Positions 1-64,000 of a stretch of 64,000 nucleotides of DNA are shown here, piece by piece. Position numbers and translations under genes: made by a program. Source of the stretch: Flavobacteriaceae bacterium MAR_2010_188 (GTDB taxonomy: Bacteria; Bacteroidota; Bacteroidia; Flavobacteriales; Flavobacteriaceae); assembly GCA_900104375.1 (NCBI GenBank), contig LT629302.1, positions 2,940,001 to 3,004,000 on the forward strand. The letters are read 5' to 3'. The notes beneath the pieces were generated by a model. That model was not told the origin of the DNA. It searched no databases and saw nothing but the letters and a program-made list of their open reading frames with translations. Every line of letters starts with the position of its first letter. Within the stretch, counting starts at the first letter, position 1.

Positions 1-56
1 TCAATAATTCTTTGGGACTTGTAACCATGAAATCAGTTTCCGGGTTATTTTTTTGA

Positions 57-527
57 TTATGAAGGATCGACTAAGTAAAGTGGTTGATCAAATTCTACCG
101 GTGAGGAATCATCTACCAATATTTTTACAATCTTCCCTGACACCTCTGATTCGATTTCGTTAAATAACTTCATTGCCTCTATTACACAAAGCACATCGCC
201 TTCAGAAATCATTGTGCCTACTTCTACGAATACTGGCTTATCTGGTGACGGCTTTCTATAGAAAGTACCGATTATAGGAGATTTGATAGTAACATATTTG
301 GAATCTTCGCTTGCTGCCGCGGCCGGCGCTTGTGGGGCCTGCGGCGCGGGAGGTGCTGACATTGGTTGGTTCATAGGGATTTGTTGGACATACGTGGTAG
401 TATTGTCCTCTCTTTCATGGGAACCGGTTCTAATTGTAATTTTAATATCGCCTGTCTCTAGCTTAACCTCACTCGCCCCGGACTTAGCCACGAACTTGAT
501 TAAATTTTGAATTTCCTTGATATCCAT
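57..527 (-). CDS. accB: Biotin carboxyl carrier protein of acetyl-CoA carboxylase
   Basis: Carries biotin between the carboxylase and carboxyltransferase parts of acetyl-CoA carboxylase in the cytoplasm, the first committed step of fatty-acid synthesis. The 156-residue protein has the usual layout: an N-terminal helical region (1-40), an Ala/Pro-rich flexible linker (about 50-75) and a C-terminal biotinyl domain. The biotinylation motif EAMKL puts the modified lysine at K120. It lies 33 bp downstream of fabH on the same strand and is probably co-transcribed with it. The usual partner accC is expected next, but the 56 bases left before the window edge do not show a typical AccC start. Confidence 0.97.
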   Translation of the reverse strand: MDIKEIQNLIKFVAKSGASEVKLETGDIKITIRTGSHEREDNTTTYVQQIPMNQPMSAPPAPQAPQAPAAAASEDSKYVTIKSPIIGTFYRKPSPDKPVFVEVGTMISEGDVLCVIEAMKLFNEIESEVSGKIVKILVDDSSPVEFDQPLYLVDPS

Positions 528-560
528 AGATTCTAGATTAAATTAATTGTCGGTTATAAA

Positions 561-1559
561 TTAGTTAGCTGAATAGGCCCATTTAAAATAGATAGAACCC
601 CAGGTAAATCCTCCTCCAAACGCAGTGAAAATTAGTTTGTCACCTTTTTTAAGTTGGGTTTCGTAATCATTTAACAATAGAGGCAAAGTTGCAGAAGTAG
701 TGTTTCCATATTTTTGGATGTTTACCATGACCTTCTCTTCATCAAGATTAATTCGGCTTGCGGTTGCGTCTATAATTCTTTTGTTGGCCTGATGGGGAAC
801 AAGCCACTGTATATCATCATTGGTAAGATTGTTCTTTTGCATAATACGCTCCGAAACATCTGCCATATTGAAAACTGCATTTTTAAATACTGTTTTCCCG
901 TCTTGAAATATATATTGTTTTTTCTCTTGAATTGCTTCAACCGTTAAAGGATAAGAAGAACCACCGTAAGTAGCTTGAAGAAATTCTCTTCCGGTACCAT
1001 CACTTTTTAAAATTTCGTCCTGCAAACCTAAACCTTCATCATTCGGTTCAAAAAGAACTGCGCCGGCTCCATCTCCAAAGATTATGCAGGTCGCTCGATC
1101 TTCGTAATTAATCATCGAAGAATTCTTATCTGCACCTATTAATAATACTTTGGTGTATTTACCAGATTCTATATAACGTGCGGCAACCGACATTCCGTAT
1201 AAAAAACTAGAACAAGCTGCTTCAAGATCAAATGCAAACGCATTAATTGCTCCTATTTCCGTAGCCGTGTAAGATGCAGTAGCTGCAGCCTTCATATCTG
1301 GTGTAGCAGTTGCTACGATTACTAATTCTATTTCCTTTGGATCAACCTTAGATTTTTTTAATAAATCTTCAGCTGCTTTAATAGCAAGATAAGAAGTACC
1401 TTTTCCATCTCCCTTTAAAATTCGTCTTTCTTTGATTCCGGTTCGTGAAGTTATCCATTCGTCATTTGTTTCGACCATGGTTTCCAAAATCTGATTGGTC
1501 AAAATATAATCTGGAACGTAGGCCCCTATTGCAGTAATTGCTGCAGAAATTTTACTCAT
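561..1559 (-). CDS. fabH: Beta-ketoacyl-ACP synthase III
   Basis: Condenses acetyl-CoA or branched acyl-CoA with malonyl-ACP to start type II fatty-acid synthesis. At 332 residues it has the normal FabH length. The thiolase-fold catalytic triad is visible: Cys116 in AACSSF, His256 in VPHQANKR and Asn286 in YGNTTSA. It sits between rpmF and accB on the minus strand, the common yceD-rpmF-fabH-accB order linking membrane lipid synthesis to ribosome genes. A hairpin with a T-run lies between rpmF and fabH, so fabH-accB expression is either partly attenuated or driven by its own promoter in the 130 bases upstream, where I see no clear -7 box. Confidence 0.97.
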   Translation of the reverse strand: MSKISAAITAIGAYVPDYILTNQILETMVETNDEWITSRTGIKERRILKGDGKGTSYLAIKAAEDLLKKSKVDPKEIELVIVATATPDMKAAATASYTATEIGAINAFAFDLEAACSSFLYGMSVAARYIESGKYTKVLLIGADKNSSMINYEDRATCIIFGDGAGAVLFEPNDEGLGLQDEILKSDGTGREFLQATYGGSSYPLTVEAIQEKKQYIFQDGKTVFKNAVFNMADVSERIMQKNNLTNDDIQWLVPHQANKRIIDATASRINLDEEKVMVNIQKYGNTTSATLPLLLNDYETQLKKGDKLIFTAFGGGFTWGSIYFKWAYSAN

Positions 1560-1690
1560 TAATTAATTATTTGATTAATAAAAAATGGCAAAAAAATCCA
1601 AAAAACTTCTATTTATGATTGAAATTAGAGTTTTTTGGTCAGATTTGGTGCAAAATAGGGTCTTTTTAAGACATTTTGAAATTAAACATA

Positions 1691-1718
1691 AAAAAAACGC
1701 TCGAGTTGAGCGTTTATT
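1691..1718 (-). terminator. Rho-independent terminator or attenuator after rpmF
   Basis: On the minus strand an 8-bp stem (AAACGCTC/GAGCGTTT) with a 5-nt loop is followed by a run of T. It lies 19 bases after the rpmF stop and before fabH, so it would limit read-through from the yceD-rpmF unit into fabH-accB. Confidence 0.75.
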
Positions 1719-1736
1719 TATATGCATGCATAATAA

Positions 1737-1940
1737 CTATGCTGCGTTTTCTTCTTTCTCGGAGTTATCGATCAAAACTTGACCTCTATGATAAAGCTTC
1801 CCTTCATGCCAATGTGCTCTATGGAACAAATGTGGTTCTCCTGTTGTAGGACAGGTAGCAATTGTTGGGGCTATCGCCTTATAATGAGTTCTACGTTTAT
1901 CCCTTCTAGTCTTAGAAATTTTTCTTTTAGGATGTGCCAT
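1737..1940 (-). CDS. rpmF: 50S ribosomal protein L32
   Basis: Small structural protein of the large ribosomal subunit, 67 residues. It begins [17 protein letters not shown], the basic N-terminal arm typical of L32. The zinc-ribbon part is reduced: only one Cys (in [10 protein letters not shown]) remains, with His residues around it, as is common in Bacteroidota, so it probably does not bind zinc the way four-Cys L32 proteins do. It starts 6 bp after the DUF177 gene and is very likely translated from the same mRNA. Confidence 0.97.
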
Positions 1941-1946
1941 TTTACT

Positions 1947-2498
1947 TTATTTATCCGTTAATAATTTTTTTAATGTCTCCCAACGTGGATCTATATCTTC
2001 CGATGGTTCTTTACTATCATCGTCTTTGGGACTCAATTCTTCTAATTTTGTAAGTATGTCTGACTCCAAGGTTCCATCCTCAATTCCTGGATGTATTCTC
2101 TTGGCTGGTACCGACAGTATTATAAATTCATATATATACTGTGCAACATTTATTTCATATTCTCCGTGAGGAATAATTAATATATCCTCTCCTTCATCAT
2201 TATATTCTGGACCAAATTTAACCACCAAAGGATATGTGCCTTCTATTGGTTGGTCATACGGTTCATTGGTAATGTCGCAATTTACATTGACTGTACCGGA
2301 GATATCGAAAGTTAAATCTAAAAGTGTTGTTTTCTTTTCTAAAAAAAGATCAATCTTCAGATTAACATCGTTAAAATCTTCATACTCAAAAAAATCAAAG
2401 AACTTTTTTTCAATCTTGTAATCAAAGGTATGCGTCCCAATTTTTAAACCCACAAAAGGAATTGTGTACTCTTTAAGAGGTTTCATAACCGCATTCAT
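1947..2498 (-). CDS. yceD: YceD/DUF177 family protein (23S rRNA accumulation factor)
   Basis: Cytoplasmic protein of the YceD/DUF177 family, nearly always encoded just upstream of rpmF and implicated in 23S rRNA accumulation in other bacteria. The 183-residue protein has the acidic C-terminus usual in the family and the core segment around VNCDITNEPYDQPIEG, where family members often carry a Cys pair; only one Cys is seen here. It is the first gene of the yceD-rpmF-(fabH-accB) unit, and a -7 box lies only about 10 bases before the start codon. The family assignment is strong; the biochemical role is inferred from homologues. Confidence 0.9.
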   Translation of the reverse strand: MNAVMKPLKEYTIPFVGLKIGTHTFDYKIEKKFFDFFEYEDFNDVNLKIDLFLEKKTTLLDLTFDISGTVNVNCDITNEPYDQPIEGTYPLVVKFGPEYNDEGEDILIIPHGEYEINVAQYIYEFIILSVPAKRIHPGIEDGTLESDILTKLEELSPKDDDSKEPSEDIDPRWETLKKLLTDK

Positions 2499-2508
2499 TT
2501 TGAGCCTG

Positions 2509-2516
2509 CAAATATA
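2509..2516 (-). promoter_or_regulatory. -7 box (TATATTTG) of the yceD-rpmF operon
   Basis: Matches the Bacteroidota TAnnTTTG element on the minus strand, 10 bases before the yceD ATG. The predicted transcript would have a leader of only a few bases. No clear TTG element was found at the expected upstream spacing. Confidence 0.5.
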
Positions 2517-2559
2517 GAACTATTTTTTAAATATTTGACGCTAACCTTCTTAAAAAAAT

Positions 2560-3606
2560 CTATCGTTTTTTAGGTTGGGATTTTAGTGCGTTTTTAGAGT
2601 TGTGCAAATATTGTTTTCTGGTCTTAAAAATTTTTATTGCAGCAAACACGGCTTCTTTAAACGAATTTTCATTCGCTTCACCTTTACCTGCGATTTCATA
2701 AGCAGTACCGTGGTCTGGCGAAGTTCTTATTCTTGTTAGGCCTGCAGTATAGTTAACACCTCTTCCAAAAGACAAGGTTTTAAATGGAATCAGTCCTTGG
2801 TCGTGATAGGAAGCAATAGTTGCATCGAAATTTTTATAATTCTGACTTCCGAAGAAACTGTCTGCAGAGTATGGGCCATAAACCAATTTACCTTCCTCTT
2901 GAAGCTTTTTGAGTTTAGGTCTTAAGATGGCATCGTCTTCGGTTCCAATTACGCCGTTATCACCTGCGTGTGGATTAATACTGAGTACAGCTATTTTTGG
3001 CTTTGGAATTTGAAAATCCTGAACTAAAGTTTTAATAATGGTATTGATTTTCTTATCAATCACAGATTCTGAAATCTGCGACGGAACATCCTTTACAGGA
3101 ACATGATCTGTCAACAATCCTATTCTTAGATTTTCTGTAATCATAAACATAAGACTGTCTCCGCCTAATTCTCTGGCAAGATAATCCGTATGCCCGGGAA
3201 ATTTAAAATCTTCCGACTGTATGTTCGATTTGTTGATAGGTGCCGTCACCAATACATCGATGTTGCACTCCTTTAATGCCTTGGTTGCAGATTCTAAAGA
3301 AAGTATGGAATATTTTCCCATTTCTTTGCTCTCTTCACCAAAATCAATTTTTATCTGATCTTTCCAGACGTTATAAACGTTGACCTTCCCAGGTTTTATT
3401 TCTTCAAAATTATTTATAGGGTTAAAATTGATTTGGCTCTTATAGAATTTGTTGAAGAAGTTCATGACATGAGTGGAAGCAAATATGATAGGCGTGCAGA
3501 AATCCAACATTCTTTCATCTTCGAAAGTTTTTAGAATAATTTCTGAGCCTATCCCATTAAGATCGCCTACGGATATGCCAACCCTTAATATTTCATCCTT
3601 TTTCAT
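2560..3606 (-). CDS. pdxA: 4-hydroxythreonine-4-phosphate dehydrogenase
   Basis: Oxidises 4-phosphohydroxy-L-threonine with NAD(P) in the DXP-dependent pyridoxal-5'-phosphate pathway. The 348-residue protein has the family's three metal-binding histidines: His168 (TDHVP), His213 (NPHAGDNG) and His268 (SYHDQG). It also has the GHTDYLAREL segment around His139. It is transcribed from a divergent region shared with ribE, from a box at 3641-3648, and ends 61 bp before yceD. The last 20 residues are basic and dispensable-looking. The assignment is firm. Confidence 0.97.
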   Translation of the reverse strand: MKKDEILRVGISVGDLNGIGSEIILKTFEDERMLDFCTPIIFASTHVMNFFNKFYKSQINFNPINNFEEIKPGKVNVYNVWKDQIKIDFGEESKEMGKYSILSLESATKALKECNIDVLVTAPINKSNIQSEDFKFPGHTDYLARELGGDSLMFMITENLRIGLLTDHVPVKDVPSQISESVIDKKINTIIKTLVQDFQIPKPKIAVLSINPHAGDNGVIGTEDDAILRPKLKKLQEEGKLVYGPYSADSFFGSQNYKNFDATIASYHDQGLIPFKTLSFGRGVNYTAGLTRIRTSPDHGTAYEIAGKGEANENSFKEAVFAAIKIFKTRKQYLHNSKNALKSQPKKR

Positions 3607-3640
3607 TAATAGTCTATCTTTATCGCGTCAATTTACACAG

Positions 3641-3648
3641 CAAATTTA
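3641..3648 (-). promoter_or_regulatory. -7 box (TAAATTTG) of pdxA
   Basis: TAnnTTTG element on the minus strand, 35 bases upstream of the pdxA start in the 59-bp pdxA/ribE divergent spacer. Confidence 0.5.
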
Positions 3649-3665
3649 ACCAATTAAATTAGAGT

Positions 3666-4250
3666 ATGTTCACAGGTATTGTAGAAACAATGGGCGAAGT
3701 TATTGGCCTTGAAAAAAACGGAAGCAATCTTACAATTTCGATTAAAAGTTCGATTTCATCTGAGTTGAAAGTCGATCAGAGCGTGGCCCATAACGGAGTT
3801 TGTTTAACCGTGGTTCGTTATGATGACAATTCTTATGATGTAGTAGCGATTGACGAAACCCTGAACAGATCTAATTTAGGCAAGTTGAAAGTTTCTGATC
3901 TGGTTAATTTAGAGCGTTGCGTAAAAGTAGGTGACCGTCTCGATGGGCATATTGTACAAGGTCACGTCGATCAAACCGCTATTTGCAAATCGGTCCTAGA
4001 AAAAGAAGGAAGCTGGGAATATTCTTTTACATACGACCCCACCCTGGAAAATATTACCGTAACGAAAGGATCAATAACAGTAAATGGTGTTAGTCTTACG
4101 GTGGTCGGTTCTGAAGATGACTCCTTTAGTGTCGCCATAATCCCCTACACAAACGAGCATACAAATTTTAAGAATCTTAAAATAGGCGATACTGTAAATC
4201 TAGAATTCGATATTATAGGGAAGTATGTGCAAAAAATGATGGGCAGATAA
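3666..4250 (+). CDS. ribE: Riboflavin synthase alpha subunit
   Basis: Dismutates two molecules of 6,7-dimethyl-8-ribityllumazine to give riboflavin. The 194-residue protein begins with the diagnostic MFTGIVE and consists of two similar lumazine-binding barrels (about 1-90 and 98-188). Each has a GHxVxGHVD-like or VNGVSLTV segment (DGHIVQGHVD near 97; VTVNGVSLTVV in the second half). It is divergent from pdxA and convergent with a small secreted-protein gene that ends 5 bp away. It appears monocistronic. Confidence 0.97.
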   Translation: MFTGIVETMGEVIGLEKNGSNLTISIKSSISSELKVDQSVAHNGVCLTVVRYDDNSYDVVAIDETLNRSNLGKLKVSDLVNLERCVKVGDRLDGHIVQGHVDQTAICKSVLEKEGSWEYSFTYDPTLENITVTKGSITVNGVSLTVVGSEDDSFSVAIIPYTNEHTNFKNLKIGDTVNLEFDIIGKYVQKMMGR

Positions 4251-4254
4251 AATC

Positions 4255-4458
4255 TTATTGGCCTCTATTAATAGTTTTTCTAATTCCATAAAATAATGCC
4301 GCGGCAATAGCAACGGGCATAGCTCCATCAATTGGTAAACCTGGCGGAGGAGGCGGAACAGGCGGAGGCGGAGTAGCTTCATCGTTTTGCGCTGGTGCGA
4401 GAAAACACATCAATATAAAACAGATTGAAGCGAAGATTTTTTCTTTGGGTAATCTCAT
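4255..4458 (-). CDS. Small secreted proline-rich protein with PID-CTERM-like sorting tail
   Basis: Encodes 67 residues. Residues 1-23 look like a signal peptide ending in FLAPAQ. Next comes a short acidic patch (NDEA), then a Pro-rich tract (PPPPVPPPPP), the motif GLPIDG, a hydrophobic helix (MPVAIAAALFYGI) and a basic end (RKTINRG). The layout Pro-Ile-Asp, transmembrane segment, positive tail resembles the PID-CTERM sorting signals of Bacteroidota, which are associated with exosortase-like enzymes; this match is from memory, not a search. Almost no mature domain lies between the signal and the tail. It stands alone on the minus strand, and no exosortase gene is in the window. Confidence 0.7.
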   Translation of the reverse strand: MRLPKEKIFASICFILMCFLAPAQNDEATPPPPVPPPPPGLPIDGAMPVAIAAALFYGIRKTINRGQ

Positions 4459-4972
4459 TGGGGGTAAAAGTATAAAAAAATCAAAGTCAAAAAAAAGGTT
4501 TTAATCAATTTTTGTCTATAAAACGCATATTAATTCGATAAAATGCATTAAATCATAGGTATTTGTAAGAAAATAAATATATTTCTAAAAATAGCTATTT
4601 GCATTTATCAATAAATATTGATACGAACGCTTAATAAACGTAAAATCTTAGCTTTTAGTTTTATATCAATCAAAAGTAGATGATAAAAAAAACAAAAGCC
4701 ATAAAATCAGTTGAGTTGCAGGGAATAACCGATTATTCAGTAAAGCTAAGGAAATGATATGTTAGAGATTGACTTGTTAGCAAAGTTTTTGTTTTATTCG
4801 AAATTTTTCAATCATTCGATTCCCGTTGAATTAATGATAAAATTTATCTTTTGACCATTAGTATCTAATCAAATGTGGATAGCATTTTTCTTTTCATTTT
4901 AAAATTAACGATATTTTTGAAATAGCCACAGCGCTGTCTAATAACTCATAAATATTTCATTTAATTTTAGTC
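4459..4972. other. AT-rich intergenic region without a recognisable gene
   Basis: Strongly AT-rich 514-bp stretch between the small secreted-protein gene (minus) and a 105-codon ORF (plus). I see no ORF of note, no tRNA or structured RNA and no convincing repeat. A near-DnaA-box sequence, TGTGGATAG, lies around 4874. Confidence 0.6.
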
Positions 4973-5290
4973 ATGGGAAAAGTAGCAATGGATTCGATGT
5001 TTCTTTATGATGGTTTTAGGCCATATGTACCAAAGCAAAAGCTGGCAGATTTCGATAAAGCTTTTCATGGTAGAAGTACTTACACCGTATCATTTATGAC
5101 CGATTTGATACATCAATTTGTAAACCTTAAATATTATGCTAAGCTTCCTAAATTTAGAGAAGATGGTTACTTATTCAACTTCTTTCTACTGGAATTCTCT
5201 CAAAGGAATTCAAAGAGAGTAAAAGCATTTAGAGATTTTAATAAAACCCCTCGAAATGTTGATAGTTCGTTTTTGTTTTCTAATCCATGA
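4973..5290 (+). CDS. Hypothetical protein, 105 residues
   Basis: I do not recognise this protein. It is basic and aromatic-rich (many Phe, Tyr, Lys), with no signal peptide and no transmembrane segment. The first ATG is used; a second start is possible five codons later (MDSMF...). It sits alone between a 514-bp AT-rich gap and the remnant-filled tRNA-Met region, and is followed by a strong terminator at 5335-5370, which supports it being transcribed. It could be a lineage-specific gene or a degraded one; coding status is only moderately likely. Confidence 0.5.
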   Translation: MGKVAMDSMFLYDGFRPYVPKQKLADFDKAFHGRSTYTVSFMTDLIHQFVNLKYYAKLPKFREDGYLFNFFLLEFSQRNSKRVKAFRDFNKTPRNVDSSFLFSNP

Positions 5291-5334
5291 AGAGAAAATT
5301 GATTTGTAACCCTGCTTAGAAAAAATGAAAACAA

Positions 5335-5371
5335 AAAATCCCTTCAATGTAGATTGAAAGGATTTTTTTCT
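5335..5371. terminator. Stem-loop terminator flanked by A-run and T-run
   Basis: AAAAAATCCCTTCAAT and ATTGAAAGGATTTTTTT form a stem (with one bulge) around a GTAG loop. It could end the 105-codon ORF on the plus strand, or minus-strand transcripts arriving from the tRNA side. Confidence 0.65.
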
Positions 5372-5372
5372 G

Positions 5373-5389
5373 GTGGTCCCACCTGGGCT
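5373..5389 (-). repeat. 17-bp duplicate of the tRNA-Met 3' end
   Basis: These 17 bases are identical to 5471-5487, which is the 3' end of the tRNA-Met gene plus one flanking base. Homology stops abruptly after it. Like the real tRNA it is followed, on the minus strand, by a terminator hairpin. It looks like the leftover of a second tRNA copy or of an integration/excision event. Confidence 0.75.
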
Positions 5390-5439
5390 TCCCGCCCCTA
5401 CGTTCGGGATAAACTTCTCGCCCAAACAATATGAAACAT

Positions 5440-5468
5440 AAAACCCTTCTGAAAAAGAAGGGTTTTCG
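5440..5468 (-). terminator. Terminator of tRNA-Met
   Basis: An 8-bp or longer GC-containing stem (ACCCTTCT/AGAAGGGT) with a short loop and flanking T-run begins a few bases past the tRNA 3' end on the minus strand. Confidence 0.7.
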
Positions 5469-5471
5469 ATG

Positions 5472-5545
5472 TGGTCCCACCTGGGCTCGAACCAGGGACC
5501 CTTTGATTATGAGTCAAATGCTCTAACCAGCTGAGCTATGGGACC
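5472..5545 (-). tRNA. tRNA-Met (anticodon CAT)
   Basis: A 74-nt cloverleaf on the minus strand. The acceptor stem GGTCCCA pairs with TGGGACC, with A as discriminator. The D-arm is AGCTCAGCTGGTTAGAGC, the anticodon stem-loop is TTTGACTCATAATCAAA with anticodon CAT, and the T-arm is CCTGGTTCGAGCCCAGG. CCA is not encoded. Elongator Met is the simplest reading; a CAT anticodon can also belong to tRNA-Ile2 with lysidine, which cannot be excluded here. It is surrounded by copies of its own 5' and 3' ends. Confidence 0.93.
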
Positions 5546-5782
5546 GTTACTGTTTTCTTATTTAACCTCTTCTTTATCCTAAAAACATCAGCTCTAATCC
5601 TGACGATTCGCATTCTGCGAATGTCGGCATCCCAACCCTGGGCGTCGGGACCAGCTGAGCTATGGGACCGTTACTGTTTTCTTATTTAATCTCTTCTTTA
5701 TCCTAAAAACATCAGCTCTAATGCTGACAATTCGCTTTCTGCGAATGCCGGCATCCCGACCCTGGGCGTCGGGACCAGCTGA
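5526..5782. repeat. 124-bp tandem repeat containing the tRNA-Met 5' end
   Basis: Unit 1 spans 5526-5649 and unit 2 spans 5650-5773; the two differ at about six positions. A truncated third start lies at 5774-5782. Each full unit opens with the reverse complement of tRNA nucleotides 1-20. It then carries a poly-pyrimidine stretch and two small palindromes: ATTCGC/GCGAAT in both units, and CCCGAC/GTCGGG, which is perfect only in unit 2. The region between the tRNA and the dehydrogenase operon (5546-5874) holds nothing else that I can recognise. Confidence 0.85.
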
Positions 5783-5874
5783 ACCCTGCAGGTAGGTATC
5801 GGACCAAAAAGGTCTGCAATATTACTACATATTTTAAAACCATACAAAATTTAACCGAGTTAAGTCCTGCTTAT

Positions 5875-6582
5875 TTAGGTGAGAAGATTTCCGTCGTCGT
5901 CCCATTCTGCCAGTATTCCTCTTTTACTCTGATCAATACACTTTGCTAGCCATTCTTTTTCGTAAGCTACGCCGTGTTGCGCCAGAACCTCTTCCGGTAT
6001 ACCATCCCACACATTTGGCGTGTTTCCCTTATAACCAATATCCTCAATACCCATTGGTGAAGTGTAATACCCGGTTAAGGTAAGATTACGCATCAAGGTG
6101 AAAAAACGTTCTCCGAGCGAAACATTATCAGGGTCTTTTATATCTGGAAAAGCTATTGTGTCCAAAATACTTTTCTGTTGATCTACCGCAGCAGACTTGA
6201 ATTCTGTCCCGAACTTTTCATTACTGGTATGGTCTATCCACATAAAACCTCCTCTTAACGGAACCTGAAAGGGCGGATAATCCTTCGACATGAATTCAAT
6301 AAAGTCTGGAACTTCCGCTTCTACCGCACCTCCCAATTTGTCATTCGGTGGAAGGATTAAATTACAGAGAACGGCCATTGTTTCCATTTCATGCTCGTTA
6401 AAGAATTGCTTGCTGTTAAGTTCTTTAATCAATTCTTTTTCTTCTGGCGTACGACCAAAATGATTGTCGTCCTGGTGTTCTAAAGCTGGTATCTCATCTA
6501 CTTCTGGCTTACAGCCCTGAAAAGCCAAACTTGTGGCTACAGAGCCAAGTACAATATATTTTAAACTGTCTCTTCTATCCAT
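5875..6582 (-). CDS. Gluconate 2-dehydrogenase subunit 3 family protein
   Basis: Small partner subunit of a flavin-dependent sugar or polyol dehydrogenase, exported together with the catalytic subunit. The 235-residue protein starts MDRRDSLKYIVLGSVATSLAFQGC: a twin-Arg-like start, a hydrophobic stretch and a Cys at about residue 24, so it may be a Tat substrate and/or lipoprotein. The subunit-3 region (FNEHEMETMAVLCNLILPPND) lies at about 60-85. It starts 3 bp downstream of the GMC-oxidoreductase gene and is surely co-expressed. In homologous systems this subunit carries the secretion signal for the flavoprotein, which here has none. Confidence 0.88.
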   Translation of the reverse strand: MDRRDSLKYIVLGSVATSLAFQGCKPEVDEIPALEHQDDNHFGRTPEEKELIKELNSKQFFNEHEMETMAVLCNLILPPNDKLGGAVEAEVPDFIEFMSKDYPPFQVPLRGGFMWIDHTSNEKFGTEFKSAAVDQQKSILDTIAFPDIKDPDNVSLGERFFTLMRNLTLTGYYTSPMGIEDIGYKGNTPNVWDGIPEEVLAQHGVAYEKEWLAKCIDQSKRGILAEWDDDGNLLT

Positions 6583-6585
6583 TGC

Positions 6586-8304
6586 CTAAATATTTTGTTT
6601 TTTCAATTCTTCAATTATATAATCCGAAGTTCTCCAAGAGAGCGCCAATATGGTCCAGGTCGGATTTTTATCTGCTTGTGATACAAAAGGCCCCGCATCT
6701 ACTATAAAAACATTATCCACATCGTGCAGCTGCTGATGCCTGTTTACAACTGAAGTCGTCTTATCATCACCCATACGTGTGGTGCCCACTTCATGAATAA
6801 TCCTTCCTGGCGCCAACAATCCGTAATCCTTATCTGCTCCTGGCTTATCGCCTAACGTTTCTCCTCCCATATTATGGATAATTTCTTCAAATGTATCTTG
6901 CATATGTTTGGCTTGGTTAACCTCTTGGTCGGTCCAGTTATAATGAAATCTTAGAACTGGTATTCCAAATTCATCGGTAGTGGTTGGGTCTATTTCGCAG
7001 TAATTATCCTTCATCGGAATAGATTCTCCTCGTCCAGACATTCCCATTACGGAGCCATAATATTTTTTAACGTCATCCCTCAAACTATTTCCATAACCTC
7101 CTGTTTGTGTTCCAAAGAATTTATTTAAGGAGTTAGGGTCAAATCCAAATCCATAGCTCGGCATTCCCATGCCTCCCCAAACTTCTATATGGTAACCTCG
7201 GGCAAAATCGAGTTTTTTATTGTCTAACCACCATGGTGTATAAACGTGCATACCTCCCACTCCGTCTTCATTATAGGTTTTTCTATTCATTAAATCCGGA
7301 ACGAAAGCTGATCGGCTCGCACCGGTAGAATCGTGAAGATATTTACCGACGTGATCACTACTGTTTCCAAGTCCGTTTGGATGCTGAGGGCTTTTAGAAT
7401 TAAGTAAAATCCTTGCGGTACTGCAAGCAGAGGCAGCCATAACTACCATCTTTCCTTTAAGTTGATATTCTTTTCGGTCCTCTTTATTGATATAAGATAC
7501 GCCGGTTGCTTTACCCTCGTCATTAGTCAAAACTTGGCGAACCATGGCATTTGTGAACAAATCTATTCGTCCACCATTTTTTTGTGCAGGAAATATTAAA
7601 CAAGTTCCAGCAGAAAAATCCGCGTACACACTACAAGCTCTATTGCATTGTCCGCAATAGAAACAAACTCCGCGGTCATTATTTATCTTCTTTGTAACCA
7701 TTGACATCCTAGAAGGGATAACCGGAACATTAGATTTTCGGGCTCCTTTTATATAAAAGAGCTCATGAAGTCTAGGTTTTGGTGGAGGAAGAAAAAATCC
7801 GTCTGGTTCGTTCGGAAGATTTTCTTTACTCCCAAATAGACCGATCAACTTATCTACCTTATCGTAATATGGCTTAACATCTTCATAACCGATGGGCCAA
7901 TTTTCACCTAGACCATCAATGCTTTTATGCTTAAAATCTCGTTCACTAAATCTTAATGAAATCCTTCCCCAGTGATTGGTTCTACCGCCCAACATTCTTG
8001 ATCTAAACCAATCGAATTTTGTACCGTTCTTTCTGGTATATGGTTCTCCATCGATATCCCAACCACCGTAAGCACTGTCAAATTCTCCAAAGTCACGAAC
8101 TGTCCCTGCTCCACGTCTAGGGGATTCCCAAGGCCATTTTAATTGCGTCATCTGTTTTGGATCGGCGGGGTCAAAAAATGGACCTGCCTCAACCACGGCT
8201 ATTTTTAATCCAGCTTCAGAAAGGATTTTTGTAGCCATACCGCCACCAGCTCCAGAACCTACGATTATGGCATCGTAGATTGTTGAGGATTCTTTTATTT
8301 GCAT
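6586..8304 (-). CDS. GMC oxidoreductase, FAD-glucose/gluconate dehydrogenase-like catalytic subunit
   Basis: FAD-dependent dehydrogenase of 572 residues. The N-terminal dinucleotide fold is VGSGAGGGMA (about 15-24). The FAD-contact segment GGRTNHWGR is near 106-114. The C-terminal GMC region has HEVGTTRMG and a substrate-site stretch NPTWTILAL. Four Cys (214, 217, 220, 224) sit in a C-x2-C-x2-C-x3-C cluster; 214, 220 and 224 have the spacing of the 3Fe-4S ligands in bacterial FAD-glucose dehydrogenase. It is paired with the subunit-3 gene 3 bp downstream. No cytochrome c subunit gene is adjacent, so the electron acceptor is unknown, and so is the sugar substrate. Confidence 0.9.
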   Translation of the reverse strand: MQIKESSTIYDAIIVGSGAGGGMATKILSEAGLKIAVVEAGPFFDPADPKQMTQLKWPWESPRRGAGTVRDFGEFDSAYGGWDIDGEPYTRKNGTKFDWFRSRMLGGRTNHWGRISLRFSERDFKHKSIDGLGENWPIGYEDVKPYYDKVDKLIGLFGSKENLPNEPDGFFLPPPKPRLHELFYIKGARKSNVPVIPSRMSMVTKKINNDRGVCFYCGQCNRACSVYADFSAGTCLIFPAQKNGGRIDLFTNAMVRQVLTNDEGKATGVSYINKEDRKEYQLKGKMVVMAASACSTARILLNSKSPQHPNGLGNSSDHVGKYLHDSTGASRSAFVPDLMNRKTYNEDGVGGMHVYTPWWLDNKKLDFARGYHIEVWGGMGMPSYGFGFDPNSLNKFFGTQTGGYGNSLRDDVKKYYGSVMGMSGRGESIPMKDNYCEIDPTTTDEFGIPVLRFHYNWTDQEVNQAKHMQDTFEEIIHNMGGETLGDKPGADKDYGLLAPGRIIHEVGTTRMGDDKTTSVVNRHQQLHDVDNVFIVDAGPFVSQADKNPTWTILALSWRTSDYIIEELKKQNI

Positions 8305-8390
8305 TGATTTGTGATATAAGAAAAGTTAGATTGTAAAATCTAAAGTACCAATTAATGGGGTTTAAGCAAAAATCTTTAACTACATTAATA

Positions 8391-8801
8391 TTAAGTTGAT
8401 TTTATTTCTTGGCAAAGTTCTATCAATACCCCATTGGTAGACTTAGGGTGAATAAAGGCAACTAGCTTATTATCTGCTCCGATTTTAGGACGTTCGGAGA
8501 GGACATTGAAACCTAAATTTTTTAGTCTGGCCATTTCCTCTTCAATATTATCTACCGCAAAGGCGATGTGATGAATGCCTTCTCCCCTGCTGTTTATAAA
8601 TTTTGCAATGGGGCTTTCTTCATTTGTAGCTTGAAGAAGTTCAATTTTATTCGGACCACTTTTAAAGAAAGAAGTGGTTACTGCTTCACTTTTAACCTCT
8701 TCAATTTTATAAGGTCCCTCTCCAAACAGACTTTCATAAATATCATTTGAAGCTTCTAAATCCTTGACTGCTATACCAATGTGTTCAATTTTATTCATCA
8801 T
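8391..8801 (-). CDS. mce: Methylmalonyl-CoA epimerase
   Basis: Interconverts (R)- and (S)-methylmalonyl-CoA in propionate/succinyl-CoA metabolism. The 136-residue protein belongs to the glyoxalase/VOC fold. It begins MNKIEHIGIAVKDLEAS, with a metal-ligand His in IEHIGIAV, another His in GIHHIAFAVD and a C-terminal Glu in GVLIELCQ, all typical of the epimerase. A start one codon later (MNKIEH) is equally possible. It is divergent from rbfA with its own -7 box. No mutase genes are in the window. Confidence 0.92.
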   Translation of the reverse strand: MMNKIEHIGIAVKDLEASNDIYESLFGEGPYKIEEVKSEAVTTSFFKSGPNKIELLQATNEESPIAKFINSRGEGIHHIAFAVDNIEEEMARLKNLGFNVLSERPKIGADNKLVAFIHPKSTNGVLIELCQEIKST

Positions 8802-8834
8802 TAAAGAGTTTTAGGTGGAAGCAAAGAATGTATC

Positions 8835-8842
8835 CAAAAATA
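8835..8842 (-). promoter_or_regulatory. -7 box (TATTTTTG) of mce
   Basis: Bacteroidota -7 element on the minus strand in the 74-bp mce/rbfA divergent spacer, 33 bases upstream of the mce start. Confidence 0.5.
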
Positions 8843-8863
8843 TAATTATCATCAAATATCCCC

Positions 8864-8871
8864 TATTTTTG
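8864..8871 (+). promoter_or_regulatory. -7 box (TATTTTTG) of rbfA, giving a leaderless transcript
   Basis: The element ends 4 bases before the rbfA ATG at 8876. With the usual distance from box to transcription start, the mRNA would begin at or next to the start codon. Confidence 0.5.
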
Positions 8872-8875
8872 CAAG

Positions 8876-9268
8876 ATGGAAACGAATAGACAGAAAAAAA
8901 TAAGCGGTATCATACAAGAAGATGTAGTAGATGTTCTGCAAGGAGCTGCCTCTCGCGGAGGTATGCAAGGTGTTTTAATTTCCGTTAGCAAAGTCAGCGT
9001 TACCACAGATTTATCCATCGCAAAAGTTTATCTGAGTATTTTCCCGAACGATAAGGCAAAGGAACTTTATAAAGGAATTACCTCGAATACTAAAACAATT
9101 CGGCACGAACTTGCACAACGGACCAGGCATCAATTAAGAAGAATGCCGGTGCTAGAATTTTACATCGACGACTCTTTAGAATATATAGACAGGATTGAAA
9201 AATCGCTAAAGGGCGAAAACGACCCAATTGAAAACCCCGACCTTTTAGAAAAACGTAAAAAATCGTAA
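8876..9268 (+). CDS. rbfA: Ribosome-binding factor A
   Basis: 30S maturation and cold-adaptation factor that binds 17S/16S rRNA near the 5' helix. At 130 residues it has the normal length and a KH-type fold. The start METNRQKKISGIIQEDVVDVLQ and the RMPVLEFYIDDSLEY segment near 97-111 are diagnostic. Its stop codon directly abuts the start of the downstream permease gene. The start codon lies immediately after a promoter box, suggesting a leaderless message. Confidence 0.96.
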   Translation: METNRQKKISGIIQEDVVDVLQGAASRGGMQGVLISVSKVSVTTDLSIAKVYLSIFPNDKAKELYKGITSNTKTIRHELAQRTRHQLRRMPVLEFYIDDSLEYIDRIEKSLKGENDPIENPDLLEKRKKS

Positions 9269-10471
9269 TTGAACGTAGCGCTATACATAGCCAAACGTTA
9301 TCTGTTCTCTAAAAGCAGCAACAACGCGATAAACATTATGACGTTTATCTCTGCTGCTGGAATCATCATTGCAGCTGCGGCTCTGTTCATTGTGCTTTCA
9401 GGATTTGCTGGACTCAAGGATTTTAGTCTTGAATTTTCTTCGTATGTGGATCCAGATTTAAAAGTTTCTCCTTTAAAGGGGAAATCATTTCAACTTCAGA
9501 AATCGAAGTTGGCTGAAATCGCCAAAATCGATGGGATTGAAGCCTTTACCCAAATGATTGAAGAACGCGTTATCTTAGAAGTAGACAACAAAAGACAAAT
9601 TGTTACGCTACGAGGCGTGGATTCTAATTACACCAAAGTCACCAACATAGATTCAATGATATTTTACGGTTCTTGGTTAATGCCCAAGACAAACCAATTG
9701 GTTGCCGGTAGAGGCGTTGCCAACAATCTGTCATTTGGAGTGTTAGACTTTACCAAGCAATTGGTGGTCTACGTTCCAAAACCTGGGAAAGGCCAAATTA
9801 CCTCGGTTAGGGGAGCTTTTAGGAGTATTTCCGCTGTAAATATTGGGGTGTTTTCGGTGAATGAAGATTTAGATCAAGATGTCATTTACGCTGATATTTC
9901 TACCGCCAAATATTTGATGGATTATGATGAAAACACTGTTTCTTCAATAGAATTTAAGCTGAAGGATTCCGCAAATGAAGAGCAAGTTCGTACACAGCTC
10001 TTGGAAGTTTTTGATGAAAACATTCAAGTAAAAAACAGAGCCGAGCTCAACGATTCGCTCTACAAAATGTTAAACACCGAGAACATGGCGGTCTATCTCA
10101 TATTCACCCTGGTAATAATCATTGCGCTATTTAATGTGATCGGAGCTTTAATCATGATGATTTTAGATAAAAAAGAATCATTAAATACCTTGTTCAATCT
10201 AGGAACAACCACCCAACAGATAAGGAAAATATTCTTTCTTCAAGGAAGTTTAATGACCGTTTTAGGTGGAATAATTGGAACTTTTCTGGGATTATTGCTG
10301 GTATTTCTTCAACAGCAATTTGCAATGGTAATGATTACTCCATCCCTGCCCTATCCGGTTACTATCACGCTTTTCAACTTAATAATTGTATTGGTGACTA
10401 TTTTTGTATTAGGGATTTTAGCGTCGAAAGTAGCTTCTGCGAGAATTACTAAAAATCTGGTTAGTAGTTAG
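9269..10471 (+). CDS. FtsX/LolC-LolE-type ABC transporter permease
   Basis: Inner-membrane permease of 400 residues in the LolC/LolE/MacB family, likely involved in releasing lipoproteins toward the outer membrane. It has one N-terminal membrane helix (about 24-48), a large periplasmic domain (about 50-260) and three C-terminal helices (about 270-395). The KSSNNAINIMTFISA segment near the N-terminus is typical of Bacteroidota members. Translation must start at TTG (9269), which directly follows the rbfA stop TAA. No later ATG precedes the conserved IAKRYLFSKSSNNAIN segment, which favours the TTG start. No ATPase partner is adjacent. Confidence 0.87.
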   Translation: MNVALYIAKRYLFSKSSNNAINIMTFISAAGIIIAAAALFIVLSGFAGLKDFSLEFSSYVDPDLKVSPLKGKSFQLQKSKLAEIAKIDGIEAFTQMIEERVILEVDNKRQIVTLRGVDSNYTKVTNIDSMIFYGSWLMPKTNQLVAGRGVANNLSFGVLDFTKQLVVYVPKPGKGQITSVRGAFRSISAVNIGVFSVNEDLDQDVIYADISTAKYLMDYDENTVSSIEFKLKDSANEEQVRTQLLEVFDENIQVKNRAELNDSLYKMLNTENMAVYLIFTLVIIIALFNVIGALIMMILDKKESLNTLFNLGTTTQQIRKIFFLQGSLMTVLGGIIGTFLGLLLVFLQQQFAMVMITPSLPYPVTITLFNLIIVLVTIFVLGILASKVASARITKNLVSS

Positions 10472-10549
10472 TTTTTGGTTTTTGGTTTTTGGTCGAATAT
10501 CAAATTTAAATCCTAACTCATAAAGCATCAACTACTCCCTCATAACCCT

Positions 10550-11548
10550 CTAGACCACTACAAATTCATAACCAGCAAACTGTTCTAAGACCTCATCAAA
10601 GGCTTCAAAAACATCTTTGGACTCATCGCTGGTGACCATCTTCATTCTATATGGTTTAAAATCTGGAATACCTTTAAAATAATTGGTGTAATGTCTACGG
10701 GTTTCAAAAACACCGAGCTGTTCACCTTTCCAATCGATTGCCATTTGAAGGTGTCGTCTAGCGGCATCAACCCTATCTTCAATTCCAATGGCAGCAAGAT
10801 GTTCTCCTGTTTTGAAAAAATGCTTCACTTGTTTAAAAAACCATGGATTGCCAATGGTTGCGCGACCTATCATTGCGCCATCAAGACCATATTCATCTCT
10901 CATCTCAACCGCTTTTTCAGGGGTATCAACATCGCCATTGCCAAACACGGGTATGTGCATCCGTGGATTGTTTTTAACCTGAGCAATTGGCCTCCAGTCG
11001 GCAGAGCCTTTATACATCTGAGCTCTGGTTCTACCGTGGATGGCGATTGCCTTGCATCCAACATCTTGTAGTCGTTCTGCAACATCAACAATCTTAATGG
11101 AATCGTGATCCCAACCCAGCCTAGTTTTAACGGTAACCGGAATATTAGTTCGCTTCACCATTTCGGCGGTTAGCTGCTCCATTAAACAGATATCCTTTAA
11201 TATTCCCGCTCCCGCACCCTTGCTAACTACTTTTTTTACAGGACATCCAAAATTAATATCGATAATATCTGGATTGGATTTTTCAACAATATCAATTGTT
11301 TGAAGCATGCTCTCCATATTTGCCCCAAAAATCTGAATACCAACCGGCCGCTCCTTTTCGTAGATATCTAACTTCATCATGCTTTTGGCAGCATCCCTTA
11401 TAAGGCCTTCACTAGAAATAAATTCAGTGTACACCACATCTGCCCCCTGTTCTTTGCATAATGCGCGAAAAGGCGGGTCGCTAACGTCCTCCATAGGAGC
11501 TAGTAACAGTGGAAAATCATTAAGTTCTATGTCGCCAATTTTAACCAA
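10550..11548 (-). CDS. dusB: tRNA-dihydrouridine synthase
   Basis: FMN-dependent enzyme that reduces uridine to dihydrouridine in the tRNA D-loop. The 332-residue protein starts with LLAPMEDVSDPPFRALC, has the catalytic Cys102 in INFGCPVKK and the FMN-phosphate segment IPVFGNGDVDTPEKA followed by GAMIGRATIGNPWFF. This is the DusB-like branch common in flavobacteria; the exact position modified is inferred. It is transcribed alone, with a box at 11571-11578. Confidence 0.94.
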   Translation of the reverse strand: MVKIGDIELNDFPLLLAPMEDVSDPPFRALCKEQGADVVYTEFISSEGLIRDAAKSMMKLDIYEKERPVGIQIFGANMESMLQTIDIVEKSNPDIIDINFGCPVKKVVSKGAGAGILKDICLMEQLTAEMVKRTNIPVTVKTRLGWDHDSIKIVDVAERLQDVGCKAIAIHGRTRAQMYKGSADWRPIAQVKNNPRMHIPVFGNGDVDTPEKAVEMRDEYGLDGAMIGRATIGNPWFFKQVKHFFKTGEHLAAIGIEDRVDAARRHLQMAIDWKGEQLGVFETRRHYTNYFKGIPDFKPYRMKMVTSDESKDVFEAFDEVLEQFAGYEFVVV

Positions 11549-11570
11549 TGGTACAGAATTTTATATAGCG

Positions 11571-11578
11571 CAAAATTA
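11571..11578 (-). promoter_or_regulatory. -7 box (TAATTTTG) of the dihydrouridine synthase gene
   Basis: TAnnTTTG match on the minus strand, 22 bases upstream of the start codon. Confidence 0.45.
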
Positions 11579-11658
11579 GAGAATATTAATCGGGAAAGAA
11601 AATATGGGATAAATGCTGAAAATTCCGGCCTTAATTATGGTGGGAGAAAATATTAATG

Positions 11659-14076
11659 TCAATCTTGTTCTTGCTCCTTTTTAAAGCGATCATTTTCTTC
11701 GGTAGTAATTTCTCTTTCATTAGATTTTAGTTTAGTGTTACCAAAGTTATACCTAAATCCTAAAGAGACATTTCGGTTGTCCGCATCAGTATCATAAATA
11801 TTATACTGGTTTAAATATCTAGTAGTAGTTTTTATGTCAGCCATATTAAAAAGATCGCTCGCGGTTAACGTCAAGGTGCCTTTACCTTTGAGAATTGTTT
11901 TTGTAATAGATAATTCGGTTAAAAGAATGTCGTTAAGTACAGATAAACCAGTAACTGATTTGCTAAGATAAATTGCGTCGAAACTTAGATTTAGACTATT
12001 GTCTTTTAAAAAACTGTAAGCGCTATAAACATTGCTGTAGTTGCTCCAGCGGTCAATTTTTACATTATTGGCTTCAAATGCATTTTCTTCAGTAATTTTG
12101 AAAAATGAAGTTACCGCGTAGACATACCACCTATCACTTATATTGAAATTTACTTCTGCGTCAAAGCCATATTCAACAAATTTGTCTAAGTTCACTGGTG
12201 TAAAATAAATGATATTGGTTTCGTTGTTCTGTCTTGGCAATTCATATATCTGCCCATCCTTATTTTTGTAATAGGCTTCTAAGGTTAGTAAATCAAATAG
12301 ACGGCTTCCTACCACATATTTGTCCTCCAAAATAGGTTTAAGATCAGGATTACCAGTTACCACAATATTTTCATTTAGGTAAAAGCTAAAAGGATTTAGC
12401 GAGGTATAGCTAGGTCTTTGTATGCTGCGTTTGTAATTGGTATAAATGTTAAATTTGTCTGTTATTTGATAAAGTATACTAGCATTTGGAAACCATTCTA
12501 AATACTCTCGCTCATTGGTAACGTCATTCAACATTGAAACTCCGGCTAAATCAGTGTTTTCTAACCTCAGACCAATATTTAGACTAAATCTTTTCCATTC
12601 TTGACTTAGGTTTGCATATGCCGAAGCAATTTTTTCATCATATTGGAAATCGTTGGTATTATCTCGATTAAGGATTTCAGAACCATTTACGATATCATTT
12701 CTGCTAATGTCGCTTTCAGTTTTAATAAAGCTGAATTTCCCGCCGGTTTCAAAGTTTGAAGATTCACTAAATGGAGTTGAAAAGTCTAATTTCGAAGAAT
12801 AAATTCGTGTATTCTGATTATTATCCGTCTTGAATCTTGATGAATTTTGGTACATTTTATCCCCATCAAAAAAATCGCTATCTACCAACTGCACTCTATT
12901 ATAGTCGTAAAATGTGATATTAGCATTATAGGAAAGCTTTCCTTTTTTCCTTAGCTCGTGAATGTAATCTAAATCGTAAATTAACGTGTGTTTTTTGTCT
13001 CTCGATAGGTTATAAGCATTAAAGCTTGATAAGAATTGCCCCGAGTCATCGGTGATTTCAGTGCTATTATTGATTTTATATTTAAAATATGGCACAAAAA
13101 GCATGGAGGAAGAAAGAATCAACGTATTTCTATCATCAAAGTAAGTATCGTAATTAAGGTTTATACTGTGGTTCTCAGACCAAATGTTTCTCCCAATATC
13201 GGAAGACCAAATTTCATCCACATTATTATTTTGGTCTAGGTAATAAACCATATCATCATTATCCCGATTGATTTTATCCTTTGTAAAGCTATAAGTTATG
13301 CCGATATTGGATTTTTTACTCTTAAAAAAATGGCTTGTAGAACCATTGTATTGGGGAAAAACTCCCTGGGTGTATTTTGCAAAAACATCACCTCTATAAC
13401 CAGCCACCAAATTTTTAGACATTATGATATTGATTACAGCGCCACTACTTGCATCATAACTGGCAGGTGGATTGGTAATAATCTCTATAGATTGGATGCT
13501 ATTTGCTGGCGCACTTTCTAATAACGCCGTTAATTCTGAAGAGGAAAGCTGAACTTTTCGGTTGTTTATGTAAACATCAGCTCTAGAGTTTTTAATCTTA
13601 ATATCGCCATCCATCACCACTAAGCTTGGTGTACTTTTTAAAAGTTGTAAAATACTTCCTTCTATTAGCGCAGTGCTGGCAACATTAAAAGTTAAGCGAT
13701 CTGGCTTTTTGGTAAGGGTAGGTCTTTTGACCAAAATATTAACTTCATCCAAATCTTCTGAAGTTTCAGATATCATTAAATTACCGACATTTAAATTTTC
13801 ATCGACCACAATTGACCTCTGTAGGGCTTCATAACCCAAATAAGATACACTGATAATGTAACTGTCTTTGTCTACCTTGTTGAAAATGAAGCCTCCATCT
13901 TCTTCTGTTGAAGTACCCGCAACTACTGTAGAATCTACTTCTTTAAGCAATAAAATATTAGCGTAGGCAACACCATTGTTGCTTTGATCAACGACTCGAC
14001 CATTCACTAAATATTGCTGTGAGAAGAGCTGGGTAGTACACAAGCAAACGGTGATGTAAAATATCCGTAAGAACAA
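11659..14076 (-). CDS. Outer-membrane beta-barrel (TonB-dependent receptor-like) protein
   Basis: An 805-residue outer-membrane receptor. It has a signal peptide (about 1-19, ending LFSQQ), then a carboxypeptidase-regulatory-like beta-sandwich (about 22-105: VNGRVVDQSNNGVAYANILL). A plug-like segment follows (about 120-215: RADVYINNRKVQLSSSEL, IEIITNPPASYDASSGAVINI), then a long barrel ending in a C-terminal strand and a charged tail. This is the outer-membrane beta-barrel family related to TonB-dependent receptors and common in Bacteroidota. The substrate is unknown; no SusD-like or transport partner is adjacent. It is flanked by a 383-bp non-coding stretch upstream. Confidence 0.88.
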   Translation of the reverse strand: MFLRIFYITVCLCTTQLFSQQYLVNGRVVDQSNNGVAYANILLLKEVDSTVVAGTSTEEDGGFIFNKVDKDSYIISVSYLGYEALQRSIVVDENLNVGNLMISETSEDLDEVNILVKRPTLTKKPDRLTFNVASTALIEGSILQLLKSTPSLVVMDGDIKIKNSRADVYINNRKVQLSSSELTALLESAPANSIQSIEIITNPPASYDASSGAVINIIMSKNLVAGYRGDVFAKYTQGVFPQYNGSTSHFFKSKKSNIGITYSFTKDKINRDNDDMVYYLDQNNNVDEIWSSDIGRNIWSENHSINLNYDTYFDDRNTLILSSSMLFVPYFKYKINNSTEITDDSGQFLSSFNAYNLSRDKKHTLIYDLDYIHELRKKGKLSYNANITFYDYNRVQLVDSDFFDGDKMYQNSSRFKTDNNQNTRIYSSKLDFSTPFSESSNFETGGKFSFIKTESDISRNDIVNGSEILNRDNTNDFQYDEKIASAYANLSQEWKRFSLNIGLRLENTDLAGVSMLNDVTNEREYLEWFPNASILYQITDKFNIYTNYKRSIQRPSYTSLNPFSFYLNENIVVTGNPDLKPILEDKYVVGSRLFDLLTLEAYYKNKDGQIYELPRQNNETNIIYFTPVNLDKFVEYGFDAEVNFNISDRWYVYAVTSFFKITEENAFEANNVKIDRWSNYSNVYSAYSFLKDNSLNLSFDAIYLSKSVTGLSVLNDILLTELSITKTILKGKGTLTLTASDLFNMADIKTTTRYLNQYNIYDTDADNRNVSLGFRYNFGNTKLKSNEREITTEENDRFKKEQEQD

Positions 14077-14331
14077 AAAGGTCTGGTTTAGAGTCGCAAT
14101 ATAAGATTTTGTTTAAACTTAAAACTACGGTTTTTCCTTACTTCGATAAGATGCTTCCATGTTTTTATATTATTGTTGTCCGGTAACATTTTACGATACC
14201 CAAAGTGCAAGTAATGGTCTTTTCCATCCTAGTTGTTATTCTAGGGCTTGCTTTCCAAAAAATGCCACGTAGTAGTATTATAACGCTGGTTCTTGAAAAC
14301 AACTGTATGATTTTCAGTTATTTAAAATAAA

Positions 14332-14352
14332 GTCTTATGTCTTATGTCTTAT
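14332..14352. repeat. Three tandem GTCTTAT heptamers
   Basis: Perfect 3 x 7-bp tandem repeat about 110 bases upstream of lepA; a degenerate copy follows at about 14365-14376. Such short repeats may vary by slippage. Confidence 0.8.
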
Positions 14353-14423
14353 AGAGCAGCGTTCTTATGTCTTTAACCGGACATTCATGTTTTTATATAT
14401 TCTCTTTAGCTTAATAATTCAAT

Positions 14424-14431
14424 TATATTTG
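14424..14431 (+). promoter_or_regulatory. -7 box (TATATTTG) of lepA
   Basis: Bacteroidota -7 element, 28 bases upstream of the lepA ATG. A ribosome-binding-like GAGGAG lies between it and the start. Confidence 0.55.
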
Positions 14432-14459
14432 CATTTCCTAAGCTGAGGAGTTCAACGCT

Positions 14460-16256
14460 ATGAAAAACATAAGAAACTTTTGTATAATCGCGCATATTGA
14501 CCACGGCAAGAGCACCTTGGCCGACCGTCTGTTAGACTTTACCGGTAGTGTTACCGATAGGGAAAAACAAGACCAGCTGCTCGATAACATGGATTTGGAG
14601 AGAGAGCGCGGCATTACTATTAAGTCCCATGCAATACAAATGGACTATTTTTATAAAGGTGAACAATATGTATTGAACCTCATCGACACTCCTGGCCACG
14701 TGGATTTTTCGTATGAAGTTTCCCGTTCTATCGCTGCCTGCGAAGGTGCGTTGTTAGTTGTAGATGCTGCTCAGAGCATTCAGGCTCAGACTATTTCTAA
14801 CTTATATCTGGCTTTAGAAAATGATCTGGAAATCATTCCGGTGCTTAATAAAATAGATTTGCCTAGCGCAAGTCCAGAAGAAGTTAAAGACGATATTGTT
14901 GACCTTTTAGGTTGCGATGTAGATGATATTATTCCCGCAAGCGCTAAAACCGGTATTGGGATTGAGGAGATTCTTTCTGCAATTATAGAGAGAATTCCGG
15001 CTCCAAAAGGCAATATAGACGAGCCTCTGCAGGCTTTAATCTTTGATTCTGTTTACAATCCTTTTAGAGGTGTAGAAACTTATTTTAGGGTGAAAAATGG
15101 TATCATCAAAAAAAATCAGCTTATAAAATTTATAGCCACCGGCAACACTTATAATGCAGACGAAGTAGGGACTTTAAAGCTAAAGCAAGTTCCTAAAAAT
15201 GAAATTAGGGCTGGAGATGTAGGTTATTTGATTACCGGTATCAAAGAAGCGAAAGAAGTAAAAGTTGGGGACACCATTACCGATGCAAAAAACCCAACAA
15301 CTAACCCGATTAGCGGATACGAAAACGTAAAACCGATGGTTTTTGCTGGTATTTACCCCGTCGACACCGAAGATTACGAGGAATTAAGATCATCAATGGA
15401 AAAGCTTCAACTTAACGATGCTTCTTTGGTATTTACTCCAGAAAGTTCAGCCGCTCTAGGTTTTGGATTTAGATGTGGTTTCCTTGGGATGCTTCATATG
15501 GAAATTATCCAAGAGCGTTTGGAGCGTGAATTCGATATGACCGTAATTACAACCGTTCCTAACGTTTCCTACCATGCCTTCACTCATAAAAATACAGACG
15601 AACCGATTATTGTAAACAATCCTACCGATCTGCCAGAACCTTCAAGTTTAAACAGGGTAGAAGAGCCATATATCAAAGCGACCATCATCACCAAGTCTGA
15701 CTACGTGGGCAATGTGATGTCTCTTTGTATCGAAAAAAGAGGAATTATAACCAACCAAACTTATCTTACTACGGAAAGAGTTGAATTAACCTTTGATATG
15801 CCTTTAGCAGAAATTGTGTTCGATTTTTACGATCGTTTAAAAACAGTTTCAAGAGGTTATGCTTCGTTTGATTATTCACCGATAGGTTTAAGAGCTTCAA
15901 AATTAGTTAGGGTAGATATTTTGCTGAATGCACAGCCGGTGGATGCATTGTCCGCCCTTATTCATGCCGACAACGCTTACCACATCGGAAAAAAGATGTG
16001 CGAAAAGTTGAAGGAGTTAATTCCGCGTCAGCAATTCGATATTCCTATACAAGCAGCAATTGGGGCCAAGATTATTTCTCGTGAAACCATTAAGGCTTTA
16101 AGAAAAGACGTTACCGCAAAATGTTATGGTGGTGATATTTCCCGTAAGAGGAAACTTTTAGAAAAGCAGAAAAAAGGTAAAAAGAGAATGAGACAAGTCG
16201 GGAATGTTGAAATTCCGCAGGAAGCTTTTATGGCGGTCCTTAAATTGAACGACTAG
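14460..16256 (+). CDS. lepA: Elongation factor 4 (LepA)
   Basis: Ribosome-associated translational GTPase that acts on elongating or assembling ribosomes. The 598-residue protein has the standard length. The GTP-binding motifs are clear: [10 protein letters not shown] (G1), RGITIKSH (G2 region), DTPGHVDF (G3), NKIDLP (G4) and SAKTG (G5). EF-G-like domains II, III and V follow, and the LepA-specific C-terminal domain ends with the basic [18 protein letters not shown]. It is preceded by a purine-rich ribosome-binding site and a -7 box. It is monocistronic; the next gene is convergent. Confidence 0.98.
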
Positions 16257-16310
16257 TATTTTTTCATTTACTTTATCAAGACGAGTCCATTTTTTGACCT
16301 GGTGTATTGG

Positions 16311-17567
16311 CTATTTTCTTTTCAAATTGAAATAATTGAGTACTCTTAGGCTGGTAAAACCGTGAATCACTATACTAAAAAGAACAACGTAACTCACAAT
16401 ACCGAATAATTCATCAAATTCCTTAAAGTTTCCATGTAGGATACCGTAGGTCAAATAAAAATAGCTCCCAATACCCTTGATTCCGAAAAACCCAATTGCC
16501 CATTTCTTGGCATTTGAATAAGGTGTAGTTGCCATGGCCAAATATCCGAATATTGGTCTTAGCACAAGGACAATGGCAAGACTGACTATTATACCCACTC
16601 CGTCTGTATAGTTTAGAATACCGGTTAGTAGCGCTCCACCGAAAAATATAGTCCAGATGACCACCGTCAACTTTTCAACTTCTTCTATAAATGGCAACAT
16701 GAAATCCTTCACAGATTCACTTTCTTTTTTAGGACGATGATGTTGCAGAAATACACCTGTAGCAAATACACTCAAAAAACCGTAGGTAGAAATAAACTCT
16801 GCCAGACCATATGAAAAAAATGTCAGGGCAACAGCTATAAACCCACTGAGAATGAATTTCTGCTCATCCCTATTGTGGATTTTTATAAGAGAACTACATA
16901 AAAACCCGATTAGTGCTCCGATGATTAAACCGCCAATTATTTTATAAAGGAGATAAAACGAAACAAAGTGTCCCCAATCAATATCACCAAAACTTGTGGA
17001 CTTAGACCATAGAATGGCTAAAAAGACAAAAGGGAATGCGAAGCCATCATTTATACCGGCTTCTGCGGTTAGAGTAAATTGCAGACCTGTTTCTTTAGTG
17101 TCTTCATGTTGATGTTCTTCCAGTTGCATTTCCGAAGCCAAAACTGGGTCGGTTGGGGCTAAGACTGCTGAAAGTAGTAGAGAAACTGGGCCATTTAATC
17201 CAAGTAAATAATAAGAAACCAAATAAACGGCCCCCATAAATAGCGGCATAGTTATCACAATGAGAGATAATGGTCTGCGCCACTCATTCCATTTATATTG
17301 AGTGCCTATTTTAAGGCCTGCTGTCATAAGGCTCAAAATAACTATGATTTCAGTAATAATTTTAGCCTTGTCCAAGTCCCATATTGGATCGGGCCAAGGT
17401 AAAGGCGCCCCAATTAGATAAAGTAAGAACCCTAAGCAGAGCAAAGGAATGATGTAGGTTACTTTAGCCCTTCTAGTGTAAAGAGGCAGAAAAGCTACGA
17501 TTGCAATGGCAAGACCAAAGTATGCCATAGCAACAAAATAGGGGCTGGTATTTAGTAGTTGATCCAT
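16311..17567 (-). CDS. Cation:proton antiporter (NhaP/CPA1-like)
   Basis: Integral membrane sodium(potassium)/proton antiporter of 418 residues with about 12 hydrophobic segments. The central stretch LSAVLAPTDPVLASE (about 136-150) is the family's ion-binding TDP motif, and AGINDGFAFPF carries the conserved acidic ND pair. There is no C-terminal regulatory domain, unlike the second antiporter just upstream. It follows that gene by 123 bp on the same strand, so they may form one unit for pH or salt homeostasis. Ion specificity cannot be read from the sequence. Confidence 0.88.
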   Translation of the reverse strand: MDQLLNTSPYFVAMAYFGLAIAIVAFLPLYTRRAKVTYIIPLLCLGFLLYLIGAPLPWPDPIWDLDKAKIITEIIVILSLMTAGLKIGTQYKWNEWRRPLSLIVITMPLFMGAVYLVSYYLLGLNGPVSLLLSAVLAPTDPVLASEMQLEEHQHEDTKETGLQFTLTAEAGINDGFAFPFVFLAILWSKSTSFGDIDWGHFVSFYLLYKIIGGLIIGALIGFLCSSLIKIHNRDEQKFILSGFIAVALTFFSYGLAEFISTYGFLSVFATGVFLQHHRPKKESESVKDFMLPFIEEVEKLTVVIWTIFFGGALLTGILNYTDGVGIIVSLAIVLVLRPIFGYLAMATTPYSNAKKWAIGFFGIKGIGSYFYLTYGILHGNFKEFDELFGIVSYVVLFSIVIHGFTSLRVLNYFNLKRK

Positions 17568-17690
17568 CGAGATTCTTTGGCATAAAGGTAGGTTTCCGGC
17601 AGCTTACAAATTAAAACCTAGGGTAAGTTTTTCTTAAAGTTTAAGTGGTTATAATGTGAAGTTTGTGAGTGAGTTGAAAATCTCAGAGAA

Positions 17691-19625
17691 TCACACGTTC
17701 TTGTTTTCTGCCTCCGGCAATTCCTCTTCTTTGGATGTGGCAATTACAACATCTTCAAAATCGATAGGCTTTCCAAGATAAGCTATAGCACTACCTTGAT
17801 CAATATCAAATTCTGTAAGCGTGTCGATCAATTTTAAGGTTCCGTCCGAGTCTTTTATAAAAAGGGGTATGGCGTCCTTGTTATCCCTTATTTTTTCTAA
17901 CACTCTTAAAAATCTTTTATCATCATCTACTACGATTTCTTGAATGGATGGATAATCTCGAGCCACTTCGGTAAATCGTATGTAGTCGTGCGTATTACTA
18001 AAGACTTCCTCAGGTTTTACTGGACCACTAAGATTTAATTCCTCATTAGTCATTATACGGAAAGTCCCATTTTCACCAAATCTGCTCCCGAACCGCCTCA
18101 TTGCTTGGCGATTTATTTCATCACTTCCCGTCATCGCCAAAAGATACCCTACATCACTCAACTCGATGTTGTCGCTAAGATCGTCGTTGTAAATATTCGC
18201 GATTATGGCGTCCAATCCAAGTTCTTGGGCTTTTTCTATATTGGATCGGTTACTATCCACCAAAACCACATGTCTATTGTTCTTATGAAGATAGGACGCA
18301 ATGAGTCTTGAAACTCTGGAAGCTCCAATAATAAGAATCCCTTCCGATTGCTTTAGAAAAACTCCTAAAAGTGATGCCACCATGCGGGCGGTGGTCGCAT
18401 TGAGCAGTACGGTCACCAAAACTAAACCGAAAACCAGTGGGGTAATATACTCCGCCCCGGGAATTCCATATTCTACCAGTTTAGTGCCAAATAGACTGGC
18501 AATTCCCGCGGCGACAATTCCTCTTGGACCGACCCAACTAATAAAGATTTTTTCATTTATGGTTAATCCGCTTCCCAGAGTGCTGAGCAAAACCCCGATT
18601 GGTCTTATCACGAAAATTATGATGGCAAAGAGAATAGCAGTTCTCCAATCGATAATCAAAATAAGGTCCTCCAGCGGAATATTTGCAGAAAGCAGTATAA
18701 AAAGAATAGAAATAAGCAAAACGCTAAGTGATTCCTTAAAATAGAGCAGCTCCTTAAGATTGGGCAAATCGCTGTTGCCGAGAAACATACCCATCACTAC
18801 AACCGCCAGAAGCCCCGATTCGTGGGCGAAAAGATCGCTCATTACAAAAATTAGCAATACTAGAGACAGTGACGCTACATTAAGTAGATAATGAGGTATA
18901 ACTTTGCGTTTTACAGCGTGATAGGTAGCGAATCCTCCAGCAAGGCCAAATGCAAAGCCAATCACGATTATTTTTCCAAATTCAATAAGTGCATGCTTGG
19001 TATAGCTTCCACTACTATGTCCATTAGTTGTCACGGTATCGGTTGCAATTTCTTCTAGACCTATAGGAATATTAACCGTAATAAATCCAAATACCAAAAC
19101 AGCCACAAGAGCCCCAATGGGATCGATTAAAATTCCTTCCCATTTTAAAACTGCCGAAATATCCTTTTTTAAAGGAATGTTTCGAAGTATCGGCGTGATA
19201 ACGGTTGGACCCGTTACTATAATTAACGCAGAGAAAAGAAATGATATTTGCCAATCAAACCCAAATACATAGTGCGCGGAAACCCCGGCTCCAAAAAAGG
19301 TGATAATCGATCCAAGGCTTATCAAATTAACGATAACGCCACCGACCTTTTTAATTTCATTCAACTTTAAGGTAAGGCCTCCTTCAAACAAGATAATTCC
19401 AATAGCTAATGACACAAAATAAAAAAGTCCCTCACCAGGAAAAAATCCTTTTTCATCATTCCAAATTGGTCGTATCCATTGATTGCCGTCTTCAGAATAA
19501 AATGTTGAAAGCGGACCTACAGCAAGCCCAATCAAAATGAGGGGAAGAATTGCAGGAATCTTGAATTTCCAAGCAATCCATTGCGCTAATATCCCCAATA
19601 TGATTATTCCTGCTAACTCTAACAT
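17691..19625 (-). CDS. Cation:proton antiporter with TrkA-N domain
   Basis: A 644-residue protein. The membrane part (1 to about 410) has about 12 helices, an ion-binding-like segment around ALIIVTGPTVITPIL and a WVGPRGIVAAG motif typical of CPA1 antiporters. A cytoplasmic Rossmann-type TrkA-N/RCK-like domain (about 425-545) opens with ILIIGASRVSRLIASYL, indicating control by nucleotide or redox ligands. A further C-terminal region (about 550-640) ends acidic. Together with the neighbouring antiporter, stress protein and SulP carrier it suggests a salt/pH/bicarbonate module. Confidence 0.9.
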   Translation of the reverse strand: MLELAGIIILGILAQWIAWKFKIPAILPLILIGLAVGPLSTFYSEDGNQWIRPIWNDEKGFFPGEGLFYFVSLAIGIILFEGGLTLKLNEIKKVGGVIVNLISLGSIITFFGAGVSAHYVFGFDWQISFLFSALIIVTGPTVITPILRNIPLKKDISAVLKWEGILIDPIGALVAVLVFGFITVNIPIGLEEIATDTVTTNGHSSGSYTKHALIEFGKIIVIGFAFGLAGGFATYHAVKRKVIPHYLLNVASLSLVLLIFVMSDLFAHESGLLAVVVMGMFLGNSDLPNLKELLYFKESLSVLLISILFILLSANIPLEDLILIIDWRTAILFAIIIFVIRPIGVLLSTLGSGLTINEKIFISWVGPRGIVAAGIASLFGTKLVEYGIPGAEYITPLVFGLVLVTVLLNATTARMVASLLGVFLKQSEGILIIGASRVSRLIASYLHKNNRHVVLVDSNRSNIEKAQELGLDAIIANIYNDDLSDNIELSDVGYLLAMTGSDEINRQAMRRFGSRFGENGTFRIMTNEELNLSGPVKPEEVFSNTHDYIRFTEVARDYPSIQEIVVDDDKRFLRVLEKIRDNKDAIPLFIKDSDGTLKLIDTLTEFDIDQGSAIAYLGKPIDFEDVVIATSKEEELPEAENKNV

Positions 19626-19770
19626 AGATTTATTTTGCGTGAAAATACTAATTAAAAATTAATATTTGAGCGTAATATCTTAGCTAGGGCTGTTCTGTGT
19701 TAATGTTTTCATAAACGACAAATTATGTTATCTTACAACCTTGACTAATCCAAAATAAGCAAAAATTTTA

Positions 19771-20607
19771 ATGTTTAAGACCATAGGAATAGGTATCGCG
19801 TTTTCGCCAAATCTTAGGGCCAATATCTACGAGGCCATAAGGTTCTCGCAGTATTTTAAAAGCAAACTTGTGCTGATACATGTAGGTTCTAAAACGGAAG
19901 AAAAACTCAATAAGATTGAAGCATCTATAAATGAAGCCCAAGGAAACAGTCTTAATATAGAAACTGTTTTTTCTGAAGGTGAACCTGTTGAGGTTATTCT
20001 ATCGATTACCAAGGAGAAAAAAATAGAATTACTTCTGATCGGCGCTCTACAAAGAGAGAAGTTGGTAACGTATTATATGGGTTCCATTGCCAGAAAAATA
20101 AGTCGCAAAGCATCTTGTTCAATCATGTTATTGACCCATCCATCGGTTAAACCAACACCATACAATCATTTTGTGGTGAATGGTCTGAAGGATCCAAAAA
20201 CCTTTAAAACCATTAATTCTGCCTTTTACACAGCTTCAAAAATTGGTGGAAAAAAGATAACCATTGTTGAAGAAATTACCCAAACGGAACTGGCCGTAAA
20301 GGTGAAGGACGACAAATCCCTACGTAAATCGCAATTGATGAAAGAGAAGATAAAAAGGAGGGAAGGAATAAGAGTAAAAGAACTTCTAAATAAAATTCCC
20401 CTTGAACTTAAAGATAATGTCAACATTAAAATACAGGGCATCTTCGGAAAAAGAGGTTATTCAATTGGTCATTATGCAGAACTGGTAAGAGCTGATCTCT
20501 TAGTTATGAATGCACCAATAAAATCGGGCTTATGGGATAGGATTTTCCCGCATGATATCGAGTATATTTTAACTGAGTTGCCGAGCGATGTATTGATTAT
20601 TAGATGA
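19771..20607 (+). CDS. Tandem universal stress protein
   Basis: Two fused UspA-type domains (about 1-135 and 140-278; 278 residues). The first starts FKTIGIGIAFSPNLRANIYEAIRFSQ and has a nucleotide-site-like ending GSIARKISRKASCSIMLLTH. The second ends with DIEYILTELPSDVLIIR, where the glycine-rich ATP motif is degenerate. It overlaps the SulP transporter gene by 4 bp (ATGA), so the two are translationally coupled. That makes a direct regulatory role on the carrier plausible, but this is inference from context. Confidence 0.88.
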   Translation: MFKTIGIGIAFSPNLRANIYEAIRFSQYFKSKLVLIHVGSKTEEKLNKIEASINEAQGNSLNIETVFSEGEPVEVILSITKEKKIELLLIGALQREKLVTYYMGSIARKISRKASCSIMLLTHPSVKPTPYNHFVVNGLKDPKTFKTINSAFYTASKIGGKKITIVEEITQTELAVKVKDDKSLRKSQLMKEKIKRREGIRVKELLNKIPLELKDNVNIKIQGIFGKRGYSIGHYAELVRADLLVMNAPIKSGLWDRIFPHDIEYILTELPSDVLIIR

Positions 20608-22805
20608 GCCCGAAAAAAAACCGATTAGCATATTTCTTTAAGAAGCTTCCCGCAAATATATTCTCAGGATTTGTGGTAAGCCTTATAGCGCTGCCTTTGG
20701 GTCTCGGACTGGCAATGGCAAGTGAAGCCCCTGCGATTGCAGGGGTAATTACCGCAATAGTGGGAGGTGTTGTAGTATCAATATTTGGCGGAAGCCACGT
20801 TACGATTACTGGGCCAGGCAACGGGATGGTTGGGGTTTTGCTAATTGCAATTACCACTTTAGGCTTAATGGACGCCTATACTGCTATCGTTTGTTCTGGG
20901 TTTGTTTTGATGCTTCTTGGCTTTTTAAGAATGGGAAAGCTTTCAGATTTCTTTCCGTCTTCAGCCATTCAAGGGATGCTTGCTGCGATAGGATTGATTA
21001 TTTTGGGAAAGCAATTCCATATTATGCTTGCGAATAGAATTGTAAGAGATTCGACTTTGGGCTATCTTCTAGAAATTCCGAACACTATTTTAAAAGTCTT
21101 TACTTACGATGATAAAGGTTTGATATATGCAGCCTTATCTGGCGTTATAAGTTTAGCGATTATGCTGTATTACCCAAAATTCAGAAACAAATATCTACAG
21201 CTAATCCCTGCACCAATGTGGATTGTTATTCTTTCAATTGGGTTTAGTTATTTTCATGAGTTGGTGCTAGACCATCCTAACCCAATCGACCCTAATTATA
21301 TGCTCCCGGCAATTCCGAGCATCACAGACCTTTTTAACGATTTGCCAGAAATTAGATTCAACGGAATCTGGAATCTTCAGTTTTGGTCTAGTGTCTTCGG
21401 GCTAACCTTTATCGCTAGCATAGAATCTCTTTTGAGCATAAAAGCCATAGATAATCTTGACCCTGAAAAGCACCGTTCTAATGTAAATAAAGATTTAAAG
21501 GCACTTGGTATTGCAACTATTGGCTCTGGTTTTTTGGGGGGATTAAATGTTGTAACGGTAATCGCGCGAAGTTCGGTAAACGTAAATAATGGCGGTAACA
21601 ATCGTTCGGCAAATTTCTCTCATGCAATCTTTCTACTCTTATTTATTGGGTTATTTAGTACCCAACTTACCAGAATTCCTTTGCCTGCATTGATGGCGAT
21701 TTTAGTGTTTACAGGCTATAAATTAGCTTCTCCAAAATTGGTAAGAAGAATGTTCTCGGTAGGTAGCGAACAGCTTCTTATCTTCCTAGTAACTTTGGTT
21801 GGTACGCTTCGATTTGGACTAATTAGCGGGATAGGACTTGGGATTCTTTTGACTTTTTTGGTTCATGGAATAATAAACAAGAATGTTGGAATGTTTCTAA
21901 GAAACTGGCTAAAACCAAATGTACTTATGTATAAAGAAGACGGCGAAGGAGAGATTTATTACATCAGCGTAAAGCATTTTTGCAATTTCCTAAATTATTA
22001 CAGGCTTAAAGAGAAAATTGATGCCGTTTCAGAAGATAATGATGTGGTTATAGATTTCTCTATGTGTGTCTTTGTAGATCATACGGTCATGGACAATCTT
22101 CATAGTTATCAAGAGGTTTTTCGAAAACAGGGCGGGCATTTAGAAATTGTGGGCTTAGATTCTCATCAGTCTGATTCTACCCATCCATTTGCATTGAAAC
22201 GCCTTTTGCCGGTACCCAAGTTCATTGAAAAAAACCTGACCAAAAGACAATTTAATATTGGGCAAATTGCAGAAAATTTCAACTACATCTATAACGCTAA
22301 AAAAGGCAAGAATCTAGAGTTCTTAAACGGTTTCTATTATTTTGAAACAAAACAGATTAGTCATATTTACAATACGTTAATAAATTCTATTGGCGATTAT
22401 ATGGTCTTTGATATTGAATATTCTGAAGGGGCTTTTATCGCTAAGGAAGATATAAGGTCTACCATGATGTATATTGAATTACACCAACCAATTCCGGTGT
22501 TCACCTTGAGTAAAGAGAACCTTATTGAAAAAATCTACGGTATCGGCGGACATTCGGATATCGACATACAAGGAAATGAAGAATTTTCGAAACGCTTTTA
22601 TCTTTATGGTGAAGATGAAGTGGGAATATTGAAGTTTTTTAGTGATTCCTTGATTTTGTTCTTCGAAAGCATCCCTTACTACCACATAGAATCTAATGGA
22701 AAATGGTTATTGATTTTTAATCGTGCACAATTAGCTGGGGATAAAGAAATAAAAACACTGCTCGATTTCGGAAAGCGCCTAAAATCTGCGATTATAGCGG
22801 AATGA
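20604..22805 (+). CDS. SulP-family anion transporter with STAS and extra C-terminal domain
   Basis: A 733-residue membrane carrier for inorganic anions such as bicarbonate or sulfate. Membrane region: about 12-430, with the SulP signature FVVSLIALPLGLGLAMASEAP near the start. A STAS domain follows (about 440-560; DNDVVIDFSMCVFVDHTVMDNL is its core). Beyond it, about 170 residues (565-733) form an extra domain not usual in SulP proteins, with RFYLYGEDEVGILKFFSDSLILFFES and HIESNGKWLLIFNR. The gene is coupled to the stress-protein gene and lies opposite two Na/H-type antiporters, which favours bicarbonate or other Na-coupled anion uptake over sulfate. Confidence 0.88.
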   Translation: MSPKKNRLAYFFKKLPANIFSGFVVSLIALPLGLGLAMASEAPAIAGVITAIVGGVVVSIFGGSHVTITGPGNGMVGVLLIAITTLGLMDAYTAIVCSGFVLMLLGFLRMGKLSDFFPSSAIQGMLAAIGLIILGKQFHIMLANRIVRDSTLGYLLEIPNTILKVFTYDDKGLIYAALSGVISLAIMLYYPKFRNKYLQLIPAPMWIVILSIGFSYFHELVLDHPNPIDPNYMLPAIPSITDLFNDLPEIRFNGIWNLQFWSSVFGLTFIASIESLLSIKAIDNLDPEKHRSNVNKDLKALGIATIGSGFLGGLNVVTVIARSSVNVNNGGNNRSANFSHAIFLLLFIGLFSTQLTRIPLPALMAILVFTGYKLASPKLVRRMFSVGSEQLLIFLVTLVGTLRFGLISGIGLGILLTFLVHGIINKNVGMFLRNWLKPNVLMYKEDGEGEIYYISVKHFCNFLNYYRLKEKIDAVSEDNDVVIDFSMCVFVDHTVMDNLHSYQEVFRKQGGHLEIVGLDSHQSDSTHPFALKRLLPVPKFIEKNLTKRQFNIGQIAENFNYIYNAKKGKNLEFLNGFYYFETKQISHIYNTLINSIGDYMVFDIEYSEGAFIAKEDIRSTMMYIELHQPIPVFTLSKENLIEKIYGIGGHSDIDIQGNEEFSKRFYLYGEDEVGILKFFSDSLILFFESIPYYHIESNGKWLLIFNRAQLAGDKEIKTLLDFGKRLKSAIIAE

Positions 22806-22856
22806 GTTCTTAATTTAATCTTAACAGGGCACAAGTTTCTTACTGATTTTCATAAT

Positions 22857-23729
22857 TTGGGCCTCCCTATGACTCTACATCCGATACAGGCTGGAAATTT
22901 TAAATTAGACGGCGGCGCCATGTTTGGGGTTGTTCCTAAATCTTTATGGAATAGAACAAACCCTGCTGACTCTAATAACATGATCGATATCGCGGCACGC
23001 TGTTTGCTTATCGAGGACGGTGATAGACTTATCTTGATCGATAACGGAATGGGCGACAAACAAAGCGATAAATTTTTTGGATATTATTTTCTGTGGGGTG
23101 ACGATTCTTTAGACAAATCACTTCAACAATATGGATTTACTAAAGACGATATCACCGATGTTTTCCTTACCCATCTTCATTTTGATCATTGCGGCGGTAG
23201 TATTCAATGGAATTCTGATAGAACTGGCTACGAAACCGCCTTTAAGAATGCGAAGTTTTGGAGCAATGAGCAACATTGGGAATGGGCAACAAATCCAAAC
23301 GCTAGAGAAAAAGCATCTTTTTTGAAAGAAAACATACTTCCAATCAAGGAGAGCGGTCAACTTAATTTTACCGATATGCCAGATGGAGATATCTTAAAAG
23401 ATAGTGCACTTGGTTTTGATATTTTCTTTGCTAACGGTCATACAGATAAACAAATGATTCCAATGCTCAATTATAAAGGTAAAACCATCTGTTTTATGGC
23501 GGATCTTTTGCCAACGGTTGGTCATTTACCATTGCCCTTTGTCATGGGTTATGACACAAGACCTCTTTTGACGTTGTCCGAAAAAGAGAAATTTTTGAAT
23601 ATGGCAGCAGATAAGAATTTCTATCTTCTACTAGAGCACGATGCTCACAATGAAATCATTACGGTTAAACACACCGAGAAGGGCGTTAGGTTAGATGAAA
23701 CCTTCACCTTCAACCAAATTCTTAATTAA
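22857..23729 (+). CDS. MBL-fold metallo-hydrolase
   Basis: Metallo-beta-lactamase-fold hydrolase with a binuclear zinc site: HLHFDHCGG (His106, His108, Asp110, His111 in the longest reading), a later ANGHTDKQ segment and a C-terminal LLEHDAH. Substrate unknown; the family includes lactonases, glyoxalase II and others. The longest frame starts at a TTG (22857), but an ATG four codons later (22869, MTLHPIQAG) is at least as likely; neither has a strong Shine-Dalgarno. It starts a co-directional run of genes reaching the OmpA gene at 30193. Confidence 0.85.
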   Translation: MGLPMTLHPIQAGNFKLDGGAMFGVVPKSLWNRTNPADSNNMIDIAARCLLIEDGDRLILIDNGMGDKQSDKFFGYYFLWGDDSLDKSLQQYGFTKDDITDVFLTHLHFDHCGGSIQWNSDRTGYETAFKNAKFWSNEQHWEWATNPNAREKASFLKENILPIKESGQLNFTDMPDGDILKDSALGFDIFFANGHTDKQMIPMLNYKGKTICFMADLLPTVGHLPLPFVMGYDTRPLLTLSEKEKFLNMAADKNFYLLLEHDAHNEIITVKHTEKGVRLDETFTFNQILN

Positions 23730-23735
23730 AATAAA

Positions 23736-25361
23736 ATGAAAATTTACAACAATACATTAAAATGTATAGCTGTGTTATGCGGCCTATTGTTTAGCTGCGG
23801 GAGCAGTAATAGTAATGGTACCATCATTTCTACTCCGGTCGAAAATATAGATACTAGACCATTGAAATATTCGGTCTTAACCGAAAATGAAAAACAAAAC
23901 TGGAATCATTTAGACCTAATACAGGATACAATACCAGGAATGAGCGTAGATAAAGCTTATGACGAAATCGTAAAGAACAAAAAGGGCAAAACTACTATTG
24001 TAGCTGTAATAGATTCGGGTATAGATATCACCCATGAAGATTTAGACGGAGTTATTTGGACCAACAAGGCAGAAGTTCCAAACAATGGAAAGGACGATGA
24101 TAACAACGGATATATTGATGATATACATGGCTGGAATTTCTTAGGCGATACCTATTACGAGCAAATGGAGTATACCAGATTATTGGCCAGTGGCGACACC
24201 AGCAATCCTCGCTATGCCGAAGCTCAGAAGGAATATAACGAAGCAGTTCAAAAATATACAACCTATAAAACACAGTATGGACAGTTAATTACTGAGATAA
24301 AAGCCGCAGACAAGGCGGTAGCGACCCATTTAGGGAAAGCTAATTATACTAAAGAAGATGTTTCTAATATTAAAACTGAAAACGAATCTCTTGCACGCTC
24401 TGTTTCTATCATAAAATATGTTTACACCTTAGATTTTGATAATGTACAAACTGCATTAGTGGATTTAGGTGCTCAATTAGAAGATTTAAATAATTGGTTA
24501 GATTATAGACTTAATAAATCTTTTAAAGGAAGAAAAACTGGTGATAACGTAAATGACATTACAGATACTAAATACGGTAATAACAACGTAATGCCAATGA
24601 AAGAAGGCGAAGTTCACGGAACGTTCGTAGCAGGGATTATTGCAGCCGAAAGAAAGAACAACCGCGGTATAAAGGGTGTTGCAAACAATGTTTTAATTAT
24701 GCCATTAAGAGTGGTTTCTGATGCTGATGAATACGATAAGGATGTTGCTTTAGCAATAAGATATGCTGTAGATAATGGAGCAAAGATTATTAATGGAAGT
24801 TTTGGAAAATATTATTCTCCACATCCAGAATGGGTCCAGGATGCCATTAAATATGCTGCGAGTAAAAATGTACTCTTCGTTCATGCATCTGGTAACGAAT
24901 CTTTGGATATCGATACAAAAACCAATTTCCCTAATGACGATTTAAATGCAACCACTGAGATATCTGATAATTTCTTATCCATTGGCGCGTTGAATTCCAA
25001 GTACGGTAGCGGCTTAGTAGCAGATTATTCCAACTATGGCAGAAAGAATGTAGATATTTTTGCGCCAGGTTCGCAGATTTATTCAACTGAGCCGGGTAAT
25101 AAATACGATTATGCAGACGGAACTTCGTTTGCATCTCCAAATGCTGCCGGTGTAGCCGCCCTTGTTTGGTCACAGTATCCAAACTTAACTGCTTCACAGG
25201 TTAAATCAATTTTAATAAATTCTGGTGTGGACCTTACTAACAAAGTTTCGGTAGGAGGAGACCCCAATAACGTAAAATCATTCAATACTATTTCAAAATC
25301 AGGTAAAATAGTAAACGCTTATAACGCGCTGATTATGGCACAACAGATGTCGGCACAATAA
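23736..25361 (+). CDS. Subtilisin-like (S8) serine peptidase, lipoprotein
   Basis: Secreted or surface-anchored serine protease. A lipobox (LLFSC, Cys21) ends the signal peptide. The catalytic triad is Asp93 (VIDSGID), His294 (HGTFVAG) and Ser464 (GTSFASP), with oxyanion Asn386 (ASGN). An insertion of about 190 residues separates Asp and His. It contains an Asp/Asn-rich loop (GKDDDNNGYIDD, likely Ca-binding) and a helical, coiled-coil-like stretch (about 150-260). Length 541. It is followed 21 bp later by the M1 peptidase gene; the two look like a secreted proteolysis operon. Confidence 0.93.
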   Translation: MKIYNNTLKCIAVLCGLLFSCGSSNSNGTIISTPVENIDTRPLKYSVLTENEKQNWNHLDLIQDTIPGMSVDKAYDEIVKNKKGKTTIVAVIDSGIDITHEDLDGVIWTNKAEVPNNGKDDDNNGYIDDIHGWNFLGDTYYEQMEYTRLLASGDTSNPRYAEAQKEYNEAVQKYTTYKTQYGQLITEIKAADKAVATHLGKANYTKEDVSNIKTENESLARSVSIIKYVYTLDFDNVQTALVDLGAQLEDLNNWLDYRLNKSFKGRKTGDNVNDITDTKYGNNNVMPMKEGEVHGTFVAGIIAAERKNNRGIKGVANNVLIMPLRVVSDADEYDKDVALAIRYAVDNGAKIINGSFGKYYSPHPEWVQDAIKYAASKNVLFVHASGNESLDIDTKTNFPNDDLNATTEISDNFLSIGALNSKYGSGLVADYSNYGRKNVDIFAPGSQIYSTEPGNKYDYADGTSFASPNAAGVAALVWSQYPNLTASQVKSILINSGVDLTNKVSVGGDPNNVKSFNTISKSGKIVNAYNALIMAQQMSAQ

Positions 25362-25382
25362 GCAAAATCAAAACTTATATTT

Positions 25383-27251
25383 ATGAAAATTAACAACTTC
25401 TTTTGGGTCTTTGCGGCCATGTTTATGGTTACTAATTTCGCAAGCTCCCAAAATTATGATGAAAAGTATAAATCTAAAATCGTCCCTTCTTACTGGCAAC
25501 AACACGTTGTTTACGATATGGATATCGATATGGATGTTGAGACTTTCCGCTATACCGGCGTACAAAAATTGGAATACACCAATAATTCACCCGACACTTT
25601 AACATCGGTTTTTTACCATCTTTATGCTAATGCATTTCAGCCTGAAAGCGAGATGAATGCGAGGCTTACCACAATAAAAGATCCTGATGGAAGAATGGTA
25701 AACAATCTTGGTAGTAAAGATGAGCCAAACTATGAAAGCAGAATCAGCAAATTAAATGATGATGAAATAGGTTTCATTAAGGTGAATTCTTTAAACCAAG
25801 ATGGAACTGATTTAACCTATAGTACCGTTGGAACAGTTTTAGAAGTAAAGTTGAATACCCCGATTCTCCCGGGAGAAAAGTCAACTTTCAATATGAAATT
25901 TGATGCTCAGGTTCCTTTACAAATCAGACGTTCAGGTAGAAATAATTCTGAAGGCGTTGCGCTTTCAATGGCCCAATGGTATCCGAAATTAGCTGAGTAT
26001 GATGAAGAAGGTTGGCACGCAGACCCTTATATCTCCCGCGAATTTTATGGGGTTTGGGGTGATTTTAATGTGAATATTACCATTGACAAAGATTATGTTT
26101 TAGGCGGTACCGGTTATCTTCAAAATCCAAACGAAATTGGTCATGGTTATCAAGATGAAGCAATTAAAGTAGATATTAAGAACAAAGAAAAATTAACCTG
26201 GAAGTTCTTTGCCCCAAACGTGCATGATTTTACCTGGGCTGCAGATCCTGATTATGTTCACGATGTAAGTAAAATCGAAAATGGACCAACTATTCATTTT
26301 CTCTACAAGAACAATCCAGAGATAAAGGAAAACTGGATTAACCTTCAGCCTAAAGCATCAGAAATTCTTAAATATTTCAGCGAAACCATTGGCAAATATC
26401 CATACAAGCAATATTCTGTAATCCAAGCTGGGGATGGCGGAATGGAATACGGAATGTGCACTTTTATAACCGGAAACAGAAGTTTTGAAAGTCTAGTCGG
26501 AGTTACAGCACATGAGATGGGCCATAGTTGGTTTCAATTTCTGTTGGGAACAAACGAACTGAAATACGGGTGGATGGATGAAGGTTATACGAGTTATTTT
26601 TCGAATATGGCTAATGAGAAAGTTTTAAATAAAACATCCGATAATCCGTCTGCTGGTCTTTATAGAGGTTATTTAAGGTTGGCGAAATCGGGCCTGGAAG
26701 AGCCGCTTTCTACCCATTCTGATCACTTCGATATCAATGGCGCTTACTCTGTTTATACCAAAGGAGGAGTGTTTCTTTCGCAGTTAAAGTATATTATTGG
26801 TGAAGATAATTTTGATAAGACAATTAAGGATTACTTTAATAATTGGGCATTTAAACACCCTGATGCCAATGACTTTATTAGGATAGCCGAAAAAACCTCG
26901 GGTATGAATTTACATTGGTATCTATCTGATTGGCTTAATACAACCAACACTATTGACTTTGGCGTGAAAAACATAGAAGGCAACAAAGTTGAAATCGAAA
27001 GACTCGGCAAAACACCAATGCCAATAGATCTTAATGTTGAATATACCGATGGTACATCAGAACAATTTAATATTCCGCTTCGAGATATGCGAGGTAATAA
27101 ACCTACCGAGTCAACTATTTTAGAAGATTGGGCGTGGGCTTATCCTACCTATTCATTTGAAGCTAAAAAGCCAATAAAATGCGTTACCATAGACCCTAAT
27201 AATTTAATGGCAGACATAAATCCTGAAAACAATACCTTTACCGCCAAATAA
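25383..27251 (+). CDS. M1-family metallopeptidase (aminopeptidase-like)
   Basis: A 622-residue exported zinc peptidase with a signal peptide (1-22, ending FASSQ). The M1 zinc site is complete: HEMGH at 377-381 and Glu400 in WMDEGYTSY, which follows His381 by 19 residues. An exopeptidase GxMEN-like segment is replaced by GGMEYGMCT at 352-360, as in many Bacteroidota M1 proteins. It probably trims peptides in the periplasm or outside the cell. It sits between the S8 peptidase and rnpA genes, with 30 bp to rnpA. Confidence 0.93.
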   Translation: MKINNFFWVFAAMFMVTNFASSQNYDEKYKSKIVPSYWQQHVVYDMDIDMDVETFRYTGVQKLEYTNNSPDTLTSVFYHLYANAFQPESEMNARLTTIKDPDGRMVNNLGSKDEPNYESRISKLNDDEIGFIKVNSLNQDGTDLTYSTVGTVLEVKLNTPILPGEKSTFNMKFDAQVPLQIRRSGRNNSEGVALSMAQWYPKLAEYDEEGWHADPYISREFYGVWGDFNVNITIDKDYVLGGTGYLQNPNEIGHGYQDEAIKVDIKNKEKLTWKFFAPNVHDFTWAADPDYVHDVSKIENGPTIHFLYKNNPEIKENWINLQPKASEILKYFSETIGKYPYKQYSVIQAGDGGMEYGMCTFITGNRSFESLVGVTAHEMGHSWFQFLLGTNELKYGWMDEGYTSYFSNMANEKVLNKTSDNPSAGLYRGYLRLAKSGLEEPLSTHSDHFDINGAYSVYTKGGVFLSQLKYIIGEDNFDKTIKDYFNNWAFKHPDANDFIRIAEKTSGMNLHWYLSDWLNTTNTIDFGVKNIEGNKVEIERLGKTPMPIDLNVEYTDGTSEQFNIPLRDMRGNKPTESTILEDWAWAYPTYSFEAKKPIKCVTIDPNNLMADINPENNTFTAK

Positions 27252-27281
27252 TAGCTCAACAATTGCGGTTTTGGATTAGTT

Positions 27282-27659
27282 ATGGATTTTAATTTTGGCA
27301 GAAAAGAAAGGCTTAAGGGCAAAAAGTTAATTGAAAAACTTTTTCGTGAAGGTAAAAGCGTAACCAGTTTTCCTCTTAAAGCTATCTATTTAAGGACAGA
27401 TTTTAAGGATGATACCAAAATTAAGGCTGGGTTTTCTGTTGGTAAGAGAAATTTTAAAAGAGCGGTAGACCGCAATCGGATTAAGCGCCTTATGCGCGAA
27501 TCTTATAGGTTGGACAAAGCGTCCTCTTTTAACAACATTTCTGCTTCTTATGCGTTAATGATTTTGTACCTTGGAAAGGATGGAACAGATTTTGAGTCCA
27601 TTGAAAAAAAAATGAAGGGCGTCCTGGCCAAGTTGCACGAACGCATTGCCGAATCCTAA
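27282..27659 (+). CDS. rnpA: Ribonuclease P protein component
   Basis: Protein cofactor of RNase P, which matures tRNA 5' ends. The 125-residue protein contains the central RNR motif region SVGKRNFKRAVDRNRIKRLMRESYRL (about 51-77), which is diagnostic, and a basic N-terminus (FGRKERLKGKKLI). It is not next to rpmH or dnaA as in many bacteria; it is embedded between secreted peptidase genes, an arrangement also common in flavobacteria. Confidence 0.95.
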   Translation: MDFNFGRKERLKGKKLIEKLFREGKSVTSFPLKAIYLRTDFKDDTKIKAGFSVGKRNFKRAVDRNRIKRLMRESYRLDKASSFNNISASYALMILYLGKDGTDFESIEKKMKGVLAKLHERIAES

Positions 27660-27668
27660 TTTTTTAGA

Positions 27669-29303
27669 ATGAAAAAATATCTACCTAAACGAATAATAGT
27701 TCCTGTCGTGGCTTTGGCCATATTCCTCTCAGCAACTTCCTTCAAAAGTGAATTCTTCGAAATTGCTAAACAGATTGAGATTTTCACGACCATGTTTAAA
27801 GAACTTAACATGAACTATGTCGATGAAACCAACCCAGGTGAGTTAATGGATACGGCCATAAAGAGTATGTTGGCAGATTTAGATCCCTATACAAACTTTA
27901 TGAACGAGCAAGATGTTGAAGAAGCTCGTATAAACAACACTGGCGATTATACTGGTATTGGCGCGAGTGTACTGACCTTGAAGGATAAACTTGTTATTGT
28001 AGAGCCTTATAAAGGCTTTCCTGCGGATAAAGCTGGGATGAAGGCTGGCGATGAAATCATAAAAGTAGAAAATGTTGTGGTTGCGGATTTTAAAGATGAC
28101 GCAGGGCAACTTTTACAAGGAGCGGCAGGAACTCAAGTAAACGTAACTTATCTTCGTAATGGAGAAACTATGAATGCTACTATTCAACGGGAAGCGGTAG
28201 AGATTCATGCAGTGGCTCATTCTAGCATGGTTAATTCCGATGTGGGCTACATTGTATTAAGAAAATTCAATGATAAGGCTTCATCTGAAACAGTTAGAGC
28301 CTTAAGACAACTAAAGAGTGAAGGTGCCAAAAAAATCATACTGGATTTAAGAGGAAACCCTGGCGGATTACTTTCCGAAGCTGTTAATGTTGTAAACATT
28401 TTTGTTCCACAAAATCAACTTGTTGTAACAACAAAATCGAAAGTAAAACAGTATAATAAAACGTATTATACTCAGCGTGAAGCAGAGGATACTCAAATAC
28501 CGGTCGTTGTTTTAATCGATGGTAGAAGTGCTTCTGCAAGCGAAATAGTTTCTGGCGCTTTACAAGATTTAGATAGAGCAGTAGTAGTAGGAGCAAGAAG
28601 CTTTGGAAAAGGGCTAGTTCAACGACCAAAAGAACTCACTTACGGTACCCAAATGAAAATAACCATCTCTAGATATTACACTCCTTCTGGTAGGTGTATA
28701 CAAGCATTAGATTATTGGAATCGGGATGAAGACGGTGAAGCAACACGGGTTAAACGTGAGAACTATAATGCCTTTAAAACAAAGAACGGAAGAAATGTCT
28801 ATGATGGTGGAGGTATTCAACCAGATTTGGAAATGGAAGAATCTAAATTCAGCCCTATCACAAATGCTATTTTAGCTGAAAATCTAATCTTTCAATATGG
28901 TACAAAATACTACTATGACCATACGGTAACCGATTTAGATAAGTTTAAATTAACCGAATCAGACTTCAAGGATTTTAAGGAATTTTTGCATTCTAATAAC
29001 TTCAACTTTGAGACAAAAACCGAAAAAGCTTTTAGCGATGCCTTTGACGTGGCGGAACTTGAAAATTTGAATACGGTAGTAGATAATAAATACCGAGACC
29101 TTTTAAATACGATTTCAGAATATAAAAATAAAGCAATTGATGATAATAAAGACCAGTTAATGTCCTTATTATCAGATGAAATAGTAAAAAGATATTTTTA
29201 TAGAGAAGGGTTGTACGATTATTATATCGATAACAATCCTGAGATACAACAAGCCTCAGAAATTTTGAGCAATCCCTCCACTTACTCTAAATTTTTGGAA
29301 TAA
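27669..29303 (+). CDS. S41-family C-terminal processing peptidase (CtpA-like)
   Basis: A 544-residue periplasmic serine protease. An N-terminal signal or anchor helix (about 7-24) is followed by a PDZ domain (about 95-175) and the S41 catalytic domain. Ser289 in GRSASASE and Lys314 in SFGKGLVQ form the Ser/Lys dyad, 25 residues apart as in tail-specific proteases. DLRGNPGG (about 226-233) is also characteristic. It starts 9 bp after rnpA. It likely degrades misfolded or tagged envelope proteins. Confidence 0.95.
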   Translation: MKKYLPKRIIVPVVALAIFLSATSFKSEFFEIAKQIEIFTTMFKELNMNYVDETNPGELMDTAIKSMLADLDPYTNFMNEQDVEEARINNTGDYTGIGASVLTLKDKLVIVEPYKGFPADKAGMKAGDEIIKVENVVVADFKDDAGQLLQGAAGTQVNVTYLRNGETMNATIQREAVEIHAVAHSSMVNSDVGYIVLRKFNDKASSETVRALRQLKSEGAKKIILDLRGNPGGLLSEAVNVVNIFVPQNQLVVTTKSKVKQYNKTYYTQREAEDTQIPVVVLIDGRSASASEIVSGALQDLDRAVVVGARSFGKGLVQRPKELTYGTQMKITISRYYTPSGRCIQALDYWNRDEDGEATRVKRENYNAFKTKNGRNVYDGGGIQPDLEMEESKFSPITNAILAENLIFQYGTKYYYDHTVTDLDKFKLTESDFKDFKEFLHSNNFNFETKTEKAFSDAFDVAELENLNTVVDNKYRDLLNTISEYKNKAIDDNKDQLMSLLSDEIVKRYFYREGLYDYYIDNNPEIQQASEILSNPSTYSKFLE

Positions 29304-29356
29304 ACGAGGTATATTATTAGGAATAATATATATTTAGAACCTCATTTCGACTAAAA

Positions 29357-30193
29357 ATGAAATTAATTATCATTTTTTTTGGTCTTTTATCACAATTGGT
29401 AATCGGTCAACAAGAATTTCAGCACGAAGTGTATTTTGAGACTGACGAATTCGAGGTGCCCCCCACTGAGCAGAACAGGCTCCTAATGTTTCTTTCAAAG
29501 ATTGAAAGCTTCGACATTGAAAAAATATCCATCTACGGTTTTACCGATGATAGGGGTAGCGATTCCTATAATCTTTCCTTATCCCAAAAAAGGGCCAATT
29601 CCATTAAAGAAATTTTCTCTACCAATGAGTTCGACGAAACCGTTATAACAAATGTAGACGGAAAAGGTAAGATTCTCCTAAAGGTTGTCCAAGAAGAGAA
29701 CGTTCAAAAAATACGCGGTCTTAATCGAAAAGTTGAGATTGTTGTGCATCCATTTGATCCGCCTCGCCCGGAAAAAATTAAAGAAGAACAGCCAAGTATC
29801 ACCGAGGTTTTAAAAGGTGATATAAAGGCAGGAGACCGTCTAAAATTGGAGAATATTCTCTTCAAAACTGGTTATGCTTATTTAATGCCAGAATCTGTTT
29901 CAACTTTAGAAGAAATATCTAAGGTTCTTAACGAAAGAGAAGATGTTTATTTTACTATTCAAGGTCATGTTTGTTGTACTCAATTTGCGCGAGATGCGAT
30001 GGATAGGAGAACTAAAAAGCGAAATCTATCAGAGGCACGGGCAAAATACATCTACGATTATCTCTCTAAAAAAGGAGTAGCAAAAGGACGGATGAAATAT
30101 ATGGGTATGCGCCGTAAATTTCCGCTAGGGGGCGATCCAAAATTTGATAGGAGAGTAGAGATACTAATCACTTATGCAGAGCCGCATAATTGA
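29357..30193 (+). CDS. Secreted protein with two OmpA-like domains
   Basis: A 278-residue protein with a signal peptide (1-18, ending VIGQ). The first OmpA-like peptidoglycan-binding region (about 25-130) contains ISIYGFTDDRGSDSYNLSLSQKRANSIKEIF; the second (about 160-275) contains IQGHVCC...RNLSEARAKYIYDYLSKKGV and ends DRRVEILITY. Tandem OmpA-C-like domains without a barrel are unusual. The second domain carries a vicinal Cys pair and a basic insertion (DRRTKKRN). Probably a periplasmic peptidoglycan-associated protein. Confidence 0.85.
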   Translation: MKLIIIFFGLLSQLVIGQQEFQHEVYFETDEFEVPPTEQNRLLMFLSKIESFDIEKISIYGFTDDRGSDSYNLSLSQKRANSIKEIFSTNEFDETVITNVDGKGKILLKVVQEENVQKIRGLNRKVEIVVHPFDPPRPEKIKEEQPSITEVLKGDIKAGDRLKLENILFKTGYAYLMPESVSTLEEISKVLNEREDVYFTIQGHVCCTQFARDAMDRRTKKRNLSEARAKYIYDYLSKKGVAKGRMKYMGMRRKFPLGGDPKFDRRVEILITYAEPHN

Positions 30194-30194
30194 T

Positions 30195-30656
30195 TTAAGA
30201 AGCAGATTTCTTCTTATCCAAAACCATTTTAAAGTGTGGAATCCCATCCTCTAGATATTCTTTTCCTTTGGCAACAAAGCCGAAACTACCGTAGAATTTT
30301 TTTAGATAAGACTGAGCTGAAATTCTAATTCTGCTCTCATCATATTCATCTTTTATAGCGTCTATAGAAGCATTCATAATATCATAACCATAGCCAAAAT
30401 AACGAAACTCCTTTTTCACGATTACCCTACCAATACTAGCTTCCTTAAAATAGATTCCAGATTTAAATATTCTTGTATAGGCAACCAGTTTATCATCTTC
30501 ATAACCTAGAACATGTTTGCCGAGTTGGTCTTTATTATCAAGATCTTGGTAAACACAATCTTGTTCTACCACAAAAATTTCTGTTCTCAATCGTAAGAGT
30601 TCATAGAGCTCGTAGATAGAGAGTTCTTCAAATGATTTTATTAAACAATTTAGCAT
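30195..30656 (-). CDS. GNAT-family N-acetyltransferase (ElaA-like)
   Basis: A 153-residue acetyl-CoA-dependent acetyltransferase. The ELYELLRLRTEIFVVEQDCVYQDLD start and the acetyl-CoA pocket segment IGRVIVKKEFRYFGYGYDIM are typical of the ElaA-like branch; the usual R/Q-x-x-G-x-G/A is slightly altered. Substrate unknown. It overlaps the CDF exporter gene by one base (TGATG), making it the third gene of an rpiB-CDF-GNAT operon. Confidence 0.88.
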   Translation of the reverse strand: MLNCLIKSFEELSIYELYELLRLRTEIFVVEQDCVYQDLDNKDQLGKHVLGYEDDKLVAYTRIFKSGIYFKEASIGRVIVKKEFRYFGYGYDIMNASIDAIKDEYDESRIRISAQSYLKKFYGSFGFVAKGKEYLEDGIPHFKMVLDKKKSAS

Positions 30657-31570
30657 CAGTCCTGTACAATTATATCCTTAGAATCTTTTTTATTGAATTC
30701 TGGTTGAATGGTAACGTGATTTATATTGAATTTATCGTGCAATACTTTTTCAATCTTATGAAGTATTTCATCAAATTCTGAAAGACTTATATTTTCAATA
30801 ATATCCAAATGAGCTTCAAGATGAATTTCATCATCATTAAGACCCCAAACATGGACGTGATGTAATTTATTCACCTTTGGCACTTTATGAACCGCTCTTA
30901 CCACACTCTTTATATTTACTTGTTGTGGAGTAAAAAGCATCAAGATTTTCGATGAGGTTTTCAACAAATCAAAACCAACCCAAATTAAATAAATGGCAAT
31001 TAATAATGTAAGAGCACTATCTATCCAATACATTTGGTAAAACTTCATTAAAAGTCCTCCTACTAGTACCGCAACACTGGCCATCATATCGGTCAGTAGA
31101 TGAATATACGCCGATTTTATATTGATGTTATGTTTTGAATCCTTTTTAAGTAACAACACACTATATCCGTTTGCACCAATTGCAATTAGCGATAACCAGA
31201 TCACCAAATCAGACTCAATAACCTGAGGGTCTCTAAATCTTTGATAAGCTTCATTAATTAGCAGAACCGCAACGATTACCAGAGTTGCGGCATTTATAAA
31301 TGCGGCCAATATTTCTGCTCTCTTGTAGCCAAATGTTTTGGAAAAGGAAGCTTTTCTTCTAGATAATTTAGAAGCGAAATAACTTACTATCAAAGAAATT
31401 ACATCACTAAAATTATGAAGTGCATCACTTAACAGAGAAAGACTCCCCGATACTAAACCACCTATAACTTGAGCTACCGTTATAAGGATATTAAGTAAGA
31501 TTGATATTAGGAGATTTTTATCCCTTAATTTTATGTGATTATGATTATGACCCGCATGTGAATGTCCCAT
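30656..31570 (-). CDS. CDF-family divalent metal cation transporter (CzcD/ZitB-like)
   Basis: A 304-residue inner-membrane zinc (or Co/Cd)/proton antiporter with six membrane helices. The N-terminal His-rich stretch (GHSHAGHNHNH) can collect metal. The transport site is formed by HNFSD in helix 2 and HLLTD in helix 5, and a cytoplasmic metallochaperone-like C-terminal domain follows (about 205-300, with HHVHVWGLND). The start abuts the rpiB stop (TAAATG), so the gene is translationally linked to rpiB. Confidence 0.95.
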   Translation of the reverse strand: MGHSHAGHNHNHIKLRDKNLLISILLNILITVAQVIGGLVSGSLSLLSDALHNFSDVISLIVSYFASKLSRRKASFSKTFGYKRAEILAAFINAATLVIVAVLLINEAYQRFRDPQVIESDLVIWLSLIAIGANGYSVLLLKKDSKHNINIKSAYIHLLTDMMASVAVLVGGLLMKFYQMYWIDSALTLLIAIYLIWVGFDLLKTSSKILMLFTPQQVNIKSVVRAVHKVPKVNKLHHVHVWGLNDDEIHLEAHLDIIENISLSEFDEILHKIEKVLHDKFNINHVTIQPEFNKKDSKDIIVQD

Positions 31571-32005
31571 TTAGCTGTCTAGAGGGATTTTATTGATTCG
31601 TTTTAGATGTCTGCCACCTTCAAATTCTGTATTCAAAAAAGTATCCACCATTTCAATCACCTGCTGTTGGGCTGTAAAGCGTGCTGGTATACTTAAAATA
31701 TTGGCATCGTTATGCTGTCTTGCAAGAGTAACTATTTCTTTGGTCCAACATAGAGCAGACCTAACTTTCTGATGTTTATTTGCAGTCATATTTGCGCCGT
31801 TACCGCTGCCACAAACAATAATCCCAAAATCCACAACATTATTTTCAACATCTTTAGCCACAGGGTGCACAAAATCTGCATAATCTGCACTGCTAGTGCT
31901 ATCTGTGCCGTGATTAGTCACAGTATGTCCTAGACCTTCTAGGTGTTTCTTAATTACTACCTTATATTCAGTACCAGCGTGGTCGTTGCCTATAGAAATT
32001 TTCAT
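31571..32005 (-). CDS. rpiB: Ribose-5-phosphate isomerase B
   Basis: Interconverts ribulose-5-phosphate and ribose-5-phosphate in the pentose phosphate pathway. The 144-residue protein has the RpiB fingerprints: NDHAGTEYK at the N-terminus, the catalytic Cys65 in IVCGSGNG, and ARQHNDANILSIPAR for phosphate binding. It is the first gene of a three-gene operon (rpiB, CDF exporter, GNAT) read from a -7 box at 32024-32031. Confidence 0.96.
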   Translation of the reverse strand: MKISIGNDHAGTEYKVVIKKHLEGLGHTVTNHGTDSTSSADYADFVHPVAKDVENNVVDFGIIVCGSGNGANMTANKHQKVRSALCWTKEIVTLARQHNDANILSIPARFTAQQQVIEMVDTFLNTEFEGGRHLKRINKIPLDS

Positions 32006-32023
32006 ATTAGTCTATTTATTATG

Positions 32024-32031
32024 CAAAAATA
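32024..32031 (-). promoter_or_regulatory. -7 box (TATTTTTG) of the rpiB operon
   Basis: TAnnTTTG match on the minus strand, 18 bases upstream of the rpiB start codon. Confidence 0.5.
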
Positions 32032-32512
32032 TGAAATCCATAAGCTGTTTATAAGTTATGCTTAGAGTATTAATAAATTGTTAATAGAATTATTCTAAAA
32101 TCTGAAAGATAAATTTTTCAAATCCGATTTTTTTCACAATCAAACTTGGATGTGACAGGACAAAATTTTTAAGCACTAATTTGAAAGAAAGTTGTCAGTA
32201 TGAAGCAGTAGACATTTAAACACTAAAATTTAAAAAGCTTTCAATATTTACCGCTAAAAAATCATGTTAACAACTGTTGATAGAAAAATGAAACTATTAG
32301 TCACCAACGATTTAAGTAAAAATAGTATGTTAACTAAATATTAACAAAATGTAAACTAACGATTCGCAAAGCTTCTACCTAAAAAGTTATCTCTGCTATT
32401 AACAGACAATCATAATCATCATTTTATTTTTAATTAAATTTAAAACAATGTCTATTATGGTATAAATGTGGATAATTTTAAAGTCTCTCTAAATATTTGA
32501 AATATTAAGTCT

Positions 32513-32520
32513 TAGCTTTG
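32513..32520 (+). promoter_or_regulatory. -7 box (TAGCTTTG) of rnr
   Basis: TAnnTTTG match 19 bases upstream of the rnr ATG. Confidence 0.5.
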
Positions 32521-32539
32521 TAAAATTAGAAAACAGAAG

Positions 32540-34732
32540 ATGACAAGACAGAAAAAGAGGAAATCGTCTAATAATAAGATTTCCAACCTTACAAATACAA
32601 TCCTTAGTATTTTAGAAAAAGAAAAAAATCAAACTCTTAATTATAAACAGATAGCTGCAAAACTCAATGTGGACGATGCAAGCAGTCGTAATCAGATTAT
32701 TAAGAAACTTCAAGAATTAAAGGCTAAAAAAGAAATTGAGGAAGTAGAAAGGGGAAGGTTCAAGGTTGTTAATAACACCCAATACCATACTGGTATCCTA
32801 GATATGGCCGCACGTGGTTCTGGTTATATCATTAGTCCAGACTTCGAAGAAGACGTCTATATATCCGCTAAAAATATCAACAAAGCGCTAGATGATGATG
32901 AAGTTGAATTTTACACTTATAAAAGGAAAAAGCAAGGTCGCTACGAAGGAGAGATAACCAAAATTATCAAGCGAGCGAAGAGCGAATACGTTGGGGTTAT
33001 ACAGATTCATAAGAACTATGCCTTTGTGATAGCGGACAGTCCGAAAATGTATACCGATATATTTGTACCTATCAATAAAATTAACAGTGCCGAAGAAGGA
33101 GATAAAGTTTTAGTTTCTCTTGATGATTGGCCAGACAAGGCAGATTCACCCAACGGTAAAGTAATTAAAGTTCTAGGTAAACCTGGAGAACACCATACCG
33201 AGATTCATTCAATTTTGGCCGAATACGGTTTGCCATCAGATTTTCCTGAAGGAGTTGAGGAATATGCCAATAAAATAGATACTTCTATAACGCCTAGTGA
33301 AATTAAGAAACGCCGAGATATGCGGAAGGACTTAACCTTTACTATAGACCCTAAGGATGCCAAGGATTTTGATGATGCGCTTTCGTTTAAGGTTATGGAT
33401 AATGGACTTTACGAAATCGGGATACACATTGCGGATGTCTCACATTATTTGCAGCCAGATACCATTTTAGATGAAGAGGCTTATGAACGTGGAACTTCCA
33501 TTTATCTAGTGGATAGGGTAGTACCTATGCTTCCAGAAATACTTTCAAATAATGCTTGTTCTTTAAGACCAAACGAAGAAAAATATACCTTCTCGGCAGT
33601 CTTTCATATGAATGATCAAGCAAAAGTTGTAGACCAATGGTTCGGTAGAACCGTTACTTATAGTGATGCCCGATTTGCTTATGAAGAAGCGCAAGCAGTC
33701 ATAGAATCTAGAACAAACGATATACCTGCGGATGTATCGTTAACCGGAGAAGCTTATAAAACTACTCAAGATATTTCAGAAGCCATTTTAAAAATGGACG
33801 AATTGGCTAAGATTATGCGTCGAAAGAGGATGAAGGATGGAGCCATTTCTTTTGATAAAGTTGAAGTAAAATTCAACCTAGATGAAAATAATGAACCTAC
33901 CGGAGTTTACTTTAAGAGCAGTAAGGAAGCCAATAAACTCATTGAAGAATTTATGCTTTTGGCTAATAAGAAAGTTGCAGAATTTATTGGCAAACAAGAC
34001 CCTAAAAAAACGTTTGTTTATAGAATACACGACGAACCAGATGAAAGTAAATTAGATGCGCTACAAGGCATTGTTTCTAGATTTGGATACAAACTAGACT
34101 TTAGGAATAGAAAATCGACTGCACAGTCTTTAAATGGATTACTTGAAGCGGTTAAAGATAAAAAAGAACAGAATTTAGTAGACACGCTTACTATTAGATC
34201 AATGAGTAAGGCGGTTTATTCCGTACACAATATTGGACATTATGGTCTAGCGTTCGATTATTATAGCCATTTTACCTCACCAATTAGGAGATATCCAGAT
34301 GTTATGGTGCATCGATTACTTCAGCATTATTTAGATGGCGGTAAATCTGCCAATGAAGATGTTTATGAAGATAAATGCCAACATTGTAGTAATATGGAAT
34401 ATTTAGCAACTAAGGCAGAGCGAGATTCTATTAAATACATGCAGATCAAATTTATGGAAGACCATAAAAATGAAGATTTTATTGGCGTAATTACTGGTGT
34501 AACGGATTGGGGAATTTATGTTGAAATTATAGAAAATAAATGCGAAGGCATGGTCAGTGTTAGAGATATGAAAGACGACCATTATGAATTCAATGAAAAG
34601 GAATTCGCCTTAATAGGAAAAAATTCAAATACAGTTTATAGATTAGGAGATGAAGTGGTGGTCAAGGTCAAGAACGCCGATTTGGTTAAGAAACATCTAG
34701 ATTTCTTTATGGTAGGCCATCACAAGGAATAA
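32540..34732 (+). CDS. rnr: Ribonuclease R
   Basis: 3'-5' exoribonuclease that degrades structured RNA. The 730-residue protein has an N-terminal winged-helix region (about 14-75), cold-shock/OB domains (about 80-215), the RNB catalytic domain (about 258-590) and a C-terminal S1 domain (about 640-725: FIGVITGVTDWGIYVEI). The catalytic acidic residues are in DPKDAKDFDDA, namely Asp270, Asp276, Asp278 and Asp279. No basic C-terminal extension is present. It appears monocistronic. Confidence 0.97.
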   Translation: MTRQKKRKSSNNKISNLTNTILSILEKEKNQTLNYKQIAAKLNVDDASSRNQIIKKLQELKAKKEIEEVERGRFKVVNNTQYHTGILDMAARGSGYIISPDFEEDVYISAKNINKALDDDEVEFYTYKRKKQGRYEGEITKIIKRAKSEYVGVIQIHKNYAFVIADSPKMYTDIFVPINKINSAEEGDKVLVSLDDWPDKADSPNGKVIKVLGKPGEHHTEIHSILAEYGLPSDFPEGVEEYANKIDTSITPSEIKKRRDMRKDLTFTIDPKDAKDFDDALSFKVMDNGLYEIGIHIADVSHYLQPDTILDEEAYERGTSIYLVDRVVPMLPEILSNNACSLRPNEEKYTFSAVFHMNDQAKVVDQWFGRTVTYSDARFAYEEAQAVIESRTNDIPADVSLTGEAYKTTQDISEAILKMDELAKIMRRKRMKDGAISFDKVEVKFNLDENNEPTGVYFKSSKEANKLIEEFMLLANKKVAEFIGKQDPKKTFVYRIHDEPDESKLDALQGIVSRFGYKLDFRNRKSTAQSLNGLLEAVKDKKEQNLVDTLTIRSMSKAVYSVHNIGHYGLAFDYYSHFTSPIRRYPDVMVHRLLQHYLDGGKSANEDVYEDKCQHCSNMEYLATKAERDSIKYMQIKFMEDHKNEDFIGVITGVTDWGIYVEIIENKCEGMVSVRDMKDDHYEFNEKEFALIGKNSNTVYRLGDEVVVKVKNADLVKKHLDFFMVGHHKE

Positions 34733-34812
34733 TTCCATTTAAACCAGCACTTATAGGCAAAATCTTTAGCTTGATTCTTTTTCCTTTACTTTGTAAAAAA
34801 CGGTAAATATCA

Positions 34813-35490
34813 ATGTTAGATAATGTCTTAGCGGCAATACCCTTCGGATTTATATTAGCTTTTACGGTTGGCCCGGTCTTTTTTGTATTGTTAGAGACAG
34901 GAGCAACCAAAGGATTTAAATCTGCCTTTATATTTGATTTAGGGGTAATGTTAGCAGACATCGTTTTTATTGCCATCGCATTATTTTCTACCTCTGGTCT
35001 GGCAGAAAAACTTAAAGATGATCCAAACGTCTTGATTTTTGGAGGGGTTATACTCTCTTTTTATGGATTGATTTCCTATATAAAAACCTCTAAATCTTAC
35101 CGGACGATTGTTCGGGAATATCATAGAGTAGAACTTCAAAAAAATTATCACAAGCTCTTTTTAAAAGGATTTTTGCTGAATTTTATAAACATTGGGGTTT
35201 TAATTGGGTGGTTGGCCCTGATACTTATCGCAAACTCCGTGACCAAGTCAGAATATGGTATTTACCAATTCCTCATCACCATACTTATAGTTTACTTATT
35301 AGTCGACATCGTAAAGATTGCTATCTCCAAAAAAATAAAACATTTGCTTACTCCGAGACGCATCTATAAAATCAAAAAGATCGTCTCCCTGGTTATTCTG
35401 GGCTTCGGAATACTGTTATTGGTGCAAGGTTTTTTTCCAAAAGAAAAGGAAATCATTCAAGAGAAGATAGAGGAGATCACGAATACTTAA
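34813..35490 (+). CDS. LysE-family amino acid/metabolite exporter
   Basis: A 225-residue integral membrane protein with about six helices. The N-terminal LAAIPFGFILAFTVGPVFFVLLETGATKGFKSAF is the LysE/RhtB signature (GP near residue 20). A basic loop lies between helices 3 and 4. It probably exports an amino acid or related small molecule; substrate not determinable. It lies 80 bp after rnr and may be read from it or from its own promoter. Confidence 0.88.
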   Translation: MLDNVLAAIPFGFILAFTVGPVFFVLLETGATKGFKSAFIFDLGVMLADIVFIAIALFSTSGLAEKLKDDPNVLIFGGVILSFYGLISYIKTSKSYRTIVREYHRVELQKNYHKLFLKGFLLNFINIGVLIGWLALILIANSVTKSEYGIYQFLITILIVYLLVDIVKIAISKKIKHLLTPRRIYKIKKIVSLVILGFGILLLVQGFFPKEKEIIQEKIEEITNT

Positions 35491-35541
35491 TTATCATGCG
35501 CTAGCTGAAATAAATATAAATCTGTATAGGGATTCATCACC

Positions 35542-35955
35542 ATGAAGGACAAAATAGATTGGATTTTTAGGAATTTACATCTTCTAGTTTCAGCTGCAAT
35601 AGTAATACCAACTGGAATTATTTATGGTTCGCCATCGATTTTACCTGAACATCTAGACATTAAAGTCCAAACAATTTACCTTTCAAATATGTTGAAAGCT
35701 ATGATGTGCTTGTATCTTGGAATTTCTGTTGTATGGATATGGGGAGCTATAAAACCAGAATATTGGAAAGATGCTACCAAATTGAACATATTATTTATGT
35801 TGACTCTCGCAACGGGTCGGGCAATAAGTATGGTTTCGGATGGATTGCCAACCAAAGGGTATATTTTTGGATTAATTGTGGAAATTGTTATTGGCGTTTT
35901 TTCTATTTATCAGCTAAAAAAATACGAGTCAAGGCCCAGCAGTTTTGCGGGTTAA
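35542..35955 (+). CDS. DUF4345-family membrane protein
   Basis: A 137-residue protein with four predicted membrane helices (about 8-30, 50-70, 80-98, 104-125). It shows the pattern of small DUF4345 proteins, including the MLKAMMCLYLGISVVWIWGAIKP segment and a central LTLATGRAISMVSDG motif. The function of the family is unknown. It follows the LysE exporter gene by 51 bp on the same strand and is followed by a terminator shared with tRNA-Cys. Confidence 0.8.
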   Translation: MKDKIDWIFRNLHLLVSAAIVIPTGIIYGSPSILPEHLDIKVQTIYLSNMLKAMMCLYLGISVVWIWGAIKPEYWKDATKLNILFMLTLATGRAISMVSDGLPTKGYIFGLIVEIVIGVFSIYQLKKYESRPSSFAG

Positions 35956-36042
35956 TCTATGGGGAACATTTTCTCTATCAGCGCACCGGTCTTTATTCTT
36001 TATTCTAGGGCCGCCCAATTTCAAAAGAGATAGAAACTTAAA

Positions 36043-36072
36043 AAAAAAGCCCGCACAATTTGTACGGACCTT
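36043..36072 (-). terminator. Terminator of tRNA-Cys
   Basis: On the minus strand GTCCGTACA pairs with TGTGCGGGC (G-U pairs included) around a 3-nt loop and is followed by eight T. It lies 6 bases past the tRNA-Cys 3' end. Confidence 0.7.
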
Positions 36073-36078
36073 ATGATG

Positions 36079-36149
36079 AGGCGTCTAGCGGATTCGAACC
36101 GCTGTGGAAGGTTTTGCAGACCTCTGCCTAGCCACTCGGCCAAGACGCC
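36079..36149 (-). tRNA. tRNA-Cys (anticodon GCA)
   Basis: A 71-nt cloverleaf on the minus strand. The acceptor GGCGTCT pairs with AGACGCC, the discriminator is T (U73, the tRNA-Cys identity base), and the D-arm has TGGCCGAGTGGCTAGGCA. The anticodon loop is CTGCAAA with anticodon GCA, and the T-arm is AGCGGTTCGAATCCGCT. CCA is not encoded. Confidence 0.96.
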
Positions 36150-36211
36150 AATTATTTTATCTCCTAAAACTTAGGTTGGCAAATGTAAAAAAAATTAGCA
36201 ATCTAGAGTTG

Positions 36212-36571
36212 CTATTTCCGTTTTTCGACCATTTTTATAGTTACACGCTCAACATCGCCGCCAATAGGCGGATTTATTTTGCTGATTTCAATTTTTGCGC
36301 TCAGCACCTTCTCATCTTCATTTAGAACGCGTTTTAAGATGCGTTTCGCCACGTTTTCAAGTAGATGCGATGGTTTTTCCATCTCTTCTCTAACAATTCT
36401 GTTCAGAAAAACATAATCTACCGTATCTGGCAAAGAATCAGTTTTAGCCGAAGCCTTCAAGTTTGCTTTAACGGTTAAATCTACTCTATAATCACTGCCT
36501 ATCTTGGATTCTTCAGTAAGACAACCGTGATAAGCGAAGACGCGGATGTTTTCAACTTTTATTATTCCCAT
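36212..36571 (-). CDS. folB: Dihydroneopterin aldolase
   Basis: Cleaves 7,8-dihydroneopterin to 6-hydroxymethyl-dihydropterin in folate synthesis. The 119-residue protein has the family start IKVENIRVFAYHGCLTEE, with the pterin-binding HGCxxEE segment, and the later IEISKINPPIGG. It overlaps the upstream zinc-ribbon gene by one base (TAATG), so the two are co-translated. Confidence 0.95.
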   Translation of the reverse strand: MGIIKVENIRVFAYHGCLTEESKIGSDYRVDLTVKANLKASAKTDSLPDTVDYVFLNRIVREEMEKPSHLLENVAKRILKRVLNEDEKVLSAKIEISKINPPIGGDVERVTIKMVEKRK

Positions 36572-36780
36572 TAGTTTGTAAAGAAATCAAAAACGTTACT
36601 TAATCCTGTCGTTTTGGTTTTATAAAATTCGGTATAGGTGCATCTATCACAAGTTACAGAAGAGAATTTCTGGCTCTGAACATCAAAAATCTTTGATAAA
36701 GTTCCTCCTGTAGCTCGCATCTGACCAATCTTGTAAGTTGTATTGCTACATTTTGGACAGATGTAATTGAGATTTTTCAT
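36571..36780 (-). CDS. Small zinc-ribbon protein
   Basis: A 69-residue protein with two CxxC pairs: CPKC (9-12) and CDRC (44-47), a zinc ribbon. The body contains the segment GTLSKIFDVQSQKFSSVTC seen in COG3478-type nucleic-acid-binding zinc ribbons (YpzJ-like). The exact role is unknown. It is directly coupled to folB. Confidence 0.85.
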   Translation of the reverse strand: MKNLNYICPKCSNTTYKIGQMRATGGTLSKIFDVQSQKFSSVTCDRCTYTEFYKTKTTGLSNVFDFFTN

Positions 36781-36848
36781 CTTAATTTAGTTTTCATAAA
36801 AATAATCATTCTCAAATTGTTTTATAACCGCTATCTCTGTTATTTCCG

Positions 36849-36856
36849 TAATTTTG
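36849..36856 (+). promoter_or_regulatory. -7 box (TAATTTTG) of glnS
   Basis: The element covers the TTG that opens the longest glnS reading frame, which argues that translation begins at the ATG at 36884 rather than at that TTG. Confidence 0.5.
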
Positions 36857-36883
36857 AGCTTCCAAATTAAGAGAAAAATCAAG

Positions 36884-38923
36884 ATGTCAGAGGAAAAACG
36901 CCCATTAAATTTTATAGAACATATCATTGAAGAAGATCTTAGCAATGGTCTGCCACAGGAAAATTTAAGATTCCGTTTTCCGCCAGAACCCAATGGTTAT
37001 CTTCATATTGGTCATACTAAGGCAATCGGGATTAGCTTCGGTTTGGGCGAGCACTATAACGCTCCTGTAAATCTTCGTTTTGATGATACCAATCCCGCGA
37101 AGGAAGAACAGGAATATGTAGACGCCATTAAACGAGATATTGAATGGTTGGGGTATAAATGGGCCAACGAGCTGTATTCTTCAGATTATTTTCAGCAATT
37201 ATATGATTGGGCGGTAATGTTGATCAAGGACGGAAAAGCATATGTGGATTCTCAATCTTCTGAAGCAATTGCCGAGCAAAAGGGGACTCCGACAACAATT
37301 GGAACCGCATCTCCTTATCGCAACAGAAGCGTAGAAGAGAACATTGCGCTATTTGAAAAAATGAAAAACGGCGATTTTAATGAAGGAGAACATGTACTTC
37401 GCGCCAAAATAGACATGGAGCATCCAAATATGTTGATGAGGGATCCTTTAATGTATAGAATTTTAAAAAAATCCCATCACCGAACTGGTAACCAATGGTG
37501 TATTTACCCAATGTACGATTGGACGCATGGTGAAAGTGATTATATAGAGCAGATTTCGCATTCACTCTGCTCGCTAGAATTTAAGCCTCATAGAGAGCTT
37601 TATAATTGGTTTCGCGACAATGTGTACCAATATCAGAGCGACGAACTTCCTATGCCTCCTAAACAGCGAGAATTCGCGCGTTTAAATCTTAGCTATACTA
37701 TCATGAGCAAGAGAAAACTGCTTAAGCTGGTAGAAGACAAAATAGTTAATGGATGGGACGATCCAAGAATGCCAACCATTTCCGGATTGAGAAGACGCGG
37801 TTACACCCCCGATTCTATCAAAAACTTTGTTGAAAAAGTTGGTGTCGCAAAGAGAGATAATGTAATTGATGTTTCGCTTTTAGAATTTTGTATCCGTGAA
37901 GATTTAAACCAGATTGCGCCGCGGGTTATGGCAGTTTTAAATCCGGTTAAATTGATAATCGACAATTATCCCGAAGACAAGGAAGAAGGGTTGGAGGCAG
38001 AGAATAACCAAGAAGATGAAAGCGCCGGTTACCGCAAGGTTCCTTTTTCCAAAGAACTTTTTATAGAAAGGGAAGATTTTATGGAAGATGCCAGTAGCAA
38101 ATATTTTAGGTTAACGCTAGGGAAGGAGGTAAGGCTCAAGAACGCTTATATAATTAAAGGGGAAAGCGTTGTTAAAGATGGTTATGGACTAATATCTGAA
38201 ATACATTGTACTTACGATTCTGATAGTTTAAGCGGAAGCGGAACCGAAGCCAGTTTAAGGAAAGTTAAAGGCACGCTTCATTGGGTTTCGGTAGAGCATG
38301 CGGTTAAGGTTGAAGTAAGGGAATACGACCGTTTATTCCTGGAAGAATCACCAGATTCTCATCCAGATAAGGATTTTATGGAATTTATTAATCCTGAATC
38401 CCTCAAAACAATTGAAGCCTTTGTAGAACCAAGCCTTAAAGAGGCAAAGGTTGGAGATATTTTTCAATTTCAAAGGATAGGATATTTTAGGGTAGATGAG
38501 GACACTACAAATAATCTGCTGGTTTTTAATAAGACCGTGGGTTTACGGGATACTTGGGAAAAGAAAACTCCCTCAGCGCCAAAGACCGACAACAAACCTA
38601 AACATAACAATCAGCCCCAAAGAAAATCGATTGATATCATTAAGCAGATGGGTAAGAAATTCACGAATTTATCTGAAGAAAAACAGCTTAGCGCCAAAGC
38701 CAATGTCTTAGAACTTTCTAAAGATGTTTCTTTTGAAGATGTTGAGCCTTTGTTGAATACATCGGCTAAAAAAATCGGAACGCGCATTATTACTACGCTA
38801 ATGCTGAGTTATCTTATAAAAAACGGGCTAGAAATAACTGATTCTATCAAAATCTTTTTAGATGAAGCCAGGGAAGATGACAACGAATTTTTAGCTAGGG
38901 AAGCAAAACATATATTGAAATAA
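36884..38923 (+). CDS. glnS: Glutaminyl-tRNA synthetase with C-terminal extension
   Basis: Class I synthetase charging tRNA-Gln directly. The 679-residue protein (from ATG 36884) has the Gln-specific start FPPEPNGYLHIGHTKAI with HIGH at 41-44, and the KMSKS loop as MSKRK at 274-278. Two anticodon-binding beta-barrels run to about 560. A Pro/Asn/Lys-rich linker (561-580) then leads to an extra helical domain of about 100 residues (581-679). That domain is reminiscent of, but shorter than, YqeY-type fusions and was not identified. A TTG ten codons upstream is an unlikely start because it lies in the promoter box. Confidence 0.95.
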   Translation: MSEEKRPLNFIEHIIEEDLSNGLPQENLRFRFPPEPNGYLHIGHTKAIGISFGLGEHYNAPVNLRFDDTNPAKEEQEYVDAIKRDIEWLGYKWANELYSSDYFQQLYDWAVMLIKDGKAYVDSQSSEAIAEQKGTPTTIGTASPYRNRSVEENIALFEKMKNGDFNEGEHVLRAKIDMEHPNMLMRDPLMYRILKKSHHRTGNQWCIYPMYDWTHGESDYIEQISHSLCSLEFKPHRELYNWFRDNVYQYQSDELPMPPKQREFARLNLSYTIMSKRKLLKLVEDKIVNGWDDPRMPTISGLRRRGYTPDSIKNFVEKVGVAKRDNVIDVSLLEFCIREDLNQIAPRVMAVLNPVKLIIDNYPEDKEEGLEAENNQEDESAGYRKVPFSKELFIEREDFMEDASSKYFRLTLGKEVRLKNAYIIKGESVVKDGYGLISEIHCTYDSDSLSGSGTEASLRKVKGTLHWVSVEHAVKVEVREYDRLFLEESPDSHPDKDFMEFINPESLKTIEAFVEPSLKEAKVGDIFQFQRIGYFRVDEDTTNNLLVFNKTVGLRDTWEKKTPSAPKTDNKPKHNNQPQRKSIDIIKQMGKKFTNLSEEKQLSAKANVLELSKDVSFEDVEPLLNTSAKKIGTRIITTLMLSYLIKNGLEITDSIKIFLDEAREDDNEFLAREAKHILK

Positions 38924-38975
38924 GCCAATCCAACAGCTAAAAGTCTTCACCTCATTATTAGGATTTTTCTTTTAA

Positions 38976-40127
38976 ATGTATAACACAGATATCGTTTCTA
39001 CAGTTGCAGAAATTCCATTGCAATGGGATTCTATCATGCAAAACGATATTTTTTTAAGTCGAAAATATCTTCAAGCGCTAGAAAAAGCAGTGCCTAGCAA
39101 CATTCATTTAAAGTTCGTGACTTTCACTAAGGAAAATTCTTTGGTGGGTTTTGCGGTTATGCAGCACGTCAAAATCTATGCGCAGGACACTTTTAGGGAA
39201 AGCAAAGGCAATTTGGTTGAAAGATTCTTAGGAAAACTACTTTCAATTGTATTAAAAGGGGAAATTTTAGTCGCTGGAAACCTTACCCATACCGGGCAAC
39301 ATGGTATTTATTTTGATGAAATGCTCATCGAAAGGTCAAGTTTTGTCAATTTAGTTTTAAGTGCACTTGAAACGATTTCACTCCAAATTAAAAATGAGAC
39401 TGGGAAATCCATTAAAGTTATTTTATTAAAAGATTTCGCCGCTGAGAAACAATTTATAGATTCTTCAACCTTAGAGAATAATAGTTTTTTTCGGGTTAAA
39501 GTACAGCCAAACATGATGCAAAGTATTCCATCAAATTGGAAAATCTTTGAAGATTATTATTCTGCTCTTAACAAAAAGTACAAGAAGCGCTACCGTACCG
39601 CCAAAAGAAATTTTAGAGGGATAATATCCCAAGAACTTAGTATTGATGATATTTTAAAATATTCTAAAGAACTTCATAGGCTCTATCGCACTGTTTCGGA
39701 TAATGCGAAATTTAATACGTTTCTTCTTCCTGAGAATAACTTCTACGAATTCAAAAATCATTTGGGAGACAATTTTAGGGTATTTGGCTATTTTTTAGAA
39801 GGAAAATTAATTGGTTTTTATTCATTGATTGTAAATGATCAAAATCTAGAAACGTATTTTTTGGGCTACGATAAGAGCCTTCAATTTACCAAAAGCCTAT
39901 ATCTGAATATGCTTTATGATATGCTAGAATTTGCCATTGTCAATAATATTCAGAATGTGGTGTATGCGCGTACTGCCATGGAAATAAAGAGCTCGGTTGG
40001 TGCAAAACCATTTGCGATGGAATTATACCTAAAACACCGCAGCGCTTGGATAAATTATTTTATAAAGCCGATTTTTAACCTACTCGACCCAAGCGAGAAA
40101 TGGGAAGAGCGACATCCTTTTGCTTGA
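38976..40127 (+). CDS. GNAT/FemAB-like acetyltransferase-fold protein
   Basis: A 383-residue cytoplasmic protein. The C-terminal half has a GNAT-fold core: FRVFGYFLEGKLIGFYSLIVNDQNLETYFLGYDKSL, followed by LYLNMLYDMLEFAIVNN. A positively charged segment (KKYKKRYRTAKRNFRG) precedes it. The overall size and two-domain layout recall FemAB/peptidoglycan-bridge-type GNAT proteins, but no substrate can be assigned. It starts 52 bp after glnS. Confidence 0.75.
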   Translation: MYNTDIVSTVAEIPLQWDSIMQNDIFLSRKYLQALEKAVPSNIHLKFVTFTKENSLVGFAVMQHVKIYAQDTFRESKGNLVERFLGKLLSIVLKGEILVAGNLTHTGQHGIYFDEMLIERSSFVNLVLSALETISLQIKNETGKSIKVILLKDFAAEKQFIDSSTLENNSFFRVKVQPNMMQSIPSNWKIFEDYYSALNKKYKKRYRTAKRNFRGIISQELSIDDILKYSKELHRLYRTVSDNAKFNTFLLPENNFYEFKNHLGDNFRVFGYFLEGKLIGFYSLIVNDQNLETYFLGYDKSLQFTKSLYLNMLYDMLEFAIVNNIQNVVYARTAMEIKSSVGAKPFAMELYLKHRSAWINYFIKPIFNLLDPSEKWEERHPFA

Positions 40128-40188
40128 TTTAGCGTTTTAGTCACGAGCAATTTTGTATCTTTTGGCTTCAAAATAAGATTAAAAATCC

Positions 40189-40398
40189 ATGACTAAAGAG
40201 CAAGAATTACTTACAGAGATATCGACGATTACCAGAGAAATTGAGGAAAGAGATCCAGAATTATTAAAATATTTGGACGAGACGCCTATGACCATCCCGG
40301 ACATTAAAAATCCGGATGTCGATAATAAAGCGCTTAAAGAGTATTTAGAGACCTTAAAAGAAATAAAAAGCAAGTACGAAGAGGGAGAAAACAAATAG
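40189..40398 (+). CDS. Small conserved hypothetical protein, 69 residues
   Basis: Acidic/basic helical protein with no signal peptide. The N-terminal half (LLTEISTITREIEERDPELLKYLDETP) and the C-terminal half (NKALKEYLETLKEIKSKYEEGENK) are predicted helices separated by the short MTIPDIKNPDVD turn. It resembles small conserved flavobacterial proteins of unknown function. A weak hairpin with a T-run follows. Confidence 0.75.
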   Translation: MTKEQELLTEISTITREIEERDPELLKYLDETPMTIPDIKNPDVDNKALKEYLETLKEIKSKYEEGENK

Positions 40399-40429
40399 AT
40401 AAATCCCTTTTTTGGAGGGTTTTATAAAT

Positions 40430-41365
40430 CTATTTCTTTTCGCGCTCTTTCAGTTCGCGTTGTCGTTTCATCTCTTCGCCAATTTGGTTACTTGCGGCAA
40501 AACTTGCAACCATATCATTAAGCATATTGCTTCCGGCTTGCGGAGAATTTGGTAAAAGAATCAAGTTACTGTTTGTTTCTTCACCAATTGATTGAAGCGT
40601 ATCATAATGTTGAGTTACTACAATCAATGCAGATGCTTCTTGAGAATTAATACCAACCCGGTTAAGAACTTCTACGGATTCTTCGAGACCTCGAGCAATC
40701 TCGCGTCTTTGATCTGCAATACCTTGTCCTTGTAGCCTCTTGCTTTCCGCTTCGGCTTTCGCTTTCTCAACGATTAAGATACGTTGGGCATCACCTTCAA
40801 ACTGAGCTGCGATTTTTTCTCTTTCTGAAGCATTTATACGGTTCATCGCTGCTTTTACTTGCGAATCTGGATCAATGTCGGTAACCAAGGTTTTTATAAT
40901 ATCATACCCGTAATCAGACATTGCATCGTTAAGTTCTGCTTTAACTGCAATAGCAATATCGTCTTTCTTCACAAAAACGTCATCTAATTTCATTTTCGGA
41001 ACTTCTGCCCGTACCACATCAAAAACATAAGAGGTTATTTGATCATGCGGATAATCTAACTTATAAAAAGCATCATACACTTTATCTCTAATTACCATAA
41101 ATTGTACGGAAACCTTCAACTTAACAAATACATCATCTCTCGTTTTCGTCTCTATTATAACGTCTAGCTGTTGAATCTTTAAACTAATTCTTCCTGCAAC
41201 CCTATCTACAATTGGAATTTTCATATGTAGACCAGAGTGACGAATACTGTGAAACTTCCCAAATCTCTCGATTATTACTGCAGTTTGCTGCTTGACCGTG
41301 AAAAATGCTGAAATAAGGACTAAAAGCGCAATTAATACTATCGGAATGAATATATAAGAGCCCAT
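40430..41365 (-). CDS. SPFH/band-7 family membrane protein (QmcA-like)
   Basis: A 311-residue membrane-anchored scaffold of the SPFH (stomatin/prohibitin/flotillin/HflK) family. A single N-terminal helix (about 4-22) is followed by the band-7 domain (about 25-190, with GRISLKIQQLDVIIETKTRDDVFVKLKVSVQF). An Ala/Glu-rich coiled coil (about 190-240, IAAQFEGDAQRILIVEKAKAEAESKRLQ) leads to a variable C-terminus. Family members organise protein complexes and assist membrane proteases such as FtsH. It appears monocistronic, without the NfeD partner often found next to QmcA. Confidence 0.93.
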   Translation of the reverse strand: MGSYIFIPIVLIALLVLISAFFTVKQQTAVIIERFGKFHSIRHSGLHMKIPIVDRVAGRISLKIQQLDVIIETKTRDDVFVKLKVSVQFMVIRDKVYDAFYKLDYPHDQITSYVFDVVRAEVPKMKLDDVFVKKDDIAIAVKAELNDAMSDYGYDIIKTLVTDIDPDSQVKAAMNRINASEREKIAAQFEGDAQRILIVEKAKAEAESKRLQGQGIADQRREIARGLEESVEVLNRVGINSQEASALIVVTQHYDTLQSIGEETNSNLILLPNSPQAGSNMLNDMVASFAASNQIGEEMKRQRELKEREKK

Positions 41366-41439
41366 AACAAAGGAATTTTTAAATGTTAGAAAATATTGAT
41401 TACTAATTTAAGTTATATTTACTGCACTAACGACCGATT

Positions 41440-42132
41440 ATGCATAAAAGACACCTTACTCTATTAGTAGCAATTTGTATTGGTTTTGTTACACTTTCCT
41501 TTGGTCAACATCAGAGATACGCCATTAGAAATGGGCTAGGAATTTATGGTGGACTTACCCAATTTGACATTAAAACCGACAATTTTAATACCGAGAGCGA
41601 ACAAGGCTATATCGGCGGAATGGCGGCAACGGTAGATTTGCCGCATAAATGGTACACTGTGAGCTATAACATTCAACTGTCACAAAATTACTGGAATGTA
41701 AATGCGGCTCCCCAGATATTGGACGCCGCCGCTCAAAACAGTTTGGTCGAATACAAATTGTTTACGGTACAGGCAGCATTTCTCTTTCACTTGAAGATTT
41801 TGCAAGATTATATAACTATCGATTTGGGTCCTATGCTACAGTATAATAGTAATTTGGAGCTCGAAAAATCTCAGCAAGAAGGATATATAATAGATGGATA
41901 TAATAATCTGACCGCTAAAGATATTACCGATATTTCTAAAGTGAACGTCAATGGAGCCGCGAGTCTTACAATGGGTTTTAAAAGCTTCAAGATAAGAGGT
42001 CAGTATATCTATGGGTTTACCAATATTTTAAATCGCCTTAATAAAAATGATTTAGACACCTCTGGAGGCGCTAGCAATAAATTCAAAGGAAATATGTCTA
42101 TGCTGGCATTTACGGCAATGATTTCTTTCTAG
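41440..42132 (+). CDS. Outer-membrane beta-barrel protein
   Basis: A 230-residue protein with a signal peptide (1-22, ending LSFGQ) and alternating-residue beta strands through to the C-terminal aromatic residue (AFTAMISF), typical of an 8- to 10-stranded outer-membrane barrel of the PorT/OmpW-like size class. No specific family was recognised. The stop overlaps the convergent gltX stop by 4 bp. A near -7 element (TATATTTA) lies 20-30 bases upstream. Confidence 0.75.
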   Translation: MHKRHLTLLVAICIGFVTLSFGQHQRYAIRNGLGIYGGLTQFDIKTDNFNTESEQGYIGGMAATVDLPHKWYTVSYNIQLSQNYWNVNAAPQILDAAAQNSLVEYKLFTVQAAFLFHLKILQDYITIDLGPMLQYNSNLELEKSQQEGYIIDGYNNLTAKDITDISKVNVNGAASLTMGFKSFKIRGQYIYGFTNILNRLNKNDLDTSGGASNKFKGNMSMLAFTAMISF

Positions 42133-43637
42133 TTTTCTAAAAGCCTGTTTATTCTATTTACAGTTTCATTCTTCCCGATTAAAAACATAATCTCGAACAC
42201 ATCTGGACCTTGGAGCGAACCAACTAAGGCCAATCGAAGAGGCATCATTACTTTTCCAAAACCTATCCCTGCATCATTGATCCAACCCTTTAATCTAGCT
42301 TGAAGGTTAGAAACCGTGAACTCATCGGTATGTAAAACAATCTCCTTGATTTTTTCTAAAATTTCTGGAGTATCGTCTTTCACTGATTTCTTCAACGCTT
42401 TTTCGTCATAAGATTCTGGTGCTACAAAAAAGTAGTGGCTCAATTCCCAAAAATCACTTACAAAAGTTGCTCGTTCCTTGATAGAACCTACCACGATAGC
42501 GATAAAATCCAAATCGATTTTAGAAAGCTCCGTCCGTCTTGATTTAAATTGAATCGCAAGATTTTCATTGGTTTGTTCTTGCATGTAATGATGATTGAAC
42601 CATTTTATTTTATCTGGATCGAACCTAGCCCCGGCTTTATGAACTCTTTCAAGTTCAAAAGCATTGGTCAATTCTTCAAGATTAAACATTTCTTGCTCGG
42701 TACCGGGATTCCAGCCTAGGAACACAAGGAAATTAATGAGAGCTTCAGGAAAATAACCTTCTTCTCTGTAACCAGAAGATACACTGCCGTCCTTATGGTC
42801 TTTCCATTGAAGCGGAAAAACTGGAAAGCCTAATTTATCACCATCTCTTTTACTGAGTTTCCCTTTCCCGGTTGGTTTTAAGAGCAAAGGTAAATGCGCG
42901 AATTGTGGCGCTGTCCAACCAAAAGCTTCATAAAGCTGATAGTGGAGAGCCAAAGAAGGCAACCATTCTTCACCGCGGATAACGTGGGTTATTTTCATTA
43001 AATGATCATCTACGATATTTGCTAAGTGATAGGTTGGCATACCATCGCTCTTAAATAGAACTTTATCATCAAGGATATTAGTATCTATTTCTATATCTCC
43101 ACGCACAATATCGTTTAGATGAAGAGTATTATCTTGAGGCGATTTAAACCGGATAACGTAATCTTCTCCGGATTCAATTTTAGAACTCACTTCTTCCTTG
43201 GAAAGAGAAAGTGAATTAACCAGTTTTAATCGGTTATGCCAGTTATAGATGAACGTTTTTCCTTTAGCTTCATGGTCTTTTCTATGATCGTCTAAAGACT
43301 CTGAGGTATCGAAAGCATAATAGGCATTGCCTGATTCAATTAGTTTTTCTGCGTATTCTTTATAAATTTCTTTGCGCTCACTTTGGCGGTAAGGCCCACA
43401 CGCGCCTTCCTTGCCAGGCCCTTCATCAAATGGAATATTACACCAATTTAAAGCTTCAATAATATAATCCTCGGCTCCTTCTACATAGCGATTTTGATCC
43501 GTATCTTCTATCCTCAGAATAAAAGTGCCTCCATGTTTTTTTGCGAATAAATAGTTGAACAGAGCCGTACGAACGCCACCAATATGTAATGGACCAGTGG
43601 GGCTTGGGGCAAATCGCACTCTAATAGTATCAGTCAT
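42129..43637 (-). CDS. gltX: Glutamyl-tRNA synthetase
   Basis: Charges tRNA-Glu with glutamate. At 502 residues it has the standard length. It has the signature FAPSPTGPLHIGGVRTALFNY at the N-terminus and KLSKRDGD (the KMSKS loop) around residue 255-265, followed by an alpha-helical anticodon-binding cage. A GlnRS is encoded in the same window, so this enzyme is expected to be discriminating (Glu only). Class I catalytic residues appear intact. Confidence 0.96.
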   Translation of the reverse strand: MTDTIRVRFAPSPTGPLHIGGVRTALFNYLFAKKHGGTFILRIEDTDQNRYVEGAEDYIIEALNWCNIPFDEGPGKEGACGPYRQSERKEIYKEYAEKLIESGNAYYAFDTSESLDDHRKDHEAKGKTFIYNWHNRLKLVNSLSLSKEEVSSKIESGEDYVIRFKSPQDNTLHLNDIVRGDIEIDTNILDDKVLFKSDGMPTYHLANIVDDHLMKITHVIRGEEWLPSLALHYQLYEAFGWTAPQFAHLPLLLKPTGKGKLSKRDGDKLGFPVFPLQWKDHKDGSVSSGYREEGYFPEALINFLVFLGWNPGTEQEMFNLEELTNAFELERVHKAGARFDPDKIKWFNHHYMQEQTNENLAIQFKSRRTELSKIDLDFIAIVVGSIKERATFVSDFWELSHYFFVAPESYDEKALKKSVKDDTPEILEKIKEIVLHTDEFTVSNLQARLKGWINDAGIGFGKVMMPLRLALVGSLQGPDVFEIMFLIGKNETVNRINRLLEN

Positions 43638-43778
43638 AAAGAAATTTTTGAGACTGCGAAGATAAGAATTAGCAACTAGACCTTTCCCCTAAAAACATGA
43701 CTAACGGCAATACCGATATAAAATCAAGAACATAATGATTATATGTTGTTCATAACATTTGCAGATAACAAAATGGCT

Positions 43779-44834
43779 TTATGGAGTAATCATCTTAGAA
43801 GGCACCCTTTTGTTCATAATCCTAAACCATAATGGTGGAACAAGCGCCAAAACCATAGATGTTGGGTAGCCAAAAGGCATTTGTGGGCTTTCTTCGTGGC
43901 AATCTAGAAGTTGATATTTTTTGGTGGATTTATAATGATGGTCACTATGGCGGGTTAGTTCGTATAGCACGATACGCCCTATAATGTGGTTAGAGTTCCA
44001 ACTATGAATTTCTTGAACACGTTCGTATCGACCAGACTCCTTTTTTAATCGGAGCAAGCCGTAATGTTCAATATAATTAACAGTTTCGAGAAGAATAAAC
44101 CCAACTATCCCAGCGAATAACGCAAATAAAAATCCTTTATTACCAAATACTAAAAGAACAACGGAAAGGTAAGCCAGTTGAAGGATTACATACCAGAGCA
44201 TATCATTGTTAATGTTTAAAAAAGACTGCTTTTTGTTGCGTAATAAATCCAATTGGATTTTCCACGCACTTAAATACTGTCGGATGCTCGAGGTAAGCCA
44301 AAATGAATACACCGATTGATTATATTTAGCCGTTGCCGAGTCTGCTGGTGTTGCAGCATGCAAATGGTGCCCGAAATTATGTTCAATATAAAAATGCATA
44401 TAATGAGAGGGCAGTAATAGCGCCTTGCCTATAAATCGTTCTGGTGAAGTTAAGCGATGTCCAAGTTCATGAGCGACGTTAATGCCATTTACCCCAAGTA
44501 CAATTCCAACGGAAAAAACTAAGCCTACAACTTCAAAAGTTTGTAATTGAAGCGTAGAAACTTCATATAAAGCATAGAACAAAAGACCATAAACTACTGG
44601 TATGTTTAGATAAAGAAGCCAATCAAAAATGGTATTTGCCTTTTTATCTGTAATTTCTTGGTTGGACAGATTGGTATTGGATTCTGGAAAAATTAATTCT
44701 AAGATGGGGATTATTATGAAGCCGTAAAATGGCGTTACAAAGGAATATGTGCCTTTTAAATAAACCCCTAAAAACGCAACAAGCGGTATTGAGAATGCGG
44801 CTAAATATTTTAAGTCTTTCAAAATAACAAACAA
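43779..44834 (-). CDS. alkB: AlkB-type alkane 1-monooxygenase
   Basis: Membrane di-iron hydroxylase that oxidises terminal carbons of alkanes. The 351-residue protein has five or six membrane segments and all four AlkB signatures: HELGH (122-126), EHNFGHH (151-157), NYIEHYG (253-259) and RHSDHH (295-300). The NYxEHYG box separates true AlkB from fatty-acid desaturases. No rubredoxin, rubredoxin reductase or regulator is beside it, so electrons must come from genes elsewhere. It is isolated, with non-coding flanks of 141 bp downstream and 263 bp upstream. Confidence 0.92.
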   Translation of the reverse strand: MFVILKDLKYLAAFSIPLVAFLGVYLKGTYSFVTPFYGFIIIPILELIFPESNTNLSNQEITDKKANTIFDWLLYLNIPVVYGLLFYALYEVSTLQLQTFEVVGLVFSVGIVLGVNGINVAHELGHRLTSPERFIGKALLLPSHYMHFYIEHNFGHHLHAATPADSATAKYNQSVYSFWLTSSIRQYLSAWKIQLDLLRNKKQSFLNINNDMLWYVILQLAYLSVVLLVFGNKGFLFALFAGIVGFILLETVNYIEHYGLLRLKKESGRYERVQEIHSWNSNHIIGRIVLYELTRHSDHHYKSTKKYQLLDCHEESPQMPFGYPTSMVLALVPPLWFRIMNKRVPSKMITP

Positions 44835-45097
44835 ATGCTTAGATTAAGATTCTGCTAACTAAATTAGGACAAATTTTTTTAAAAACTTTTATAGGCCTTT
44901 AATTCATGCTAACCCTGAAAAAGGTGAGTTTCTTAAGGTAAAATCCTTTTTTACTGCGATTCCTCGAAATTAACAGAATCTTATAAATCGAAGGAAATTA
45001 CAGTAAAAATAAAATCGTAGATTAGTGAGTTATAAATATGTTGAGCTGCAAATTGTTATTGTCTTTACACGCGTTAATAAAGCTCCAGAATTTACAC

Positions 45098-48000
45098 ATG
45101 AACAATTTTAAAATAATTCAGAAGAAATTAGAAGAATTCATTCGGCGGTATTATACTAACGAATTATTGAAGGGCGCTATTTTATTCTTTGCAATTGGCC
45201 TTTTATATTTAATACTGACCTTAGGGATAGAATATTTTCTGTGGCTAGGACCAACCCCAAGAACTATATTGTTTTGGACATTCATTGCGGTCGAAACCGG
45301 GCTTTTTATAAAATTTATTGTTATTCCCATCACGAAGCTATTCAAGCTTCAAAAAGGAATCGATTATCATGCTGCCTCAATAATCATCGGGAAGCATTTT
45401 CCTGAAGTCAGTGATAAGCTAGTGAATGTGCTGCAGCTGAAACAGAATTCAGTAGAATCTGAATTATTAATAGCAAGTATCGAACAAAAGTCGGTAGAAC
45501 TTCAGCCAGTGCCATTTAAAATGGCGGTGGATTTTCGTCAGAACGTAAAATACCTAAAGTACGCCGCGATACCTATTGCTATAATCCTAGTATTCCTCGC
45601 AATTGGCAAGATTAGTTGGTTTAGCGAGAGTTACGATAGGGTTGTTAATTACGATAAAGCTTACGAGCCGCCAGCACCGTTTCAATTCTTTGTTAGGAAC
45701 GATAATCTTAACGCAGTAGAGAATAAGGATTTTACCTTGATTGTTTCTACCGCTGGGGATATTACGCCAGAGAACGTTCAGATTGAATATAAAAACCAGA
45801 CCTATTATCTTCAACAATTATCTCCGGGACAGTTTGAATATGTTTTTTCGCAACCAAAAGAAGACATCGATTTTAAGCTTTCGGCGAATAACGTAAGGTC
45901 GAAGGAATATTCATTGGAAGTGGTGAAAATCCCGACTTTGGTCAATTTTGAAATGTCATTGGATTATCCTTCTTATACTAATAAAGCCGATGAGGTTTTA
46001 AAAAGCACAGGAAACGCTGCTATACCAGAAGGAACCACGGTTAAATGGAAGGTAAATACAAAGTCTACCACAGATGTTTCGCTCTATTCCCTAGATACTC
46101 TTCAATTTAAAAAGCTAAACGATGTTGATTTTGAAGCTTCTAAACAGTTGTTTAATGATTTCAATTATTCAATCAATTCTAGCAACGAAAGCCTAAAGGA
46201 CTATGAATCTTTGGGTTTTAGTATCGATGTAGTAAAAGATAACTACCCGGAGCTGATTTTAAGGGCAGAAACGGATTCTATAGATAATCAGACCCTATAT
46301 TTCTACGGACAGGTAAGCGACGACTATGGTTTAAAAAAATTGCAATTGGTGTACTATCCCTCGGACGATGAAAAAGATGTTTCAATTACCACATTGCCCG
46401 TTTCGGCTTCAAACTTTGATGAATTCATTAGCGCCTTTCCTACCAATCAAGAGTTAAAGGATGGCACAACTTATCAACTTTACTTTCAAATCTTCGACAA
46501 TGATGCGATTCATAGTTATAAAAGCACTAAAAGTCAGGTATTTACTTATAGAAAGTTAACTGAAGATGAAGAAGAGAATCAACAACTTCAACAGCAGAAT
46601 GAGACGATACAAGAGATGAATAAGTCTTTTGATAATTTAAAAGAGCAGGATAAAAAGCTTGAAGAATTTTCAAAAACCCAAAAAGAAAAGGATCAGCTAA
46701 ATTTTAATGACAAAAAGAAATTCGACGATTTTCTTAAGCGCCAGAAAGAGCAAGAGCAGCTTATGCAAAATTTTAATAAGGAACTTAAGGACAATCTAGA
46801 AGAATTTAAACTAGACGAGGAAGATCCATTTAAAGAAGAATTAAAAGACAGGCTCCAAGAAAATGAAGAGCAGTTGATCAAGGACGAGAAATTACTCAAG
46901 GAGCTTGAAGAACTTCAAGATAAAATGGCGAAAGAAGAATTTACCCAAAAGCTAGAAGATCTCGCTAAACAAAATAAGAATAAACAAAGAAGCTTAGAGC
47001 AGATTCTAGAGCTCACAAAAAGGTTTTTTGTCGCCAAGAAAATGGAGAAGTTATCCCAAGAATTAGAACAATTGGGTGAAAAGCAAGTTGAACAATCCAA
47101 AAAAAACAAGAACGAGAATACTAGTGAAGAACAAGAAAAATTGAATAAAGAGTTCGAGAAATTCATGGAGGATATGAAGGAGCTCGAAAAGGAAAATGAG
47201 AAGCTTAAGAAGCCGATGGAGTTGCCCGCAGACGAACTGGATAAAGAAGACATTAAGCAGGATCAGAAAGAAGCTACCGAGAAGTTAGAAAACAGTGAAA
47301 GTGACAAGAATGAAGATTCGCCCCAATCTCAAGAAAATAAAGAGGACGCTAAAAAGAAACAACAATCTGCGGGGCAGAAGATGAAGAAATTAAGCTCCAA
47401 GATGAAGCAGTCTATGAGCGCTGGGGGTCAAGAGCAAATGGCAGAAGATGCGGCAATGCTTAGACAAATTTTAGATAATCTTGTGGTCTATTCATTTGAT
47501 CAAGAAGAATTGATGAACCAGTTCAGAAAGATAGAAGTGAATAATAATAACTATGGAAAATACCTTCGGAAGCAAAGTAATCTTAGAGAGCACTTTGAAC
47601 ATATAGATGATAGTTTGTTTGCGCTTTCTCTTAGGCAGCCAAAGATTTCTGAAATGATAAATGGCGAGATAACCAACGTGTTTTTTAATATCGATAAATC
47701 AGTTGAGTTATTATCTGAAAACCAGCTTTACCAAGGGGTTGCTTCACAACAATATACGGTCACGTCTGCAAATAATCTGGCTAGTTACCTTAGTGATGTG
47801 ATGGATAATATGGAACAGCAAATGAATCCATCTTCTGGCTCGGGTTCTGGCAAGGGACAAGGAATGGGACAAGGAGGCGGTGGCGATATGCAATTGCCAG
47901 ATATTATTATGAGTCAGGAAGAACTTAATAAGAAAATGGAAGAAGGCCTTAAAGAGGGTGAAGAAGGTGAGAAGAGCGGGGAAAGTAATGGCGGAAAAGA

Positions 48001-48526
48001 AGGGGAAGGAAAAGAAGGAGAAAATGGTGATAAAAATGGAGAGGGCAAGGACGGAAAAGACGGCAAGGATGGTGATAAAATAGGGGAAGGTGAAGGTGAC
48101 AGCGAAAAGATGAATGGCGAGCTTTATGAAATTTTTCAAAAGCAGCAAATGTTGCGTCAGGCTCTCGAGAACAAGCTTGGTAAAGAGGGTCAATCTCAAG
48201 ATATGCAAAAACTGTTGAAAGATATGGAGCAAGTAGAACTTGACCTTTTAAACAAAGGATTTACAAACCAGACCTTGCAAAAAATGATGGATTTACAACA
48301 TCAGTTATTGAAGATGGATAACGCAACTTTTATGCAAGGTGAAGAGAATAAGCGGCAGTCTAAAACCAATAAGGAACTCTTCAATAATTCTTCTACCAAT
48401 AAAATTCCGACTGCGAAAGAGTATTTTAATACCACTGAAATTTTAAATAGACAAGCATTACCTTTGCAACAAATTTACAGGAAAAAGGTGCAGGACTATT
48501 TTAAGAAAACAGATGATCAATTATAA
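45098..48526 (+). CDS. DUF4175-family membrane protein
   Basis: A 1142-residue protein (from ATG 45098; an upstream ATG at 45038 would add 20 residues). Three N-terminal membrane helices (about 20-50, 60-85, 150-170 after the true start) are followed by a periplasmic region of beta-structure (about 190-470). A long Glu/Lys/Gln-rich coiled coil follows (about 490-760), then a Gly/Lys/Glu/Asp low-complexity tract (about 955-1015) and a helical end. This matches the large Bacteroidota-specific DUF4175 family of unknown role. Its stop overlaps the start of ybeY by 14 bp, and mnmG follows. Confidence 0.88.
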   Translation: MNNFKIIQKKLEEFIRRYYTNELLKGAILFFAIGLLYLILTLGIEYFLWLGPTPRTILFWTFIAVETGLFIKFIVIPITKLFKLQKGIDYHAASIIIGKHFPEVSDKLVNVLQLKQNSVESELLIASIEQKSVELQPVPFKMAVDFRQNVKYLKYAAIPIAIILVFLAIGKISWFSESYDRVVNYDKAYEPPAPFQFFVRNDNLNAVENKDFTLIVSTAGDITPENVQIEYKNQTYYLQQLSPGQFEYVFSQPKEDIDFKLSANNVRSKEYSLEVVKIPTLVNFEMSLDYPSYTNKADEVLKSTGNAAIPEGTTVKWKVNTKSTTDVSLYSLDTLQFKKLNDVDFEASKQLFNDFNYSINSSNESLKDYESLGFSIDVVKDNYPELILRAETDSIDNQTLYFYGQVSDDYGLKKLQLVYYPSDDEKDVSITTLPVSASNFDEFISAFPTNQELKDGTTYQLYFQIFDNDAIHSYKSTKSQVFTYRKLTEDEEENQQLQQQNETIQEMNKSFDNLKEQDKKLEEFSKTQKEKDQLNFNDKKKFDDFLKRQKEQEQLMQNFNKELKDNLEEFKLDEEDPFKEELKDRLQENEEQLIKDEKLLKELEELQDKMAKEEFTQKLEDLAKQNKNKQRSLEQILELTKRFFVAKKMEKLSQELEQLGEKQVEQSKKNKNENTSEEQEKLNKEFEKFMEDMKELEKENEKLKKPMELPADELDKEDIKQDQKEATEKLENSESDKNEDSPQSQENKEDAKKKQQSAGQKMKKLSSKMKQSMSAGGQEQMAEDAAMLRQILDNLVVYSFDQEELMNQFRKIEVNNNNYGKYLRKQSNLREHFEHIDDSLFALSLRQPKISEMINGEITNVFFNIDKSVELLSENQLYQGVASQQYTVTSANNLASYLSDVMDNMEQQMNPSSGSGSGKGQGMGQGGGGDMQLPDIIMSQEELNKKMEEGLKEGEEGEKSGESNGGKEGEGKEGENGDKNGEGKDGKDGKDGDKIGEGEGDSEKMNGELYEIFQKQQMLRQALENKLGKEGQSQDMQKLLKDMEQVELDLLNKGFTNQTLQKMMDLQHQLLKMDNATFMQGEENKRQSKTNKELFNNSSTNKIPTAKEYFNTTEILNRQALPLQQIYRKKVQDYFKKTDDQL

Positions 48527-48929
48527 TTACGAACTGGATTTTAATCTCAATGATGAGCAATCCTTTTCTTCTTGGATTAATTCGGTAATCCTTTCCGAAA
48601 ATAAAAAGGAAGGAGAAATTTCTTATATATTTTGTGATGATTCGTATTTGCACAAGCTCAACATGGAGTACTTGCGTCACGATACCTTAACCGATATTAT
48701 CAGTTTTGATTATTCAATGGGTAATGAGATTTCTGGAGACATCTTCATCTCTGTGGAAAGAGTTAAGGAAAATGCGGTAGATTTCGAAGTTGATTTTATT
48801 ACAGAATTAAAAAGAGTAATGATTCATGGCATTTTGCATTACTGCGGTTATCAAGACAAGAATGAAAGGGACAAATCGAATATGAGGGCGAAAGAAGACC
48901 ACTACTTAGAAACATTCATTGAATCCTAA
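48513..48929 (+). CDS. ybeY: Endoribonuclease YbeY
   Basis: Metal-dependent RNase needed for 16S rRNA 3' end maturation and ribosome quality control. The 138-residue protein carries the metal site HGILHYCGYQDKNERDK, in which the usual third His is replaced by Asp, as in flavobacterial homologues. It also has the LTDIISFDYS segment. It overlaps the end of the DUF4175 gene by 14 bp and is likely translationally coupled to it. A parS-like site lies 69 bp downstream, before mnmG. Confidence 0.94.
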   Translation: MINYNYELDFNLNDEQSFSSWINSVILSENKKEGEISYIFCDDSYLHKLNMEYLRHDTLTDIISFDYSMGNEISGDIFISVERVKENAVDFEVDFITELKRVMIHGILHYCGYQDKNERDKSNMRAKEDHYLETFIES

Positions 48930-48997
48930 TATTCGTCGTATATTTGCTGACCAAAATTTCAAACTCGTTTGTTGGAATTATAATTTATTAACCACAT

Positions 48998-49013
48998 TGT
49001 TTCACGTGGAACA
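48998..49013. promoter_or_regulatory. parS-like centromere site 1 (upstream of mnmG)
   Basis: TGTTTCACGTGGAACA matches the ParB-binding parS consensus (TGTTNCACGTGAAACA) at 15 of 16 informative bases and lies in a 20-bp imperfect palindrome (48996-49015). It is 14 bp before the mnmG start. Confidence 0.8.
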
Positions 49014-49027
49014 ATACAATTGAATTT

Positions 49028-50898
49028 ATGTTTAGAGAAGTTTATGATGTTATAGTAGTAGGTGCAGGACACGCGGGTAGCGAGGCGGCTGCCGCTGCGG
49101 CAAACTTAGGCTGCAGCACACTTCTTATAACTATGAATCTTCAGAATATAGCACAGATGTCCTGTAATCCCGCTATGGGTGGTATTGCAAAAGGACAGAT
49201 AGTTCGCGAGATTGATGCTATGGGTGGCTATAGTGGAATTGTAAGCGATACTTCGGCCATTCAATTCAAGATGCTTAATAAATCTAAAGGACCTGCAATG
49301 TGGAGTCCGAGGGTCCAGAATGACCGAATGCGTTTTGCTGAAGATTGGCGACTGATGCTTGAAAAAACTCCCAATCTAGATTTCTATCAAGAAATGGTGT
49401 CAGGTCTCATCATTGAAAACCAGAGAATCGTGGGTGTAAAAACCTCACTCGGAATTGAAGTAAGATCAAAGAGCGTTGTCTTAACGAATGGAACTTTTCT
49501 AAATGGAATTATCCATATTGGGGATAAAAACTTTGGCGGAGGCAGGGCAGGAGAGAGAGCTGCGACTGGTATAACTTCAGAATTGGTTGAGTTAGGTTTT
49601 GAATCTGGCCGAATGAAAACCGGAACCCCTCCTCGAGTAGACGGTCGGTCGTTGGACTATTCTAAAATGAATGAAGAAAAAGGTGATGCAGTCCCTGAAA
49701 AATTCTCCTATTCTGACTTAACAAAACCATTAGAGAAACAACGGTCTTGTCATATGACCTATACTAGCGAAAAGGTTCATGATTTGTTAAGGGAAGGGTT
49801 TGATAGATCTCCTATGTTCAACGGTAGAATTAAGAGTCTTGGCCCTAGATATTGCCCTTCTATTGAAGACAAGATCAATCGATTTGCGGATAAAGACCGG
49901 CATCAGCTTTTTGTTGAGCCAGAAGGCTGGAATACCGTAGAGGTTTATGTAAATGGCTTTTCGACTTCTCTTCCAGAAGATGTGCAATTCAAGGCCCTGA
50001 GTTCAGTTAGTGGTTTTGAAAACGTGAAATTCTTTAGACCTGGCTACGCAATAGAATACGATTATTTTCCGCCCACACAGCTTAAACATACTTTAGAAAC
50101 GAAGTTGGTAGAAAACCTTTATTTCGCCGGTCAGATAAACGGAACCACTGGTTATGAAGAAGCAGCTTCGCAAGGTTTAATGGCTGGAATTAATGCCGCT
50201 CTTAAAGTTCAGGAAAGAGAAAATTTATTCTTAAAAGAAACGATGCTTATATCGGAGTTCTAATAGATGATTTAATTACCAAAGGAACTGAAGAACCCTA
50301 TCGAATGTTTACTTCGAGAGCAGAATATAGAACTTTACTGCGTCAGGATAATGCTGATTTTAGATTAACTCCTAAATCAAATTCAATTGGCTTAGCAAGT
50401 GATGAACGTCTGAGAAAGATGGAGCAGAAAAAACAACAATCAGAATATTTCGTTGAATTTTTCAAGGAAACAAGTGTAAGCCACAACGAAATAAATCCAA
50501 TTTTGGAAGAGAACGATTCGGCTCCTGTAAATCAGTCTGGAAAACTATTTAAGTTGTTTTCTCGCCCAAACATTTCTCTAACTGAAATCCGAAAAGTTGA
50601 AAGTGTAGAAGCCTATATCCAAGAACACAATCTAGATCGAGAAGTTTTGGAACAGGCGGAAATTCAAGTTAAATATTCTGGTTACATCGAAAAGGAAAAG
50701 AACAACGCCGATAAACTGAACCGGTTAGAAGATTTAAAAATACCAGCAAATTTTGATTACTCTGAGCTAAAATCAATGAGCACGGAAGCCCGGCAAAAAT
50801 TGAATAAGATTAAGCCAGTTACCGTTTCCCAAGCATCAAGGATTAGCGGTGTTTCACCGAGTGATGTTTCTGTATTATTGGTTTATATGGGACGATAA
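49028..50898 (+). CDS. mnmG: MnmG (GidA) tRNA uridine modification enzyme, interrupted by a frameshift
   Basis: FAD protein that, with MnmE, installs the carboxymethylaminomethyl group on U34 of certain tRNAs. The N-terminal fold is VIVVGAGHAGSEAAAAAANLG. The reading frame breaks in the A4 run at 50233-50236: the first part stops at 50263 (411 residues), while the rest continues in the -1 frame (KRNDAYIGVLIDDLITKGTEEPYRMFTSRAEYR) to 50898. Restoring one A gives 623 residues, exactly the usual length. Either a homopolymer sequencing error, a real inactivating deletion, or -1 slippage on the A-run explains it. Two parS-like sites bracket the gene. Confidence 0.93.
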
Positions 50899-50906
50899 TC
50901 TTTGAA

Positions 50907-50922
50907 TGTTCCACGTGAAACG
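50907..50922. promoter_or_regulatory. parS-like centromere site 2 (downstream of mnmG)
   Basis: TGTTCCACGTGAAACG equals the B. subtilis-type parS (TGTTCCACGTGAAACA) except for the last base. It lies 9 bp after the mnmG stop. Confidence 0.8.
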
Positions 50923-50930
50923 CTAGTAAT

Positions 50931-51770
50931 ATGAAAGACAAGTTCTTCGTAAAAGACCACTCGGTTTCCCAAGAAAACTTTCAATTAATTTATGATGAAG
51001 ATTTGGATATGTACAAAACATTTCCCCAACCTTCTATTGAGCAATTACCCAAATACTACGAAAGTGACGACTATATTTCTCATACCGACTCCAAGAGAAA
51101 TCTAACAGAAATTTTATATCATACCGTACGGAAATTTTCCCTAAAAAATAAACTAAGACTAATCAACCAATATGGTCGCGGTAAAAATTTGCTAGATGTC
51201 GGATGTGGTACTGGTGAATTCTTAAAAATTGCAAATGAAAACGCCTGGGAAATCAAAGGCATCGAACCAGATACGAAAGCAAGGGCATTGGCAAATGAAA
51301 AAACACAGAATAGTGTCTTTGACTATGACCAATTACAATCCTTCAGATTCGCTCAATTTGATGTAATTACTCTCTGGCACGTTTTAGAACACTTACCAAA
51401 TTTAGATAAACAAATAAGTATATTTAAAAGTCTTTTAAAGGAGGATGGCAGACTTTTGATTGCCGTACCTAATTTTAATAGTTACGATGCAAATCATTAT
51501 GGTGAAAATTGGGCAGCTTTTGATGCGCCCCGACATCTATGGCATTTTTCAAAAACCTCAATCGAGAAAATATTCCGGAAAAATGGAATGGTCGTTGAAA
51601 AACATATCCCTATGAAATTTGACAGCTTTTACGTTAGCTTACTTTCTGAAAAATACAAAAGCGGTTCATCGAATTATTTTAATGCTTTTTGGCAAGGCCT
51701 GAAATCAAATCTTTATGCAATGACGTCAGGAGAATATTCTTCCCTTATTTACGTAATAAAAAAGGCTTAG
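50931..51770 (+). CDS. Class I SAM-dependent methyltransferase
   Basis: A 279-residue methyltransferase. An N-terminal region (about 1-75) precedes the Rossmann core, in which LLDVGCGTGEFLKIANENAWEIKGIEPD is motif I (about 88-115) and FDVITLWHVLEHLPN (about 143-157) is a motif IV-type stretch; RLLIAVPNFNSYDANHYGENWAAFDAPRHLWHF follows. This is the ubiE-like/'class I' group with a conserved Bacteroidota N-terminal extension. Substrate unknown. It starts 32 bp after mnmG, past a parS-like site, on the same strand. Confidence 0.88.
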   Translation: MKDKFFVKDHSVSQENFQLIYDEDLDMYKTFPQPSIEQLPKYYESDDYISHTDSKRNLTEILYHTVRKFSLKNKLRLINQYGRGKNLLDVGCGTGEFLKIANENAWEIKGIEPDTKARALANEKTQNSVFDYDQLQSFRFAQFDVITLWHVLEHLPNLDKQISIFKSLLKEDGRLLIAVPNFNSYDANHYGENWAAFDAPRHLWHFSKTSIEKIFRKNGMVVEKHIPMKFDSFYVSLLSEKYKSGSSNYFNAFWQGLKSNLYAMTSGEYSSLIYVIKKA

Positions 51771-51954
51771 AGCTAATTTTGGCCATTATAAGCCCTCTTC
51801 TTAGAGAATACCATGTTGATTGTTGTCGATTTCTAAATGTTCTCGCAAACCCTATTTAAAACAATCCTTTTTCGATTATCAAAATCTATCACAACTAAAA
51901 TTTTTATAAAAACTTCTTATATAAAGTTTATTTAGTTGGTGGAGCATAGTTTCA

Positions 51955-51962
51955 TACATTTG
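51955..51962 (+). promoter_or_regulatory. -7 box (TACATTTG) with TTG at 51936-51938
   Basis: TAnnTTTG element preceded by a TTG 16 bases upstream; 22 bases before the start of the OmpH-like gene. Confidence 0.6.
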
Positions 51963-51984
51963 CAAAAATTTTTAAAACATTACA

Positions 51985-52497
51985 ATGAAAAATTATTTAA
52001 TGCTAGTTTTTGCCTTTGTTATTTTAAGTGCATGTCAAAACGAAATGAAGATTGGATATGTAGACAACGTAAAGTTGGTGAATGAGTATCAAGAGAAGAA
52101 AGATATTGAGACAAATCTTAAAGGTAAGATTGCTCAATATGAAAAAAGACGTGACAGTTTAGGTCAAGCATTTCAATTAGAAATACGTGAAGCAGAATCG
52201 AAGGCTTCAAAAATGGCTCCTGCTGATCTTCAAAAATTACAACAAGAATTTCAACAAAAGGAGCAAATCCTAACTCAAAGACTTCAATTTGAACAAGGGC
52301 AAATAACCCAAGAAAGCAGGACGCTTAATGATACCCTTAAGAATAAGGTCATTAAATTCGTTAAGAATTATGGTGAAAAAAATGGTTATAACTATATTTT
52401 AGGAAGCAACGAAGGTGGTAGTGTAATGTTTGGTGAAGAAAAGAATGACTTGACCCAAGTTATCTTGGATGCATTAAACGACGATTATAAAAAATAA
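51985..52497 (+). CDS. OmpH/Skp-like periplasmic chaperone, lipoprotein
   Basis: A 170-residue lipoprotein with lipobox LSAC (Cys at about 17). A short KIGYVDNVKLVNEYQEKKD segment marks the OmpH/Skp family. A long charged coiled coil follows (about 50-130, rich in Gln, Glu, Lys), and a C-terminal globular tip (KFVKNYGEKNGYNYILGSNEGGSVMFG). Skp family members hold unfolded outer-membrane proteins; anchoring as a lipoprotein is a Bacteroidota variant. A strong terminator follows at 52521. Confidence 0.88.
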   Translation: MKNYLMLVFAFVILSACQNEMKIGYVDNVKLVNEYQEKKDIETNLKGKIAQYEKRRDSLGQAFQLEIREAESKASKMAPADLQKLQQEFQQKEQILTQRLQFEQGQITQESRTLNDTLKNKVIKFVKNYGEKNGYNYILGSNEGGSVMFGEEKNDLTQVILDALNDDYKK

Positions 52498-52520
52498 TTA
52501 TTGTTCTATAAATATATTAG

Positions 52521-52546
52521 AAGCCGGATTTTTATCCGGCTTTTTT
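52521..52546 (+). terminator. Terminator after OmpH-like gene
   Basis: A 9-bp stem AAGCCGGAT/ATCCGGCTT with a TTTT loop and a T-run. It overlaps the 3' end of the convergent holB gene and could serve both strands. Confidence 0.8.
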
Positions 52547-53686
52547 ATGCAATAATCTCGTTAGTTTTATAGATAAGTCGGTAAGGATTATCTTTGAATT
52601 TCCGTTTCTCTCAATATGATAATATGCATTCTGAAGTTCTTCAGAAATATCCATAATATTCTGATTATGGATAAAAGGAGAGAACTTTTGAAGGTCGAAG
52701 TTTTCTTCTTTAGGCTCTATATAAACCAATGAATCTGCTTTATAATTCATCAACATTGCCTGCCTAAAATATTCTATACAAAACAATAGGAACTGCTTTT
52801 GAGTTTCCCGACCTGTCTTAGCAATTTCTTCACTCCAAGTAATAAGATCGTGTATGGCGCTTTTATTTCCTTTAGCCTTAAATGCCGAGCGGACCCATGC
52901 AATAAACCATTTTTCAAATTGAATATCTTCAGAATCTTGGTAAACTAAATCACAGGCTTTGTTGAAATTACCATTAGACTGATGAGCCAATCTAGTGGCT
53001 GTGGCTGTATCTAATTGATATTTTTTAATAAGTCCATCTCTAATTTCCGCTTGTGCTAAAGGCGGAAAATGTAAAACTTGACATCTAGAACGGATAGTTT
53101 TAATCAAGAGCTCTTCATCTTCAGCAATCAAGATGAATATGGTATTATTTGGCGGTTCTTCAATTAACTTAAGCAGCTTGTTGGAGGCCGCAGTATTCAT
53201 TTTTTCCGCCATCCAAATAATCATGATTTTGTATCCTCCTTCATAAGACTTTAAGGAGAGTGACTTTAGAACCTCTTGCGCTTCATCTACCCCAATTTGT
53301 CCCTGTTTGTTGTCTACCCCAAGAATGTTGTACCAGTCAAAAAGATTGCCATAAGGCTGCTCGGCCAGCAACTTTCTCCATTCTACCATAAATTCGGCAG
53401 AAATAGGATGTTTTTTTACTCTATCAGTCGTTGCGACAGGAAATGCAAAATGAAGATCAGGATGAGAAAAATTCTTGAATTTAAGGTTGCAACTTTCACT
53501 GGCACCCTCATTTTCAGAATTTTTGTTATTGCAAAGAAGATACTGTGCGTAGGCAATTGCCATTGGTAATGTACCAGAACCTTCAGGACCAACGAATAAT
53601 TGCGCGTGCGAGACCCTATTATTATCAACACTGGTTGTAAGATGGTTTTTTATAGGTTTCTGACCTACTATTTCTGAAAATAACAT
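52532..53686 (-). CDS. holB: DNA polymerase III subunit delta' (HolB-like)
   Basis: Clamp-loader subunit of the replisome. The 384-residue protein begins FSEIVGQKPIKNHL, has a Walker-A-like loop GPEGSGTLPMA without the Lys (delta' does not hydrolyse ATP), and a helical AAA+ lid and collar. It also has MNTAASNKLLKLIEEPPNNTIFILIAE and RSRCQVLHF, which resemble sensor-type motifs of clamp loaders. It is monocistronic and convergent with the OmpH-like gene. Confidence 0.9.
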   Translation of the reverse strand: MLFSEIVGQKPIKNHLTTSVDNNRVSHAQLFVGPEGSGTLPMAIAYAQYLLCNNKNSENEGASESCNLKFKNFSHPDLHFAFPVATTDRVKKHPISAEFMVEWRKLLAEQPYGNLFDWYNILGVDNKQGQIGVDEAQEVLKSLSLKSYEGGYKIMIIWMAEKMNTAASNKLLKLIEEPPNNTIFILIAEDEELLIKTIRSRCQVLHFPPLAQAEIRDGLIKKYQLDTATATRLAHQSNGNFNKACDLVYQDSEDIQFEKWFIAWVRSAFKAKGNKSAIHDLITWSEEIAKTGRETQKQFLLFCIEYFRQAMLMNYKADSLVYIEPKEENFDLQKFSPFIHNQNIMDISEELQNAYYHIERNGNSKIILTDLSIKLTRLLHKKAG

Positions 53687-53766
53687 GGTGATAAAGATAT
53701 ACTATTTAAACTTTTTTCGCTTTAGAATTGCTTCAATAGCGACATTCATAAACGGACATTATTAGT

Positions 53767-53774
53767 TACATTTG
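53767..53774 (+). promoter_or_regulatory. -7 box (TACATTTG) of pgk
   Basis: TAnnTTTG element 26 bases upstream of the pgk ATG. Confidence 0.5.
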
Positions 53775-53800
53775 CTCTTTAATAATTTACAAAATTCAAT

Positions 53801-54988
53801 ATGACGACTATAGACGACTTCGATTTCGACAATAAAAAAGCAATCATTCGGGTAGATTTTAATGTTCCTTTAGATGAAAAGCTTAATGTAACTGACGAGA
53901 CTAGAATTGAAAGCGCTAAACCCACGATTATAAAAATTCTCGAAGACGGAGGCAGCTGTATTTTAATGACGCACTTAGGAAGACCAAAAGGCAAGGACGA
54001 AAAATTGTCACTTAAACATATACAAGATACGGTTGAAGACGTTTTAGGGGTTGAAGTGAAATTTGTAAACGATTGTATTGGTCCAGATGTTGAAGCTGCA
54101 GTTAAGGCGCTTAAACCAGGACAGATTATACTCTTGGAAAATCTTCGTTTTTACGATGAAGAGGAAAAAGGAGATAAGGAATTTGCCAAAAAACTTTCTG
54201 AATTGGCAGATATTTATGTAAATGATGCTTTTGGTACTGCTCATAGAGCGCATGCTTCTACGACGATTATTGCCGATTACTTTCCAGAAAAAAAGGCCTT
54301 CGGTTACCTTATGGCAAACGAAATAAATAACCTAGAAAAAGTTTTAAACTCGGATGATAAGCCGGTTCTGGCAATTTTAGGAGGTTCAAAAGTTTCTTCA
54401 AAAATTACCGTGATAGAGAATATTCTCGATAAAATTGACGAGTTGATTATTGGTGGAGGTATGGCTTTTACCTTTATTAAAGCGAATGGTGGTAAAATAG
54501 GTGATTCGATTTGCGAAGACGATAAGCTCGATGTTGCTCTAGATATTTTAGAAAAGGCCAAAGCAAAAAATGTGAATGTGCATTTACCAGTAGATGTGGT
54601 CGCGGCAAAAGAATTTGATAACAACTCAGAAACCAAAATCGTCACTATAGATCAAATTCCTGATGGATGGCAAGGATTGGATGCTGGTCCAGAATCTAGA
54701 AAGATGTTTCACGAAGTTATTATGAAGTGTAAAACAATTCTTTGGAATGGTCCGGTTGGTGTTTTTGAAATGGAAAACTTTGCAAATGGAACTATCGCTT
54801 TAGGCAACTCAATCGCTGAAGCTACCGAAAAAGGCGCGTTCTCTCTAGTTGGCGGAGGTGATTCTGTAGCGGCAGTTAAACAATTCGGTTTTGAAGACAA
54901 GGTAAGTTATGTAAGTACTGGTGGCGGGGCCATGTTAGAAAGTTTAGAAGGAAAGACATTGCCGGGCATAGCTTCAATTTTAAACTAA
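53801..54988 (+). CDS. pgk: Phosphoglycerate kinase
   Basis: Glycolytic enzyme that makes ATP from 1,3-bisphosphoglycerate. At 395 residues it has the standard length. The N-terminal domain has [11 protein letters not shown] and [16 protein letters not shown] (substrate site). The C-terminal domain has [22 protein letters not shown] and [15 protein letters not shown] (nucleotide site). It has its own -7 box and is followed by a 115-bp spacer before the lytic transglycosylase gene. Confidence 0.98.
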
Positions 54989-55103
54989 CCTATTTTCGGT
55001 TTTAGTAACTATTCAAAACGTTAAAAGCGTTGAACGGATTTTTATATTAATCAAAAAAACACGATTTTCGTTTGTTTTGCGTTTTTAAATAAATCCGATT
55101 TTC

Positions 55104-56690
55104 ATGCTAAATAGACCATTACTGGCGTTTTACATCTTTTTCATTGTTTCAAACTTGGCGTCATCTCAAACGATGACTGCCAAAATAATAGACACTTTAG
55201 ATGGAAATAAAGAAAAAAGAATCATTTCAACCAAAATAGATTCTTTAATCGATGGAAGTTCTACTGAAAAAATAATAATAGAGCCCATCATTGATTCTTT
55301 GGCTCGTTTAAGTTTGGGTGATCACGCTCAGGCATTAGAAATTGACCAGAAGTGGCTCGATGAGCTTTATAGCAACAATCTTTTCGATTCAATTTACCAG
55401 ACTGTATCTGAACTTACTTATGAAGAGGTCGATTATCCAGAACTACCCACAGACACCTTAAAAGCACGGCTTACAGAGCTTAATACGCGCACTCCCTTTA
55501 ATATTGAATACAATCCAGCTCTAGAGAGTGTCATAAAATCTTATCTTAAAAATAGAAGACAGTCACTTGAAAGACTCATGTCCCTGAGCCAATTCTATTT
55601 CCCGATGTTCGAACAATCATTGGATAATTACAATATCCCGCTTGAGGTTAAATATTTGGCGATAGTAGAATCTGCGTTAAAGCCACGAGCCAAATCTAGG
55701 GTAGGAGCTACAGGCCTCTGGCAATTTATGTTTGCTACGGGTAAGATGTATGGTTTAAATGTTAGCAGCTACGTTGATGAAAGGAGCGACCCTATTAAAT
55801 CTACCGAAGCTGCAAGCAAATATCTGGCAAAATTATATGAAATTTTTGGCGACTGGGATTTGGCACTTGCTGCTTATAATTCGGGTCCAGGGAATGTCTC
55901 AAAGGCAATCAGACGTTCTGGTGGTTATGAAAATTATTGGAATATCAGACACAACCTTCCACGTGAAACCGCAGGCTATTTACCTGCTTTTTTAGCGACC
56001 ATGTACATTTTTGAATATGCCGATAAACACGGATTTAATAAAATAAAACCAGAATTTGTTCACGTAGAAACGGATACCATCAGGGTGAAACAGATGATAA
56101 CCCTAGATCAGGTTTCAGAGCTTTTGGAGGTGCCAATAGAAGAGCTTCAATTTCTTAATCCTTCATATAAACTAGACATTATTCCTTATATAGAAGGGGA
56201 AAATTATTATTTAAGACTGCCACGTGCCAAGGTTGGCAAATTTGTTTCTAATGAAACCGAAATTTACGCTTTCGCCCAAACAGAATTCGACAAAAGAGAG
56301 AAGCCTCTTCCAAAGTTCTTTGATTCGGAAAGTAAGACTACCTATAGGGTTAGACCAGGGGATTTTCTAGGTAAAGTGGCAAGAATTTATGGAGTTAGGG
56401 TAAGCGATATAAAAAGTTGGAACGGCCTTAGGTCTAACAATTTAAGAATTGGGCAGAGGCTAACTATTTATCCCAAAGGCCCTGCTTCTAGCCCTCAAAG
56501 AGTAGCTGAAGTAGAAACAAAAAAAACTATTCAATCTAAAGGAAAATCTGTGTACACAGTAAGATCTGGAGATTCGCTTTGGAGCATTTCTCAAAAGTTT
56601 CCTGGAGTTAGCGTACAGAACATTAAAGATTGGAACGATATTAGTGGTTCTAATATTAAGGTCGGAATGGACCTTATTGTTTCTAAATAA
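55104..56690 (+). CDS. Lytic transglycosylase with two LysM domains (MltD-like)
   Basis: Peptidoglycan-cleaving enzyme of 528 residues, exported by a signal peptide (1-21, ending LASSQ). The SLT catalytic domain has Glu189 in LAIVESALKPRAKSRVGATG, with GLWQFMFATGKMYGL and the ALAAYNSGPGNVSKAI stretch. Two LysM repeats at the C-terminus (about 411-455 and 483-526) bind glycan strands. A parS-like sequence (13-bp core) is embedded in the coding region at 55955-55970. Confidence 0.94.
   Translation: MLNRPLLAFYIFFIVSNLASSQTMTAKIIDTLDGNKEKRIISTKIDSLIDGSSTEKIIIEPIIDSLARLSLGDHAQALEIDQKWLDELYSNNLFDSIYQTVSELTYEEVDYPELPTDTLKARLTELNTRTPFNIEYNPALESVIKSYLKNRRQSLERLMSLSQFYFPMFEQSLDNYNIPLEVKYLAIVESALKPRAKSRVGATGLWQFMFATGKMYGLNVSSYVDERSDPIKSTEAASKYLAKLYEIFGDWDLALAAYNSGPGNVSKAIRRSGGYENYWNIRHNLPRETAGYLPAFLATMYIFEYADKHGFNKIKPEFVHVETDTIRVKQMITLDQVSELLEVPIEELQFLNPSYKLDIIPYIEGENYYLRLPRAKVGKFVSNETEIYAFAQTEFDKREKPLPKFFDSESKTTYRVRPGDFLGKVARIYGVRVSDIKSWNGLRSNNLRIGQRLTIYPKGPASSPQRVAEVETKKTIQSKGKSVYTVRSGDSLWSISQKFPGVSVQNIKDWNDISGSNIKVGMDLIVSK
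55955..55970. promoter_or_regulatory. Weaker parS-like site inside the lytic transglycosylase gene
   Basis: CCTTCCACGTGAAACC shares the 13-base core TTCCACGTGAAAC with parS. The same bases encode the conserved LPRETAG protein motif, so protein constraint could explain part of the match. Confidence 0.4.
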
Positions 56691-56707
56691 GAACTTTATA
56701 CCCTCTC

Positions 56708-57685
56708 ATGAAAAAATTCCTTATGCTTACTATGGTATTGTTGCTTTTTACCTGCAACGATAAAGATTCTGAAAATAAACGCGTTTTATCAAATTCCTCT
56801 GGAAACATCAACAACCTTTCTGTTGTCGTAGATAATATGATGTGGCAAGATGCTGTTGGTGAAGCCGTTCGTGATATTATTGCTTCTCCTGTCGAAGGAC
56901 TTTCTACGGATGATGAGCCAATGTTTGCAATGAGGCAGATGCCTCCTCAAGTATTTTCGGATTTTACCACCAAGAATAGAATTATCTTGATTCTGAAAAA
57001 AGGCGAAAATGAAAGAACCCTTATTAAAAGAAACGTTTATGCCCAACCACAAACTGTAGTTTTTGTTTTAGGTCAGACCGATGCTGAAATTATAAATCAA
57101 CTTAACGAGAATGGTGACAAAATTATAAAGGCATTTAAGAAAGAGGAAGTGCGCGAACAACAAAGGAGAATAAAACTTTCATTATTCGATACTGAGCCAA
57201 TCGAAAGTCAGCTTGGTGTCTCTATAAAATTTCCATCGGCTTATAGGATCGCTAAAAATGAAGACGGTTTCTTTTGGATAAGGAAAGACATTAACACAGG
57301 GACCATGGATTTAATGATTTATGAAGTCCCTCTCAATTCTATTAGAACTGGTGATAGCGCCACCATTGATATTGTAAAAATGCGCGATTCCATTGGTGAA
57401 ACGCATATACAAGGCCGACTAGACGGCTCGTTCATGATTACTGAAAAAGCATACGCTCCTTATAGATTTGATGAAATTGTAGACAATAAGCCTACGATAG
57501 TAACAAAAGGATTATGGGACGTTAAAAATGATTTTATGTCTGGACCATTTATAAACTATGCGATTGAGGATAAAGAAAACAATCGCTATGTTATTGTTGA
57601 AGGATATGTTTTTTCTCCTTCTAAGGAGAAACGTGATTCTATGTTTGAGCTAGAATCGATTATAGAATCGGTGAAAATCGAATAA
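56708..57685 (+). CDS. DUF4837-family lipoprotein
   Basis: A 325-residue lipoprotein (lipobox LLFTC, Cys16). The family is Bacteroidota-specific and of unknown function. The visible architecture is a beta/alpha region (about 32-150) followed by a second (about 155-325) with FPSAYRIAKNEDGFFWIRKDI and conserved YRFDEIVDNKPTIVTKGLW. It starts 18 bp after the lytic transglycosylase gene, suggesting an envelope-related role. A strong bidirectional terminator follows. Confidence 0.85.
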   Translation: MKKFLMLTMVLLLFTCNDKDSENKRVLSNSSGNINNLSVVVDNMMWQDAVGEAVRDIIASPVEGLSTDDEPMFAMRQMPPQVFSDFTTKNRIILILKKGENERTLIKRNVYAQPQTVVFVLGQTDAEIINQLNENGDKIIKAFKKEEVREQQRRIKLSLFDTEPIESQLGVSIKFPSAYRIAKNEDGFFWIRKDINTGTMDLMIYEVPLNSIRTGDSATIDIVKMRDSIGETHIQGRLDGSFMITEKAYAPYRFDEIVDNKPTIVTKGLWDVKNDFMSGPFINYAIEDKENNRYVIVEGYVFSPSKEKRDSMFELESIIESVKIE

Positions 57686-57720
57686 AAAAAAAGCCAACTT
57701 CTAAAGTTGGCTTTTTTTTA
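57684..57720. terminator. Bidirectional terminator between DUF4837 and tatA
   Basis: A 10-bp perfect stem AAGCCAACTT/AAGTTGGCTT with a CTA loop, flanked by runs of A and T, lies between convergent genes. Confidence 0.85.
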
Positions 57721-57731
57721 TAGAATTGGTA

Positions 57732-57938
57732 CTACTTCATCTTTTCTTCTGTAGGCGTTGTAGTTGTAGTTTTTGGCTGATCCTCTTCTTTGCTGGCATC
57801 CTTGAACTCTTTAATCCCGCTTCCTAAACCACGCATAAGTTCTGGTATTTTCTTTCCTCCAAAAATGAGCAAAATCACAATTGCGATTAAAACTATCTGT
57901 GGCCATCCTATCATTAAAGGTATAATATATAGACTCAT
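57732..57938 (-). CDS. tatA: Twin-arginine translocase subunit TatA/E
   Basis: A 68-residue pore-forming component of the Tat system, which exports folded proteins. An N-terminal membrane helix (about 5-24) ends in the FGGKKIPELMRGLGSGIKEFKDA amphipathic helix with the conserved Phe-Gly hinge, followed by a short acidic/Thr-rich tail. It has its own -7 box (57955-57962). The dehydrogenase subunit at 5875 is a likely Tat client, but this is inference. Confidence 0.93.
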   Translation of the reverse strand: MSLYIIPLMIGWPQIVLIAIVILLIFGGKKIPELMRGLGSGIKEFKDASKEEDQPKTTTTTPTEEKMK

Positions 57939-57954
57939 AACATTTTGTTTTAAA

Positions 57955-57962
57955 CAAATTTA
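57955..57962 (-). promoter_or_regulatory. -7 box (TAAATTTG) of tatA
   Basis: TAnnTTTG element on the minus strand, 16 bases upstream of the tatA start. Confidence 0.5.
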
Positions 57963-58035
57963 GTAATTAAACTTTAAATTGGACGTTTATAACACAACTT
58001 TAATACTGTGCTAACTTTCTTCATCTTAAATTATT

Positions 58036-58043
58036 TAATTTTG
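58036..58043 (+). promoter_or_regulatory. -7 box (TAATTTTG) of the M23 peptidase gene
   Basis: Ends 7 bases before the ATG at 58051, so the predicted transcript is nearly leaderless. Confidence 0.45.
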
Positions 58044-58050
58044 TCCGGCA

Positions 58051-58917
58051 ATGGCATCAGAAAACAAGGATAAAAAATTCACCAAAAAACTACTTCACAA
58101 GTACCGTTTAGTTATATTAAACGAAGATACTTTTGAAGAACGATTTGCGATTAAATTAACGAGACTCAACGTTTTTGTTATTCTTTCCTTAGGGTCTATT
58201 TTACTTGTTGCTGGAACAATTGTCCTTATTGCATTTACTTCATTAAAGGAATACATTCCTGGATATGCCTCATCGTCATTAAGAAAACAGGCCACAGAAT
58301 TAGATTTTAAAACCGATTCACTTCAAAAAGTAATCGATGATAACGACCAGTATTATGCATCGATTAAGAGAGTATTGTCTGGTGATGTTCAAACCGCGAA
58401 ACTCAACAAAGATTCGATATTAAATGCCGCAAAGAACGATGTTTCAGAATTAAATTTGAAGCCTACAAAAGAAGATTCGGTTTTGCGGGAACTGGTTGAT
58501 AAAGAAGATAAATACAATTTGTTCGATTCTGCTACGTCATCTTCAACTTTTGTGCTTTTTCCGCCCGTAAATGGTTCAATTTCTGATGCATACAATGTGA
58601 AAGAAAACCACTATGCCGTAGATGTAGTTGTAAAAGAGGAAACGCCGGTTAAGTCGACGGCAGACGGTACGGTGATTTTTGCTGAATGGACGGCTGATAC
58701 AGGTTATGTTATAATCATTGAACATAGTTACGAACTAATTTCAGTGTATAAGCACAATTCATCTTTAACAAAAGAACAAGGAGAATTAGTAAAGGCGGGA
58801 GAAGTTATTGCCATGACCGGAAACACGGGAGAACTCACTTCAGGACCACATTTACATTTTGAACTTTGGAAAGCAGGTTACCCCGTAGACCCAACCAATT
58901 TTATCGACTTTAATTAA
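58051..58917 (+). CDS. M23-family peptidase, membrane-anchored
   Basis: A 288-residue cell-wall endopeptidase of the LytM type. One membrane helix (about 42-64) anchors it, with the catalytic domain in the periplasm. Zinc ligands: His187 and Asp191 (HYAVD), and His267/His269 in GPHLHFE. A coiled-coil-like region (about 75-150) precedes the domain. It cleaves peptide cross-links or activates other hydrolases. The stop overlaps the GH3 gene start by one base (TAATG). Confidence 0.93.
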   Translation: MASENKDKKFTKKLLHKYRLVILNEDTFEERFAIKLTRLNVFVILSLGSILLVAGTIVLIAFTSLKEYIPGYASSSLRKQATELDFKTDSLQKVIDDNDQYYASIKRVLSGDVQTAKLNKDSILNAAKNDVSELNLKPTKEDSVLRELVDKEDKYNLFDSATSSSTFVLFPPVNGSISDAYNVKENHYAVDVVVKEETPVKSTADGTVIFAEWTADTGYVIIIEHSYELISVYKHNSSLTKEQGELVKAGEVIAMTGNTGELTSGPHLHFELWKAGYPVDPTNFIDFN

Positions 58918-60419
58918 TGGCAACTATAAAAGCGATACTAGCAAAAGGATTTGCCAAATACATAAAATGGCAAACCGATAAATGGTCCAGAAATCCATAT
59001 TCTACACAGCAAAAAGTTTTTAAATCCTTGATTGATTCAGCGAGGGAGACAGAATTTGGCAAATATCACAACTTTGATTCGATATTAAACTATCAGGATT
59101 TTGTAGCAAGTGTTCCCGTTAGAGATTACGAGGATTTAAAACCTTATATAGAAAAGGCGGTTAATGGCGAGTCGGATATTCTTTGGAAAGGCAAGCCCGC
59201 CTATTTTGCAAAAACTTCGGGGACTACCTCTGGGGCAAAATATATTCCCATTACTAAAGAGAGTATGCCTGCACATACCAATGCTGCGAGAAATGCTATC
59301 CTCTTATATATCGCGGAAACCGGTAATTCAGATTTTGTGGACGGTAAAATGATTTTTCTACAAGGCAGTCCAGAACTTGAAGAAAAAAACGGAATAAAAT
59401 TCGGCCGATTATCGGGTATTGTGGCTCACTACGTTCCCAAATATTTACAAAAAAACCGAATGCCGTCTTGGGAAACCAATTGTATAAAGGACTGGGAAAC
59501 TAAGGTAGACGCTATCGTTGAAGAAACCATTAACGAAAACATGAGCGTCATTTCCGGAATTCCATCTTGGGTACAGATGTACTTCGAAAAAATAAGACAA
59601 AAAAGAGGCAAACCGGTAGGAGAAGTTTTTAAAAATTTTAATCTTTTTATCTATGGCGGAGTTAATTACGAACCTTATCGCGCTAAGTTTGAAAACCTTA
59701 TAGGACGAAAAGTAGATAGCATTGAACTATATCCTGCGAGCGAGGGATTTTTCGCCTTTCAGGACAGGCAGGGAGCAAAAGATATGTTGCTATTGTTAGA
59801 TTCAGGTATTTTCTATGAATTTATTAAAGCTGAAGAATTTTTTGATGAAAACCCGCTTAGGCTTACCGTTGAAGAAGTTGAAATCGGGGTTAATTATGTG
59901 ATGATTGTTTCGACAAACGCCGGACTTTGGGCGTATAATGTTGGAGATACCATTCAATTTACAACCTTAAAACCGCACCGTGTTATCGTTACCGGAAGGA
60001 TTAAGCATTTTATTTCGGCCTTTGGGGAGCACGTTATCGGCAAAGAGGTAGAGCAGGCGTTAAGAGATGCAAGCCAGAAATATAGTGTGCTGATTTCAGA
60101 ATTTTCCGTTGCACCACAAATCAATCCTGATTCTGGTTTACCGTATCATGAATGGTTTATAGAATTTGAAAGGGAACCACAGAATTTCTTAGAATTTTCA
60201 AGTTATATCGATCAATCTATGCAAGAGCAAAATAAATATTACTACGATCTTATTTCGGGTAACATTTTAAAGCCTTTAGTCGTAACTCGGGTTAAGAAAA
60301 ATGGCTTTCAGGAATATATGAAGTCAATCGGAAAATTAGGAGCGCAGAACAAAATACCTAGATTATCCAATGACCGTGGGCTTGCATCGAAGCTAGAGGA
60401 GTTTAATCTAACATATTAA
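58917..60419 (+). CDS. GH3 auxin-responsive promoter family protein (acyl-acid-amido synthetase fold)
   Basis: A 500-residue adenylate-forming enzyme of the GH3 superfamily. The P-loop-like ATP motif KTSGTTSGAKYIPIT (about 100-114) and the later YPASEGFFAFQD (motif II-type) and VGDTIQF segments are conserved. In plants GH3 enzymes conjugate amino acids to acids; bacterial members activate unknown carboxylates. It is translationally coupled to the M23 peptidase gene (one-base overlap), an arrangement seen in other Bacteroidota, hinting at a cell-envelope substrate; this is inference. Confidence 0.88.
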   Translation: MATIKAILAKGFAKYIKWQTDKWSRNPYSTQQKVFKSLIDSARETEFGKYHNFDSILNYQDFVASVPVRDYEDLKPYIEKAVNGESDILWKGKPAYFAKTSGTTSGAKYIPITKESMPAHTNAARNAILLYIAETGNSDFVDGKMIFLQGSPELEEKNGIKFGRLSGIVAHYVPKYLQKNRMPSWETNCIKDWETKVDAIVEETINENMSVISGIPSWVQMYFEKIRQKRGKPVGEVFKNFNLFIYGGVNYEPYRAKFENLIGRKVDSIELYPASEGFFAFQDRQGAKDMLLLLDSGIFYEFIKAEEFFDENPLRLTVEEVEIGVNYVMIVSTNAGLWAYNVGDTIQFTTLKPHRVIVTGRIKHFISAFGEHVIGKEVEQALRDASQKYSVLISEFSVAPQINPDSGLPYHEWFIEFEREPQNFLEFSSYIDQSMQEQNKYYYDLISGNILKPLVVTRVKKNGFQEYMKSIGKLGAQNKIPRLSNDRGLASKLEEFNLTY

Positions 60420-60421
60420 TG

Positions 60422-60429
60422 TATATTTG
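60422..60429 (+). promoter_or_regulatory. -7 box (TATATTTG) of the DUF6909-like gene
   Basis: TAnnTTTG element in the 27-bp spacer after the GH3 gene, 17 bases before the next ATG. Confidence 0.55.
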
Positions 60430-60446
60430 CAGGTTAAATTAGTAGA

Positions 60447-62138
60447 ATGAGTAACAGCAAAAAGCAAGGTAGAACGAGAGCTCAAGAAAGCTCCAATGCA
60501 ATCGAAAGAATGTATATTACCATGCGCCATTTATTCAACCGTGGTTTCTACAAGCCTATGGGCGTTTCTGGAGAGACTTTAAGGGAATCCTTATTGTTAT
60601 TAAGACCAGAAATTTACGGTTCAATATCAGAAGAAAAAGCAGAGTTAGAAGGACTTCTATACGTAATCGATAGATTGCCAGAGGGAATCGAAGAGTGTAC
60701 CTTTATAAACCTAACTAGCGACGAAGGCTATAAAAATTCACATTTTACTCCAATAATTCCGCCTAAAAGAAGAAGAAACTGTTATCGGATAGATGAAGAA
60801 CAGATGAATATTGAAATCACCCGCGGTAGATCCGAGATTTACGATATTCTAACCCATATCACCTTTTTATTCGTTGAGTCCCATAAGATTAGTAAGCGCG
60901 TATTAATTGATGAACAAGGCACTACTACTAGAGATTGGCTTAAGTTAGAGATCGCGGTTACCAAAGATAATAAGTTGACCCAAAAAGAGCGAGAAATCGC
61001 CATTACCCATACTGCAAATATCTTGGGAAGAACGTTTGAAGAATTGACGGCTGCCCACAATAAATTTACCACAAAGGCCAAGCCAGATAGACTTTTGCAT
61101 ATCATTTACTGGCTAGGTAAACTTGCTATTGAAGAGGTCATAAATAACAATAAAAGGACGGTAACATTTAGCCCAGTATTAAGAGAAAGACTTGGCCACC
61201 ATATTCACGGAGAGATTTGGGCAGATCATATTAAAGGCATCTTGAACAAAAATGAATTATTGGAAAGGCCAATTCATATTATCAGTGCTAATATGCATAG
61301 TGTCATGAATACGATCTATGCAAACAAAGCTCTGAAAAAATTTGCCGCAAAAAAGGACCAGTTTGAGATTTATGAAGCCCTAAGCAATAGAGAGAACCAG
61401 TCTCTAAGGGATAAAGTTTTTAAAGAGGCCGAACTGAATGGTATGATATACATTCCAGATTCTTCTGGAACTAACATAGACGTACAGATATTTGACACAT
61501 CGAAAATAGATATTACAGAGTTTTTGGGAGATAAAAAGCCTAAAGATTCAACATCTATTAAACCGATTATATTTGTCATGGATTATGCGTTTGGAGAGCA
61601 AGCTTATGAAACTATTGATGAGCTCTTTAAACCATTTAAGGTGAATGAAAAAAAGGTTCACTTAAACGTTAAGTCTGTTTCAATAATGGGTAAAGCAGGA
61701 ATATTAGAAGGAGGAAAGGGAGATATTATGATTCCTTCCGCTCACATCTTTGAAGGTACCGCAGACAATTATCCATTTAAAAACGAATTGAGTAAGAAGG
61801 ACTTAGTGAATCAGGGAGTAGATGTTTATGAAGGGTCAATGATTACTGTTTTAGGAACATCGCTTCAAAATAAGGAAATACTTAAGTTCTTTTATAATTC
61901 AACCTGGAATGTTATTGGGCTGGAAATGGAAGGTGCGCACTACCAAAAAGCAATACAGGCGGCATCTAAGGTTAGAGGAAGTATAAACCGCGATGTTAAG
62001 GTAAGATATGCCTATTACGCAAGTGATAATCCCTTAGAAACCGGAAGCACCTTGGCATCGGGAGGATTGGGTACATCTGGCGTAAAACCGACCTACATTA
62101 TAACAAAAGAAATTTTGAGACAGATATTTAATTCATAA
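60447..62138 (+). CDS. DUF6909-like protein with nucleosidase-like C-terminal motifs
   Basis: A 563-residue cytoplasmic protein. I recall the family as DUF6909, a Bacteroidota-centred group of unknown function. The N-terminal part is helical (about 10-310). The C-terminal part (about 370-555) has KAGILEGGKGDIMIPSA (416-431), TVLGTSLQNKEILKFF and GLEMEGAHY (491-499), followed by a DNPLETGSTLASGG loop. The order G-AG-L, GD-VP and then MEG/ME-S resembles purine-nucleoside phosphorylase and AMP-nucleosidase folds. It has its own -7 box and is followed 4 bp later by a Wzz-like gene. Confidence 0.75.
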   Translation: MSNSKKQGRTRAQESSNAIERMYITMRHLFNRGFYKPMGVSGETLRESLLLLRPEIYGSISEEKAELEGLLYVIDRLPEGIEECTFINLTSDEGYKNSHFTPIIPPKRRRNCYRIDEEQMNIEITRGRSEIYDILTHITFLFVESHKISKRVLIDEQGTTTRDWLKLEIAVTKDNKLTQKEREIAITHTANILGRTFEELTAAHNKFTTKAKPDRLLHIIYWLGKLAIEEVINNNKRTVTFSPVLRERLGHHIHGEIWADHIKGILNKNELLERPIHIISANMHSVMNTIYANKALKKFAAKKDQFEIYEALSNRENQSLRDKVFKEAELNGMIYIPDSSGTNIDVQIFDTSKIDITEFLGDKKPKDSTSIKPIIFVMDYAFGEQAYETIDELFKPFKVNEKKVHLNVKSVSIMGKAGILEGGKGDIMIPSAHIFEGTADNYPFKNELSKKDLVNQGVDVYEGSMITVLGTSLQNKEILKFFYNSTWNVIGLEMEGAHYQKAIQAASKVRGSINRDVKVRYAYYASDNPLETGSTLASGGLGTSGVKPTYIITKEILRQIFNS

Positions 62139-62141
62139 TAT

Positions 62142-63215
62142 ATGAACGAAAACGTTGATAATCCACGTCAGAACGACGAAGTAGACTTAGGGCAACTATT
62201 TCATGCCATTGGAAGAATGTTCAAGAGACTTTTTGATTTTATAGGGAGTATTCTTTATCATCTTTTCTTGGTTTTTGTGTGGTTTGTTTTCTTCTTAAAA
62301 AAGAACGCCATCATCCTGGGGCTTGCCACAATTGTTGGATTAATAATCGGTTATGTAAAGTTTGAATACAGTGAGCCGGTGTTTCAATCGAGCGCCATTT
62401 TAAAACAAAACTATAATACAGGCGACAATCTATATTCTAACCTAGATTATTATAATGAACTTGTTGCAGAAGGAGATTCCGTTAGACTTGGTGAAAGTTT
62501 AAATATGACGCCGAGCGAAGCGTCTCAGATATCTGGTTTTAGCGTTTCCACTGACTTCAATAATAATGAAAAGCTGATTTTATACGATGAGTACCGTAAA
62601 GAAATCGATACGAGTTTGGTGTCCTCGACCGACTTCCCCACCTATGTGGAGAATCTGAAAGCTCAAGATTTTGAGCTTCAAAAAATTCTGATCAAATCTG
62701 CCGAGCGAGGGTTATTCAATAAAGCGTTAAATGGAATAGTCAATAATATTAAATCGATTGAATATTTCAAAAAAATTCAACAAAGGGATCTTAAAGAATT
62801 AGACCGAAAACAAGAGATACTTATTGAATCATTACGGAAGTCTGATTCTCTGCAAAAAGTGTATCAAAATGTACTTCAGATTAATCCAGAATTACGAGAT
62901 AACCAAACTTCAATAACTATCGGTAGAGAAGATGATAAAGAAAGTAGCACCAAAGAGTACCAACTTTATTTAAATGATATCGCCCTGAGAAGGGAGCTTG
63001 TCTTAACTGAGCGCGAGCGCGAGGACATAACAGAAATCGTTGAGATTATATCCGTAAATCAAAATTCAGGGACAAGATTCACCAAGAAAAGCCTGATGGG
63101 ATTTGAAATCAACTCAAAATATTATTATGCGGTGTTACTGTTTTTTGCGGCATTCGCAATATTGCTGATACTAGCTTTCTTAAAATATTTAGAACGTTAC
63201 AAAGACAAAATATAA
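62142..63215 (+). CDS. Wzz-like chain-length/polysaccharide co-polymerase protein
   Basis: A 357-residue membrane protein. After a short N-terminal cytoplasmic part with an amphipathic helix, a membrane helix (about 52-68; IILGLATIVGLIIGYV) is followed by FEYSEPVFQSSAILKQNY, the Wzz start of the periplasmic domain. A coiled-coil-like region (about 170-300) and a C-terminal membrane helix (about 328-348) complete the topology. It regulates O-antigen or exopolysaccharide length by analogy. The rfbB start abuts its stop codon. Confidence 0.8.
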   Translation: MNENVDNPRQNDEVDLGQLFHAIGRMFKRLFDFIGSILYHLFLVFVWFVFFLKKNAIILGLATIVGLIIGYVKFEYSEPVFQSSAILKQNYNTGDNLYSNLDYYNELVAEGDSVRLGESLNMTPSEASQISGFSVSTDFNNNEKLILYDEYRKEIDTSLVSSTDFPTYVENLKAQDFELQKILIKSAERGLFNKALNGIVNNIKSIEYFKKIQQRDLKELDRKQEILIESLRKSDSLQKVYQNVLQINPELRDNQTSITIGREDDKESSTKEYQLYLNDIALRRELVLTEREREDITEIVEIISVNQNSGTRFTKKSLMGFEINSKYYYAVLLFFAAFAILLILAFLKYLERYKDKI

Positions 63216-64000
63216 ATGCAAACACTACTAGTAACAGGCGGGGCCGGATTTATAGGCTCCAATTTTATTCCTTATTTTTTACAAGAACATCCAGACGTGC
63301 GTTTGGTAAATCTGGACCTTCTTACCTATGCGGGCGATGAGAAGAATCTAGAGGAAGTTAACCAAAACAAAAACTACATTTTTGTGAAAGGCGACATCTG
63401 CGATAGAAATATAGTTGAAGATATATTTGAAAAATATAATATTACGGATGTCATTCATTTTGCGGCAGAATCGCATGTGGATAATTCAATAAAAAATCCT
63501 GATGCTTTTATAAAAACCAATATTTACGGCACATTCAATCTTATAGATGTGGCTAAAAAATATTGGATGGACGGGCCCTTTAAAATTAAAGAGGCTTATA
63601 AAAATTCCAGGTTTCACCACATTTCAACTGACGAGGTTTATGGAACATTAGGAGAAACGGGGCTTTTTGAAGAAACCACTCCCTATGCTCCAAATAGTCC
63701 GTATAGCGCATCAAAAGCATCTTCGGATTTTATCGTCAGAAGTTATTTCCATACGTATGGAATGAATGTCGTCACGACGAATTGTTCTAACAATTATGGG
63801 CCAAAGCAGCATGACGAAAAGCTTATACCAACTATTATTAGAAAAGCTTTGGAAGGACAGAACATTCCAATTTATGGTGATGGAAAAAACATCAGAGACT
63901 GGCTTTATGTCCTTGATCACTGTAAAGGCATAGCGAGTGTATTCTTTAACGGCAAACCCGGTGAAACCTACAATGTCGGCGGAAAAAATGAGCGAAACAA
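63216..64000 (+). CDS. rfbB: dTDP-glucose 4,6-dehydratase, 5' part (cut by window end)
   Basis: NAD-dependent short-chain-type dehydratase of dTDP-L-rhamnose synthesis. The 261 codons visible begin MQTLLVTGGAGFIGSNFIPYF. They contain the cofactor GxxGxxG motif (8-14), ESHVDNSI, the catalytic STDEVYG with Thr/Asp/Glu, and YSASKASSD with the Tyr-x3-Lys dyad. The ATG immediately follows the upstream stop codon. The C-terminal part lies beyond the window. This is the second visible gene of a polysaccharide cluster extending to the right. Confidence 0.95.
   Translation, partial: MQTLLVTGGAGFIGSNFIPYFLQEHPDVRLVNLDLLTYAGDEKNLEEVNQNKNYIFVKGDICDRNIVEDIFEKYNITDVIHFAAESHVDNSIKNPDAFIKTNIYGTFNLIDVAKKYWMDGPFKIKEAYKNSRFHHISTDEVYGTLGETGLFEETTPYAPNSPYSASKASSDFIVRSYFHTYGMNVVTTNCSNNYGPKQHDEKLIPTIIRKALEGQNIPIYGDGKNIRDWLYVLDHCKGIASVFFNGKPGETYNVGGKNERN

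Follow-up and report, generated by a model that had tools for sequence, protein, structure and literature searches.

The open reading frame at positions 60447 to 62138 on the forward strand of the window, by which we mean the whole 64,000-nucleotide stretch of Flavobacteriaceae bacterium MAR_2010_188 analyzed here, runs from ATG to stop and encodes a protein of 563 amino acids. It is a real gene of the Pfam family DUF6909 (PF21850), which it matches with 219.2 bits at a cut-off of 27, and a preliminary description of this DNA had thus been right to call its product a DUF6909-like protein. The window's genome carries a single copy (one place, at which the gene was hit in two neighboring segments), while near relatives were found at no fewer than 80 loci of species genomes (at least 80, with 72–84% identity to the window's protein) and on two Persicobacter plasmids (58–60% identity). 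We reduced 119 distinct full-length homologues to 63 representatives at 85% identity and aligned 54 of them, leaving out nine near ones; all 54 match PF21850, and they share long invariant blocks at identities to the window's protein as low as 54%. A literature search found no paper naming DUF6909 or PF21850, and no match was present among 50,697 phage records. The PADLOC models of anti-phage defense gave no match to the protein at E ≤ 1, and a role in such defense was therefore dropped. Irregular copies were seen at two other places. At L003:11299-11990, past an rfbB-like piece on the minus strand, the contig terminates in two DUF6909-like pieces of that same strand, which are either an artefact of assembly or an incomplete inverted duplicate of the gene, and in the 3.4 Mb genome G532 (contig C2) equal-scoring copies lie far apart on one contig at 5922-6668 and 3406290-3407036, perhaps due to an overlapping circular assembly.

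Directly upstream in the window, positions 58917-60419 hold a gene of the GH3 family that reaches 391.8 bits with the NCBIfam model of the lyso-ornithine lipid synthetase OlsH (cut-off 620) and perhaps encodes a related synthetase. Among 80 near relatives, a GH3 gene ends less than 400 bases upstream of DUF6909 in 76, and a gene for an M23 peptidase lies within 2.5 kb upstream in 79. Neither neighbor was detected (phmmer, 1e-4) at nine DUF6909 loci from other families, nor were M23 or GH3 genes found next to nine loci of the AMN-like family discussed below. Since these neighbors are missing from the nine distant loci, the neighborhood gives no functional hint; with neighbors that are not kept in distant families and a presence in 170 of 199 genomes of its own family, DUF6909 has the character of a housekeeping gene.

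An AlphaFold2 model of the protein built with 78 aligned sequences (mean pLDDT 80.1, pTM 0.62) was compared to known structures with Foldseek and VIA. All 50 Foldseek matches listed are enzymes of the NP-I superfamily (purine nucleoside phosphorylase [PNP], uridine or MTA phosphorylase, MTAN, futalosine hydrolase, and AMP nucleosidase), with a best E-value of 1.4e-6 and the AMP nucleosidase (Amn) structure 2guw at rank 4. The top VIA row has a Z-score of 18.6 and an rmsd of 3.3 Å over 232 residues, covering residues 250-563 of the model. The 50 VIA rows shown are tied at Z 17.6–18.6 and comprise PNP, uridine/MTA phosphorylases, MTAN, and futalosine hydrolase; Amn is absent from these rows though Foldseek lists it. 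As far as the predicted model goes, the fold comparison singles out no NP-I subfamily, but it makes DUF6909 almost certainly a genuine family of the NP-I (PNP/UDP) fold, so that the PNP-like fold surmised in the preliminary description holds. With PNP, uridine phosphorylase, and MTAN (PF01048) it shares the complete predicted fold, an ME motif, and the Asp of an SD motif, yet it is much larger, and the Pfam model PNP_UDP_1 (PF01048) reaches only 13.0 bits (E 0.069) against a cut-off of 25.1, aligning residues 405-498 to profile positions 67-178. The same model matches 32 of the 54 alignment members at E ≤ 1 (best 0.0015). Our placement of DUF6909 in the NP-I superfamily is therefore based on the predicted fold and the catalytic residues and not on the PF01048 score.

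The layout of the protein needed to be redrawn. A PNP-like domain had been placed at residues 370-563, which would cut off its first strand (residues 276-281 in the model); by the VIA range it extends over about residues 250-563 (positions 61194..62138 including the stop codon, forward strand like all features below). The part in front of it therefore has about 249 residues instead of the approximately 310 proposed, and the model shows strands as well as helices where a helical domain had been expected. Within the PNP-like domain, residues 297-372 (61335..61562) are a poorly conserved stretch with a mean majority of 0.53. The two motifs that had initially drawn attention, residues 416-431 (KAGILEGGKGDIMIPS) and 491-499 (GLEMEGAHY), are present as described and follow the order of PNP in the PNP_UDP_1 alignment; both sit in stretches of invariant DUF6909 columns and are therefore not chance features.

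The N-terminal domain (residues 1-249; 60447..61193) is conserved and of mixed alpha/beta structure. Folded alone as residues 9-250, it reached a pLDDT of 81.2 and a pTM of 0.78. This model gave no Foldseek match at E < 0.001, its best VIA Z-score of 5.4 (to uridine phosphorylases) is too low to mean anything, and Amn chains are not among the VIA or Foldseek rows shown for it. Amn of E. coli and Klebsiella pneumoniae (EC 3.2.2.4) resembles DUF6909 in combining an N-terminal domain with a C-terminal NP-I domain, and a strand–helix likeness around an “ITR” motif, noticed by eye, had suggested that the two N-terminal domains could correspond. This idea was tested and is not supported: The Amn N-domain model PF10423 matched none of 149 class genomes at E ≤ 0.001, the window's own included, and an hhalign comparison of the two domains scored 14.7, which lies in the range of permuted controls (mean 13.9, sd 2.9). 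The ITR register chosen by eye ranked 23rd of 32984 at width 24. Proteins of about 400 amino acids from other classes of the phylum (loci L212-L215 and L219) are Amn proteins with a shortened N-terminal domain that, by eye, show AQPK or AKPR in place of the ITRP of E. coli; they score 145–162 bits with the AMN-like model TIGR01721, under its cut-off.

The architecture of the Amn active site provides a frame for reading the catalytic domain. According to a study of K. pneumoniae Amn (PMC9584410), the base and sugar are contacted by Asn205, Trp383, Met404, Glu405, and Asp428, and the phosphate by Arg381 and Lys436 together with two residues from the apposed chain, His188 and Tyr189; a weakly resolved but conserved lid loop covers the site, and among distant homologues of known structure only Met404, Glu405, and Asp428 are described there as conserved. 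E. coli Amn carries these site residues at the same numbers. When 17 Amn and AMN-like sequences were aligned by MAFFT with the catalytic domains of 12 DUF6909 proteins, and the registers read in 8 of the 29 rows, the motifs GK[AC]G, GD, EGT..Y, ME, and SDxP fell in register without guidance. This likeness extends to the AMN-like family (TIGR01721), in which GKCGG, GDxxLP, EGTSxDY, DMET, and SDQPM stand opposite GKAGI, GDIMIP, EGTADNY, EMEG, and SDNPL of DUF6909. The AMN-like proteins are shorter (about 258 amino acids in the class), and DUF6909 differs from them by approximately 249 extra N-terminal residues and the poorly conserved stretch 297-372 as well as by lacking a match to their profile and the Arg and Trp of their substrate site.

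Read along the protein, this alignment gives DUF6909 counterparts for several Amn residues. Met494 and Glu495 in GLEMEG (491-496; 61917..61934) correspond to Met404 and Glu405, the ribose and base contacts, and Asp527 in SDNPL (526-530; 62022..62036) to the catalytic Asp428. All three are invariant in the 54 aligned sequences, so that, as far as alignments can show, the catalytic residues of a PNP-like enzyme are present. Equally invariant is Asn282 in the first strand and its loop (276-288; 61272..61310), the probable counterpart of Asn205 as judged from a motif register (rank 69 of 74235 window pairs of width 12 with AMN-like sequences) and not from MAFFT, which did not place Asn282 there. 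Residues 412-429 (61680..61733), which hold the first of the two motifs singled out initially, comprise the GK[AC]G loop and GDIMI and include Lys416; of the 17 Amn and AMN-like sequences, 16 carry the equivalent Lys, that of GKCGG, and E. coli Amn has His. EGTADNY (436-442; 61752..61772) is shared with the EGTSxDY of AMN-like proteins, and MDYAFGEQAYE (378-388; 61578..61610) stands opposite Amn's GxGxxNA loop in the alignment. Since Glu384 falls in this loop, at a position that is Ser in 16 of the 17 Amn and AMN-like sequences, we dropped a reading of Glu384 as the counterpart of MTAN Glu12.

Other Amn contacts are not conserved. At the place of Amn Arg381 and Trp383, invariant in all 17 aligned Amn and AMN-like sequences, DUF6909 has VLGTSLQN (468-475; 61848..61871) with Thr471 and Leu473 in 54 of 54 sequences, and Lys436 has no clear counterpart, with a Gly/Ser/Thr-rich loop near that place. 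This loop (533-542; 62043..62072) belongs to the highly conserved segment after Asp527, has pLDDT values below 50 at residues 537-541, and by analogy to the lid described in PMC9584410 may be a flexible lid over the 5'-phosphate. His251-His252 (61197..61202; conserved in 50 and 54 of 54 sequences, respectively) may correspond to Amn His188-Tyr189, a proposal suggested by position. With substrate contacts replaced and a large conserved extra domain, DUF6909 could in principle be a regulatory or structural protein that binds nucleotides by an NP-I fold but is no enzyme. We consider this very unlikely because Glu495 and Asp527 are invariant throughout, which would be unusual for a dead enzyme, and because DUF6909 and an enzyme family exclude each other across genomes (see below).

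An NP-I fold is also shared by enzymes that act on nucleosides, and DUF6909 might accordingly be a nucleoside phosphorylase or a nucleosidase of the MTA/SAH type. In MTAN, the catalytic Glu12 lies where the first strand ends, and E. coli PNP binds phosphate with Arg24 and Arg87. If Asn282 is placed correctly, the DUF6909 loop SANMHS presumably occupies the place of PNP Arg24 and MTAN Glu12; this loop contains no Glu, and no Arg is found in either SANMHS or SIMGKAG by motif alignment. The arginine sites of the phosphorylases are accordingly not seen at this level of comparison, which would speak against such an enzyme if the placement is right.

Quantitative sequence comparisons favor the Amn sets at one motif and do not set them apart at others. 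In ungapped profile windows of width 16 against AMN-like sequences (72059 pairs), the GK register ranks 1st, EGT 3rd, SDNPL 32nd, LEMEG 79th, and Asn282 191st, all five within the top 0.3%; at width 24 (67803 pairs) the ranks are 21 for GK, 153 for EGT, 61 for SDNPL, 365 for LEMEG, and 300 for Asn282. Because the registers were chosen from the alignment and by reading, the ranks are a description of the likeness and not a test of it. For GK, ME, and SD, respectively, the ranks are 347, 6, and 20 of 140231 with E. coli-type Amn, 3, 1, and 645 of 64883 with MTAN, 20, 9, and 464 of 66976 with DeoD, and 15, 5, and 15112 of 71162 with Udp. The GK and ME registers thus do not separate Amn from other NP-I sets, and they even count against an Amn-like enzyme in that GK ranks lower with E. 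coli-type Amn than with MTAN or DeoD and ME ranks higher with MTAN and DeoD than with AMN-like sequences. The good scores of the GSxG and ME registers with DeoD and MTAN agree with a nucleoside enzyme just as the common fold and the tied VIA rows of several subfamilies do. The SD motif, at ranks 20 and 32 with the Amn sets compared to 464, 645, and 15112 elsewhere, favors the former and fits MTAN, DeoD, and Udp poorly.

Profile methods and sequence searches tied DUF6909 to no known subfamily. No NCBIfam model of AMP nucleosidase was among the matches of the 54 DUF6909 members at E ≤ 10, a threshold at which the HMMER filters drop most matches above 0.1, and phmmer and the A1 profile found only chance matches among PDB sequences. 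When the catalytic domain was compared by HHalign to sets of Amn, MTAN, DeoD, Udp, and PNP-II sequences, local probabilities were 0.3–6.4%, with global ones lower still, none significant, and PNP-II scored as well (25.65) as AMN-like (24.46); nine full-length Amn proteins reached 0.7–1.2%. When a DUF6909 HMM was run against subfamily sequences, PNP-II came first with 8.2 bits, followed by AMN-like with 6.2 and E. coli Amn last with -1.8, and although none of these scores is significant, the order is another point for a nucleoside enzyme. In the opposite direction, subfamily HMMs were scored on the 54 DUF6909 domains, and the null was the top score among 1134 domains that had been shuffled or reversed. 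The best real score exceeded the best null score for AMN-like (9.7 vs 3.6) and DeoD (7.6 vs 4.2), equaled it closely for PNP-II (5.0 vs 4.9), and stayed below it for MTAN (4.1 vs 9.8) and Udp (3.4 vs 8.3).

The genomic context of other NP-I enzymes further lowers the standing of a nucleoside substrate. The window's genome already holds PNP-II and Udp-like enzymes, and among 26 relatives searched, with enzymes assigned by best phmmer score, four DUF6909-positive ones carry an MTAN-like (G511) or a DeoD-like enzyme (G515, G516, and G522). We therefore regard a nucleoside phosphorylase or MTA/SAH-type nucleosidase as improbable.

A functional clue comes from the distribution of DUF6909 relative to the AMN-like family, which we sought in the same three genome samples covering the phylum, the class, and the family of the window. 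AMN-like proteins probably split AMP, judging from the name of their family and their resemblance to E. coli Amn, which phmmer picks up at nine loci with E-values of about 1e-30 to 1e-34. In the phylum sample, DUF6909 is present in 43 of 296 genomes, all of them in the window's class, while TIGR01721 matches 129 at E ≤ 0.001. Nine of these, with best matches weaker than 1e-10, were set aside, five of which are DUF6909-positive (G029, G103, G198, G226, and G245); the matching frames of these five have 233–259 amino acids and were taken as probable other NP-I enzymes. Of the 120 strong matches, 47 pass the curated cut-off of the family, and many of those under it are longer Amn proteins of other classes. 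No genome has both DUF6909 and a strong AMN-like match (Fisher p 2e-11). The same complete exclusion was found for the class sample (247 genomes, 16 with DUF6909 and 171 with AMN-like proteins at E ≤ 1e-20, 167 of the latter above the cut-off; p 1.9e-9) and, as read by eye from listings, for the family sample (199 genomes, 170 and 8, respectively; p 8e-8). These p-values overstate the evidence because the genomes are related and the three samples overlap, so that they are not independent tests. With at least four DUF6909-positive genomes among the 26 relatives examined holding another NP-I enzyme of the MTAN or DeoD type, and PNP-II and Udp-like enzymes in the window's own, the exclusion seems specific to AMN-like proteins.

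This pattern might reflect lineage history alone and say nothing about function, given that genomes are not independent and that DUF6909 occurs mainly in the window's family (170/199) while AMN-like proteins prevail elsewhere in the class (171/247). What makes us judge this reading unlikely is that both states occur within five families (f5 and f8 in the phylum sample, f51 and f95 in the class sample, and f1 in the family sample), and DUF6909 and AMN-like proteins were never seen together there. Sixty of the 247 class genomes carry neither gene, from which it follows that the function is dispensable, is done otherwise, or was missed in incomplete genomes.

The record of adenine phosphoribosyltransferase (Apt) speaks against AMP cleavage rather than for it. 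The window's genome, scored as 99.98% complete, has no clear Apt and shows only a partial match of 20 bits. Across the class sample, Apt was found at E ≤ 1e-20 in 8 of the 16 DUF6909-positive genomes, 120 of the 171 AMN-like-positive ones (p 0.16 between the two), and 39 of the remaining 60, which indicates that neither gene is generally accompanied by Apt as a route to recover adenine. DUF6909 could instead be a nucleotide N-glycosidase with another substrate, such as IMP, GMP, a deoxynucleotide, or a modified or signaling nucleotide, that merely occurs in lineages without AMN-like proteins. The absence of a detected Apt from half of the DUF6909-positive class genomes, including the window's own, would agree with this, as would the systematic replacement of Arg381 and Trp383, the phosphate and base contacts of Amn. 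A free-standing function of this kind would not predict the complete non-overlap with AMN-like proteins in three samples and five mixed families, however, and we see in it a minor possibility. A literature search on AMP nucleosidase in Bacteroidetes, Bacteroides, or Flavobacteri, or in connection with the stringent response, showed nothing relevant among the records listed.

On balance, we favor DUF6909 being an NP-I-fold nucleotide N-glycosidase that replaces AMP nucleosidase and cleaves AMP or a close 5'-nucleotide into its base and ribose 5-phosphate, most likely by the reaction AMP + H2O → adenine + ribose 5-phosphate. Support for the putative nucleotide hydrolysis is indirect, coming from the non-overlap with AMN-like proteins, whose distribution is complementary, and from the motifs shared with them. 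Compared to the Amn site described in PMC9584410, DUF6909 has equivalents of Met404, Glu405, and Asp428, a probable one of Asn205, and a conserved flexible segment after the catalytic Asp, while Arg381, Trp383, and Lys436 are not conserved. That the reaction is hydrolysis rather than phosphorolysis and that AMP is the substrate are inferences, as are all phosphate contacts, the oligomer, and the role of the N-terminal domain. Glu495 together with Met494 would hold the ribose, Asn282 and Lys416 would form walls of the pocket for sugar and base, and Asp527 would protonate the leaving purine while water attacks C1'. The 5'-phosphate would lie under the Gly/Ser/Thr lid (533-542), which would hold it together with His251/His252 of a neighboring subunit, and the N-terminal domain (1-249) would complete or regulate the active site.

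Because the sequence model of the AMP nucleosidase family does not match DUF6909 and Arg381 and Trp383 are replaced, we do not file it as a member of that family; our best single guess is that it works like AMP nucleosidase all the same. A more far-reaching version, which we regard as doubtful, is that DUF6909 forms a separate class of nucleotide N-glycosidases that took over the role of AMP nucleosidase in several lineages of the class with rebuilt sites. The 5'-phosphate and base sites would then consist of Thr and Leu for Arg and Trp, the Gly/Ser/Thr lid, and Lys and His ligands, and the N-terminal domain, perhaps a decayed PNP-like unit, would form part of the active site or sense a nucleotide signal.

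AMN-like proteins are missing from 191 of the 199 sampled Flavobacteriaceae genomes, and 170 of the 199 carry DUF6909. Our proposal links this widespread family to the AMN-like gap through a reaction that can be tested, and even if AMP turned out to be the wrong substrate, DUF6909 would still be a conserved protein of the NP-I type. If the proposal is true, it would name a function for a gene present in most of the Flavobacteriaceae, point to repeated gene replacement in purine metabolism, and provide an example of an NP-I enzyme with a rebuilt phosphate site.
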